Shown piece by piece: positions 1-39,739 of a DNA stretch of 39,739 nucleotides. Origin of the DNA: a virus; the IMG/VR virus record IMGVR_UViG_3300020411_000542, positions 1 through 39,739 of that record. One strand, written 5' to 3'. The stretch's first letter is position 1. Every line of letters begins with the position of its first letter. The notes under the pieces are model-generated. The model did no database searches. It was not told where the DNA came from and worked only from the letters and a program-made list of their open reading frames with translations. Both the position numbers and the translations under genes were made by a program.

Positions 1-191
1 TCTCCAACAGTTAAGATTTGTATTTTCCTTGCAAACGGTTTAGATATCTTTTTAACTTTTGCAACAGTCTTACGAGCATCAGTAGGAGTCGCAAACTTAA
101 TTCCAACAGTATCTTTAGGATTCTCATCCGTGTAAAGTCTCCTACCTGAGCCTTTTGGTTTTTTACCTGTTCCTGTTTTTGGATCCGCCAC
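1..191 (-). CDS. small basic phage protein, 3' end beyond left edge
   Basis: Open from a GTG at 189-191 to the left edge with no stop, so only about 63 residues are visible. It begins VADPKTGTGKKPKGSGRR and is rich in Lys, Gly and Arg. An AAGGAG sequence lies 7 bases before this GTG, a good spacing, whereas the nearer ATG sits directly against AAGGAG in another frame (end of the 43-residue gene). The start therefore overlaps the upstream gene by 29 bases. The protein type is familiar from uncultured marine phage contigs but has no function I can name. It is the last visible member of a run of tiny basic genes downstream of the portal gene. Confidence 0.75.
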   Translation of the reverse strand, partial: MADPKTGTGKKPKGSGRRLYTDENPKDTVGIKFATPTDARKTVAKVKKISKPFARKIQILTVG

Positions 192-294
192 GTTTCATCT
201 CCTTAATATGTTTTTTAATTATATTTGATTGTTTCTTATGTAACTTAGAGGCTTTACCTAAAGCTTTTGCTACTTTATTTAGTTTTTTAACCAT
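163..294 (-). CDS. 43-residue Lys/Arg-rich protein
   Basis: ATG at 292-294, TAA at 163-165. It starts MVKKLNKVAKALGKASKL and ends KRGGSKNRNR, with more than a third basic residues and a probably helical first half. The start overlaps the stop of the 70-residue gene by one base (TAATG), and GGAG lies 7 bases upstream, so coupled translation is likely. Its last 29 bases overlap the next gene's GTG start. Function unknown; it could bind DNA or RNA by charge, but that is inference. Confidence 0.65.
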   Translation of the reverse strand: MVKKLNKVAKALGKASKLHKKQSNIIKKHIKEMKRGGSKNRNR

Positions 295-506
295 TATCGT
301 TCTCCTAACTTTTTCTTAAATTTATGCACTTTATTACGAGCTTTTCGTTCAAGGGCTTTGTCTTTCTTATCTAATGCAACTTTGACTTCACGTCTAGCTT
401 TCATTAAATTTTTTACAAGACCTTTTTTATAAGGTCCCTCTTTTAATGGGGAAATTTTATATGATCTGCCGTTAAATTTTTTAGTTTTTGCTTTTAACAT
501 TTCCAT
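294..506 (-). CDS. 70-residue basic protein
   Basis: Lys/Arg-rich throughout; the second half (residues 37-67) looks like one charged helix. The start could be the ATG at 506 or the one two codons later, since neither has a clear ribosome site and both lie inside the end of the upstream gene. It overlaps the 93-residue gene by 13 bases and abuts the 43-residue gene through TAATG. Function not recognised. Confidence 0.7.
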   Translation of the reverse strand: MEMLKAKTKKFNGRSYKISPLKEGPYKKGLVKNLMKARREVKVALDKKDKALERKARNKVHKFKKKLGER

Positions 507-775
507 CTTCTTCTAGCCTGACGTAGTCTAGAATTAGGATCTTTAGCAGCTTTCGGAAATTTTTTCATTTGTCCTGCACTTCTTGCGCAGAATGATTTAC
601 GTCGTTTAGCAGCTTTTGATCCTGGTTTGACTTTGCCAGTGACCGCTGTTTTTAATTTTGAACCGGGATTTAATCTTCTATAGGCAGCAACACCGGCTCG
701 TGTCATGCCCGCGCCCGACTTAGTCGAACGAAAATTCTTTTTATTTCTGGCAGGCATTTTATCTTGTTTTCTCAA
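494..775 (-). CDS. 93-residue basic protein, TTG start
   Basis: The likely start is the TTG at 773-775, because GGGAGG lies 6 bases upstream; the first ATG (codon 7) has no such site. Blocks such as KSGAGMTRAGVAAYRR, GSKAAKRRKSFCARSAGQM and DPNSRLRQARRRWKC form a family I remember from marine phages, with a conserved Cys near residue 63 and another at the C-terminus. No enzymatic motif is seen. It overlaps the upstream gene by 4 bases. Its very high positive charge suggests nucleic acid contact, which is inference. Confidence 0.8.
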   Translation of the reverse strand: MRKQDKMPARNKKNFRSTKSGAGMTRAGVAAYRRLNPGSKLKTAVTGKVKPGSKAAKRRKSFCARSAGQMKKFPKAAKDPNSRLRQARRRWKC

Positions 776-1050
776 ACTAGACCTCCCATACTCATTCTTT
801 TTCTTTTTACGAAAGTTTTAACGTTAGTTGGTTTTGGACCCACATTGGCAGCTGCCCGTTTCCTTGCAACGGCAGATCTTCTTTGTCCTTCTGACATACG
901 TCTTGCTTTTGCAAGTGGGACACACTTGGGATACTTCCTCTTCGCGTCTTTCTTTTGTTTTGAACGGCCACACTTTGCAAATGAGCCATCTTTTCGCTTG
1001 CTCCCAATATCTACCCATTTTTGATCGAACCATTTTTTTAAACCAGCCAT
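772..1050 (-). CDS. 92-residue basic protein with KKWFDQKWVDIG start
   Basis: I chose the ATG at 1048-1050, which begins MAGLKKWFDQKWVDIG, a conserved start I remember from marine phage proteins, and leaves a 4-base gap to the previous stop. An in-frame ATG at 1128 would overlap the upstream gene by 74 bases and is less likely. Two Cys residues sit in CGRSKQKKD and YPKCVPLAKA. The remainder is Arg/Lys-rich. No ribosome site is obvious, so translation may be coupled. Function unknown. Confidence 0.75.
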   Translation of the reverse strand: MAGLKKWFDQKWVDIGSKRKDGSFAKCGRSKQKKDAKRKYPKCVPLAKARRMSEGQRRSAVARKRAAANVGPKPTNVKTFVKRKRMSMGGLV

Positions 1051-1054
1051 TGTA

Positions 1055-1315
1055 TTAAAATACTTTAGTGACCTTTCTTCTATTAGACATGACTTTGCCA
1101 CAACCTTTAGCAATACCGCCTCGTCCAAAACCTATTCTACCACCATCTTTTTTTCCGGCAGGTTTAGGTCCTCTAAAATCTTTTCGTTTTACACCAGAGG
1201 GATCTTTAATTTTACCAGCACAAATTTTGCTAGCGTATGCGTTCGCGTATGCTGACGGATATACCTTAAATTTTCTTTTCGCTGCGGCTTTACCTCTAGG
1301 ACATAGTTTAGTCAT
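1055..1315 (-). CDS. 86-residue basic protein with CPRGKAAAKRKF motif
   Basis: The N-terminal half holds a conserved stretch (LCPRGKAAAKRKFKVYPSAY, then ANAYASKICAGK) remembered from many marine phage contigs. The C-terminal part is Gly-rich (GRIGFGRGGIAKGCGK) and resembles the GG(R/P)-type motif of other proteins in this genome. Four Cys are spread along it. The ATG overlaps the previous stop as TAATG. No function is known to me; a structural role in the virion is possible given its place between other particle genes. Confidence 0.8.
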   Translation of the reverse strand: MTKLCPRGKAAAKRKFKVYPSAYANAYASKICAGKIKDPSGVKRKDFRGPKPAGKKDGGRIGFGRGGIAKGCGKVMSNRRKVTKVF

Positions 1316-1449
1316 TATCTTTTTCTCGCTGTTTGTTTTGCTCTTGCAAAGTCAGATGCTTTGGGTGCACCTTTTGCACCCTTCTTTCGCATCTTACCTC
1401 CACGCTTTCTTTTAGCGTGAATGTTTGCATATAAACCAGGTCTAGCCAT
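1315..1449 (-). CDS. 44-residue basic protein MARPGLYANIHAKRKR
   Basis: ATG at 1447-1449, TAA at 1315-1317. The start MARPGLYANIHAKRKR and the middle KMRKKGAKGAPKASDF are strongly reminiscent of a very small protein found in many marine podoviruses and cyanophages. About 40 percent of residues are Lys or Arg. Both ends overlap neighbours through TAATG or similar junctions. Function unknown. Confidence 0.8.
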   Translation of the reverse strand: MARPGLYANIHAKRKRGGKMRKKGAKGAPKASDFARAKQTARKR

Positions 1450-1601
1450 TACTTAGCTCTACCACCGTTTTTCATATAACCCATTTTGTTTCTAACTTTT
1501 TTGGGTAATTTTTTTAAACCTTTTTGATTTGGCTTAACAGGTTTTAAAACCCTTTTACCTTTTTTCATCATAGGTCTTTTCATCATCATTGTTCCAGGCA
1601 T
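1449..1601 (-). CDS. 50-residue Met/Lys-rich protein
   Basis: ATG at 1599-1601, TAA at 1449-1451. It begins MPGTMMMKRPMMKKGKR and ends MGYMKNGGRAK. It is positively charged with eight Met residues. Its final GGRAK resembles the GGRV motif in other genes of this genome. Start and stop overlap both neighbours through TAATG. Function unknown. Confidence 0.7.
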   Translation of the reverse strand: MPGTMMMKRPMMKKGKRVLKPVKPNQKGLKKLPKKVRNKMGYMKNGGRAK

Positions 1602-1951
1602 TATTTTTTCCTCATTTTGTTTGCTTGTTTTTTCTTTTTAGCGAATCCTTTTTTAACTCTGCCACCTTTTTTCATAGCGTTTAAAAACATAGGATCACTA
1701 GCCATTTCTTCTGCTGTCATCATACCACCAAAAGGACTATTCATCATACTATTTCTCATTGCATTATTTTGGGTCATAAGTTTTCTTGCTCTAGCCATCA
1801 TGTCACCTTTAGGTAGTCTTTGACCACCGGCTGCACCTGAAGCTAAAAATTTATTAGAGCCTTTTCCGCCTCTCATCATCATAGCTATTGCTGCAGCTGG
1901 TAAAGCTACTTTAGCTACATTCTTAAGAGCTTTTTTTATTTTCTTTGCCAT
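1601..1951 (-). CDS. 116-residue protein with short hydrophobic segment
   Basis: A cationic N-terminus (MAKKIKKALKNVAKV) leads into a hydrophobic segment at about residues 15-26, followed by a Met-rich middle and a Lys-rich tail containing GGRVKKG. A GGAGG ribosome site lies 9 bases before the ATG at 1951. The layout could fit a membrane-touching or virion protein. The gene sits between a two-helix membrane protein and tiny basic genes. Not recognised as a named family. Confidence 0.75.
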   Translation of the reverse strand: MAKKIKKALKNVAKVALPAAAIAMMMRGGKGSNKFLASGAAGGQRLPKGDMMARARKLMTQNNAMRNSMMNSPFGGMMTAEEMASDPMFLNAMKKGGRVKKGFAKKKKQANKMRKK

Positions 1952-2337
1952 TATTTTTTACCTCCGTTTCTAAATATTTGCGTTCCTTTTATACCATATA
2001 TGCTCGCGACTACAAGGATCCAAAGGTTTGTGAACCATGACGGAAGCTGCGAGAACATCTCGAAGAATAATTTTACCTTGTCCATCGCAGTTGGATCATC
2101 TGATATAACTGCGTAGGCGAGCACCAACACGGGCAAACTGAGAATTATCAAAACTGCCTCGTCCTTCCAGTCTGATTGTCGAGCTTCTAGTAATTTTCCC
2201 TGGTATTGTTCCTCACCACGGGCCATTTTTTCTGCGTGCATTAATTGTGCATCCGACATTGCCATTTTTGTTCGCTGCTTGTTAGCGTAAATTTTACTTC
2301 CAGCAGAAACGGCTAATTTTATTGCCGACAACCACAT
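1951..2337 (-). CDS. two-helix membrane protein, possible holin
   Basis: The 128-residue product has an N-terminal cytoplasmic-looking helix region (residues 1-58, SDAQLMHAEKMARGE), then hydrophobic segments at about 62-80 (AVLIILSLPVLVLAYAVI) and 101-117 (WFTNLWILVVASIYGIKG), with a Lys-rich end. The WKDE before the first segment and the W-x(n)-VVASIYGIKG part resemble the GTA-type three-helix holin family as I remember it; that match is not tested. It lies directly after the 60-residue gene and portal gene, not by the endolysin, so a virion membrane role is the main alternative. Confidence 0.6.
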   Translation of the reverse strand: MWLSAIKLAVSAGSKIYANKQRTKMAMSDAQLMHAEKMARGEEQYQGKLLEARQSDWKDEAVLIILSLPVLVLAYAVISDDPTAMDKVKLFFEMFSQLPSWFTNLWILVVASIYGIKGTQIFRNGGKK

Positions 2338-2338
2338 A

Positions 2339-2521
2339 TTAATACCACTTAGCTTTTCTTTTTTTCTCTGCTAACACTTTTCTTTGACCTTTTACGTCTG
2401 CGTCTTGAGTTTCATTCGGTTTTGATATTTCAATCTCAACTCCGCCGTCTGAAAAACCATCTTTGTTCACAAACATGTCATGATCAACGTGTTTTGCTTC
2501 TGTGTTTTTACTTTTTGTCAT
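2339..2521 (-). CDS. 60-residue charged protein after portal
   Basis: ATG at 2519-2521 overlaps the portal stop as TAATG, with GGAGG upstream inside the portal end. The protein is polar and charged (MTKSKNTEAKHVDHDMF, VEIEISKPNETQDADVKGQ, KVLAEKKRKAKWY). No domain is recognised. Its position between portal and membrane protein suggests a morphogenesis role, but nothing in the sequence shows one. Confidence 0.7.
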   Translation of the reverse strand: MTKSKNTEAKHVDHDMFVNKDGFSDGGVEIEISKPNETQDADVKGQRKVLAEKKRKAKWY

Positions 2522-5031
2522 TATTCTCCTCCAGTTTTTCGAATGATTGCAACATTTCCAGGCATTTTATCCGAACTCGGAAGAGTTTTACCTAAAATAG
2601 TTTTCTCAATCGATGTATTAGCTCTTAATTTAGCTAATTCTTCGTTTTGATCAAGCTTTTCTTCTTGTAAGTCTTGATTCATCATTGCTCTAGACTTGTC
2701 TAGATTCAATCTTTGCTCTGCTTGCATACGTTTTTGCTCGTTATCCATAGCTCTGAGGTCTAATTCTCTAGCTTTAAGTTGTGCAACAGGGTCATTTCCA
2801 AAATCACCCATAATTTTATTCTCCTCGTCCTTAAATTCTTGTGTCATTTCAGAAATTAATTTAGCTTTTCTTGATTCAATAGCTAAATTTAAGGTTAATA
2901 GTTGTTGTTGAACTTCAGGAGATTGCGCCATGGCAGGATTCATTTGCGCCATTTGCTGTAATTGCATTAATTGTTGTAACTCTTCTCTAAATTCTACTTC
3001 TAATTGCTCTTGTGCCATTAAAGAAATGTGTTCAAAAATATTTTTTTGTAATGCAGCCATGATTACAGGATTATTTTTAACCATATTAGTCGCCATGAAA
3101 TTTAAATGAGATGTAATGTGTGCTCTATGATCCTGACCTTTGAATGCTTGAAAAGGTTTTCCAGTCATAGCCATAATATTTTCTGCCGCTGGATCCATAG
3201 GCTGTGGTTGTTGAGGTGGTGGCAATATTCTATTTACATCTTTAACACCAATTGCAGTGTACATATCTCTGTACGCTTCGTATAAATTATGCATCTGTGG
3301 ATTTGACATCGCAAGTTGTAGTTCTGTTTGAGCTAAAGTAATTCTTTGTGATTGTGAAAATATATTTGGATCTGCAATAGGCAAAATATCAATCTTATCA
3401 TCAAAGTCAGAAACCTTGATACTTCTTTGTGCACCTACAACATCATAAGGATATTCTGGTGGTAGATAAGTTTTAAATACATCTGCTAATAAAACAAATT
3501 CTTGTTTTAGTGCCACATACAATCTTTTATGTATGGCTGACATGACCCTGGAGCCACGCTCTAAGAGGGCAATGGTCGTCCCAACAGCTGCCTGCTGGTT
3601 GCCGTCACCGACCTGCATGTCAGCTATGGCGGCAAATCGTTGACCTGCTTGAACCACTATACCCATTAATTGTAATAATGTTGCTGATGGTTCTTTGAAA
3701 GGTAAAGGCATAAATGCATCTCTAATGTTTCCACCAGGTGCATCTACATCTCTAAACTCTCCAGGTTGTATCGATTGCGCTTCATCTCTAACACGAATAC
3801 CTCTTTGTTTAAATCCAGCTGGCATATTTGAAAACGTACCAGCATCTAACAATTGTCTTAATGCATTCGTTGCAGTTCTTGATAATCCACCAATCATGTG
3901 GATTAAGCCAAAACCATAAAAACCAAGTCCTGGTAAAAATTTAAAATGTGTAAAATATTCTATTTTATTTTTTAAAGGATCTTCAGCTTTATAGTTTCTT
4001 CTAATAGATAAAACTTCTCTTGATGATGAATCAAGAGTTACAATATAAGGAAGTTTTATTCCTGTTGGATTTTGTTCCATGTCTTTATCTTCAAAACCCT
4101 CAAGATCTATATTTGTATGAAACTCTAGAATTGTAAACATTTGTTCATCTCTAGTTTTTCTAGTTCCTTCTAACTCTCTTTCTTTTTTCTCTACTTCTGT
4201 TTCTTGTGAATAACCTGGTGTAATATCTATATCTCTATAAAAACCAGATACTTGTTTTTTTCTTAAATCATTTTCTGATATTTTTAAAACGTGCACAACT
4301 GCTTCTGCATCTTCTAAAGAGGTTGCAGTATATGGAACTATCAGATCATCTGCTGGTACAAATTTAGAAACGGCTCTGTCAAGAAGTTCATCGTAATAAA
4401 CTTTCTTAAATGCAGAGCCGCTAAGAGGGAGATAAAAAAGTAACTGATCGAACTCGGGTTCATACTCTTTCATCTTATTCATGAGTTGATAGTTCATGAA
4501 ATTTTTTACTCTTGTAGCCTGGTCTTCTTTTTGTTTATTTACCACACCCATAATTTGAGTGTGCACTGGACCAGATGCTGGAAGTAATTCTTTATAAGCG
4601 TGTGCTTGAAACTGTGTTACCGCTTCAGCTAATACAGGGTGCGTTGCACCACTTGCATTTGTAAACGGCTGTGATCTTGTTTGATATTTAAATCCTAATA
4701 AATCTAAACCTTTTGTATAACCATCTTCCCAATCTTTTCGAGAAGCTTTGTATTGTGTGTAATTTTCGTAAAGATCAGAGCCCAATCTTCCTAAAACTTC
4801 TTCTGGTAATAAGTCTGCTAAGTTATCAAAGTGTTCGTTTGTGCCTGGCTGGTTTACAGCTTCTGGATCAAAACTAATTGTTGCACCACCGTCTTCTTCT
4901 TGTGTTACTTGAATATCTTCTGGTCCAACTTGTTCTTCTATGTTTGCTTGAGAAGCCTCTACAACTTCTTCTTCACTAGGTAATTCTATTTCCTGCTTTA
5001 CGTTTGGTAAAGACTTGTCTATTTCTGACAT
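2521..5031 (-). CDS. portal protein
   Basis: The 836-residue protein matches the long podovirus-type portal family by overall pattern: acidic leader (1-65), a core with motifs such as KASRKDWEDGYTKGLDLLGF, RSQPFTNASGATHPVLAEAV, FLPGLGFYGFGLIHMIGGLS and AAVGTTIALLERGSRVMSAI, then a Pro/Gln-rich segment (PPPQQPQPMDPAAENI) and a long Gln/Met-rich coiled C-terminal tail (about 650-810). In this role it forms the dodecameric DNA gate at the head vertex and docks terminase and tail. GGAG lies 7 bases before the ATG. Upstream genes are virion proteins and TerL. The family identification is from memory of marine phage portals, with good confidence. Confidence 0.9.
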   Translation of the reverse strand: MSEIDKSLPNVKQEIELPSEEEVVEASQANIEEQVGPEDIQVTQEEDGGATISFDPEAVNQPGTNEHFDNLADLLPEEVLGRLGSDLYENYTQYKASRKDWEDGYTKGLDLLGFKYQTRSQPFTNASGATHPVLAEAVTQFQAHAYKELLPASGPVHTQIMGVVNKQKEDQATRVKNFMNYQLMNKMKEYEPEFDQLLFYLPLSGSAFKKVYYDELLDRAVSKFVPADDLIVPYTATSLEDAEAVVHVLKISENDLRKKQVSGFYRDIDITPGYSQETEVEKKERELEGTRKTRDEQMFTILEFHTNIDLEGFEDKDMEQNPTGIKLPYIVTLDSSSREVLSIRRNYKAEDPLKNKIEYFTHFKFLPGLGFYGFGLIHMIGGLSRTATNALRQLLDAGTFSNMPAGFKQRGIRVRDEAQSIQPGEFRDVDAPGGNIRDAFMPLPFKEPSATLLQLMGIVVQAGQRFAAIADMQVGDGNQQAAVGTTIALLERGSRVMSAIHKRLYVALKQEFVLLADVFKTYLPPEYPYDVVGAQRSIKVSDFDDKIDILPIADPNIFSQSQRITLAQTELQLAMSNPQMHNLYEAYRDMYTAIGVKDVNRILPPPQQPQPMDPAAENIMAMTGKPFQAFKGQDHRAHITSHLNFMATNMVKNNPVIMAALQKNIFEHISLMAQEQLEVEFREELQQLMQLQQMAQMNPAMAQSPEVQQQLLTLNLAIESRKAKLISEMTQEFKDEENKIMGDFGNDPVAQLKARELDLRAMDNEQKRMQAEQRLNLDKSRAMMNQDLQEEKLDQNEELAKLRANTSIEKTILGKTLPSSDKMPGNVAIIRKTGGE

Positions 5032-5140
5032 TATTTTTCTCCGAGTTCGAAACCACTATAGTCTTTTTTCCAGGAACATTCAACCCCTGTGGGTGAGGAC
5101 CTCTAAGGGGTGGTATCGTGGTTGTTAACTTTTTAGTCAT
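4976..5140 (-). CDS. 54-residue protein overlapping the portal start
   Basis: ATG at 5138-5140 overlaps the end of the 821-residue gene (ATGACTAA), stop TAG at 4976-4978. It begins MTKKLTTTIPPLRGPHPQGL and continues NVPGKK; this PP(L/K)RGP-PQGLNVP pattern is familiar from tiny genes next to portal genes in marine phages. It covers the otherwise empty gap between the two large genes and runs 56 bases into the portal gene in another frame. No strong ribosome site is seen. Function unknown. Confidence 0.6.
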   Translation of the reverse strand: MTKKLTTTIPPLRGPHPQGLNVPGKKTIVVSNSEKNNVRNRQVFTKRKAGNRIT

Positions 5141-7598
5141 CTAATAATCCTATCCCTTGTATTGCTAATGATGCACCAAGTCCAGCTATACCTGCTCTTG
5201 ATAATAATCTTAATGCAGGTTTAGACATACCAAGTCTAGCTGCTTTTCTAAGTGTTGGACTTAATCCTCTTGTAAATCTATCTGTCTGTTCAGCAAATAG
5301 TGGATATGTATAATTAACAGGGTCTGTTGCAATATCTGCTAGTGAGTCCCCTTCAGATACCTGTCTTGTAATATCTAATGCAGCCAGTGGTGCTAAAACT
5401 CCAGGTGATGCTGCAATACCAAGTCCTCTACCTAATACTCTTCCACTAGTTCTTATCAATCCTTTTTGTTCAACACCTAGTCCTCTTGATCTACTAGCTT
5501 TAATTGTTGATGGCGCACCAAGTGCTGTCGATGCAGCAAGAGATGCTCCTACCGCTGGTAATTGAAAATCTAAAATATCTGGTCTTGTCATATCTTCTGA
5601 GATAGGCTGTGTTACCATATCAACCAACATATTTTTTTGTTGATCTTCGTTTGATAAATAAGTTGTCGGATCATCGTTTTTAAATTCTTTTACAAGTGCA
5701 GCCGCAGCACCACCAGCAAGTCCTGCTACACCAAATGTTTTGAAGCCACGTGATCTTAAAAATCCTGTCGCTGCTGCTTTTAATTTTTGCATTCCAGTAT
5801 TTGTTGCTGGAGCTTGTTCAAAAACTTGTGCTGCTTTTACTGGATTGTTATCTATTGCAGCCGCACAATCTCCAGGTAATCCACCACGAGAAAGTAGACT
5901 ACAAACAGCTAGTTTATCTTTTTCAGATAAGTCTCTTGCAACTTTTTTTAATTGTGCTGGCGATACTGAGAAAAATGGTTTTCTACCTTTTGGATCAAGA
6001 TAAAAACCTTCTCTATCTGCCATGGCTTGAATATCTAATCCTTTTGCTTTGTACGCAGCCAGTTGAGAAGGTGAAAAAATTTTTGGATCTATTTCTGTTC
6101 CAATTTTAATTTCAGGTAATGCTAAACTTTCTAACTGAGCTTTAGATAAATCTTTAAAACCTTTGTAAGTTGGAACGTTAGCTATTAATTCATCTGCAAT
6201 TTTCTGTGCGCCCTTAACATCATCTACAGCAAGAGCTTCTTGTACTCTTCCTATAGATCTAGATAATCTTCCTTGGTACTGTGCAAGTGGACCTGTGTTA
6301 ATATCTGATCTTACTACATCTACAAAAGCAGAATAAGGTTGAAGCCCTCTCATCTCACCTGTGCTAATTCCAATTACTTCGTTAACACTAAACGGAACTT
6401 GCTTATTTGATTTTATATCTAATATATTTTTAAGCTCATCTCTAAAAGCTGTTTTAAAACTACTAAGTGAAGCATTAGCTTCATTTTTATACAACTGATC
6501 TACATTTGCTAAAGCTGCATTATAAAATGCAACTCTATATGCATTTCGTTTTCCAACGTTACCAATCTGATCTAATATTCTTTTACCTGCAACAACGTCT
6601 TTGGGGATATTAATATCTCCTTTGTATTCATCACCTTTTAAAACTCTTGCTAATGTTGCCATTGCGTTTGCAGCTTTTGAAGGAGAAGGATCATTTAAAA
6701 CTGTTTGAACTAAAGGTAAGCTTGGAAGTTTTTTCTGTTTAAAAATTAAATCTTTTATATCATCATTGGCGTACAGAGATTCTACTCTGTCTTTCATGTC
6801 TTTTGTAATAATTCTAGCATTTAAAAAACGATCCCACTTTCTGAGTGTAGCATCTGAAGGATCTTTCCAATAACGTTGTTTGGTTCCTTTACCTTCTGCA
6901 AAAGCTCCAGGAGCAGTAGCACCCATTTTAAAATCAAAATTATCTTTTATAAATCTAGCTGTAGTTGTTTTGTCAGGGTCACTAATATATGTATCTAAAG
7001 AAGATTTTTTTAATCCTATTTTTTTTAAAAATTCTTCTGTGCTTAATGTATATCCTGCTGGTGGTTTAAACGCTCCTCTTACTTTAAAAGATCTAGCAGC
7101 ATTTTCTTTTTGATAAGATGGTGCTTCATCCCAAGGGGTGTCATAAGCTTCGTCATAGAACGCTTTAAATTTTTTTGAGTTTTTATAAAGGTCATCATAT
7201 TGACTTCCTGCAAATTGTTTACCGCCTCGAAGTAAAACTTTTTTACCACCTTCGTTAAATTTATTTACAATAGCTTTTACAGTTGCAGGACCTGCATCAG
7301 CTTTAGCTGCTTTTAATATTTTTGGAGTGCTGGTTACAAAAGGTTCTGTTCTATTTTTAGTTATTCTTTTTAAATAATCTCTTATCTTATCGCCTTCATC
7401 CGTTATAGCAGCGATATTAATACCTCTAAAATATTTTGGATATTTATTTCTGTATTTTGAAATACCTTTGTATGTATCTTTTACGTTTGGAAAAGCTTGT
7501 CTAAAAAGTTCTTCAGCTCTCTCCATTGATATAGGCTGAGGTTCAGCTTTTAGAAGTCTTCTTAGTTCTTCTAATTTAAGTCTAGTCCCTTCTTGCAT
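5133..7598 (-). CDS. large virion-associated protein, probably ejected internal protein
   Basis: An 821-residue Lys/Ala-rich protein. The N-terminal 600 residues are mainly helical and charged. Around residues 565-590 is a Cys pair (LAVCSLLSRGGLPGDCAAAI), and after it come several hydrophobic Gly/Ala-rich segments (GVAGLAGGAAAALV at about 620, AVGASLAASTALGA at about 680, GLGIAASPGVLAPLAALDI at about 725, AGLGASLAIQGIGLL at the end). This layout suits an internal virion protein that crosses the cell envelope on DNA ejection. Start overlaps the upstream gene as TAATG. The role is inferred from size, composition and the TerL-portal neighbourhood. Confidence 0.65.
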   Translation of the reverse strand: MQEGTRLKLEELRRLLKAEPQPISMERAEELFRQAFPNVKDTYKGISKYRNKYPKYFRGINIAAITDEGDKIRDYLKRITKNRTEPFVTSTPKILKAAKADAGPATVKAIVNKFNEGGKKVLLRGGKQFAGSQYDDLYKNSKKFKAFYDEAYDTPWDEAPSYQKENAARSFKVRGAFKPPAGYTLSTEEFLKKIGLKKSSLDTYISDPDKTTTARFIKDNFDFKMGATAPGAFAEGKGTKQRYWKDPSDATLRKWDRFLNARIITKDMKDRVESLYANDDIKDLIFKQKKLPSLPLVQTVLNDPSPSKAANAMATLARVLKGDEYKGDINIPKDVVAGKRILDQIGNVGKRNAYRVAFYNAALANVDQLYKNEANASLSSFKTAFRDELKNILDIKSNKQVPFSVNEVIGISTGEMRGLQPYSAFVDVVRSDINTGPLAQYQGRLSRSIGRVQEALAVDDVKGAQKIADELIANVPTYKGFKDLSKAQLESLALPEIKIGTEIDPKIFSPSQLAAYKAKGLDIQAMADREGFYLDPKGRKPFFSVSPAQLKKVARDLSEKDKLAVCSLLSRGGLPGDCAAAIDNNPVKAAQVFEQAPATNTGMQKLKAAATGFLRSRGFKTFGVAGLAGGAAAALVKEFKNDDPTTYLSNEDQQKNMLVDMVTQPISEDMTRPDILDFQLPAVGASLAASTALGAPSTIKASRSRGLGVEQKGLIRTSGRVLGRGLGIAASPGVLAPLAALDITRQVSEGDSLADIATDPVNYTYPLFAEQTDRFTRGLSPTLRKAARLGMSKPALRLLSRAGIAGLGASLAIQGIGLLDD

Positions 7599-8896
7599 TA
7601 CACCTCCAGGATGCCGGCAAGACCACCGCTTTTAAATCCAAGTCCTACATCTATGCCCAGCTGTTTTTGTATATCCATAATTTCATCTGGGAATGCATCT
7701 GGGTTTCTTAATACTTTGTGTAGTTGTTGAAAGTATGCTGTCTTCTCTTTACCGACTAAACTTTTGTCAGATCCTAAACTTGCAAATAATCTCGATATAT
7801 CTTTACCCTCGATACCATATTTACGTAGAGCTTGATAACCCATCTTACCACCACGAACTAACATACCAGCCATGTATGGTACACGTCCGCCATCTGCAAA
7901 TTCAAAGTCGTCTATATCAACAGTATCAGGATCAAAAAATCTATCAGTAACTGATCTGCCTTTTCCATCTTTAACACTTACTAATCTTTCAGCAAATAGT
8001 TGTATATCATTTGGTGTATCTAATTTTGCAACTGCTGCTGCAACTTTTGGTCCAAAATATTTTTGTACCAATAACAGTGGATCACCCATACCGCCGCCAC
8101 CACCTTCGGTCATAAATTTAAAATCATCTGCTTCCATAATTGATGCTAAGGTTGGATTACCAGGCTCGTCAGTTAGATTTTTTATTCTATTTAAAAAATC
8201 TCTAGCGTTTGCTCTAACCACTGGTTGAGCTGCCTCTGATACACCTGCGTTTAGATAAATTTTATTTACTAAATCATTTACAATTAGATTATTGTTTTGC
8301 ACATTCTTAAGTGCTTCTAAACCTTTACCAGTTGGTAAAATAGTTTCTTCTGCAGACACAAACGGTGCTGCAATATCATCTGGTCCTCCACGTGAACCTG
8401 GTGGTGGTAAATCAGGATCACCTGGTGGTAAATCATCTGTTCGTCTTAAAAATTTATTTTTATTAGGATCATTTAAACCTAGTCTTTCAGCCATATCTGC
8501 TAGTTCATTATCTGATTTTTTTAGTCTTAACGACATCAAACCTTCTTTGTCTAAGTTTCTAGTTCCTGTAGCAAGGTCCGTAATATTTGCTGGCGCTGCA
8601 GGAGGAAAATAAAAATTTTCCATTGCTTTCATATTAGATAATAATTTGTTTGCTTGAATATCGTTTAGTTTACCAGCCACCGCATAACCTACAGAGCTTG
8701 TCAATTCTTCTACTGCTTTTGATTGTGGTAATACACCCAACGCATCAACGTTAATATCCATGTCTAACATCAGCTCTGGAGTTTTACCTTTTCCTAAAAA
8801 ACTTATATTTGTTTTAGTTCCAAGAACGTCGTTAACGTTACCTCCTAATTTTTTAAAAGATTGAAGGATTGCATTTAATATTTCTCGTCTAGCCAT
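7598..8896 (-). CDS. virion-associated protein with GGRV motif
   Basis: 432 residues, starting inside the TerL stop (8-base overlap). Pro/Gly-rich linker around 155-175 (DLPPGDPDLPPPGSRGGPDD), a Gly run near 265, and a C-terminal ADGGRVPYMAGMLVRGG motif at about 335-351, followed by a helical region. The GGRV-type motif also occurs in other virion-region proteins here. No catalytic motif is visible. Position between TerL and the ejection-type protein suggests a head or injection component; function unproven. Confidence 0.65.
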   Translation of the reverse strand: MARREILNAILQSFKKLGGNVNDVLGTKTNISFLGKGKTPELMLDMDINVDALGVLPQSKAVEELTSSVGYAVAGKLNDIQANKLLSNMKAMENFYFPPAAPANITDLATGTRNLDKEGLMSLRLKKSDNELADMAERLGLNDPNKNKFLRRTDDLPPGDPDLPPPGSRGGPDDIAAPFVSAEETILPTGKGLEALKNVQNNNLIVNDLVNKIYLNAGVSEAAQPVVRANARDFLNRIKNLTDEPGNPTLASIMEADDFKFMTEGGGGGMGDPLLLVQKYFGPKVAAAVAKLDTPNDIQLFAERLVSVKDGKGRSVTDRFFDPDTVDIDDFEFADGGRVPYMAGMLVRGGKMGYQALRKYGIEGKDISRLFASLGSDKSLVGKEKTAYFQQLHKVLRNPDAFPDEIMDIQKQLGIDVGLGFKSGGLAGILEV

Positions 8897-10358
8897 AATA
8901 TTCTACTCTACTCCTGTCAGGCAGTGGTTCGTCTTTGTAAGAATCTTTGTTACGAACTATTCCACCTTGTTTAATACGCATAATCGCTTGGGTCATAGAG
9001 TCGACATAGTCATCATGTTCTCCAAACGGAAACGCGGCGCATTCTTCTACAACCTCCTGTGCAAAATGTTGATGCATAGGGGCATAGACCATCCCCGTCT
9101 CAAATAACGGCGATACTGAATTTACTCTAGAATGTTTATCATTTCCTCGGCTCGGTGTAAAGTTAACAACTGGTATACCCATATCTCTTAGTTCATGAGT
9201 CAGAGGCAATCCTGATGCCTTGGACTCAACTACGACCATGTCAGGACGCCAGTATAGATACTCCTCGTAAGCCACTCGTTTTAGTTCTGGAAACTCGTAT
9301 CTATCTTTGAAAGCGTTAAGAAGAATTATTCCTTGTCCCTGATCCTCACCTATCTGAAATATTCCCCATGTAGTTATAGCACTATAGTCAGCAGATTCTT
9401 TTTTAAGAAAAGCTGTATCGTAAGACTGAATTATAAAATCACATTTAGGTGGTTCTCTATCTTCCCAGTTCTGCCACCAGTCACGTTTAATAATAGCACC
9501 TTCTTCAGCTGTTGGTGATTGCATGTACTGAGCGTTCCAGTTGTTAACCGGAATAGATGCTTTGGTTTTTTGTAATTCTTCCTTGGTCCAGTATTCAGGC
9601 CACACGGGCTCTCCATCAGGAAGCAGGGCTGGTAATTCTACAACTTCCCATTGGTCAGAGTCCTCTTCTCCCTGAGCCTTGATTAGTTGTCCGGTAAGAT
9701 CTTTATTACTCCACCTTGTCATAACAACAACGATACGACCTCCTGGTTGTAAACGTTGACGTGGACCTGATGTATACCAGTTCCATGCTTTCTCGAATGA
9801 CTTACTATCTTTTTTAATATCTTGTTCTTTGTGTGGATCGTCGATGATTAGTAGATCAGCACCACGACCTGTTATTGCTCCACCAACACCGGCTGCGAAG
9901 TATTCTCCTCCCTGTTCCGTTTTCCATTTACCAGCGGCCTGTGAGTCCTCCATCAGTCTGGTGTCGAACAATTGTTTATAGTTTTCTGTATCTACAAGAT
10001 TCTTAGTCTTACGTCCGAAGTCTATTGCTAGATCAGCCGTGTGTGTTGCTTGAATGATCTTTAACCGGGGATCGAGGCCAACCATCCATGCCGGGAGTAA
10101 GTATGAGGCAAACTCCGACTTTGTGTGTCTTGGCGGCATGTTGATGATTAGACGTTTAATTTTCCCCTCAGCGAGGTCATTAAATTTTTTATTAATTTTT
10201 TTGTGGTGTCCACCTTGAATAAACTCGGGCCACACATACTTCACAAAACTCAAAAAGTCTTTTTGTATTACTGGCTTAGTTTTATCTAGCTCAACACTCT
10301 TTTCTAATTCTAAAAGTCGTGCTTTCTCTTCTTCTGTTAATCCGTCAAAATTTTTCAT
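8889..10358 (-). CDS. terminase large subunit (packaging ATPase and nuclease)
   Basis: 489 residues. Walker A-like MPPRHTKS at 74-81, Walker B LLIIDD at 169-174, coupling motif TRW at 214-216, and an RNase H-like nuclease domain with D314 (SYDTAF), E378 (VVVESKASG) and D449/D450/D453 (HDDYVDS). It pumps DNA into the prohead through the portal and cuts at packaging start and end. The small subunit is 4.3 kb away on the opposite strand. The ATG at 10358 has no clear ribosome site; the AT-rich 261-base region upstream probably carries its promoter, though no good -35/-10 pair stands out. Confidence 0.97.
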   Translation of the reverse strand: MKNFDGLTEEEKARLLELEKSVELDKTKPVIQKDFLSFVKYVWPEFIQGGHHKKINKKFNDLAEGKIKRLIINMPPRHTKSEFASYLLPAWMVGLDPRLKIIQATHTADLAIDFGRKTKNLVDTENYKQLFDTRLMEDSQAAGKWKTEQGGEYFAAGVGGAITGRGADLLIIDDPHKEQDIKKDSKSFEKAWNWYTSGPRQRLQPGGRIVVVMTRWSNKDLTGQLIKAQGEEDSDQWEVVELPALLPDGEPVWPEYWTKEELQKTKASIPVNNWNAQYMQSPTAEEGAIIKRDWWQNWEDREPPKCDFIIQSYDTAFLKKESADYSAITTWGIFQIGEDQGQGIILLNAFKDRYEFPELKRVAYEEYLYWRPDMVVVESKASGLPLTHELRDMGIPVVNFTPSRGNDKHSRVNSVSPLFETGMVYAPMHQHFAQEVVEECAAFPFGEHDDYVDSMTQAIMRIKQGGIVRNKDSYKDEPLPDRSRVEYYG

Positions 10359-10619
10359 AAAATTTTTTATAATAAAATTTTTATAACCTATTTTTGTAAG
10401 CTTGGCTATAATCGTCTAAATCTTACATATATGTATGCATCTGGGACCCCTTTGTGTGTTTTGGGTGGGCCCCCCCTAAATTTTCAAGCACAACCACAAG
10501 ATGTAGTGGTACCTCTATCGGCACACACTATGCAAGAATTGCAATGCAGTTTGTGCATACCCTTATGGGATTTTCTGGGTTACAGGATTAGCCTCACCCT
10601 GTAACCCAAGTAGGATTAA
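10359..10619. other. intergenic region upstream of TerL
   Basis: 261 bases without a convincing gene. It holds, left to right, an AT-rich stretch just upstream of TerL, a degenerate GGGTGGGCCCCCCC element at 10463-10476 followed by a CAAGC, a short inverted repeat (ACCAC/GTGGT near 10490-10510), the octamer ATGGGATT at 10565-10572, and a 10-bp hairpin at 10577-10607. The combination looks regulatory. Confidence 0.5.
10577..10607 (-). terminator. hairpin after the 84-residue gene
   Basis: GGGTTACAGG at 10577-10586 and CCTGTAACCC at 10598-10607 form a perfect 10-bp stem with an 11-base loop, 13 bases past the stop of the minus-strand gene ending at 10620. No U-tract follows on the minus strand, so it may be a transcript 3' end or a processing/stability element rather than a classic intrinsic terminator. 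Confidence 0.4.
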
Positions 10620-10874
10620 TCAAAATGGAATTTCATCTTGATTTTTTTCCTGCGCAGTTTTTATTTTCTCACTTTCTTTCTTGTCCTCTGGATACGTCCA
10701 AAGGTGTTCACAAGGCATGAGATAATAAATTATATTACTGTCCTCGTTTAGTTTTTCCAAACAAACTAATTTCTCAAAAGCTTGATCGTAAGTTTGATTG
10801 AAATATTTAACACTCCAAACATCATTGAAAGTATTAAATTTATGTAACTCTAATATCAAATATTTATCTTTCAT
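10620..10874 (-). CDS. 84-residue protein with SSB-like acidic tail
   Basis: I chose the ATG at 10872-10874: it overlaps the previous stop as ATGA and has GGAG 9 bases upstream; an ATG five codons earlier lacks this. The first 60 residues (KDKYLILELHKFNTFNDV onward) look like a small alpha/beta fold and are not recognised. A charged linker (KKESEKIKTAQEKNQ) ends in DEIPF, close to the DDDIPF tip by which bacterial single-strand DNA-binding protein recruits repair and replication partners. Whether it works that way here is inference. It is the second gene of a two-gene unit. Confidence 0.65.
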   Translation of the reverse strand: MKDKYLILELHKFNTFNDVWSVKYFNQTYDQAFEKLVCLEKLNEDSNIIYYLMPCEHLWTYPEDKKESEKIKTAQEKNQDEIPF

Positions 10875-11062
10875 AATTTGATACTCCATGAGTCTGACGC
10901 AGTTCTATATCCATCTGCATCTACGTCAAAATACGTCATTAACATTCTGCCAGATTTTGAAATCCAATATCTGCATTTATCTGTCCACAACGCATTTCTT
11001 GTTATTGTTTTCTTATCACTTGCTGAATAATAAGTGATAATGAAAGGTTTATTATTTATCAT
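10871..11062 (-). CDS. 63-residue unknown protein
   Basis: ATG at 11062 with AGTAGG 6 bases upstream. The product is Trp/Tyr/Ser-rich (ALWTDKCRYWISKSGRMLMT, YFDVDADGYRTASDSW) and probably mostly beta strand. It is the first gene behind the promoter with the 14-bp palindrome and overlaps the SSB-tail gene by 4 bases. Function not recognised. Confidence 0.65.
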   Translation of the reverse strand: MINNKPFIITYYSASDKKTITRNALWTDKCRYWISKSGRMLMTYFDVDADGYRTASDSWSIKL

Positions 11063-11089
11063 TTTTTCCTACTTTCTATAACCTTTATG

Positions 11090-11120
11090 GTTATGGGATA
11101 AATATAATTTATCCCATAAC
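11090..11120. promoter_or_regulatory. 14-bp-arm palindrome, probable operator
   Basis: GTTATGGGATAAAT (11090-11103) and its exact reverse complement (11107-11120) flank a 3-base centre. The right arm overlaps the -10 box of the minus-strand promoter, a typical place for a repressor. Each arm carries the ATGGGATA octamer seen in other gaps. It could alternatively end transcription from the 334-residue gene, but no U-tract follows. Confidence 0.6.
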
Positions 11121-11129
11121 GAATTGCAA
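11101..11129 (-). promoter_or_regulatory. promoter for the 63/84-residue gene pair
   Basis: On the minus strand, TTGCAA (11124-11129), a 17-base spacer and TATATT (11101-11106) fit a sigma-70-type promoter. Predicted transcription start is near 11094, giving a leader of about 30 bases with a small ATAACC/GGTTAT hairpin before the ribosome site. The -10 box lies inside the palindrome. Confidence 0.55.
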
Positions 11130-11133
11130 GACC

Positions 11134-12138
11134 TTAATTCAAGTTATCAGAATTAATTTCTTGTTGTTGCATATATGCAACACGTTCTGCAATCTTTTGT
11201 TCTCTGGTTTTTTCAGTATTCTTCATTCCCTTAATTCTTTCTGCAAGATTTTTAGGATTGTAAATTACCAAGCCTGTACTATTGGTTCTGATAATTTCTG
11301 CATCAGTAATATCTAAACCAAGTTCAGTACAAAGTTCGATTGCCTCATCAAGATATTTATAACCTTTTAATCCTATCTTGATTTCTTTCATTTGTTGTAA
11401 GACACTTTCAATCCATTTCTCATGTGCCAAAACGAATTGAGCCTTTTGTTGTTTCCAAGTTATTAAAAACTTGAATTCATCTTCAGAACAAGCGATTGAT
11501 CTATCTCGACAATAATCTCGACCAATTAGATCGAGTTGATATTTCTCATTCCATTCTCGACCATATTTAGTTTGATCATCTCGACTTCCATGTAAGCCAA
11601 GATACTTTTCGTTTGCCTCGACAAACTTTCTTTTATGTGGATTGTCATCTTTATCTTTCTGCTCGATCAAAATGTCTGCGTTGCAATCTTCCTGTGCGTT
11701 AATTTCATCTCGATACAAAGCAAAAGCATATTGACTATCTCGATTAGAAGAATAATTATTATCTTCATCAATAGAGCCATTTAATCTAAAATCAAAATGT
11801 TTTTCTATTGGAACATTTTCTTCGGTTCTAACTTCATTGTCATAACCTCTAGTTTCTTTTGTTCCGAGATAATGAAAATGGAAACAACTGTCTTTCGCAA
11901 TAGTTGAAACATTCTCAAATTTATTTTGAAGATAATATGCTTTCTCGACATCATCTTCAGTATAATGACGTCTGACAATTTTTTCTGCCACACTCCAAGC
12001 CATATCATTTATGTCAATTTGTTGTGCTTTTAAGCCGTCATACTTTCTTTTTTCTTGCGTATCTTCTTGTTCAAGATGTACTCTCATTCGATTAGCAATC
12101 TTGTTCCGATACTCATTGTTTAGTCTTATTCTAGCCAT
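11134..12138 (-). CDS. 334-residue charged unknown protein
   Basis: ATG at 12138 with GAGAGGA 4 bases upstream. The product is hydrophilic, rich in Glu, Asp, Lys and Asn, with helical ends (MARIRLNNEYRNKIANRM; EKTREQKIAERVAYMQQQ) and a middle with repeated aromatic/acidic stretches. It lacks signal peptide, membrane segments or a motif I recognise. It stands alone between the divergent promoter region at about 12139-12230 and the palindromic promoter, so it is its own transcription unit in an accessory region. Function not known. Confidence 0.75.
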   Translation of the reverse strand: MARIRLNNEYRNKIANRMRVHLEQEDTQEKRKYDGLKAQQIDINDMAWSVAEKIVRRHYTEDDVEKAYYLQNKFENVSTIAKDSCFHFHYLGTKETRGYDNEVRTEENVPIEKHFDFRLNGSIDEDNNYSSNRDSQYAFALYRDEINAQEDCNADILIEQKDKDDNPHKRKFVEANEKYLGLHGSRDDQTKYGREWNEKYQLDLIGRDYCRDRSIACSEDEFKFLITWKQQKAQFVLAHEKWIESVLQQMKEIKIGLKGYKYLDEAIELCTELGLDITDAEIIRTNSTGLVIYNPKNLAERIKGMKNTEKTREQKIAERVAYMQQQEINSDNLN

Positions 12139-12194
12139 TTGTCCTCTCTTTCTTTATGTTTATATTTAATAGCATAAAAAAGTTTTAAACTAAT

Positions 12195-12210
12195 ATTGAC
12201 ATTTGTCAAT
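12195..12210. promoter_or_regulatory. ATTGACA/TGTCAAT palindrome
   Basis: ATTGACA (12195-12201), two bases, then its reverse complement TGTCAAT (12204-12210). It includes the -35 box of the plus promoter and is followed immediately by ATGGGATA (12209-12216). This is a plausible binding site for a dimeric regulator between the divergent 334-residue gene and the plus-strand gene. Confidence 0.5.
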
Positions 12211-12223
12211 GGGATATTATATT
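12196..12223 (+). promoter_or_regulatory. plus-strand promoter of the Cys-rich gene
   Basis: TTGACA (12196-12201), 16-base spacer, TATATT (12218-12223). The start should lie near 12230, about 90 bases before the ATG at 12321, leaving room for the hairpin leader. Confidence 0.6.
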
Positions 12224-12265
12224 AAAGTCTGTTATTTATAAAAACTTAACAACAACGAAAGCTTA

Positions 12266-12302
12266 GGGTTGAAAGGTAGTTCTAGTGTAGAATATTCAAC
12301 CC
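12266..12302 (+). promoter_or_regulatory. structured 5' leader hairpin
   Basis: GGGTTGAA (12266-12273) pairs with TTCAACCC (12295-12302), and inside it TTCTA/TAGAA makes a second 5-bp stem with a GTG loop. The nested hairpin sits just before the GGA ribosome site of the next gene, so it could affect translation or mRNA stability. No known riboswitch class is recognised. Confidence 0.4.
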
Positions 12303-12320
12303 AAGCAGAAAGGACAGAAA

Positions 12321-12665
12321 ATGGCACTAAAATATTGCCAAAGTCATAAGTGCCATACTTATGACACAAAGGACAGGAAACGAGGTTCGAAAGGAAACCA
12401 AACAAATCAAACCAGAAGAAGAAGTCATTTCTATTATGGAAAGGGAAATTTCTGCTCATTGAATTGTTACAATGATTGGGCAGAAGAATTTATGGACAGA
12501 GCCATAGATAGTGTTTCTGGTAGAATTGTTGAGCCAAAAATCTTAACAGAAGAAAATGCGTGGCGAAGAGTTTGGAATAGATTGCATTGGGACGACAATA
12601 CTCTGCCAAGATATATTGAAAGAAATATGATTTCTGGTGCAGAAAGACCAATACAAGAAAACTAG
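12321..12665 (+). CDS. 114-residue Cys/His-rich protein, probable zinc binder
   Basis: ATG at 12321 with AAAGGA upstream. Near the N-terminus is CQSHKCH (Cys6, His9, Cys11, His12) and near residue 45 is FCSLNCYNDW (Cys45, Cys49), a likely metal site; the intervening loop is Arg/Lys/Gln-rich. The C-terminal half is helical and mildly charged. The family is remembered from marine phages without a function. It forms a monocistronic plus-strand unit with its own promoter and terminator among minus-strand genes, like an independently acquired or early-expressed gene. Confidence 0.75.
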   Translation: MALKYCQSHKCHTYDTKDRKRGSKGNQTNQTRRRSHFYYGKGNFCSLNCYNDWAEEFMDRAIDSVSGRIVEPKILTEENAWRRVWNRLHWDDNTLPRYIERNMISGAERPIQEN

Positions 12666-12685
12666 TTTCATCTGTCCTTGATGAA

Positions 12686-12761
12686 CAACTCTAGGTTGTA
12701 AGCTTCAACCACAACCTAGAGTTGAATTTTTGTTTTTTTTTTTTTTTTTTTTTTTTTTTTT
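12686..12761 (+). terminator. strong intrinsic terminator with 29-T tract
   Basis: CAACTCTAGGTTGT (12686-12699) and ACAACCTAGAGTTG (12711-12724) form a perfect 14-bp stem with an 11-base loop, followed by AATTTTTG and an uninterrupted run of 29 T (12733-12761). This is a textbook rho-independent terminator for the plus-strand gene, although the T run is far longer than required. It is the strongest terminator in the window. Confidence 0.9.
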
Positions 12762-12811
12762 GGGTGGGCCCGCCCAAAAAAAACAAGCTACGAGCTTGGG
12801 TGGGCCCGCCC
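12762..12811. repeat. two copies of GGGTGGGCCCGCCC
   Basis: Identical GC-only near-palindromes at 12762-12775 and 12798-12811, each self-pairing in RNA with one G-U. The first is flanked by T and A runs so the stem extends. A degenerate third copy is at 10463-10476. All three have a CAAGC close by. Mobile or regulatory nature unknown. Confidence 0.7.
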
Positions 12812-12859
12812 ATAGTCTACAAGCTACAAGCAGTCAAGAAAATTATTTTAATTTTTTTC

Positions 12860-12888
12860 TTGAGCTCTGGGATCTTATAGGATATAAC
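12860..12888 (+). promoter_or_regulatory. promoter of the gp88-containing plus-strand block
   Basis: TTGAGC (12860-12865), 17-base spacer, TATAAC (12883-12888). The predicted start, near 12895, lies just before the AGGAGG of the 78-residue gene. It follows the strong terminator, so a new promoter is needed here. Confidence 0.5.
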
Positions 12889-12906
12889 AGCTGGCAGGAG
12901 GACAAT

Positions 12907-13143
12907 ATGAAAGTAAAAGAAATAAAAAAAGGCGATAAGATTTTACACAGTCACCTGGGCACACAGCCGCCAGTATCTGGCGTTGTGATGGAGAGTCCAG
13001 TTCAGGGCCGGGGCGTACGTAGTACGATCCTGGTTGACGTTAAAGGGTCCGAGGTGGGATTATTTGACGAGATTGGTTCGATCTATACCAGCCAGATCCT
13101 GAAAGTGTTCCGGGATGATAACTGGTTACCAGTTGAACAATAG
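12907..13143 (+). CDS. 78-residue unknown protein upstream of gp88
   Basis: ATG at 12907 with AGGAGG 5 bases upstream fixes the start; the open frame continues upstream through the T tract, but that part is not credible protein. The product (MKVKEIKKGDKILHSHLG onward) looks like a small beta-barrel: a KGDKI turn, then VSGVVMESPVQ, STILVDVKGSEVGLFDEIG and a C-terminal LKVFRDDNWLPVEQ. No named family. Base composition is visibly more GC-rich than the minus-strand genes, shared with gp88 downstream. Confidence 0.75.
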   Translation: MKVKEIKKGDKILHSHLGTQPPVSGVVMESPVQGRGVRSTILVDVKGSEVGLFDEIGSIYTSQILKVFRDDNWLPVEQ

Positions 13144-13148
13144 AATTT

Positions 13149-13255
13149 CAGGTCCAATGAATCTAGGGCGCTTTGTCGTATCCGGACTATGCATTGGACC
13201 TGGATACCTCAGAGCTGGGACGGGCCGCGCATTGCGCGTGGACCCTGAAGCTCTG
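13149..13255 (+). ncRNA. structured leader between the 78-residue gene and gp88
   Basis: Two consecutive structures fill this gap: an 11-bp perfect stem CAGGTCCAATG (13149-13159) with CATTGGACCTG (13192-13202), then CAGAGCT (13210-13216) with AGCTCTG (13249-13255) enclosing GGG/CCC and CGCGC-ATT-GCGCG. It may be a cis-acting leader or a small RNA. No known family is recognised. Confidence 0.35.
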
Positions 13256-13258
13256 GGG

Positions 13259-13296
13259 CTCAAGCTCTCAAGCTTGACAGGTTACAAGCTACCTGG
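13259..13296 (+). repeat. CAAGC repeat cluster 2
   Basis: Three CAAGC units lie within 38 bases (CTCAAGCTCTCAAGCTTG, then TTACAAGCTACC) just before the gp88 ribosome site. Same repeat type as at 12784-12836 and 13973-14125. Confidence 0.6.
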
Positions 13297-13320
13297 TATA
13301 GGATTTTATAGGAGGATATT

Positions 13321-13923
13321 ATGTTAAAAAAAGAAGCAAGACAAATTACTGGCGGCCTGAGCAAGCCAAGCAAGATGCCTGGACCAGCTCACAACCTGCC
13401 GGCTGTGGCGTGTAAGACTGGCGCCAAGCTGGTGAAGGTCCCGGGCTCAGTCTGTGCGGGCTGTTATGCCCTGAAGGGTAGATATCGATTTAAAAATGTT
13501 CAAGACGCGCTCAGTCGAAGGCTGCAAGCATTGCAGGACCCTCGCTGGGTGGATGCGATGGTGACACTGATCCAGGGCCAGGACTGGTTTCGCTGGCATG
13601 ACTCAGGAGATATACAAAGTCTCAAGCATTTAGAAAATATATTCGAAGTGTGCAAGCGTACACCAGGGACCCGGCACTGGATGCCAACGCGAGAGGCACA
13701 GTTCCTGAAGCAGTTGGACCCTGCCACAATACCAACAAATTTAATTATTAGAATGAGCTCGCACATGATTGACCAGGGACCAGTTAAATTCTGGCCGTGG
13801 ACGTCTACAGTCACCAGCTCAGGCAATCGCACGTGTCCGGCCCCGGACCAGGGCAACCAATGCGGCAGCTGTAGAGCGTGCTGGGACAGGTCCACACCAA
13901 ACGTGTGTTACGGTAAACATTAA
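13321..13923 (+). CDS. gp88-family protein
   Basis: 200 residues; TAGGAGG lies just upstream of the ATG. It shows the pattern of the phage Gene product 88 family as I remember it: GGLSKPSKMPGPAHNLPA, CK...VPGSVCAGCYALKGRY, DPRWVDAMVTLI, FRWHDSGDIQS, TRHWMPTRE. Cysteines sit at 31, 45, 48 and, near the end, 172, 181, 184, 187 and 196 (CGSCRACWD), which looks like a metal or iron-sulphur site; no cofactor is proven. Activity is unknown for the family. Codon use and GC are clearly higher than in the minus-strand genes, suggesting separate origin of this block. Confidence 0.85.
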   Translation: MLKKEARQITGGLSKPSKMPGPAHNLPAVACKTGAKLVKVPGSVCAGCYALKGRYRFKNVQDALSRRLQALQDPRWVDAMVTLIQGQDWFRWHDSGDIQSLKHLENIFEVCKRTPGTRHWMPTREAQFLKQLDPATIPTNLIIRMSSHMIDQGPVKFWPWTSTVTSSGNRTCPAPDQGNQCGSCRACWDRSTPNVCYGKH

Positions 13924-14126
13924 TGATGATCTTTAGACACCCAAAATACTATGCTGAACTCAGGAAGCGAAGGCGCGAGCTTACAAGCTCTCAAGCCACA
14001 AGCGGCAAGCGTCCCAACCAGCGCTCAAGGGTTCAAGCTTCAAGCCAGAAGTCACAAGCTCCAGAATCTTCGAGCCAGGGTACAAGCGCACAAGCCCACG
14101 ATTCGGGGTGCAAGCAACAAGAATAA
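13923..14126 (+). CDS. 67-residue repeat-tailed protein after gp88
   Basis: ATG at 13923 overlaps the gp88 stop (TAATG), so translation is probably coupled. The first 20 residues (MMIFRHPKYYAELRKRRREL) resemble small proteins I remember behind gp88 in marine phages. The rest is low-complexity Ser/Gln/Ala (SSQATSGK, QASSQKSQAPESSSQ) encoded by the CAAGC repeats. Its last 146 bases are antisense to the nuclease gene's C-terminus. If not a gene, this would be only a repeat-opened frame; the head and coupling favour a gene. Confidence 0.55.
   Translation: MMIFRHPKYYAELRKRRRELTSSQATSGKRPNQRSRVQASSQKSQAPESSSQGTSAQAHDSGCKQQE
13973..14125. repeat. CAAGC repeat cluster 3
   Basis: About ten CAAGC pentamers in 150 bases at irregular spacing of mostly 7-18 bases. 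Read to the right they encode Q-A-S-S type residues; read to the left, as GCTTG, they encode the Leu/Ala/Cys-rich tail of the nuclease. A first cluster lies at 12784-12836 and a second at 13259-13296. Confidence 0.75.
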
Positions 14127-14346
14127 ATGTATTTTTAGGATGCTTCACGTGGAAGCTAATTTGGTGGGGTGAAAAGCGAATTTTGTCACCCAATGTCACC
14201 TTCAATTCCAGTGTAAAAAAGTGCTCGTTAACAGTATAACCCAGTAGATCGGGAGTCCCCAATAAGCTCCTGTTTTCAAGTCTATTCCACGATATTTTTG
14301 TAACTTTTCTTTTAAGTTCATTGTATAATTTAGCCTCTGGTTTCAG
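13981..14346 (-). CDS. VRR-NUC-like PD-(D/E)XK nuclease, possible CTG start
   Basis: The frame carries GTPDLLG, then FFTLELKV (E-x-K) and FSPHQISFHVKHP, the usual catalytic and helical motifs of VRR-NUC/Holliday-resolvase-like nucleases; a role in recombination or branch resolution is likely. The frame is open upstream to a stop next to the 74-residue gene, with no ATG, GTG or TTG before the conserved core. I chose the CTG at 14344-14346, which follows GAGGT by 7 bases and gives LKPEAKLYNELKRKVTKISW, matching the usual family start; the TTG at 14262 would remove 28 conserved residues. The C-terminus is encoded by GCTTG repeats and overlaps the plus-strand gene. Confidence 0.75.
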   Translation of the reverse strand: MKPEAKLYNELKRKVTKISWNRLENRSLLGTPDLLGYTVNEHFFTLELKVTLGDKIRFSPHQISFHVKHPKNTFILVACTPNRGLVRLYPGSKILELVTSGLKLEPLSAGWDACRLWLESL

Positions 14347-14362
14347 GTGGGGTACCTCAGAG

Positions 14363-14587
14363 CTAAACTATTCTAATGACTTTGCCCATCTTAGACTTTT
14401 CTTTCTCACAAAGGAACACTAACCTATGAGTTTCTTTACTACCAATAATTTTATTTTCAAGTAATTTCGCACCAGTAAGATCATAAAATTCTCCGTTCGG
14501 TAACAACACTTGACAACGAGCATCTTGTACTACTGGAGATTTAAAAAAATTCTCTAGTGCTTTCTGTAACGTTCTACCTATAACCAT
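14363..14587 (-). CDS. 74-residue conserved unknown protein
   Basis: Starts MVIGRTLQKALENFFKSPVV, continues DARCQVLLPNGEFYDLTGAK and ends in a basic tail (EKSKMGKVIRIV). It resembles a small family remembered from marine phages. No ribosome site precedes the ATG; the predicted -10 box ends 11 bases upstream, so the leader would be only about 4 bases. It is followed 16 bases later by the nuclease gene, probably in one unit. Function unknown. Confidence 0.7.
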   Translation of the reverse strand: MVIGRTLQKALENFFKSPVVQDARCQVLLPNGEFYDLTGAKLLENKIIGSKETHRLVFLCEKEKSKMGKVIRIV

Positions 14588-14594
14588 AAGTGGG

Positions 14595-14623
14595 TTGATA
14601 TATATCTCATATATCTATATATT
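14595..14623 (+). promoter_or_regulatory. leaderless-type promoter of terminase small subunit
   Basis: TTGATA (14595-14600), 17-base spacer, TATATT (14618-14623), then 6 bases and the ATG at 14630. With the usual distance from -10 to start, transcription begins at or next to the A of ATG. No ribosome site exists in this gap. Confidence 0.6.
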
Positions 14624-14627
14624 GCAA
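14599..14627 (-). promoter_or_regulatory. opposing minus-strand promoter overlapping the TerS promoter
   Basis: On the minus strand, TTGCAA (14622-14627), 17-base spacer, TATATA (14599-14604), then 11 bases to the ATG at 14587. The two opposite promoters cover almost the same 33 bases, so polymerase can use only one at a time. Confidence 0.45.
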
Positions 14628-14629
14628 GT

Positions 14630-15127
14630 ATGACCAAACCAGGACCAAAACCAATGGTAAAGCCAGCATGGCACCCAGCAGACGACCTGACAGAGATGCA
14701 ACGTAGATTTGTAGATTTTCTGGCGTATCGTCAGGGTAGATCTACATTTACCAAAGCAGCCATAGAGGCAGGATACAGTGAGAAAAGAGCTAACAGAGAA
14801 GGCTCTGAACTTATGAAGAATCCAAAAGTACAAAGATACTATAGATGGAAATGTAACCAAATAAACAGATCGCAGGCTGTGAACCATACAAACTATTTGA
14901 ATCAACAAATTAGATTATCTGCAAAACTAGAGGACAAAGGTAAAGAAGAGAAATGTGCACCGTTTGAAAACTTAATTGGAAAAGCTGCGGGTCTATTCTC
15001 AGAAACTCATTACCATGGAGATTTAAATAAAATGACTATGGCAGAAAAACTAGAAGAGATTAAAAGACTTAAAAAAATACAGGCTGAAAAAATTGACATG
15101 GATGATACCAAACTTATTTCAGAGTAA
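14630..15127 (+). CDS. terminase small subunit
   Basis: 165 residues. N-terminal Pro/Lys leader, then LTEMQRRFVDFLAYRQGRS and FTKAAIEAGYSEKRANREGS, a helix-turn-helix typical of Terminase_2-type small subunits, followed by a helical oligomerisation region and charged C-terminus. It recognises phage DNA for packaging and presents it to the large subunit. Unusually it is on the plus strand, 4.3 kb from TerL, and has its own apparently leaderless promoter. Its end overlaps the convergent minus-strand gene by 14 bases. No terminator is visible between them. Confidence 0.85.
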   Translation: MTKPGPKPMVKPAWHPADDLTEMQRRFVDFLAYRQGRSTFTKAAIEAGYSEKRANREGSELMKNPKVQRYYRWKCNQINRSQAVNHTNYLNQQIRLSAKLEDKGKEEKCAPFENLIGKAAGLFSETHYHGDLNKMTMAEKLEEIKRLKKIQAEKIDMDDTKLISE

Positions 15128-15404
15128 TCTTCTCCATTTTAAGAATACATCCTACTGGAAATACATTACGATCTGAAAACAATTCATCATCTTGTTCATA
15201 GCTAGCAAACGTACGCACGTTCTTTCTATCTTTATCAAGTAAGTATGCATGAGTAACCATTACAGATGGCATCATACCTTGTGCTGTATGTAGATCCGCA
15301 TGCGAAGAATCACCCGTGATATCGACCCACGTAATTTTGTAAAAGTAATATCTTTTCTTTTTGATAACAACAGATTTATACTTTGATTTCTTCAGACGTC
15401 TCAT
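15114..15404 (-). CDS. 96-residue conserved unknown protein
   Basis: Begins MRRLKKSKYKSVVIKKKRYY; mid-part FYKITWVDITGDSSHADLH and end ASYEQDDELFSDRNVFPVG look like a small beta-rich domain. It resembles a family remembered from marine phages. Convergent with TerS, overlapping it by 14 bases. A GGGG run lies 13 bases before the ATG. Function unknown. Confidence 0.75.
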   Translation of the reverse strand: MRRLKKSKYKSVVIKKKRYYFYKITWVDITGDSSHADLHTAQGMMPSVMVTHAYLLDKDRKNVRTFASYEQDDELFSDRNVFPVGCILKMEKITLK

Positions 15405-15698
15405 CAGGATCTGTATACCCCTTTTTGTATAAGTAATAAATAAATATAAAAAATCATACGCGCGACCCCCTATTTCGTTGGTATTACTAGCTTTTTTAAC
15501 AATTGTACCAATTGTACCTCATTGTACCAAGCACCTTTGGTACAAATTTGAGCATATAAACGTTGGTATACAACACTTTTTTTAATTGTACCAATTGTAC
15601 CAGGGTTTAAAAAAAATAAAAAAAATTTTTTTATTTTTATACAGAAAAGTGTATACAATGGGTACATGGCCAAATTATACTGGAATTCCTTGTACTTT
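15405..15698. other. 294-base gap with iterons and AT tract, candidate origin
   Basis: No convincing gene lies here. The gap holds five exact ATTGTACC units and related copies, then an A/T-only stretch (15606-15640), with further GGTACAA-type copies in the end of the exonuclease gene. GTATAC-containing short repeats occur at 15567-15571 and 15641-15657. The layout of repeated sites next to an easily melted tract resembles an iteron-type origin; this is inference. Confidence 0.45.
15501..15601. repeat. ATTGTACC iteron-like repeats
   Basis: Direct copies at 15502-15509, 15511-15518, 15521-15528, 15585-15592 and 15594-15601, plus an inverted variant GGTACAAAT at 15539-15547. The 18-mer AATTGTACCAATTGTACC occurs exactly twice (15501-15518 and 15584-15601), 83 bases apart. 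Pairs are spaced 9 or 10 bases, about one helical turn. A further inverted exact copy is at 15735-15742. Confidence 0.85.
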
Positions 15699-16412
15699 TT
15701 AATCATTTTTTGTACCTTGGCCCTCTTCATTCTTGGTACAATTTGCATAATATTGATCGACCTTCTTCAAGAAGGTATGCATGTAGCCTTGGAATTCCTT
15801 GTCAAGCACTTCAAACTTTTGAAAAAATCCATCTTTACTGCACATTAGAATGATTCCAGACTGGATCTGTGTATCATATACATAGTTGTGGGCCATAGCG
15901 TAGGCCGCTAGCTGTGTGAAGTAATCATCAATCCATTCACGTTGTTTAGGCTTGTTAGTTTGTTTAAAGTCTATTATACTTTCGCGTCCGTTATAAATTC
16001 CTACAACATCAGTAGCACCAGCATACAGTCCAGGATAGTATAAGGTTACCTCAGTGCCCCATACCTCTTCCAGGTCCCCGAGTCCTGATCGAATGACCAC
16101 GTCTGCCATGCGCCCTGCTTCCTGGCCCAATGCCGTAAGATCCAGATGTCGTTCGTCCTTAATATATCCTTCAAGGTAGGTGTGCATACTAGTTCCACGC
16201 ATCGCGGATATATCTCTGATACGGTCCGCTCGTTGTTCACCCATTCGTTTCTTCCAATCTTCTAATTTCTGTTTCTTTTCTTCTGACTGTGTCGCTTGTA
16301 ATATAGTCGTAACACTAGGTAACTTTTCGTGTGTTCCTACATCGTAGTGTCGTTTACCATTAATCAATGCTCGTGTAGAAGTAGGGTAATTAAATTTTTT
16401 ATTCCAGATCAT
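15699..16412 (-). CDS. PD-(D/E)XK exonuclease, RecB/Cas4-like
   Basis: 237 residues from the ATG at 16410-16412, preceded by GAGG. Motifs: RGTSMH (His77), GATDVVG (Asp135), IIDFKQT (Asp148, Lys150) and QLAAYAMA (167-174), in the order of the RecB-like nuclease superfamily. It should degrade DNA ends in replication, recombination or host DNA breakdown. It follows the 46-residue membrane protein gene with a short overlap and ends beside the iteron block. The family is clear; polarity and substrate are not visible. Confidence 0.88.
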   Translation of the reverse strand: MIWNKKFNYPTSTRALINGKRHYDVGTHEKLPSVTTILQATQSEEKKQKLEDWKKRMGEQRADRIRDISAMRGTSMHTYLEGYIKDERHLDLTALGQEAGRMADVVIRSGLGDLEEVWGTEVTLYYPGLYAGATDVVGIYNGRESIIDFKQTNKPKQREWIDDYFTQLAAYAMAHNYVYDTQIQSGIILMCSKDGFFQKFEVLDKEFQGYMHTFLKKVDQYYANCTKNEEGQGTKND

Positions 16413-16539
16413 CAAACCTCACAGGTTTTCTGACTCTACTTTCTCGTAAAATTTTTACGTGTTCTCTCCAGGCCCATGCACTGATAGAACCTGCGATACC
16501 CATCAACCATAAATAAAATTTATATTTAATCTTTGTCAT
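16399..16539 (-). CDS. 46-residue single-span membrane protein
   Basis: ATG at 16537-16539. MTKIKYKFYLWLMGIAGSIS is a basic start plus membrane helix (about 8-24), followed by a basic/acidic tail (REHVKILRESRVRKPVRF). Its start lies inside the end of the lipoprotein gene and its end inside the exonuclease gene start. Could be the inner partner of the small lipoprotein; not proven. Confidence 0.6.
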   Translation of the reverse strand: MTKIKYKFYLWLMGIAGSISAWAWREHVKILRESRVRKPVRFDDLE

Positions 16540-16645
16540 ATGTTATTATCCATCTTAATGCAGATGTAGTGGGATCGAAACTGTCAAACTTAGCGCTACA
16601 CCCAGATAAAAGTAAACAAATGATACCTATTTTTACTATTTTCAT
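16526..16645 (-). CDS. 39-residue lipoprotein
   Basis: MKIVKIGIICLLLSGCSAKF is a short lipoprotein signal with lipobox LSGC (Cys at residue 16). The mature part is only about 24 residues (FDSFDPTTSALRWIITYD). The start overlaps the LAGLIDADG gene stop as ATGA. Tiny outer-membrane lipoproteins in phages can be outer spanins, and this one overlaps a single-span membrane gene, but it lacks the Pro richness typical of Rz1. Confidence 0.65.
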   Translation of the reverse strand: MKIVKIGIICLLLSGCSAKFDSFDPTTSALRWIITYDKD

Positions 16646-17079
16646 TCTAAACTCATCATTTTTTTATACTCAGAAAGGTCTACAACCTTACCATTCATGG
16701 TAGGTAGATCACCGTAATGATCTAATATCTGCTGTATCTTAGGTAATTTAGTATGCGCATATGGCCAGAATAATCTACAAACATAATACGCATCTCTGAA
16801 TGTGCATCTCCATTTATACTGCATCAAGTATTTGGTCCCGTCTTTTCTTTTACCTTTGCGTGGTTTTTTATTTACAGTTCCAACACCCAATACTTCATGC
16901 ATCCAACGTATTACAGATTCATCAGTCATGGTAACTTCCATACTAATACGTTGAGACATAGACTCTCTGTAACCTTTGCCTTTGTGTTTCTTTTTCTTTT
17001 CTATTCGTTTAGCAAAGTAGATACTACCCTCACCATCAAATAGACCGGCAAGGTATGCTATATCCTCAGAGCTAATCAT
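16642..17079 (-). CDS. LAGLIDADG homing endonuclease-like protein
   Basis: 145 residues with one LAGLIDADG-type motif at residues 9-20 (YLAGLFDGEGSI; acidic Asp15 and Glu17), so it would act as a dimer like other single-motif members. The Lys/Arg-rich middle (KKKKHKGKGYR) and the C-terminal WPYAHTKLPKIQQILDHYG fit DNA binding. It probably nicks or cuts DNA. It overlaps both neighbours by ATGA junctions, so it looks like a settled part of the operon and no host gene is interrupted nearby. Confidence 0.85.
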   Translation of the reverse strand: MISSEDIAYLAGLFDGEGSIYFAKRIEKKKKHKGKGYRESMSQRISMEVTMTDESVIRWMHEVLGVGTVNKKPRKGKRKDGTKYLMQYKWRCTFRDAYYVCRLFWPYAHTKLPKIQQILDHYGDLPTMNGKVVDLSEYKKMMSLE

Positions 17080-17222
17080 ATTATTAACCCAACAATAAAT
17101 CCTACGATAAAACCTGTTGCAGTTAAAACTATCTCAGTTCTATACAACAAACTCCATCTTGATAGATCTTGTCTCCATCTTTTAGTTATATAAATATCTT
17201 TATTGAACAGAGTTATCCTCAT
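17076..17222 (-). CDS. 48-residue tail-anchored-like membrane protein
   Basis: ATG at 17220-17222. A basic amphipathic first half (NKDIYITKRWRQDLSRWS) precedes a C-terminal membrane helix (IVLTATGFIVGFIVGLII) that ends the protein. It overlaps the zinc-ribbon gene start-to-end and the LAGLIDADG gene by ATGA. Function unknown. Confidence 0.6.
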   Translation of the reverse strand: MRITLFNKDIYITKRWRQDLSRWSLLYRTEIVLTATGFIVGFIVGLII

Positions 17223-17373
17223 CTTTTATATCCTCCCATATCTCACCTTGACTGTTGCAGAAATCACAATCAGCCCATTGTTCTTCTCTGGCCTGTTCGA
17301 ATGGTACACGTACAAAGCCATTACCATTACAAACAGAACAGATAACTTTACGCTTTTTTCGGTCTACTGCCAT
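17200..17373 (-). CDS. 57-residue DnaJ-type zinc-ribbon protein
   Basis: Two Cys pairs, CSVCNGNG (12-19) and CDFCNSQG (36-43), are spaced as in the central zinc domain of DnaJ (CxxCxGxG). The tail is acidic (EDIKDEDNSVQ). It may act as a small zinc-binding adaptor or chaperone-like factor. The ATG at 17371-17373 lies inside the RHH gene, a 26-base overlap. Confidence 0.75.
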   Translation of the reverse strand: MAVDRKKRKVICSVCNGNGFVRVPFEQAREEQWADCDFCNSQGEIWEDIKDEDNSVQ

Positions 17374-17527
17374 TTATTAACTTCTTCGCTTTCTCATTTA
17401 CTAATAGTGTTACTGTTTGTGATCTACTTATTTTCATTTGAGGTACAATAACTTGCCTCAACTGATCTATTTTATTATATGTATCCTTTGGTAGTGATAC
17501 GTTTTTGTATTTGCTTATGTCAGTCAT
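17348..17527 (-). CDS. 59-residue ribbon-helix-helix regulator
   Basis: YKNVSLPKDTYNKIDQLRQV followed by KISRSQTVTLLVNEKAKKL gives the strand-helix-helix order of the Arc/MetJ fold, a dimeric DNA-binding protein. It is the only clear transcription regulator in the window, so it is a candidate reader of the ATGGGATA or TTGACA palindromes; that link is inference. AGGAG lies 10 bases before the ATG. First gene of the small operon running to the exonuclease. Confidence 0.7.
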   Translation of the reverse strand: MTDISKYKNVSLPKDTYNKIDQLRQVIVPQMKISRSQTVTLLVNEKAKKLINGSRPKKA

Positions 17528-17563
17528 AAATCTTATACTCCTTTCTTAGATTTAAATATGGGA

Positions 17564-17592
17564 TTTATCTCACAAATTACAATAGGTGTCAA
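17564..17592 (-). promoter_or_regulatory. promoter of the RHH operon
   Basis: Minus-strand TTGACA (17587-17592), 17-base spacer, GATAAA (17564-17569), followed directly by TCCCATA (reverse of the ATGGGATT at 17558-17565). The -35 box overlaps the ATG of the divergent secreted-protein gene. Confidence 0.45.
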
Positions 17593-17810
17593 TGAAATTT
17601 ATATTAAGTTTAATAATATGTTCCAGTGTAGCAGGTGAATGCATGCCTCCGTTTGACTGGCAGGAGTCATTTAATAGTCAATACGATTGTCTGTTATTTG
17701 GCTACGAAGAGTCTATCAATAAGATGAAAGAGCTTGGTAGAGAAGAGTCTACTAAGTATGGAATGTATGTTAAGTTTTATTGCACGCCCCAGCCTGGTTT
17801 AGATTCATAA
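17592..17810 (+). CDS. 72-residue secreted Cys-containing protein
   Basis: I chose the ATG at 17592, since AGGTG lies 4 bases upstream; a GTG two codons earlier is possible. MKFILSLIICSSVAGECMPP looks like a signal peptide or membrane anchor, and the rest has conserved-looking Cys in YDCLLFGY and KFYCTP. It resembles a small exported protein remembered from marine phages. Divergent from the RHH operon. Function unknown. Confidence 0.7.
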   Translation: MKFILSLIICSSVAGECMPPFDWQESFNSQYDCLLFGYEESINKMKELGREESTKYGMYVKFYCTPQPGLDS

Positions 17811-18068
17811 TCCATAACGCGGTGTACAGATCTGTGTGCACTGTACTGTACACCGGCCGGTTTTGGTCGCTACCCTTGCGGGTCATAGCTAACGTTAGTG
17901 ACTTAGCGCGAAGCTTTTGTATAGACGCCTACTCACCGGAATCAATTCTATCTACACATACAACCAATAAAATGGCCACTGCCATCATTCATTATATGTA
18001 AATTCAAACTATCCACATACCCAGTTAATTTTAATCTAAGTATGTCACACAAATCAAAACAATCAATA
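17811..18068. other. 258-base gap between convergent genes
   Basis: The gap lies between the ends of the secreted-protein gene (plus) and a minus-strand gene. It holds a 10-bp hairpin (17820-17855), an ACCC-TTGC-GGGT mini-hairpin near 17872-17883 and the exact palindrome CTAACGTTAG (17889-17898). A minus-strand frame continues through 17948-18068 but has no good start. No tRNA or integration-site pattern is seen. Confidence 0.5.
17820..17864 (+). terminator. weak intrinsic terminator after the secreted-protein gene
   Basis: CGGTGTACAG (17820-17829) pairs exactly with CTGTACACCG (17846-17855); GCCGG and a TTTT follow. The short U-run makes it only a moderate terminator. Confidence 0.4.
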
Positions 18069-18263
18069 TTACTTGTCAAAACTATTCCATCCAGGATCTG
18101 TTTTGACACTGGTATCAATTGGTATAGTCCATCGTTTAATATTATGAGGTCCATTTGCAAACTCCTTTACTAGTTTATACCAAAGATTTTTATACCTATT
18201 ATCTTTGGTGCGATTGTAGTCATTGGCTGCTTTGTCTATCTTATTCTGTAGACTCAGTGCCAT
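18069..18263 (-). CDS. 64-residue conserved unknown protein
   Basis: I chose the ATG at 18263 (MALSLQNKIDKAANDYNRTK), which matches the start of a small family remembered from marine phages; an upstream frame extension lies inside the previous gene. The middle reads KLVKEFANGPHNIKRW. It overlaps the previous gene by 23 bases. Function unknown; likely an alpha-helical protein. Confidence 0.7.
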   Translation of the reverse strand: MALSLQNKIDKAANDYNRTKDNRYKNLWYKLVKEFANGPHNIKRWTIPIDTSVKTDPGWNSFDK

Positions 18264-18432
18264 AACGTCTTGTACCCCAATCAATTATCTTTTTTAAACC
18301 TGGTGCAGATAAGTGTACATCTACGCCATAAGATTTCCATGCTTTCTTCATTAGATTTAATTCTAATAAAAATATGGACCATTGTCTTTGTGTAATACCT
18401 TTTGGTTTTATTGTTATTATTTTATCTTTCAT
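18241..18432 (-). CDS. 63-residue conserved unknown protein, leaderless-type start
   Basis: MKDKIITIKPKGITQRQWSI and KSYGVDVHLSAPGLKKIIDW recall a small marine phage family. The ATG at 18432 has no ribosome site and lies 7 bases after a strong TATATT -10 box, so the mRNA is predicted to start at the ATG. First gene of a two-gene unit with the 64-residue gene. Confidence 0.75.
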   Translation of the reverse strand: MKDKIITIKPKGITQRQWSIFLLELNLMKKAWKSYGVDVHLSAPGLKKIIDWGTRRYGTESTE

Positions 18433-18439
18433 ATGGGAT

Positions 18440-18467
18440 AATATATATATTTTTAGGATATTGTCAA
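18440..18467 (-). promoter_or_regulatory. leaderless-type promoter overlapping an upstream stop codon
   Basis: Minus-strand TTGACA (18462-18467), 16-base spacer, TATATT (18440-18445), then 7 bases (reverse of ATGGGAT) to the ATG at 18432. The TGA stop of the 42-residue gene (18464-18466) is part of the -35 box. Confidence 0.65.
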
Positions 18468-18592
18468 CGGCCTTGTCGGTTGTATTTTTTATACGATCTT
18501 TTCTTTGATTTATTTAGGCTTTTTGTGTGTCTACCCGGACGTTTTCTAGGTTTTGGACGTGGTACAAAGTTTACAAATTTACGCTTCGCCAT
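18464..18592 (-). CDS. 42-residue Arg/Lys-rich protein
   Basis: ATG at 18590-18592, inside the end of the zinc-ribbon gene. MAKRKFVNFVPRPKPRKRPG and SKKRSYKKYNRQGR recall a tiny basic protein of marine phages. About half of the residues are Lys or Arg. Probably nucleic-acid-associated by charge; not shown. Confidence 0.75.
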   Translation of the reverse strand: MAKRKFVNFVPRPKPRKRPGRHTKSLNKSKKRSYKKYNRQGR

Positions 18593-18788
18593 CGAAATAT
18601 TTATCTACTTTTGATTTTAATGTATCTTTAGTTATGTGTGGCATGTAAGTTATTTTACCATTTACATGTTGCTCAAGATCTGTACCACATGTCATGCATC
18701 TATAAAATCTTCTAGTTATACCCACTAACATTGTATACTCGTCACATTCAGGGCATACACCATTTACTATTTCTGTATGTACTTTCAT
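18579..18788 (-). CDS. 69-residue zinc-ribbon protein
   Basis: CPEC (12-15) and CMTC (31-34) form a likely four-Cys zinc ribbon (GVCPECDEYTMLVGITRRFY then RCMTCGTDLEQ). The rest is a small charged tail. It overlaps the upstream gene by ATGA and the 42-residue gene by 14 bases. A family remembered from marine phages; partner unknown. Confidence 0.78.
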   Translation of the reverse strand: MKVHTEIVNGVCPECDEYTMLVGITRRFYRCMTCGTDLEQHVNGKITYMPHITKDTLKSKVDKYFDGEA

Positions 18789-18994
18789 TTTAGGTGTAAT
18801 TTTTTAATTGATTTTTCACCCATGTATATTTCTGTTTCTGCTTCACTGCGTATGCATTTATAAGACACGTTAGGATTAAACTCACGTTCTGCAACACGAC
18901 GTGCACGTAGACATGCAGCCATAGATTCTTGTATTCTGTGTTCCTTAATCTCTCCGTCCCAAAACATAAGAAGAGCCACTACAACTTCTATCAT
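18785..18994 (-). CDS. 69-residue small protein with hydrophobic start
   Basis: MIEVVVALLMFWDGEIKEHR may be a signal anchor or buried strand; then MAACLRARRVAEREF and YKCIRSEAETEIYMGEKS with two Cys, resembling a small marine phage family. GGGAG lies 6 bases before the ATG, and the start overlaps the coiled-coil gene by ATGA. Function unknown. Confidence 0.72.
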   Translation of the reverse strand: MIEVVVALLMFWDGEIKEHRIQESMAACLRARRVAEREFNPNVSYKCIRSEAETEIYMGEKSIKKLHLK

Positions 18995-19413
18995 TGTGAG
19001 CTCCCGTTTGTATATTTCATTTCTCTATTTGCATCCTTTAGTTTTTCAATATCTATCAAAACCTTATCCATCTGTCCTCTTAAAAACTCAATGTTTACTT
19101 TGTTTAAAGCCATCGACTCAATATGTGCACTTAACTTCTCACTAGTTTTATAAAGATCCTCGATCATCATAAATTGTTCGCTATCTGCGGGAAGCGACCC
19201 AAGTTGGCCACGTGGCCATTTTATTCTAAACTCCGTATTTTCTGCTAAATCTTTTTCCATTAATTGTATTCTAGTGTCAGCTATATTTAGTCTCTCAACA
19301 ATCTGGAAATAGCCCATGGTGCCGAGTGCCACGATAATTATTAGACTGGCAACCGTCTTCATTGGCATTTGGACGGCTGCAGATTCAGATATTGTGAGTG
19401 GTTTTTTAGACAT
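18991..19413 (-). CDS. membrane-anchored coiled-coil protein
   Basis: 140 residues from the ATG at 19411-19413, which overlaps the previous stop as TAATG. A membrane helix (about 20-37, TVASLIIIVALGTMGYF) is followed by long charged helices (IQLMEKDLAEN; DKVLIDIEKLKDANREM) that suggest a periplasmic coiled coil. This topology resembles an inner-membrane spanin, or a virion/tail accessory. It has no partner lipoprotein directly beside it. Confidence 0.7.
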   Translation of the reverse strand: MSKKPLTISESAAVQMPMKTVASLIIIVALGTMGYFQIVERLNIADTRIQLMEKDLAENTEFRIKWPRGQLGSLPADSEQFMMIEDLYKTSEKLSAHIESMALNKVNIEFLRGQMDKVLIDIEKLKDANREMKYTNGSSQ

Positions 19414-19490
19414 TATTTTTGCCAACTAAAAAGCCATGCTACAAACTTATTCCATAAGTTTTTAATTTTATTTATAATTTTTTTAATCAT
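19413..19490 (-). CDS. 25-residue cationic amphipathic peptide
   Basis: MIKKIINKIKNLWNKFVAWL then FSWQK. A strong GAGGAG ribosome site lies 7 bases upstream. It reads as one amphipathic helix with Lys on one face and Ile/Leu/Trp/Phe on the other. It could act on membranes, but might also just be a coupling peptide for the next gene. Confidence 0.6.
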   Translation of the reverse strand: MIKKIINKIKNLWNKFVAWLFSWQK

Positions 19491-20133
19491 TTTTCTTCTC
19501 CTCAATTTCGTAGAAAAAGTTATCAGTGTCTTCTGTTTTCCATTGACCTGTATCTTCTACGTTCCATTCAGATGTTTGGACCTTCCAGTCTGGAATATCG
19601 TCCTTCACAGTAAAAGAAGGTAAGTCCCATATACATCTATTGTTTGGCTGTGCCGCATAATTACCATCATCTAATGCAATTATGTGTGCGCACTTGTGTT
19701 CGTGCGGTACTTCTGAATGATCAGTGTCGAGTATGTTACTCTCTGGATGAGCAAAGTCAATGGTAAATAAGTATTTACCTGGGTGCCATTTTTTATCTTT
19801 GCCTATGTATTTACCAGACACACCTGTCAAGATATCCCAATTAGTAACAGCAGGATAGTAACTAAAAGAATTCCAGAGCTGAAGCTCATCAAGTCTACGT
19901 TTAGGTACGTCCTCAACTTTAAATCCACGTTGAATAAAAGCTGAGATAGGTAGTCTATAAAAGATTGCACCATTTTCCATGATTGCATGAAATAACGTGC
20001 TACGACCTGTAAGAGAACTGATACCAAAGATGATACAGTCTTCAACTTCTCCATGATGTTTTTTAAGATCATATAAATATTCTCTACGAATTTGTGCGTA
20101 TTCTACTGGTATGTTTGCATTTAAATAAGCCAT
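19483..20133 (-). CDS. 216-residue conserved unknown protein
   Basis: Begins MAYLNANIPVEYAQIRREYL and contains EVEDCIIFGISSLTGRSTLF, HKCAHIIALDDGNYAAQPNN and a C-terminal SEWNVEDTGQWKTEDTDNFF. This is a family remembered beside polA in marine phages. It looks like a beta-rich globular protein with many Asp/Trp. It lies 2 bases after the polymerase stop, with no strong ribosome site, so translation is probably coupled. Function unknown. Confidence 0.75.
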   Translation of the reverse strand: MAYLNANIPVEYAQIRREYLYDLKKHHGEVEDCIIFGISSLTGRSTLFHAIMENGAIFYRLPISAFIQRGFKVEDVPKRRLDELQLWNSFSYYPAVTNWDILTGVSGKYIGKDKKWHPGKYLFTIDFAHPESNILDTDHSEVPHEHKCAHIIALDDGNYAAQPNNRCIWDLPSFTVKDDIPDWKVQTSEWNVEDTGQWKTEDTDNFFYEIEEKKND

Positions 20134-20135
20134 AA

Positions 20136-21992
20136 TTATCCATGTATTTCACCCCAGTTGTCCCCGTGTTCGTAGTCAACTTTATTTGGGACCTCTAGTG
20201 TAACAGCATTCTCCATCACTTCAATTATTTTTTTTGCATGTGATTCGTCTTCAACAGATATATCTAATTCATCATGTATTTGTATATGCGGTATGATACC
20301 TTCTTTGTATAGCTCCAACATAGCTTTCTTAGTCATGTCCGCAGCTGATCCTTGTATTAATTTGTTTAGTGCTTTGTATGTGTAGGCTCTCCTGATCCCC
20401 GGTCCATGTTCCCTGAGTGCTTCTTCGTGAGGCAGTGCTTTGTGCATACCAAACTGGTTTGGTTCCCATAAATGAAACCTGCACAGTCTGCCCAGCAGTG
20501 TCCGTATCTGTCCACGATCCTGTGCTCTGTTAGATGCTTTCTCCATCAACTGTTTTACAAATGGTACACGTGAGTGGTATGTATTAAATAAATCTGCAGC
20601 TTTGTCTTTTGTTACACCTAATTCTGCTTGTAGTTTAGCTTTACCCATACCATAAAATAATCCAAGGTTAATTGTCTTTGCTTGTGTTCTAGGTATGTCT
20701 GCCATGTCTGCAACAGTCTGGTGAAAGTCTGAACTAGAGTCATTGCTATATGCATCGACCACATCATAGACAGAGGGTAATTTATACAAAGAAGCATAAT
20801 GCACTACCAGCCTAGGTTCTTGCTGAGAATAGTCAAATACACCCCATCTATGACCCTCCTCGGGTATAAATAATGATCTTATCTTAGGTCCAAGGTCTTT
20901 GTTTCTAGCTGGTATCTGCTGTAGATTCGGATTCTGGTAGGAGAACCTACCAGTTACCGTGCCACCCCCAGCGTTACGTAATTGATTTATCTCTGCATGT
21001 ATTCTACCTTTGTGTTCGTAACGTAGAATAGAATCCAAGAATGTTGTGTGTGCTTTGTTAATCTCTCTTGCTTGTGCTATCATCTTAACAACAGGGTGCT
21101 CGTGTTCTTGTAAAAAGTTTTTTGTAAAAGATGGTGATGCAGTTTTTTCTGTACGTGGGTATTCTAATCTTAATATATCAAATACATTTGCTATAGATCT
21201 AGCTGCCCAGATTTGTGTATCTATATTTGTTTCACCTTTTATTTTATGTAGTAATTCTTTTTCTTGTGCTATCAATTCTTTTTTCATTGCATGAGCTCGT
21301 TCTATATCTACACGCACACCTTTGAATCTCATGTCAACCAGGCAATGAAACAGATCAGATTCTAAATCAAATATATCTTCTAGGTCCTGATTAATAATTT
21401 CTTTTTTCATCTCTTGCCAAAGACCTAACGTTACTTCAGCATCACGTTCTGCATACGCACCAACATGCATCGCAGGTAGTTTGTACATTTCTGATTTTGG
21501 ATCTATGCCCCACTCTTCTGCAGCTTCTGCAAGTGCAGCTTCGTTCTTACCATAACCAAGATAGTGCCAAGATAAACTATTAAGATCGTATCTAAATCTA
21601 TTCTCATCGGTCAACGCTGCAGCTATCATAGTGCAGGCTATGTCACCATTTATTTTAAATCCCATTGCCCGCAACCAACAGACATCATACATTGCATTGT
21701 GAAAAACTTTGGTGCATGGTGATTCTAAAATATCTTTTAACCAGGACATAACTCTTGATCTATCCATGTTACCACCACCTTCGTGTGCAATAGGAAAATA
21801 TCCTTTGAAGTGTTTTGTAGCAACAGCAATACCAATAACCTCACCATTCTTTATAACAGAACCAGATCCTTTCTTTAACAGGTCTGGATCTTTTGTCTCC
21901 AGGTCAATGGCTATCTCATCTACATGACGTAAGTCAGGAAATTCACTAGGTTTTACCCATTCTGTTTGTGCTTCAAACTTAGGAATTTTCAC
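20136..21992 (-). CDS. polA: DNA polymerase, family A (PolA), Leu at O-helix 762 site
   Basis: 618 residues from a GTG at 21990-21992, which has AGAGGG 6 bases upstream and gives the family-like start VKIPKFEAQTEW. 3'-5' exonuclease: DLE at 30-32, Asn99/Asp103, Tyr180/Asp184. Polymerase: motif A FDYSQQEP (Asp387), motif B RTQAKTINLGLFYG (Arg435, Lys439, Leu443, Tyr447), motif C HDE at 573-575. Leu443 corresponds to Phe762 of E. coli Pol I, a position linked to phage lifestyle in marine viruses; Tyr766 is kept. It copies phage DNA and proofreads. No 5' nuclease domain. Confidence 0.95.
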   Translation of the reverse strand: MKIPKFEAQTEWVKPSEFPDLRHVDEIAIDLETKDPDLLKKGSGSVIKNGEVIGIAVATKHFKGYFPIAHEGGGNMDRSRVMSWLKDILESPCTKVFHNAMYDVCWLRAMGFKINGDIACTMIAAALTDENRFRYDLNSLSWHYLGYGKNEAALAEAAEEWGIDPKSEMYKLPAMHVGAYAERDAEVTLGLWQEMKKEIINQDLEDIFDLESDLFHCLVDMRFKGVRVDIERAHAMKKELIAQEKELLHKIKGETNIDTQIWAARSIANVFDILRLEYPRTEKTASPSFTKNFLQEHEHPVVKMIAQAREINKAHTTFLDSILRYEHKGRIHAEINQLRNAGGGTVTGRFSYQNPNLQQIPARNKDLGPKIRSLFIPEEGHRWGVFDYSQQEPRLVVHYASLYKLPSVYDVVDAYSNDSSSDFHQTVADMADIPRTQAKTINLGLFYGMGKAKLQAELGVTKDKAADLFNTYHSRVPFVKQLMEKASNRAQDRGQIRTLLGRLCRFHLWEPNQFGMHKALPHEEALREHGPGIRRAYTYKALNKLIQGSAADMTKKAMLELYKEGIIPHIQIHDELDISVEDESHAKKIIEVMENAVTLEVPNKVDYEHGDNWGEIHG

Positions 21993-22200
21993 TGTAGTCC
22001 CTCTCAATAATCATTTCTAAAAAATGTATGGCTTTCAATATATCTTCCTTCCCATTCTTGTCGCGATGACGAATAATATATTTTATAGCACAACCCTCAG
22101 GATATAGCAATTCATTCTCAACTACAAACTTACTTGGCTGTATTTTATATTTTTGATAATGTGATCCTCCGTGCTGCTTATCCCAAACTTTCGATGTCAT
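21979..22200 (-). CDS. DUF3310-type protein
   Basis: 73 residues with the family signature WDKQHGGSHYQKYKIQP, CAIKYIIRHRDKNGKEDI and KAIHFLEMII. It is a widespread phage protein, sometimes called a nucleotide kinase without firm proof. It overlaps the helicase gene by 23 bases and the polymerase gene by 14, in the replication operon. Confidence 0.88.
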   Translation of the reverse strand: MTSKVWDKQHGGSHYQKYKIQPSKFVVENELLYPEGCAIKYIIRHRDKNGKEDILKAIHFLEMIIERDYSENS

Positions 22201-23671
22201 AACCTTGATCCTCCTTTTTTGCTGCCATGATGTACAGATTTTGTTTCGTTCTTGTTACACCCACATACCAAACTCTGTGTTCTTCGTCTTGTTTGTCAGT
22301 GCTTTTTTCTAATGCCTCTCGTATTGTTTTTGTATTGTCTAATATTAATAATACATTATCTGCTTCACCACCTTTTGCAGAGTGTATTGTAGATAATTTT
22401 ACTCTTGGGTCCTTTCTTAATTCTTCTCCATTGCTTAACATCTCTCGTATATATAAACACTCTTCATAGTCAGATGTAAACTCATCATACCATGGTATAT
22501 TTTTATCATAACCAAACTCTTCAAGATTGTACATTCTTTCTTCTGTTAATTCTTCATCAGTGCTAGTGTACTCAAATATATCTTTTACCTCTGGTAGAGA
22601 TAAGTCATTACCTTTCTGCCATCGTATGTAGTTTAGAATGGTTCTAAACAAGGTTACCTTGTAACTTTTTCTATCTTTGTATTCAAAATAAATACCACGT
22701 TCTTTTAAAAAAGGTTTAAGTCTATTTAGTTTGTCATTGTATCTGGCCAGCACCAACCAATTACCCTCGTCCAGTGGCACGTCTTCAAGGTTACAGACAT
22801 AATTTACATCACCAACTTCTTTTCTTGCTTGCCATTGTTTTTTAATTCTTCTGTCATCTGGTATTAAATTTAATATCTTATCTGCTATGTCCTGTACCTT
22901 TAATGGAACTCTGTAAGATTGTGGCAAAATTATGTCTTTCTTTGAAAACTTTTGTTGAAATTTTTTTACATCTGCACCTGCCCAGCCATAAATTGCTTGA
23001 TCATCATCGCCTGCTAATATAATATATTTTGAATTTTTCGTTATAATATCTACCATTTTCCACTGTATTGGTGATAAATCCTGGGCCTCATCAATAAATG
23101 TTATGTCAAAATTTGGACACAATTTGGACACAATAAATTTTTCTATCATGTCTGTAAAATCTACCAGTTGAAAAGATTCTTTGTAATTTTGCACCTCGTC
23201 AGAAATAATTTGTAGTAATCTTTTATCCATATCTTGTGAGTACATGTCAGTGTTATACTCTTCTTCAATAGATATATTTTTTATTCTAGCTGCATTGATT
23301 AAATTAAAATACTCACTGTCAGAATTTATAAATCCAGTGGACTCTTCACCATTAGAATAAACTGTAACTTCTATACCTAATTTTTTACCTATATCTTCGT
23401 AGTGTTCGTCCTGCATAACCTGTGCTTTTTTCATACCGAGTTGATTAAAAGCAAAAGAGTGTAGTGTCCTAAAATGTTTAAGATCTTTTCTTTCAAATGC
23501 TGTGTGATAGTCTAGCATTCTATCTATAGCTTCGTTTGCAGCTTTAGTTGTAAATGCAAAATATCCTATCTTATCTATGGGTGTACCTAGTTTTAAAAAT
23601 GTTTTAACATATTTTAATAACTTAGTTGTTTTCCCTGTGCCCGGAGGCCCGAATAATTTTCTACTAATCAT
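22178..23671 (-). CDS. UvrD/Rep-like SF1 helicase
   Basis: 497 residues. Walker A GPPGTGKTT (8-16), Q/Ia-type FAFTTKAANEA, motif II DEAQD (194-198), GDDDQAIYGW (221-230), QSYR (251-254) and the C-terminal TIHSAKGGEADNV and WYVGVTR motif VI. This is a 3'-5' DNA translocase typical of repair or replication restart. It starts inside the primase stop (ATGA overlap). Confidence 0.93.
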   Translation of the reverse strand: MISRKLFGPPGTGKTTKLLKYVKTFLKLGTPIDKIGYFAFTTKAANEAIDRMLDYHTAFERKDLKHFRTLHSFAFNQLGMKKAQVMQDEHYEDIGKKLGIEVTVYSNGEESTGFINSDSEYFNLINAARIKNISIEEEYNTDMYSQDMDKRLLQIISDEVQNYKESFQLVDFTDMIEKFIVSKLCPNFDITFIDEAQDLSPIQWKMVDIITKNSKYIILAGDDDQAIYGWAGADVKKFQQKFSKKDIILPQSYRVPLKVQDIADKILNLIPDDRRIKKQWQARKEVGDVNYVCNLEDVPLDEGNWLVLARYNDKLNRLKPFLKERGIYFEYKDRKSYKVTLFRTILNYIRWQKGNDLSLPEVKDIFEYTSTDEELTEERMYNLEEFGYDKNIPWYDEFTSDYEECLYIREMLSNGEELRKDPRVKLSTIHSAKGGEADNVLLILDNTKTIREALEKSTDKQDEEHRVWYVGVTRTKQNLYIMAAKKEDQGYDIESLG

Positions 23672-25299
23672 ATTATGTCCGTCTTATGTTTTGTCTTAGT
23701 GTGGTGTATAGGTACCTCTTCAAAAGATTTTATATTTATCTGTATAATATTCTTAGTTGATGAATGGTATTTACCTGCTTCTTTTGACGGAAATCTTTTT
23801 TGTTCTAAAAATTCTATCTCACATTCTTGATACAATACCTGCATCATACGTCCTGTTTTATCTTCACTATATTTCCAATTCTTTGCCTTTAACTTGTCAT
23901 AAAATTTATCAAACTTAAAGAATGCGTAGTCGTCCTCTATCAATACAGACCCAGTTTTAAATGCAGCATCACTTGTAGCTTTTGGTCCGTTTATCTTTGC
24001 ATGTATTACATCATGTAGTTTTTCTTTTGGTGATGTACCAACCGGTGGCTGCACAACTTTCTGTGTCTGATACAATGCATCCATTACAGCTTGCTCTTCA
24101 TCGTTCTTAATTAATGGCGGTAAAAATCCTGCAGCTTTTGATATTGAGTTACGTCTTTTACGTTGATCGTTTAAATGTTCTACATTCTTACAGTGCACTG
24201 TAGCTGTACCAATACCATCTGGTTTTGTTACATCGAATTCGTATTCTGGTTCTGGATCTAGGTCTATCTTTTTTAGATTTGTTAATACAGGATAAGAACC
24301 TTTTGATCCTGCCAATACTCCAAACTTTTTCTTAACACATATACCTTTCTTACAATTCTCACTTAATGGACTCTGTGTGCAGGTATATCCTTTGGAGCTT
24401 CTGTTCCAAGATTTTACTTTTGCATTTAAAAACTTTTGATCCCACGCATTCGCATGTACGCCAGCAAAATATTTTACCGGTGCATTCATAACTTTCTGTT
24501 GCCAGTTGTCTGGATATTTCATCTTAACCATGACATGATAGTTATACATAAATCTATCTTTGCCATCAAAGTTTTCATTCTTAGATAATTTAGATATTGC
24601 TGCTAGACATGGTGGACCCTCTGTAAACTCTTCGTCTACACCTTCCATACTTTTGTGTTCAATTTCTTCTGTAATTCCTTTCAGTCTTTCTTTTGTAACC
24701 AGGTTTGCACTGATTACTTTCATAAATTCTTGTAGTGTAAATGGTGTGCCATCTACGTTTAAAGCTTTACGTTCCTCTCCGAAGTATGGTAGATTTATAA
24801 ATTGTCCTGGTCTAAGTTGACCTGTTTCACTATCTTTTGTTAACTGTGTTTGTTTTGGAAATATCTCTGTGTCTTGTTTAAGTCCAAACAAGGATAATAG
24901 ATTTGTAAGAAAAGATTTTACAGTTTTAGAATCTGTAAAGTCATTTAAAAATAAAAATAAATGTAACCCACCACTTTTAGATTCTACTGGTAGTAAAGGT
25001 AATTCGTATTGTTGTATAATATCTATGTAATCTTTTTTATTAAAATCAGCATAGTCTTTTGGATCTATATCTATGACTCCAAACTTAACTTCAGAATCCT
25101 CTGTGCAAGGTTGTATACCTATTGACAGTTTACCTTCTAAGTGTTGCTGATAAATATCTTTAGTAAGTTCTTCAAAGTTCCACCTGTATACAGGTTTCTT
25201 TTTACCTGTTTCAGGATCGACTTTAGAGTCCTGGTGATTAAAGTCAGCTACACCGTAGGCATTTCTATATCCATTAAAAAATTCTATGTATTTTTCCAT
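23668..25299 (-). CDS. archaeo-eukaryotic-type primase (TOTE-like)
   Basis: 543 residues. The N-terminal half has the AEP metal motif VIDID (Asp77, Asp79) and the following SKSGGLHLFLFL (Ser109, His113), as in TOTE-type primases. A Cys-rich stretch around 315-332 (CTQSPLSENCKKGICVKKKF) suggests a zinc site, and the C-terminal third is a separate helical domain that may aid helicase or template contact. It probably makes RNA or DNA primers for PolA. The ATG has no clear ribosome site; a hairpin lies just upstream. Confidence 0.85.
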   Translation of the reverse strand: MEKYIEFFNGYRNAYGVADFNHQDSKVDPETGKKKPVYRWNFEELTKDIYQQHLEGKLSIGIQPCTEDSEVKFGVIDIDPKDYADFNKKDYIDIIQQYELPLLPVESKSGGLHLFLFLNDFTDSKTVKSFLTNLLSLFGLKQDTEIFPKQTQLTKDSETGQLRPGQFINLPYFGEERKALNVDGTPFTLQEFMKVISANLVTKERLKGITEEIEHKSMEGVDEEFTEGPPCLAAISKLSKNENFDGKDRFMYNYHVMVKMKYPDNWQQKVMNAPVKYFAGVHANAWDQKFLNAKVKSWNRSSKGYTCTQSPLSENCKKGICVKKKFGVLAGSKGSYPVLTNLKKIDLDPEPEYEFDVTKPDGIGTATVHCKNVEHLNDQRKRRNSISKAAGFLPPLIKNDEEQAVMDALYQTQKVVQPPVGTSPKEKLHDVIHAKINGPKATSDAAFKTGSVLIEDDYAFFKFDKFYDKLKAKNWKYSEDKTGRMMQVLYQECEIEFLEQKRFPSKEAGKYHSSTKNIIQINIKSFEEVPIHHTKTKHKTDII

Positions 25300-25308
25300 A
25301 ACTGTTTA

Positions 25309-25340
25309 TGTGGGCCACTCAGTCTCCCGCTTGGCCCACA
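25309..25340 (-). promoter_or_regulatory. hairpin upstream of the primase gene
   Basis: TGTGGGCCA (25309-25317) and TGGCCCACA (25332-25340) make a perfect 9-bp stem with a 14-base loop 9 bases before the primase ATG on the minus strand. No U-tract follows, so attenuation, RNA processing or translation control is more likely than full termination. Confidence 0.5.
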
Positions 25341-25363
25341 GTGTGCACATATTCCCTTAGGAA

Positions 25364-26125
25364 TTATATAATGCTAGCTTGGTCCTTTGGTTTATCTTCG
25401 CCATGTTTAGCTTTAACACTTCCTTTAGAAATGTTTTCACTAAATGCTTTAGCTTGATCGTAAAGACCTTTATCAGTTACTGGGCCAACTTTACTAACTT
25501 CCCAACCAAACCAAGTGCCTTTATCGTTTGACATTTGAGTAGTTTTTAGTTTGTAAATGTGGCTGAAAGATGCCGGTGTAAACATTCCGTTTGCACCTTT
25601 CATTTTAATACCAGACATCATTGAGTTCCACTTTCTACTAATTTTTAATTGAGTAGACTTCATAGAAATCAAAGCTGTCGATGGACTATCTCCCGATACT
25701 ATAACAAAGTGAGATGCAGTCTTTTCAATATAATTACCATTTGGTAATCTATCTTTATAGTTCGCATCTGGTTTTGTTTTGGACATGATATCAGAAGATG
25801 AATCATAGATTGCAATTGGTGCACCTAGACCTTCTCCTCTATCTTTCCATTCAATGTACTCCAACTTGTAAAAGCATGGAATAACATCGATACCTTTCAC
25901 TCCATCATAGAGTTCTCCAGAAACAGAATTGAATATCATTCCTGGTTCTGCACCTTCGACATACTTACCATCACGTTTATTAACTTCTGGTGAGAGTTGT
26001 CCAAGGATTTTTAGAAAAGGCAGGGCAAGATCTTCTTGACCTATTGTACCCAAACCTTTTGCTGCATCGTCTTCAAACATATTTGCTGGAAGACCTGCAG
26101 ACTTTTTCTCTGCTACTTGGTTCAT
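25364..26125 (-). CDS. 253-residue conserved replication-region protein
   Basis: GAGGAG lies 9 bases upstream. Motifs such as LALPFLKILGQLSPEVNKRD, GELYDGVKGIDVIPCFYKLE, NGNYIEKTASHFVIVSGD and STALISMKSTQLKISRKWNS mark a family I remember from podoviruses with PolA genes; it is often left unnamed. A mixed alpha/beta fold and position between the primase and a coiled-coil protein suggest single-strand DNA or recombination work, but the SSB-type acidic tail is absent (ends KDQASII). Confidence 0.8.
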   Translation of the reverse strand: MNQVAEKKSAGLPANMFEDDAAKGLGTIGQEDLALPFLKILGQLSPEVNKRDGKYVEGAEPGMIFNSVSGELYDGVKGIDVIPCFYKLEYIEWKDRGEGLGAPIAIYDSSSDIMSKTKPDANYKDRLPNGNYIEKTASHFVIVSGDSPSTALISMKSTQLKISRKWNSMMSGIKMKGANGMFTPASFSHIYKLKTTQMSNDKGTWFGWEVSKVGPVTDKGLYDQAKAFSENISKGSVKAKHGEDKPKDQASII

Positions 26126-26127
26126 GT

Positions 26128-26682
26128 TTATTTACTCCTCGTTACTTTGGTCCTGTTTCCTGCGAACACATTAAATAGATCAGAGGGCATCTCTTGTCCA
26201 GATTCTAGACGCTCTCTGACCAATGCTTTGAGAGTCATGGGTTCGACCTTTAGTTTCTGGACAGGTTCGTACCCTTGACCCTTCGCAAGGTTTGCATATT
26301 CGCTCGCCTTGTTATCTTCGTTACGACCAAAGGAAACTGTAATCTCATTTTTAATAAGATCACCCAGGCCGTTTTCTCGAAGCCATGTATAAGCTGCTTC
26401 TTTATTAGCTACTGTAATAGAAGCACCATAAACTGGTTTTACTTCAACTGAAGAACCATCTGCTAGTTTTAATGTAGAGATGTTCATCTCTTGCATCATA
26501 GTAGGTATAACCTCACCAGAAACTAAATCGATATGTCTCTTCAGTTCTTTTAATTCTTTTTCTTTTTCTACAAGATCGTCTTCTAATTTTTTTAGTTTAA
26601 CGACTTGATCTGATAATGACTTTGCATCACCGACTGAGTTTAGATCTTCTCTTTGATCTGCCTCAAAATTTATATCACTCAT
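26128..26682 (-). CDS. 184-residue coiled-coil replication-region protein
   Basis: AAGGAG upstream. Residues 23-52 form a strong coiled coil (SDQVVKLKKLEDDLVEKEKE). The rest has LKLADGSSVEVKPVYGASIT, GLGDLIKNEITVSFGR and EPMTLKALVRERLESGQEMP, conserved in a family remembered from marine podoviruses. Possibly a multimeric DNA-associated factor. Always seen, in my memory, beside the 253-residue protein. Function unknown. Confidence 0.8.
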   Translation of the reverse strand: MSDINFEADQREDLNSVGDAKSLSDQVVKLKKLEDDLVEKEKELKELKRHIDLVSGEVIPTMMQEMNISTLKLADGSSVEVKPVYGASITVANKEAAYTWLRENGLGDLIKNEITVSFGRNEDNKASEYANLAKGQGYEPVQKLKVEPMTLKALVRERLESGQEMPSDLFNVFAGNRTKVTRSK

Positions 26683-27031
26683 TTATCTCTCCTTTCTCAT
26701 ATAGATTAATTTTAATAGGATAGTATTTTCTTTCTTGTCTATCCCATTTGAGTAAATTATATTTTCCATTTGTAATATCAGATACAATAGAACATGCAAC
26801 ACCTATAATAGCAGGATCACCTGTTAACAATAAATAATCATCAGGTCTAAAATCTTTTAAAAGTTTTCTTAATTTAAAAATTAATGGACCTGGTGAAAAA
26901 ATTATTTGTGAAAGTTCTGGTAACAACGATTTTATTTCACCGTATTCTCTAGCACCTACAATATTTATCTTAGGTGTTCCGGCTTGTGTACCGGGCACGT
27001 CTTGTACTAAATAAACTATTCTTTCTGACAT
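26675..27031 (-). CDS. 118-residue conserved unknown protein, leaderless-type start
   Basis: I chose the ATG at 27029-27031 (MSERIVYLVQDVPGTQAGTP), because the longer frame begins with a TTG that is the -35 box of the promoter. The ATG is 8 bases after TATATT and has no ribosome site. Later parts (LLPELSQIIFSPGPLIFKLR, DDYLLLTGDPAIIGVACSIV) look like a small alpha/beta fold; family remembered from marine phages. First gene of the replication operon. Confidence 0.78.
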   Translation of the reverse strand: MSERIVYLVQDVPGTQAGTPKINIVGAREYGEIKSLLPELSQIIFSPGPLIFKLRKLLKDFRPDDYLLLTGDPAIIGVACSIVSDITNGKYNLLKWDRQERKYYPIKINLYEKGEINE

Positions 27032-27058
27032 TGACAAACAATATAAAGATGTTATATA
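27031..27058 (+). promoter_or_regulatory. plus-strand promoter of the SNF2-helicase gene
   Basis: TTGACA (27031-27036), 16-base spacer, TATATA (27053-27058; TATACT two bases further is also possible). Leader of roughly 20 bases before the ATG at 27088. Confidence 0.55.
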
Positions 27059-27067
27059 CTTTGTCAA
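27040..27067 (-). promoter_or_regulatory. minus-strand leaderless-type promoter of the replication operon
   Basis: Minus-strand TTGACA (27062-27067), 16-base spacer, TATATT (27040-27045), then 8 bases to the ATG at 27031. It shares its DNA with the plus-strand promoter; TTGACAAA (27031-27038) and TTTGTCAA (27060-27067) form exact mirror ends. Confidence 0.65.
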
Positions 27068-27087
27068 TAGAAAGAAGAAAAAATATT

Positions 27088-28521
27088 ATGAATTATAAAT
27101 TTAAAACAAAGCCTTATGCTCATCAGCTAAAAGCTTTAGAAATGTCATGGGATAGACCATACTTTGCATATTTTATGGAGATGGGTACTGGTAAATCTAA
27201 AGTATTAATAGACAATATATCTATGCTTTATGACAATGGTAAGATCAATGGTGTCTTAATTGTGGCACCAAAAGGTGTGGTAAAAAATTGGTATGAGGGT
27301 GAGATACCTACGCACCTTGTTGATCACATAGATTATAAATGTGTGTTGTGGCAATCATTAATTAATGCAAAACAACAAAAAAAATTAGACACTTTGTTTG
27401 AGACAGGTGAAGATCTACACATATTAGTTATGAATGTAGAATCTTTATCTACTAAAAAAGGTTATGATTTTGCGCATAAGTTTTTGTTTTCTCATAGAGC
27501 CATGATGGCTATTGATGAATCTACTACAATAAAAAATCCAAATGCAAAACGTACAAAAAATATATGTCAACTAGGGTTGGCTACCAAATACAATAGAATT
27601 CTTACAGGATCTCCCGTAACAAAATCACCGTTAGATCTATACAAACAATGTGAATTTTTACAGCCAGAGATATTAGGTTTTAGTTCTTATTATGCATTTA
27701 GAACTAGATATGCTGTTATGAGAACAGCAAACTTTAGTGGTAGATCCGTGCAGATTGTGGTGGGTTATAGAAATCTAGATGAATTGTCAGAAAAATTAAA
27801 AGCATTTTCTTATCGTGTATTAAAAGATGAATGTCTAGATCTCCCAAAGAAAACATTTATGAAACGTGAGGTATTGTTGACACCAGAGCAAACAAAAGCA
27901 TATTTACAAATGCAGAAGTTAGCCCATGCTCAACTAGATGGTAAGATGATGACTACAGCTACGGTGTTAACTCAGCTTATGAGATTACAACAGATAACCT
28001 GTGGTCATTTTACGGCTGATGATGGCACCATACATGAGATGCCTAACAATAGAATAGGTGAGTTATTAGATTTATTATATGAGATAGAAGGCAAGGTTGT
28101 TATCTGGGCCCAGTTTCAAAGAGACGTTAATAATATTACAGCAGCTTTACATAACGAATTTGGAGAAGGTTGTTACGTAGATTATTATGGACTCACACCA
28201 CAGGAAGAGAGACAAGAGAATATTAAAAAATTTCAAGACCCTGATTCCGGAGTTCGGTTCTTTGTAGGAACCACACAGACTGGTGGTTATGGTATTACAC
28301 TCACAGCTGCAAGCACTATGATATATTATTCTAATGGTTATGACTTAGAAAAAAGACAACAATCAGAAGCCAGAATAGATCGTATCGGTCAAGAAAAACC
28401 TATGACCTATATAGATATTATATGTGAGAATACTGTGGACACACGTATTGTAAAAGCTTTGCGTAAAAAAGTAGATATAGCAACACAGATAATGGGAGAG
28501 GAGTTGAAAGAATGGATCTAA
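27088..28521 (+). CDS. SNF2-type SF2 helicase/translocase
   Basis: 478 residues from the ATG at 27088 (MNYKFKTKPYAHQLKALEMS); a longer frame upstream crosses the promoter and is not used. Motifs: HQLKA near the start, MGTGKS (32-37), VAPKGVVKNW, AIDESTTIKN (DES at 143-145), LTGSP (172-176), and QSEARIDRIGQ (426-436) near the C-terminus. It is a double-strand DNA translocase type used in replication or recombination by many marine phages. It is on the opposite strand from the other replication genes, with its own promoter. Confidence 0.93.
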   Translation: MNYKFKTKPYAHQLKALEMSWDRPYFAYFMEMGTGKSKVLIDNISMLYDNGKINGVLIVAPKGVVKNWYEGEIPTHLVDHIDYKCVLWQSLINAKQQKKLDTLFETGEDLHILVMNVESLSTKKGYDFAHKFLFSHRAMMAIDESTTIKNPNAKRTKNICQLGLATKYNRILTGSPVTKSPLDLYKQCEFLQPEILGFSSYYAFRTRYAVMRTANFSGRSVQIVVGYRNLDELSEKLKAFSYRVLKDECLDLPKKTFMKREVLLTPEQTKAYLQMQKLAHAQLDGKMMTTATVLTQLMRLQQITCGHFTADDGTIHEMPNNRIGELLDLLYEIEGKVVIWAQFQRDVNNITAALHNEFGEGCYVDYYGLTPQEERQENIKKFQDPDSGVRFFVGTTQTGGYGITLTAASTMIYYSNGYDLEKRQQSEARIDRIGQEKPMTYIDIICENTVDTRIVKALRKKVDIATQIMGEELKEWI

Positions 28522-28592
28522 GACCTGGTGTAGTTATAAGATTTGGATTATGGATAAGTCTTGTTATGTGTTTATTGTGGGTGTTAAATTAA
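28512..28592 (+). CDS. 26-residue membrane peptide
   Basis: ATG at 28512 overlaps the helicase end in another frame. MDLRPGVVIRFGLWISLVMC then LLWVLN is a single hydrophobic helix. It resembles tiny genes I remember after this helicase. Its stop overlaps the convergent endolysin gene by 9 bases. Could be a small membrane regulator; unknown. Confidence 0.5.
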   Translation: MDLRPGVVIRFGLWISLVMCLLWVLN

Positions 28593-29060
28593 ATTTTTAG
28601 CACCACCAAGAACTGGTTTGTATTTTGTTTTACCTTCTGATTTAAATGCGTGTAAATAAGAAGCCCTTGGCGTTCCTTCAATGTAGCTGCAATGTATCCA
28701 CCCGCTGTTAGGTTCACCCGGAGTGTAGAATTCTAATATTAATTGATCGTATGGAAGGTTCTTATGTATCCAGTCTGCAAGCTCTGCATTATCTACGCCT
28801 GGACATTCGAAATCCGCCGCTTCTGCACGGGCATGTTGGCTGTTCTGACTCGAGCCTATGGCTAGGCACAACTCTACGCTACGGAACCCGCTGGTAATCT
28901 TAACTCTGCCGAAGTGGTCACGTACCGGCTGGAGAATATTCTCACATAATAATTTTAATTTTTCTATCTGTTCTGCACTAGGGTTATTATTTATACCTTT
29001 TCTGATTGCAGTATCTGATTTAGTTAATTCTGAAAGTGTAAAGTTACGTGTAAGATTCAT
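28584..29060 (-). CDS. M15-family peptidase, endolysin
   Basis: 158 residues with the metallopeptidase pattern SGFRS (57-61), His76-x6-Asp83 (QHARAEAADFE) and His123 (WIHCSY), the zinc ligands of M15/Peptidase_M15_3 enzymes. It cuts the stem peptides or cross-links of peptidoglycan at lysis. Glu110 (LILEF) could be the catalytic base. It overlaps the small membrane protein gene as ATGA and follows the XhlA-like gene. No secretion signal, so a holin should release it. Confidence 0.9.
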   Translation of the reverse strand: MNLTRNFTLSELTKSDTAIRKGINNNPSAEQIEKLKLLCENILQPVRDHFGRVKITSGFRSVELCLAIGSSQNSQHARAEAADFECPGVDNAELADWIHKNLPYDQLILEFYTPGEPNSGWIHCSYIEGTPRASYLHAFKSEGKTKYKPVLGGAKNLI

Positions 29061-29221
29061 AGTTTTCCTTTTAATTCTTGTAAATATTTTTCGTTTTCTT
29101 CTTGTTCGATTTGTTCTGGAGTTTTATTTAATTTATTTAATACGTAGTAAACAGCAGTGGCTCCAATAGCTATGCATATTATACCATAAACAAACATTCC
29201 TATACCAAAAATTGCTGTCAT
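29057..29221 (-). CDS. 54-residue membrane protein, candidate holin
   Basis: ATG at 29219-29221 overlaps the previous stop (TAATG). One long hydrophobic segment (residues 3-29, IFGIGMFVYGIICIAIGA onward) and a charged tail (EQIEQEENEKYLQEL). Small size and place between the XhlA-like gene and endolysin make holin or holin-helper most likely. Confidence 0.65.
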   Translation of the reverse strand: MTAIFGIGMFVYGIICIAIGATAVYYVLNKLNKTPEQIEQEENEKYLQELKGKL

Positions 29222-29400
29222 TATTTTGTTATATCTGTTAATAAAGTTATAAGAACAGCTCCCATTCCTCCAACTATCCAATACTCTAATCTTTTAATTC
29301 GTTCTTGCATCTCTTTTATTTGTTCAAACGTTTGCTTCTGCATTATTCTACAGAGCTTTTCATGAGATTCAATCCTTTGTAATGCAGATTTTTTAGTCAT
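29221..29400 (-). CDS. 59-residue XhlA-like protein
   Basis: ATG at 29398-29400 with AAGGAT upstream. An N-terminal charged coiled helix (SALQRIESHEKLCRIMQKQT, MQERIKRLEY) is followed by one C-terminal membrane segment (WIVGGMGAVLITLL), the layout of haemolysin XhlA/holin-associated proteins. First gene of the lysis cassette, next to the ejection-type protein. Confidence 0.75.
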   Translation of the reverse strand: MTKKSALQRIESHEKLCRIMQKQTFEQIKEMQERIKRLEYWIVGGMGAVLITLLTDITK

Positions 29401-29402
29401 AA

Positions 29403-32400
29403 TTATCCTTGTGGAAACAATATTTGCAGTTTTTGCGCTGTTGTCAAGTTAGAAAAAGACCCTGCTGCGTTAGGATTATTAACAATGTTTGCATCAATAC
29501 TAGGTAAATTTAACGACGTTGGTGTTGCAGGTGTGTCTTGTGTAATAGGTAATAATGGGTTTTCAAAAAATGGAAACGACGGCTCACTTAAAGATATAAT
29601 CCTCATGTCTGCAGACAATTGTGAAATAACAGGTAATGCATCTATTAATGGATTTGTTACACCTATCCTTGCTGCATTTTCTGCAAACGCTTTTCTTACT
29701 TCATCAGATAATGTTATCGGTCTAAAGATATTATTTCTTACTGAATTAACATCTATGTTAGATAACCTACCTGTTGCTGATCTATATGCATTTGAACTAA
29801 TATTTAAAATATCTGCAGCTTCTAAATCTTTTTGAAATTCTTTTCGAACACCAAACAAAGCTCTGTTTGCATTTAGATATGCATCAACAACATCTCTTGG
29901 TTCTATTGGTCCACCACGTAGTGCTTCTCTGGTAAACAGAGATCTAGATTCTCTAACACCTCTTTGATAGTTAGCCACTTTAAATTGTAAACCTCTTTCA
30001 GGATTTACTTTTACTTCTCTAAAACCAAACAAACCTTGAAACTCATCACCAAATTCAAACGTTTGTCCATACTCATCAAACTTACCTTTGGTTAAAACAT
30101 CTACAGATTCGATAGATTTATCTAATCGTTTTAATTGTTCAAAAGAAAATGGCATCTGTGCTCTTACTAAGTGTTTCATTATCTTAACACCCTTATCACC
30201 AGCTGTATCTTGTGGGTTAAAAATTTGAAAACCTTCTCTAGTTCTACCACCTCTAGCAATAAGATCTGCTACAGCTTCTGTCCAAATAGATTCTGATATA
30301 AATGGTTGTGCAAACTCTCTCATAGATATAAACGTACCTGCAAGAAAATCATCCATCATACCATCTTCATCTGTTCTACCATCAGCCACTTGATTTAAAA
30401 TAGTTTGCACAGGTCTAATTAATGTATCGTATGCATTAGCGTGACTAAAATCTATATATTTAAAATTACCTTGTTCATCTTTTATTGGCAGTAGTGTTGA
30501 GTTTTTTGACCAGTCAGCAACATATCTTCTGATAGCTTCTCTTTCCTCATCAGTTACATCGTAGATAGCTTGGAAAGCTTTTTGTGTTGCGTATGGTACA
30601 GCTGCAACTGTAGCACCAAAGCCAAATAATCTTGTGTATCCGATAGTCTCAAAAGGTTTTACCACCGTGCCATCAGCAAGTGTAAATGTTTCGTTTATCT
30701 CTCTAAGACCACGTCTTACAATATTTGTGCCTGTTCTAACTATTTCTGCAGGGAATGATACAAAGTTTCCAATAGGTAGTTTTCTTAATGACTTAACAAA
30801 ATCAGATACATAGTCGTAGTTTGGTATATTATTTCTTACAATGTCGGCTGCTTCTTCTTTGAAGAACTGGTCGTCAATAGTTATGTCTACACCGTTTCTT
30901 TTTATTACGTCACCTCTTTTGATACCTTTGGCTAGCATGTTAGATTCTAATCTAGATTTTTCCATGGCCCATGATGCTATCTTCCAGAAGTCATCTTCAG
31001 CTGTGTATAGATCTTGTGATACAGATTTTAATTTTGATAATGGTTTAAGTAACATTCTAAGACCTTTGTCTGATGTCATAGTCTCACCAAAGTTTACATC
31101 CTCAAGCAGCCTGGTTAGATCTCCTAATCTTACGTTAGAGTTTACAACACCTAGTTTTAATAACTCTTCGTATAGATCATTCTGTTGTCTTGTGCCTTTT
31201 AATGGTGTCTGTAGTGCTTGATATGCTTGTTTAATTGCAGCAGCGTCAGGTATAATACCGTTTGCCGTAGCAAATGCACCGGCAGATACAAAGTTTCTAA
31301 CGTGTGTTACCGGAGATAAAATTGTTTTTGCTATTTGTGATAGACCTTTTGGATATAATATAAGACTCTGATATAGTTGACCTAACATACCTGCTTTGTC
31401 AAAAGCAAGTGATGTGCCCTCTAATGCTTTGGCCATACCTGGTGTGGTATATAATTCATTAAGAGGATTTATAGATCCACCTTTGGCTGCAACGTCTAAA
31501 GATCTAGCTTGGTCTATTCTTATCTGTTCAAAGTCATCTCCAAATATTAATCTTGCTTCATCGTTTGATTTTGCAAACATAGGTTTTTTACCAGCAGCTA
31601 TAAGCTCATCATTTTTTCTAATAAGATCTTGAAAGAAAAGATTTCTTCTTGTGATCATAGATAGTTTAGCTGTGCCACCTAGTATAGTTTGCATAGGATT
31701 ATTTTGTTTACCTAAAAGTTTTTCAAATACTTTTCTGTCGGCTTCTTTGATTGCACCTGCAGATATTAATGCAGATCCTCTGTCTGTTACAACTTCATCT
31801 AGTGTAGTTCTGTTCACAAAAAAATCTGGTACCGAAAATATAGCATCAGATGGTTTATCCATTCTAATACCTTTTGGTAGTCTTGCAGTTTTTAATACTC
31901 TGGTTACAGCTTGCTCTGCCTGTAAATCTGTAAGTTCTTCACCTGCTTCTCTTGCACTAGATTTAAATACTTCTTTAGCTTCTTCTATTGCTTCTGCACT
32001 TGGCTTGTATCTTGCCCATGGAAAGATACTTTGGTTTTGAAATATATCGTACGTAGATCCAAGATAATTTTTAAATTTATTACCAAATAATTTTTTAAAT
32101 TCTTGTATTTCGTTTTTACCTAATGATCTTCCTAGTTTAGAAAATAAGTCTGCCCATCTAGTTCTTATTGCAGATAAACCACCAAGTATATCTGTAACAA
32201 CTTCATCCTCTACTTTTAAATCTTTTAATTTTTTAACTAATGCAGCTTTCTTTGTTTCATCTAGTTTACCAAACTGTGCAACACCAAGATCGTCTAATTT
32301 AGGATCACCAGATAATAATAAATCGTTTATTTCGTTTAATAATTTTTGTCTATCTTTTGCAGCAGCCTGATTAAACACAGTTCTTGCTGGTGGAAATACT

Positions 32401-33239
32401 TTGTCTATTGCTTGATCTAGTTCTCTCGATATGTTTCTTGCACCTGCAGCATCTGCAGCTCTCTCACCAATAGAAGTTCTCTCAAGATCAAAAAACTCTT
32501 GAGTCTTACCGCTTCGTGCCCTAAACCCCGATGCAATTCTATCTATAAATCTATCTAGTTTAGAATTTGCTACATCTAGTTGTTTGTTTCTGTTTGTTAG
32601 TTTCTTAACTAGTGTCCCTGTACCACCTATAACTCCAGTAAATAATGCACCTTCAAAACCAAACTTAACTCTGTTTAATAATTCTCTTGTTGCATCATCG
32701 TCTGTAGATCTATCAACTGCTGTTGGTCCACCAATAAGATCACCAAATGTACCAACTTTCTCCACATCACCTACAAATACACCTTCTGCTAAACCACCAC
32801 CTAATGCACCTGCAATAAATTTATTTGTCTTACCACGAGTGTTTAATTCTATAGCCTGATCCATACCTTTCTTTAAATTTGGATTAGACAGCTTTACATA
32901 TTTACCATTTCGTGCAGCTTTCATAGCATCACCTGCCATTCTAGATGCAACTTTAAAACCTATACCCCCTGGTATACCAATGTTTACTAACGCTTCTGTT
33001 ATTCTACCTGCAGCTGTTGCTTCTGCTTTTTCATCAAACTCTGTAAGATCATCAAAGTATTGTTCTACTCTTGCAGCTGCACCACTATCAACACCAAGAT
33101 CTAAAAGTGTTGCACCCAAAGAAAAGAAACCTTTTGGTATTGCAATAAGACCTGATACAACACCAGATAACACTGATTCTATTGTACTAATTTTATTATT
33201 GTTTGATTTACCGTAAAATACGTCTTCAATTGAAGCCAT
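29403..33239 (-). CDS. 1278-residue internal virion/ejection-type protein
   Basis: AGGAGG upstream. Very long, with Gly/Ala-rich hydrophobic segments near residues 20-50 (VVSGLIAIPKGFFSLGATLL), 140-150 and 195-215, many charged helices in the middle, a conserved-looking SLILYPKGLSQIAKTILSPV-THVRNFVSAGAF stretch around 650, and a Pro-rich C-terminus. This matches the giant virion proteins of marine podoviruses that I take to be ejection proteins; no lysozyme, transglycosylase or polymerase motif is seen. It is followed by the lysis cassette and preceded by other virion genes. Confidence 0.7.
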   Translation of the reverse strand: MASIEDVFYGKSNNNKISTIESVLSGVVSGLIAIPKGFFSLGATLLDLGVDSGAAARVEQYFDDLTEFDEKAEATAAGRITEALVNIGIPGGIGFKVASRMAGDAMKAARNGKYVKLSNPNLKKGMDQAIELNTRGKTNKFIAGALGGGLAEGVFVGDVEKVGTFGDLIGGPTAVDRSTDDDATRELLNRVKFGFEGALFTGVIGGTGTLVKKLTNRNKQLDVANSKLDRFIDRIASGFRARSGKTQEFFDLERTSIGERAADAAGARNISRELDQAIDKVFPPARTVFNQAAAKDRQKLLNEINDLLLSGDPKLDDLGVAQFGKLDETKKAALVKKLKDLKVEDEVVTDILGGLSAIRTRWADLFSKLGRSLGKNEIQEFKKLFGNKFKNYLGSTYDIFQNQSIFPWARYKPSAEAIEEAKEVFKSSAREAGEELTDLQAEQAVTRVLKTARLPKGIRMDKPSDAIFSVPDFFVNRTTLDEVVTDRGSALISAGAIKEADRKVFEKLLGKQNNPMQTILGGTAKLSMITRRNLFFQDLIRKNDELIAAGKKPMFAKSNDEARLIFGDDFEQIRIDQARSLDVAAKGGSINPLNELYTTPGMAKALEGTSLAFDKAGMLGQLYQSLILYPKGLSQIAKTILSPVTHVRNFVSAGAFATANGIIPDAAAIKQAYQALQTPLKGTRQQNDLYEELLKLGVVNSNVRLGDLTRLLEDVNFGETMTSDKGLRMLLKPLSKLKSVSQDLYTAEDDFWKIASWAMEKSRLESNMLAKGIKRGDVIKRNGVDITIDDQFFKEEAADIVRNNIPNYDYVSDFVKSLRKLPIGNFVSFPAEIVRTGTNIVRRGLREINETFTLADGTVVKPFETIGYTRLFGFGATVAAVPYATQKAFQAIYDVTDEEREAIRRYVADWSKNSTLLPIKDEQGNFKYIDFSHANAYDTLIRPVQTILNQVADGRTDEDGMMDDFLAGTFISMREFAQPFISESIWTEAVADLIARGGRTREGFQIFNPQDTAGDKGVKIMKHLVRAQMPFSFEQLKRLDKSIESVDVLTKGKFDEYGQTFEFGDEFQGLFGFREVKVNPERGLQFKVANYQRGVRESRSLFTREALRGGPIEPRDVVDAYLNANRALFGVRKEFQKDLEAADILNISSNAYRSATGRLSNIDVNSVRNNIFRPITLSDEVRKAFAENAARIGVTNPLIDALPVISQLSADMRIISLSEPSFPFFENPLLPITQDTPATPTSLNLPSIDANIVNNPNAAGSFSNLTTAQKLQILFPQG

Positions 33240-33248
33240 TTAATCCTC

Positions 33249-34475
33249 CTATACTACGAAGGCTACTTCATTACCTTTTTTCTCAACAAGTCTTGCACCG
33301 ATAACATATCTACCATCGTCTAGACCTGCACCTTTTGCAATCATGAAATCTATTTCATCTGCAGCAGGATTATCTTTTTTGAAATTGTTAAATAATTTAT
33401 CTTGTAATACACCATCGTATTGAACACCATCTGCTCTTAATATTGCTGCTGTTTGAGAACCACTTATAACTCCGTCTTTGGCTATTACTGCAGCTATCTG
33501 ACCAGAAGCAGTCGCTTGTTTTTCTGCTCTATCAAGAGCTTTAATTCTAGCTTTTTTAAGATCTCTATCTATAGAGTCCGCAGATGCCACATCTTTTTGT
33601 ATTTCACCTTTTAATATTGCAGCATCTATTTGTCGTTTAATATCAGCAGATTTATCTAAGTTTTTAGATATAGCATTTATAATTTGAGATTGTAAATTAC
33701 CTGATCTAATAGCACCTTTTAGATCTCCACCTTGTTCTTGAACAATTCTACTTGCATCTATTAATGAATCATATGCAGCGTCTTTTTTCATTTTGTCTAG
33801 ACCCATAAGTTCGTAGTATCTTTTTTTAGTTTTTTCTATTCTAGCGTCATCAATTTCTTTTTTCTTTTTTGGATCATCAACAACACTGCCGCCCGTTGTG
33901 CCTTCTCCTGCTCCTACCTCATCAACTCTTTTTAATTCAGTTGTATCACCTTCTTTTTTCTCAGGCATCTTATCTCTAAACGGATCAAATCTTTCGCCTG
34001 GTACTAAAAAGTTTGCAACTCCTTTAGCAGCTTCTATTGCAAGAGGTCCACCACCTGTGACTGCACTAGTTGCTAAACTTGGTGTTGATAAAGTTAAAAA
34101 GGGATTTTGTTTTGCAAAAGAACCTATTCTAAAACCAATACTTTCTGGACGAGTGGCCATAGGTAAACTCATACCACGTCTAATAGTTGCTAGATCTTTT
34201 GCTCTACGCATAAAACCTAGTTTACCTGGAGTAGCACCAAATGCTCTTGCTGCTTTAAAACCTCTTAAAGCTGCTGGACCTGCAATTCTAAGAGCTTGTA
34301 AACCTGCAGGAATTAAACCTAACAAAGGTAATGCATAACCTTGACGACCGCTAGAATCTGTGGGTGCAAGTGGACTACCAACTGTATTAACAGCTTGTGG
34401 CTCTTGCATACCATCCATGATACCCTCTTTGATAGGGCCACCCATTTTAAACATTGGTCTATTTAATGGTCTCAT
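33249..34475 (-). CDS. 408-residue virion protein with MFKMGGPIKEGIM start
   Basis: AGGT ribosome site just upstream. MRPLNRPMFKMGGPIKEGIM is a marine-phage N-terminal signature; a hydrophobic Ala/Gly/Leu-rich region (48-80) and a helical charged C-terminal half (215-360) follow. Gene order suggests an injection or internal head protein. The GGPIKEG motif resembles GGRV-type motifs elsewhere in the genome. Function not proven. Confidence 0.7.
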   Translation of the reverse strand: MRPLNRPMFKMGGPIKEGIMDGMQEPQAVNTVGSPLAPTDSSGRQGYALPLLGLIPAGLQALRIAGPAALRGFKAARAFGATPGKLGFMRRAKDLATIRRGMSLPMATRPESIGFRIGSFAKQNPFLTLSTPSLATSAVTGGGPLAIEAAKGVANFLVPGERFDPFRDKMPEKKEGDTTELKRVDEVGAGEGTTGGSVVDDPKKKKEIDDARIEKTKKRYYELMGLDKMKKDAAYDSLIDASRIVQEQGGDLKGAIRSGNLQSQIINAISKNLDKSADIKRQIDAAILKGEIQKDVASADSIDRDLKKARIKALDRAEKQATASGQIAAVIAKDGVISGSQTAAILRADGVQYDGVLQDKLFNNFKKDNPAADEIDFMIAKGAGLDDGRYVIGARLVEKKGNEVAFVV

Positions 34476-34478
34476 ATC

Positions 34479-35312
34479 TTACCTAAATTTACCGAACAAT
34501 CCGCCGATACCTAATGCTGTGCTTAAAGCTGTTGAGAATGGACTAGGAGTTGCAGGTGCTTGGAATTGTGGTCCTCCCACACCTCCAGCAAGACCTGTAA
34601 TTCCTGCTCCAAATCTATCTAATCTAGTAAATGGTTCAAAGGCTGCTGTCTGTGCTGCCTGTTGATCGGCTGCTAATTGTGATTGAGTTAATCCTTGTCT
34701 AAATGCACCAAGTTGACCTAAATTAGCTACATCTCCAGCTAAATTTTGTCTTTGAAAATTAGACAAACCTAATAGACCTGAAGCTATTCCAGATTGATTA
34801 GCAAAATCTTGTTGTCTTCTTGCTACTGCATCTGCAAAACCTTGTGCTCTTAATTGTGCTTCAAGTCCTGCTCTACCTAACGCAGTGTCAGCTAAGAACT
34901 GACCCTCTAATGCACCCTGTCTGCCACCGCCAAAAGCACCAGATGTAAATGCATCGTCTGCAATTTGTTGTAAACCAGTTGCTCGTGATCTATCAAACTG
35001 TCTTAATGTTTCATCAATAACTTGTTGTTGAAATGGTGATGTAAAAGCTGCAATTGATCCAGCCCCGGTCCCTGCTCCTGTTCCCGCTAACCCTGCTTGT
35101 GTCTGCAAAACATTTTGTGCTTGCTGTAAAAATGGTTGAAAAGAACCAATACCCTGTGTTGCTAAATTAATTGCTTGTGTTTGTAATGGGTCCTCGCCTG
35201 CAACAAATTGACGACCTGTAAACTGACCTGTATCTATAGGTACAGCTGTTTGTGCCGTTAACTGTTTGGCAAAATCTTTTCCTGCTTCTTGTAAATAATC
35301 TGGTAACGCCAT
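34479..35312 (-). CDS. 277-residue Gln/Ala-rich virion protein
   Basis: Composition is rich in Gln, Ala and Gly (FLQQAQNVLQTQAGLAGTGA, LADQQAAQTAAFEPFTRLDR) with long helical stretches and a hydrophobic C-terminus (STALSTALGIGGLFGKFR). Such proteins in podoviruses are often internal virion (gp14-like) or tail-injected components. It overlaps the upstream gene stop by a few bases. No enzyme motif. Confidence 0.7.
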   Translation of the reverse strand: MALPDYLQEAGKDFAKQLTAQTAVPIDTGQFTGRQFVAGEDPLQTQAINLATQGIGSFQPFLQQAQNVLQTQAGLAGTGAGTGAGSIAAFTSPFQQQVIDETLRQFDRSRATGLQQIADDAFTSGAFGGGRQGALEGQFLADTALGRAGLEAQLRAQGFADAVARRQQDFANQSGIASGLLGLSNFQRQNLAGDVANLGQLGAFRQGLTQSQLAADQQAAQTAAFEPFTRLDRFGAGITGLAGGVGGPQFQAPATPSPFSTALSTALGIGGLFGKFR

Positions 35313-36388
35313 TATACTATTCTACTCTCCAACATTTGTGCTTGATCGAACATTGCTTGTGCAGGATTTTCTTTACCCTGAGACTCTTCAGATATCATAC
35401 CACCTGCTTCTAAGTTGTCCATCATATTTTGCATAACTTCTGCACCTTTATCAATATCTCCCCCACCTGCATTCCTTACAGCGTCTGCTGTAAATACAAA
35501 TTCATTTTTGCTAAGTCTAGCAGGTACATCGTCAGCTCTCTCTTCTTTACCTATTGGTACAAAACCACCTTCTCTATAGTCTTTTTCCATACCACCTAGA
35601 TCCATGATACCGCCTTCTTTAGCGTCTGTAATACCTTTTGATATATTAAATTCTTCTCTTAACATTTCCATCTCATCCGCAGTTAATTCTTTTAATGGTT
35701 TTTGAAACATATCCATAGCCATTTTTTTTAATACCTCTGATTTAAAACCTTCACCTAGTACTCGTTTGCCCTGATCATATCCTTCTCTTGGTATGTCAGC
35801 TAATCCACCACCAGCAGCAAAGAAAGATGGTTGTACAAATCTTTGTTGTGGCATAAAGAATAAACCAGAGTCTGCACGAGATGCAGGGTTTCTATAAAAG
35901 TCCCTAGCTTGATCTCTAATGTTAGCTACCAGTGGCTGTATACCTGTAACATCTACACCCTCATCTATCTCCTCTTCATCACCACCCATTAAGAATGGTG
36001 CAGCTAATGCTGTAGCACCTAATCCTGTAAGCGCAGCTCTACCTAAGCTAAAATTACCTTCTGCATCTCTAACTAATGGTGAAAGAAATCTACCTTTATC
36101 AAACAATCCTCTAGCGGCGCTAAATATGCCACCATCACCCATAAATCTACCACTTAAAAAACCTGTAGGACTTCTACCAAATAATTTTGCAATACCTGGA
36201 CCACCAAATTTAAGAGCAGCTGCTCCTAAAGCAATCTTACCTAATGGTGATTTGACAACTTTTTTTACAGCTTTTTTAGCTTTTCTTACAAGTTTACCTA
36301 AAAAATAACCTTGTCTTGGCTCGTCTAGTGTCATGATACCTCCACCAGCTCGTAATTGTCTTTCCATCATACTTCTTGAAATTGCCAT
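35312..36388 (-). CDS. 358-residue virion protein with DDVPARLSKNEFVF module
   Basis: N-terminal basic region (KLVRKAKKAVKKVVKSPLGK), hydrophobic ALTGLGATALAAPFLMGG near 120, and a C-terminal module GGIMDLGGMEKDYREGGFVP...DDVPARLSKNEFVFTADAVR (about 265-315), a block I remember in many marine phage structural proteins. Its role there is unknown; assembly or tail-tip attachment is one guess. In the row of virion genes. Confidence 0.72.
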   Translation of the reverse strand: MAISRSMMERQLRAGGGIMTLDEPRQGYFLGKLVRKAKKAVKKVVKSPLGKIALGAAALKFGGPGIAKLFGRSPTGFLSGRFMGDGGIFSAARGLFDKGRFLSPLVRDAEGNFSLGRAALTGLGATALAAPFLMGGDEEEIDEGVDVTGIQPLVANIRDQARDFYRNPASRADSGLFFMPQQRFVQPSFFAAGGGLADIPREGYDQGKRVLGEGFKSEVLKKMAMDMFQKPLKELTADEMEMLREEFNISKGITDAKEGGIMDLGGMEKDYREGGFVPIGKEERADDVPARLSKNEFVFTADAVRNAGGGDIDKGAEVMQNMMDNLEAGGMISEESQGKENPAQAMFDQAQMLESRIV

Positions 36389-36431
36389 AGTTTATCCTTT
36401 TTATCGCCTTTTTTTCATATAATCAATACTT

Positions 36432-37250
36432 CTATCCTATTAAACTATATGCGTTTTTTGGTAAAGAAAGAGGAGTTCCTTTTTCTAGATTTTGTTGTAT
36501 ATCTCGTTTCATTAAATCTATCATTTGAGGATTTTTAATACCTAAATTTTCATATCCAGAATACATATTTTTAAGTGTTCTATCTAATTTAGTACCTGCA
36601 TTAAAAGCCATTAAATCATTTGATGGATATCCTACATCTATACCTTCTATTCCTGTATTCGTTATACCACCCATATTGCTTCCCGGATAATTAGTTCCAG
36701 TAATAGGATCTTCTTCATCTTCAAAGATACCAAGTGATTCAATACCACCAAAAAATGGGTTGATGCTAACGTTAGGTATAGTTCTTCCGTATCCTCTCAT
36801 TTTATCTATAAACTCTTCTAATGTATTCGACGATTGAAAGTTTTGAAATGTTTCAGGGACTTTGTCTCTCATAAAATTAACACCTCTAAACGCTAGTCCT
36901 AATGCAGGATTTACTAAACTTAATATGCCACCTAATACTGTAGATCCTATACCTCTCTTAAAACCTTGTGAGGTATCTCCTGCAACATTTAAATCTCTGT
37001 AACCACCACCAAAACCAAATAAACCTGGTTCTTTATATGCTTGTTGAAAAGTATCTACCTGTGGGTTTAAAACCTCTTTTGTAAATTGAGTAAATTTATT
37101 GCCGGCATCTCCACCTGGGCCTCTATCAACAGGACCGCTTTTTGCTGCTCCTGGAGCAGTGTCTTTTCTACCACCTTGATAACCACCAGCACCACGATAA
37201 CCTGGTCGTTTTTTACCTTTTTTCTTTTTTACTAATTGCATTATGCTCAT
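36432..37250 (-). CDS. 272-residue virion-region protein
   Basis: Very basic/Gly-rich N-terminus (KKKKGKKRPGYRGAGGYQGG), a hydrophobic segment around 105-120 (GSTVLGGILSLVNPALGLAF), then Asn/Gly-rich loops. Starts inside the upstream stop (ATGA). Unrecognised but clearly part of the structural operon. Confidence 0.68.
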   Translation of the reverse strand: MSIMQLVKKKKGKKRPGYRGAGGYQGGRKDTAPGAAKSGPVDRGPGGDAGNKFTQFTKEVLNPQVDTFQQAYKEPGLFGFGGGYRDLNVAGDTSQGFKRGIGSTVLGGILSLVNPALGLAFRGVNFMRDKVPETFQNFQSSNTLEEFIDKMRGYGRTIPNVSINPFFGGIESLGIFEDEEDPITGTNYPGSNMGGITNTGIEGIDVGYPSNDLMAFNAGTKLDRTLKNMYSGYENLGIKNPQMIDLMKRDIQQNLEKGTPLSLPKNAYSLIG

Positions 37251-37426
37251 TTAGTTTCTCCAAATAAATCAAGGCTTGGCATTACTACCTTAACATCTCT
37301 TCTAATATCTTCTTGAGGAATTCCTTTTACTTTCCATTCCTCGTCATTTTTATATATCTCACCTGTTTTAATATTACTAATAGTTTCTATTATTTCTTTT
37401 GGTTTTATGACTGGTATATCTTTCAT
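37247..37426 (-). CDS. 59-residue virion-region protein
   Basis: ATG at 37424-37426 overlaps the 113-residue gene stop (TAATG), and its own stop overlaps the next start (ATGA). Begins MKDIPVIKPKEIIETISNIK; the end has IRRDVKVVMPSLDLFGETK, a pattern I remember beside gp10-like genes in marine phages. Unknown function. Confidence 0.7.
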   Translation of the reverse strand: MKDIPVIKPKEIIETISNIKTGEIYKNDEEWKVKGIPQEDIRRDVKVVMPSLDLFGETK

Positions 37427-37767
37427 TATGTTGTTACCTCTCTTGGCTGTATTTCTAATATAGAAGCTATGACATGCAACTCGTTCGCGTCAGCAGCCTG
37501 TACTTTAAGCACTTCGCTCTCTTCCATTACAAGTGGATTAGTCAAAAGCTCTGTTGTGGTAATTGTTGCTATAGTCTTTGTTTTAAATAAACTAAATATA
37601 TTGCCACTAGAATCTACTAAAGTAACATCTATATTACAACCAGATCCAGAGTCATTAGAAACTAATATAGATTTTACCACAGCAGTTTTAGCACTTGGCA
37701 CAGTGTACAAAGTAGTTAGGTCCGTTGTGGTTAGATCTGCTTTTTTATTTATAAAACTATTTGCCAT
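37426..37767 (-). CDS. 113-residue beta-rich virion protein
   Basis: Thr/Ser/Val-rich with strand-like runs (TVPSAKTAVVKSILVSNDSG, NIDVTLVDSSGNIFSLFKTK) and a C-terminal LHVIASILEIQPREVTT. The pattern suits a decoration or tail-fibre-type beta sandwich. Starts through TAATG after the 54-residue gene. Not matched to a named family. Confidence 0.7.
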   Translation of the reverse strand: MANSFINKKADLTTTDLTTLYTVPSAKTAVVKSILVSNDSGSGCNIDVTLVDSSGNIFSLFKTKTIATITTTELLTNPLVMEESEVLKVQAADANELHVIASILEIQPREVTT

Positions 37768-37931
37768 TAATTTAAAAAGAAGTTTTGAGCTTCTACCTCA
37801 TCTTTTAACTCTTGCTGATATGTAGTATTTAATTTTTGTATAACACCATCTAAATCTCTAGTTTGAGCTTCTGCAACGGTATAATCATATTCTTGAGTAG
37901 GTCTTGTTAATACTTGCACTATTTTTGCCAT
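37767..37931 (-). CDS. 54-residue virion-region protein
   Basis: MAKIVQVLTRPTQEYDYTVA followed by EAQTRDLDGVIQKLNTTYQQ and a Phe/Asn end; a marine phage small protein, probably helical. ATG at 37929-37931 overlaps the previous TAA (TAATG), and its stop overlaps the next ATG. Function unknown. Confidence 0.75.
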   Translation of the reverse strand: MAKIVQVLTRPTQEYDYTVAEAQTRDLDGVIQKLNTTYQQELKDEVEAQNFFLN

Positions 37932-38059
37932 TATTTTTTCTTAACTCCTTTAATTTTTTTCTTATTTAATGTTGCATAAAAAACCTGTTCACCACGTTTT
38001 GCACCATATTGTTTTTTCATAGACTTCATTATTTTTTTACCTTTTTTATTTAATGGCAT
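37931..38059 (-). CDS. 42-residue Lys-rich protein
   Basis: MPLNKKGKKIMKSMKKQYGA and a tail VFYATLNKKKIKGVKKK, a very common tiny protein next to tail genes of marine phages as I remember. Both ends overlap neighbours (TAATG). Function unknown. Confidence 0.78.
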   Translation of the reverse strand: MPLNKKGKKIMKSMKKQYGAKRGEQVFYATLNKKKIKGVKKK

Positions 38060-39739
38060 TATCTTCTCCCGTCTGGTTGTACATCTAATCTAAAAGTGCC
38101 TAGCTTCCAACTTTGACTAGCTGCTGTGTTTTCTATTTTTAATGAAATAGCTCTTGCTCTTGCACGCGTGTCTACTTTAGTTGTTGAAGAGGTAATATCA
38201 AATGGTCCAAGAGGTGAGCTAGCTGCTGTGTCATTAGGATAATTTTTTAATTCTAATGTAACTCTAGTTGTTCCTGTTTGTGATACAAAATCTGGAACAA
38301 ACCTTCTTATCTTCATTATATGTTCACCATCTCCTCTAAAATCTGCAACACCACCAGCACCCCTCATAACTCTTTGTGTAATATCATAATCACCTGAAGA
38401 TATGTTTGCCAGGACTGCTGTTATAGTACCGTTTTTGTTTTGATCGGTCCCTGTTTCATGTTCATAATATGCTGTTCTACCTTCTGTATTTCCTACGACA
38501 TCAAAAGATGAATCATTACCTGCTGTGTATTCTAATGCATGAGGTTTACCAAATACTGCAGAATCACGCCACATAGTTCTAGCGAGTGATCCAACAGTCC
38601 ATACTGGTCTTTGTGGTGATGAGTCAAAATAATTATATGTAACCATTCTATTTACAACGGAAGAATTTGATTGTGGATAATACCATGTTACCTCACCAAA
38701 TAGATTATTTAATCCTGCTGACACCATTTGATTACCAGAGTTTAAATTTATATCATCATAAACAAAATCCTCTACAAGACATTTTAAAGATTCTAATTTA
38801 CCACCATATCTAAAAAAACCATTTTCAGACATCCAGTAAGCAGCACCATCAACTTCTACACATGCGTTCTGTCCAACAAGTCCACAGTTAGTTCCAACCT
38901 GTGAAAAGGCAAACGTAAATGGTTGACCAACAAAACGTTGTGTAAATAATGCTGTGTCAGTCCAAACAAGAATCGCATCTCTACCTCTAATAGCACCTCT
39001 AATTTGTGATCCGTCAGCTAGTCTTTGTGTACCAGCTGTATTAGTTGCTGTTGGTGTATAAACATTAATATTCTCTTGGTCAGAGAATCTTATAAACATA
39101 TCATCTTGAGTTGCTTTATTTCCAATAGTTGTCTCTGTTCCAAAAAATACTAAGTGACGATCGGGTGTTGATACAACCATGTGTCTAGATGCAGTTGGTG
39201 CTCCACTTATAATTGTGCATCTTGTATCTGTTGCATTTGACAAAGAAGAATCCCATTCAAATACTTCAGCATCATGAATAAGACAAATTGCTTTATCACC
39301 AAAATTATCTATAGACCACATACCTGGTTCTAAAACTAAGTCACCAGATGCAGCTTCACCCCATGCAACATAGTCAGTTGAATTAGTTACAGTTGCTCCA
39401 TCACTATGAGCCGATCTTGTAGAATTTCTAACAGCTCTTGTTATTCCAGTTAAGTTATTTCCAGAAACACCTGTGTAAGATATTTCTTCGTTACCTACCT
39501 GAATAAAATTAGTTCCAGAACTTGGAAATTGTGTAGCGTCAGTCAAAGTAATCGATGTCCCAGATCCACCTGTCCCGGCTGTATCATCTAACAGTGCTCC
39601 GTTTAAAGTTGTAGTTACTGCATTAGAAGCCTCTCCACTCCAAGACCCAAGACCCCAACCAAAACCTTTTTCTTGAACAGCAGATCCAACAGTAAAATAA
39701 TGTTGTACTCTAATTCCTCCAGACGTGGTTGCACCAGAA
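38059..39739 (-). CDS. P22 gp10-like stabilisation/tail protein, 5' end beyond right edge
   Basis: The frame is open to the right edge with no preceding stop, so the annotated part is 3'-partial in view but lacks its true start. A GNEEISYTG-GNNLTGITRAV block and the later AGTQRLADGSQIRGAIRGRD, FVGQPFTFAFSQVGTNCGLV and YWMSENGFFRYGG match gp10-like stabilisation (tail accessory) proteins that seal the portal-tail junction after packaging. The fold is a beta propeller, fitting the many short strands. It heads the visible virion operon, with the small tail genes downstream. Confidence 0.85.
   Translation of the reverse strand, partial: SGATTSGGIRVQHYFTVGSAVQEKGFGWGLGSWSGEASNAVTTTLNGALLDDTAGTGGSGTSITLTDATQFPSSGTNFIQVGNEEISYTGVSGNNLTGITRAVRNSTRSAHSDGATVTNSTDYVAWGEAASGDLVLEPGMWSIDNFGDKAICLIHDAEVFEWDSSLSNATDTRCTIISGAPTASRHMVVSTPDRHLVFFGTETTIGNKATQDDMFIRFSDQENINVYTPTATNTAGTQRLADGSQIRGAIRGRDAILVWTDTALFTQRFVGQPFTFAFSQVGTNCGLVGQNACVEVDGAAYWMSENGFFRYGGKLESLKCLVEDFVYDDINLNSGNQMVSAGLNNLFGEVTWYYPQSNSSVVNRMVTYNYFDSSPQRPVWTVGSLARTMWRDSAVFGKPHALEYTAGNDSSFDVVGNTEGRTAYYEHETGTDQNKNGTITAVLANISSGDYDITQRVMRGAGGVADFRGDGEHIMKIRRFVPDFVSQTGTTRVTLELKNYPNDTAASSPLGPFDITSSTTKVDTRARARAISLKIENTAASQSWKLGTFRLDVQPDGRR

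Follow-up and report, generated by a model that had tools for sequence, protein, structure and literature searches.

A conserved, probable bidirectional promoter element between the terminase small subunit gene and a 74-residue gene in relatives of pelagiphage HTVC027P

The gap between terS and its divergent neighbor

The window analyzed here, a 39,739-nucleotide stretch of viral DNA (IMG/VR record IMGVR_UViG_3300020411_000542), belongs to a relative of the pelagiphages HTVC027P and HTVC023P. Its TerL stands at 64% to that of HTVC027P, and it shares the gene order of HTVC023P-type pelagiphages: exonuclease, terminase small subunit (TerS) on the opposite strand, a conserved 74-residue gene and TerL. 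In the window, TerS (14630..15127, + strand) and the 74-residue gene (14363..14587, − strand) diverge from an intergenic gap of 42 bp, and TerL (8889-10358) lies on the strand opposite to TerS. The 165-residue TerS product scores 45.7 bits against Pfam Terminase_2 (cut-off 26.1) and its PHROG match is likewise a terminase small subunit; its ATG is conserved in relatives, with no in-frame ATG, GTG or TTG upstream of it. Because a tblastn search with TerS found no match in annotated phages, relatives were taken from viral contigs, where they include one identical copy and one copy at 89%.

The 74-residue family is large: two scans of viral contigs gave 219 and 305 matching stretches. A role for this protein as a regulator was considered and rejected: it has no match at useful significance in Pfam or PHROG, a fold search with Foldseek returned no match with E below 0.001, and no regulator fold was recognized in its AF2 model, which comprises a helix and three strands (pLDDT 79, pTM 0.56). 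Behind its gene lies an open frame (13981-14346, − strand) with nuclease-like PDLLGY...ELK motifs and no match in Pfam; its start seems to be a CTG with GAGGT seven bases upstream, and its counterparts in relatives have a GTG (L155) or a TTG (L003) in the corresponding position.

The gap between the two genes contains a 33-bp element (14595..14627) that can be read as a promoter on both strands, with the + strand letters TTGATATATA-N13-TATATTGCAA. On the + strand, a −35-like TTGATA (14595..14600) and a −10-like TATATT (14618..14623) are separated by 17 nt, and the latter ends 6 nt (GCAAGT) before the TerS ATG at 14630, where transcription would be predicted to start. On the − strand, TTGCAA (14627-14622), which has two nucleotides in common with the TerS −10, is followed after 17 nt by TATATA (14604-14599), which has two in common with the TerS −35, and after a further 11 nt by the ATG at 14587; the predicted leader would be about 4 nt if transcription begins at the A at 14591. 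Both strands thus place their −35 and −10 elements within one common footprint, at a distance inside the 16-18 nt range expected of an overlapping divergent sigma70 pair. Measured against the consensus, the TerS promoter has 10/12 matches versus 8/12 for its − strand partner, which lacks the T at −7, although the SAR11 sigma70 consensus may differ from the one used; the − strand promoter is the weaker of the two in the window. A preliminary description of this DNA had given the letters and coordinates of both promoters, and re-reading of the sequence found them exact. Its term "face-to-face" was wrong, however, since the promoters are divergent and their transcripts would leave outward.

No Shine-Dalgarno sequence is present in the 42-bp gap for either gene, while an SD-like match precedes 21 of the 34 window gene starts examined. 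The absence of a ribosome site, noted before for TerS, therefore holds for the 74-residue gene as well.

Matches to promoter hexamers proved unsuitable as evidence by themselves, as the region is not enriched over shuffled sequence (13 promoter-like sites versus 15.6 in shuffles). Nor does the window show an excess of the half-motif TTGNAATATA, and the summed score of both promoters in the gap is reached by roughly 2% of dinucleotide shuffles (p about 0.02). Since a single sequence proves little, comparison with relatives was needed.

Conservation among relatives

Upstream gaps were retrieved through relatives of the 74-residue protein, not through DNA similarity. A divergent start codon lies 36-50 nt away in 67 of 76 unique upstream sequences, and 65 of these 67 unique gaps carry an element of the form TTG-N3-TATA...TATA-N3-CAA with a length of 32 or 33 bp only, from which spacers of 16-17 nt follow. 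The 53 distinct elements show no variation in TTG and CAA; some 50 of them (about 95%) retain both TATA blocks, and the most variable core positions carry only about 0.2 bits. The distances to the flanking genes are similarly constrained: TTG and the TerS-side ATG are 2 nt apart in 47 of 66 gaps, so that exactly 6 nt separate the −10 from this ATG, and CAA is 3 nt from the ATG of the 74-residue gene in 42 of 66. Many of these relatives are mutually close, forming 12 clusters at 80% identity, so that the counts overstate their independence. In the relative whose TerS is an 89% copy, the opposite-gene protein is only 69% identical, but TTGAT, TATATTGCAAG and the − strand boxes are retained. Loss of the −10/−35 pairs in close relatives would have spoken against the preliminary description; we found the opposite. 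Conserved elements around a variable core and between variable flanks are what an overlapping divergent sigma70 pair should leave, and the comparison backs both the two overlapping promoters on opposite strands and the position of the TerS −10, with transcription predicted to begin at the ATG. It is conservation, and not the hexamers alone, that places the interlocked pair beyond chance.

The comparison is also informative on how the two promoters are accommodated. The letters of the two half-sites vary independently of each other, with no co-variation at variable positions, which fits two promoters. Neither promoter can reach consensus, as each −35 shares its final two bases with the end of the opposite −10, and the compromise half-site is TTG-N-WW-TATA; across relatives, the −10 often lacks the T at −7 on at least one strand (TATATA, TATAAA). 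The better direction differs by clade, scoring 10/12 for TerS in the clade of the window and 10/12 for the 74-residue gene in the HTVC027P clade, where the TerS-side −10 is poor (TAAATA). Judging from the distances to the start codons, the HTVC027P clade would produce two leaderless or near-leaderless transcripts, whereas in the clade of the window such a start is predicted for the TerS transcript only, because ACTT precedes the ATG of the 74-residue gene.

A retrieval by DNA alone was made by scanning one form of the element, TTGCAATATA-N10-16-TATAWWNCAA, over 2.9 million viral contigs (IMG/VR). This yielded at least 119 examinable loci; among the matches listed, 94 directly adjoin TerS and/or the 74-residue gene, 78 of them both. 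Each of these 94 junction loci is 32 or 33 bp long; the other 25 span 30-36 bp. What is observed directly is the sequence and its conservation, along with a constant spacer of 16-17 nt and a constant distance from the start codons.

Five relatives without the element (L100, L110, L139, L227, L238) have a GC-rich potential hairpin of the type GGGG..GGCTTACGAA...GATACTGGGCCCC directly upstream of the 74-residue gene. The hairpins tested have no match in Rfam at the gathering threshold, and they are possibly an undescribed leader RNA.

The helicase junction and HTVC027P

Near-consensus sites in the window led to a second interlocked divergent pair at 27031..27067, with TTGACA-N18-TATACT on the + strand and TTGACA-N16-TATATT on the − strand. 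It separates a 118-residue gene (26675..27031, − strand), whose ATG at 27031 lies 8 nt after the −10, for a predicted leader of about 1-2 nt, from a probable helicase gene (27088..28521, + strand), identified from sequence and position as the equivalent of HTVC027P gp87. In relatives gathered with the 118-residue protein, facing TTGAC and TCAA boxes are present in 60/60 unique sequences (window included), and the elements fall into two size classes only, 33/34 and 37/38 bp. The 33-bp class, exemplified by TTGACATATA-N13-TATATGTCAA, has a geometry equal to that of the TerS element. This recurrence of one design beside different genes speaks most strongly for a promoter, as opposed to a packaging site. 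In all, 25 strong sites were found in the window, three of which are followed at 6-8 nt by a likely gene start (TerS, the 118-residue gene and a gene at 18241-18432), against an expectation of 0.05 that assumes some 50 gene starts. The last of these is a near-consensus TTGACA-N16-TATATT (18440-18467, − strand) that ends 7 nt upstream of the ATG of a 63-residue gene without a ribosome site, which makes this gene another leaderless candidate.

In HTVC027P (57.6 kb), whose host is the abundant ocean bacterium SAR11, the element occupies a 38-bp gap at 15945-15982, flanked by the ATG of gp30 at 15944 and that of gp31 at 15983; gp30 adjoins it directly, and TerS is gp29, behind gp30. The core ACAACTTA is nearly invariant in the HTVC027P clade (L153, 6463-6500), though promoter spacers need not be, and may be an extra protein site. 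Such conservation beyond promoter need, together with the inverted-repeat symmetry of the element, which in some relatives (L090, L142) is perfect, is what would be expected if the repeat were mainly an operator for a dimeric phage or host regulator, with at most one direction a real promoter. We consider this unlikely: an operator accounts poorly for half-sites that show no co-variation, for a half-site spacing that is exactly that of −35/−10 pairs on both strands, for start codons at fixed promoter-like distances and for the return of the layout, with consensus TTGACA, at an unrelated junction, and no regulator fold was recognized in the 74-residue protein.

HTVC027P has no RNA polymerase of its own and depends on the host enzyme (PMC12753301); our search with PF00940 for a phage-encoded T7-like polymerase gave no match, but its control was also silent, making the search uninformative. 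RNA-seq of HTVC027P infection is available (BioProject PRJNA1253180; PMC12753301). In these data, gp30 alone forms its own temporal cluster, high at 3 h and at 12-15 h after infection, and the timing of gp33 and gp34, upstream on the same strand, is different (PMC12753301). Because of this departure gp30 seems to have its own start, and its expression class agrees with a promoter of its own at the element, for which the start sites are predicted. Expression of TerS by read-through from the + strand genes upstream of it (12321-14126), with the AT-rich gap a weak or chance promoter, is consistent with a strong site before those genes (12196-12223, 11/12) and with our finding no + strand terminator between them and TerS. 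It is nonetheless very improbable given the conservation of the element, the distinct timing of gp30 and the lack at TerS of the ribosome site that a long leader should carry. Least credible is a TerS-binding packaging site (pac or cos) beside terS by chance, which we discount almost entirely: packaging sites are often located in or near terS, but the element is kept where the neighbor is not terS (HTVC027P gp30; L118, L137, L142) and the same design stands at the helicase junction some 12 kb away.

Two further features of this phage were recorded. The product of gp30 was named ArfA in the transcriptome study (PMC12753301); in our search (L153, 6286-6462) it scores 20.2 bits against Pfam ArfA, below the cut-off of 25.5, over 23 residues. 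The Rfam Flavobacterium-1 RNA (RF02976) is found in HTVC027P (L153, 8271-8391, − strand) and in a relative (L105, 2751-2877, + strand), and not in the window.

Interpretation and comparison with known systems

The best explanation is that the 42-bp gap very probably holds conserved, interlocked divergent sigma70-type promoters with leaderless or near-leaderless starts. Two promoters for host RNA polymerase would occupy opposite strands, the −35 of each overlapping the −10 of the other; rightward transcription would begin at the TerS ATG itself, giving a leaderless mRNA, and leftward transcription some 4 nt before the 74-residue gene. For TerS, the lack of a ribosome site and a suitably placed −10 are observed and the 5′ end is predicted; sigma70 recognition, the exact start sites, leaderless translation and mutual exclusion of polymerases are steps that we infer. 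Polymerase on one promoter would exclude polymerase on the other, as suggested by the geometry and by work on such promoters (PMC4207663, PMC12825309). The simplest function would be compact divergent expression, with two directions that compete when active.

The preliminary description went further on two points. It suggested, from the overlap, an on/off choice, which is a possibility and not a consequence, given that five E. coli bidirectional promoters have a basal activity too low for competition unless one direction is activated (PMC12825309). It also proposed control of packaging initiation, but the element is not packaging-specific: gp30 lies between it and TerS in HTVC027P, and the helicase junction is alike. 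A broader scheme, in which HTVC023P-type phages reuse a 33-38 bp module at two divergent junctions to produce leaderless or near-leaderless transcripts, and in which host polymerases competing for the shared boxes would govern when and in what ratio packaging and replication genes are expressed, without a phage polymerase, is offered tentatively, and we regard it as rather doubtful.

If the promoter reading is true, very abundant ocean phages without their own RNA polymerase use a minimal, reusable bidirectional promoter together with leaderless translation. They would then offer a natural, conserved system for asking whether the timing of phage genes is set by polymerases competing for one site, and for probing leaderless translation in SAR11-like cells.

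Leaderless mRNAs such as those of lambda cI, Tn1721 tetR and Rhodobacter acuR, or the 171 of Sinorhizobium meliloti, similarly lack a Shine-Dalgarno sequence, and they occur in Alphaproteobacteria, to which the SAR11 host belongs (PMC3017554, PMC3616915). Their AUG has been measured to lie at or beside the 5′ end (PMC3017554, PMC3616915), whereas for TerS this is predicted from the position of the −10. The literature searched yielded no example of a leaderless terminase small subunit.

The bidirectional promoters described by Warman, Grainger and colleagues in E. coli and other prokaryotes also drive divergent sigma70 transcription from pseudo-symmetrical DNA to which opposing polymerases cannot bind together (PMC12825309, PMC10268837). 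They differ in having shared or overlapping −10 elements and start sites separated by 7-25 bp, with 18 the commonest distance (PMC12825309, PMC10268837). The phage element falls outside that definition (PMC10268837): its predicted starts, 14591 and 14630, lie about 39 bp from each other, and its −10 overlaps the opposite −35.

The Pc/Pr pair of the Bacillus plasmid pLS20 has the same layout, in that the −10 and −35 of each promoter stand where its opposite-strand partner has its −35 and −10; only one of the two can be bound by polymerase at a time, and the enzyme itself is regarded as part of the switch (PMC4207663). Reciprocal placing of −10 and −35 is thus already known. Unlike the phage element, for which no regulator is known, Pc and Pr are under the control of RcoLS20, with DNA looping, and are of markedly different strength (PMC4207663). 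Pc is located 461 bp upstream of its gene, and the pair is one plasmid locus (PMC4207663), as opposed to a conserved module at two junctions. Within the literature searched, what seems new is such a conserved module at two divergent phage junctions, with a predicted leaderless terminase small subunit.
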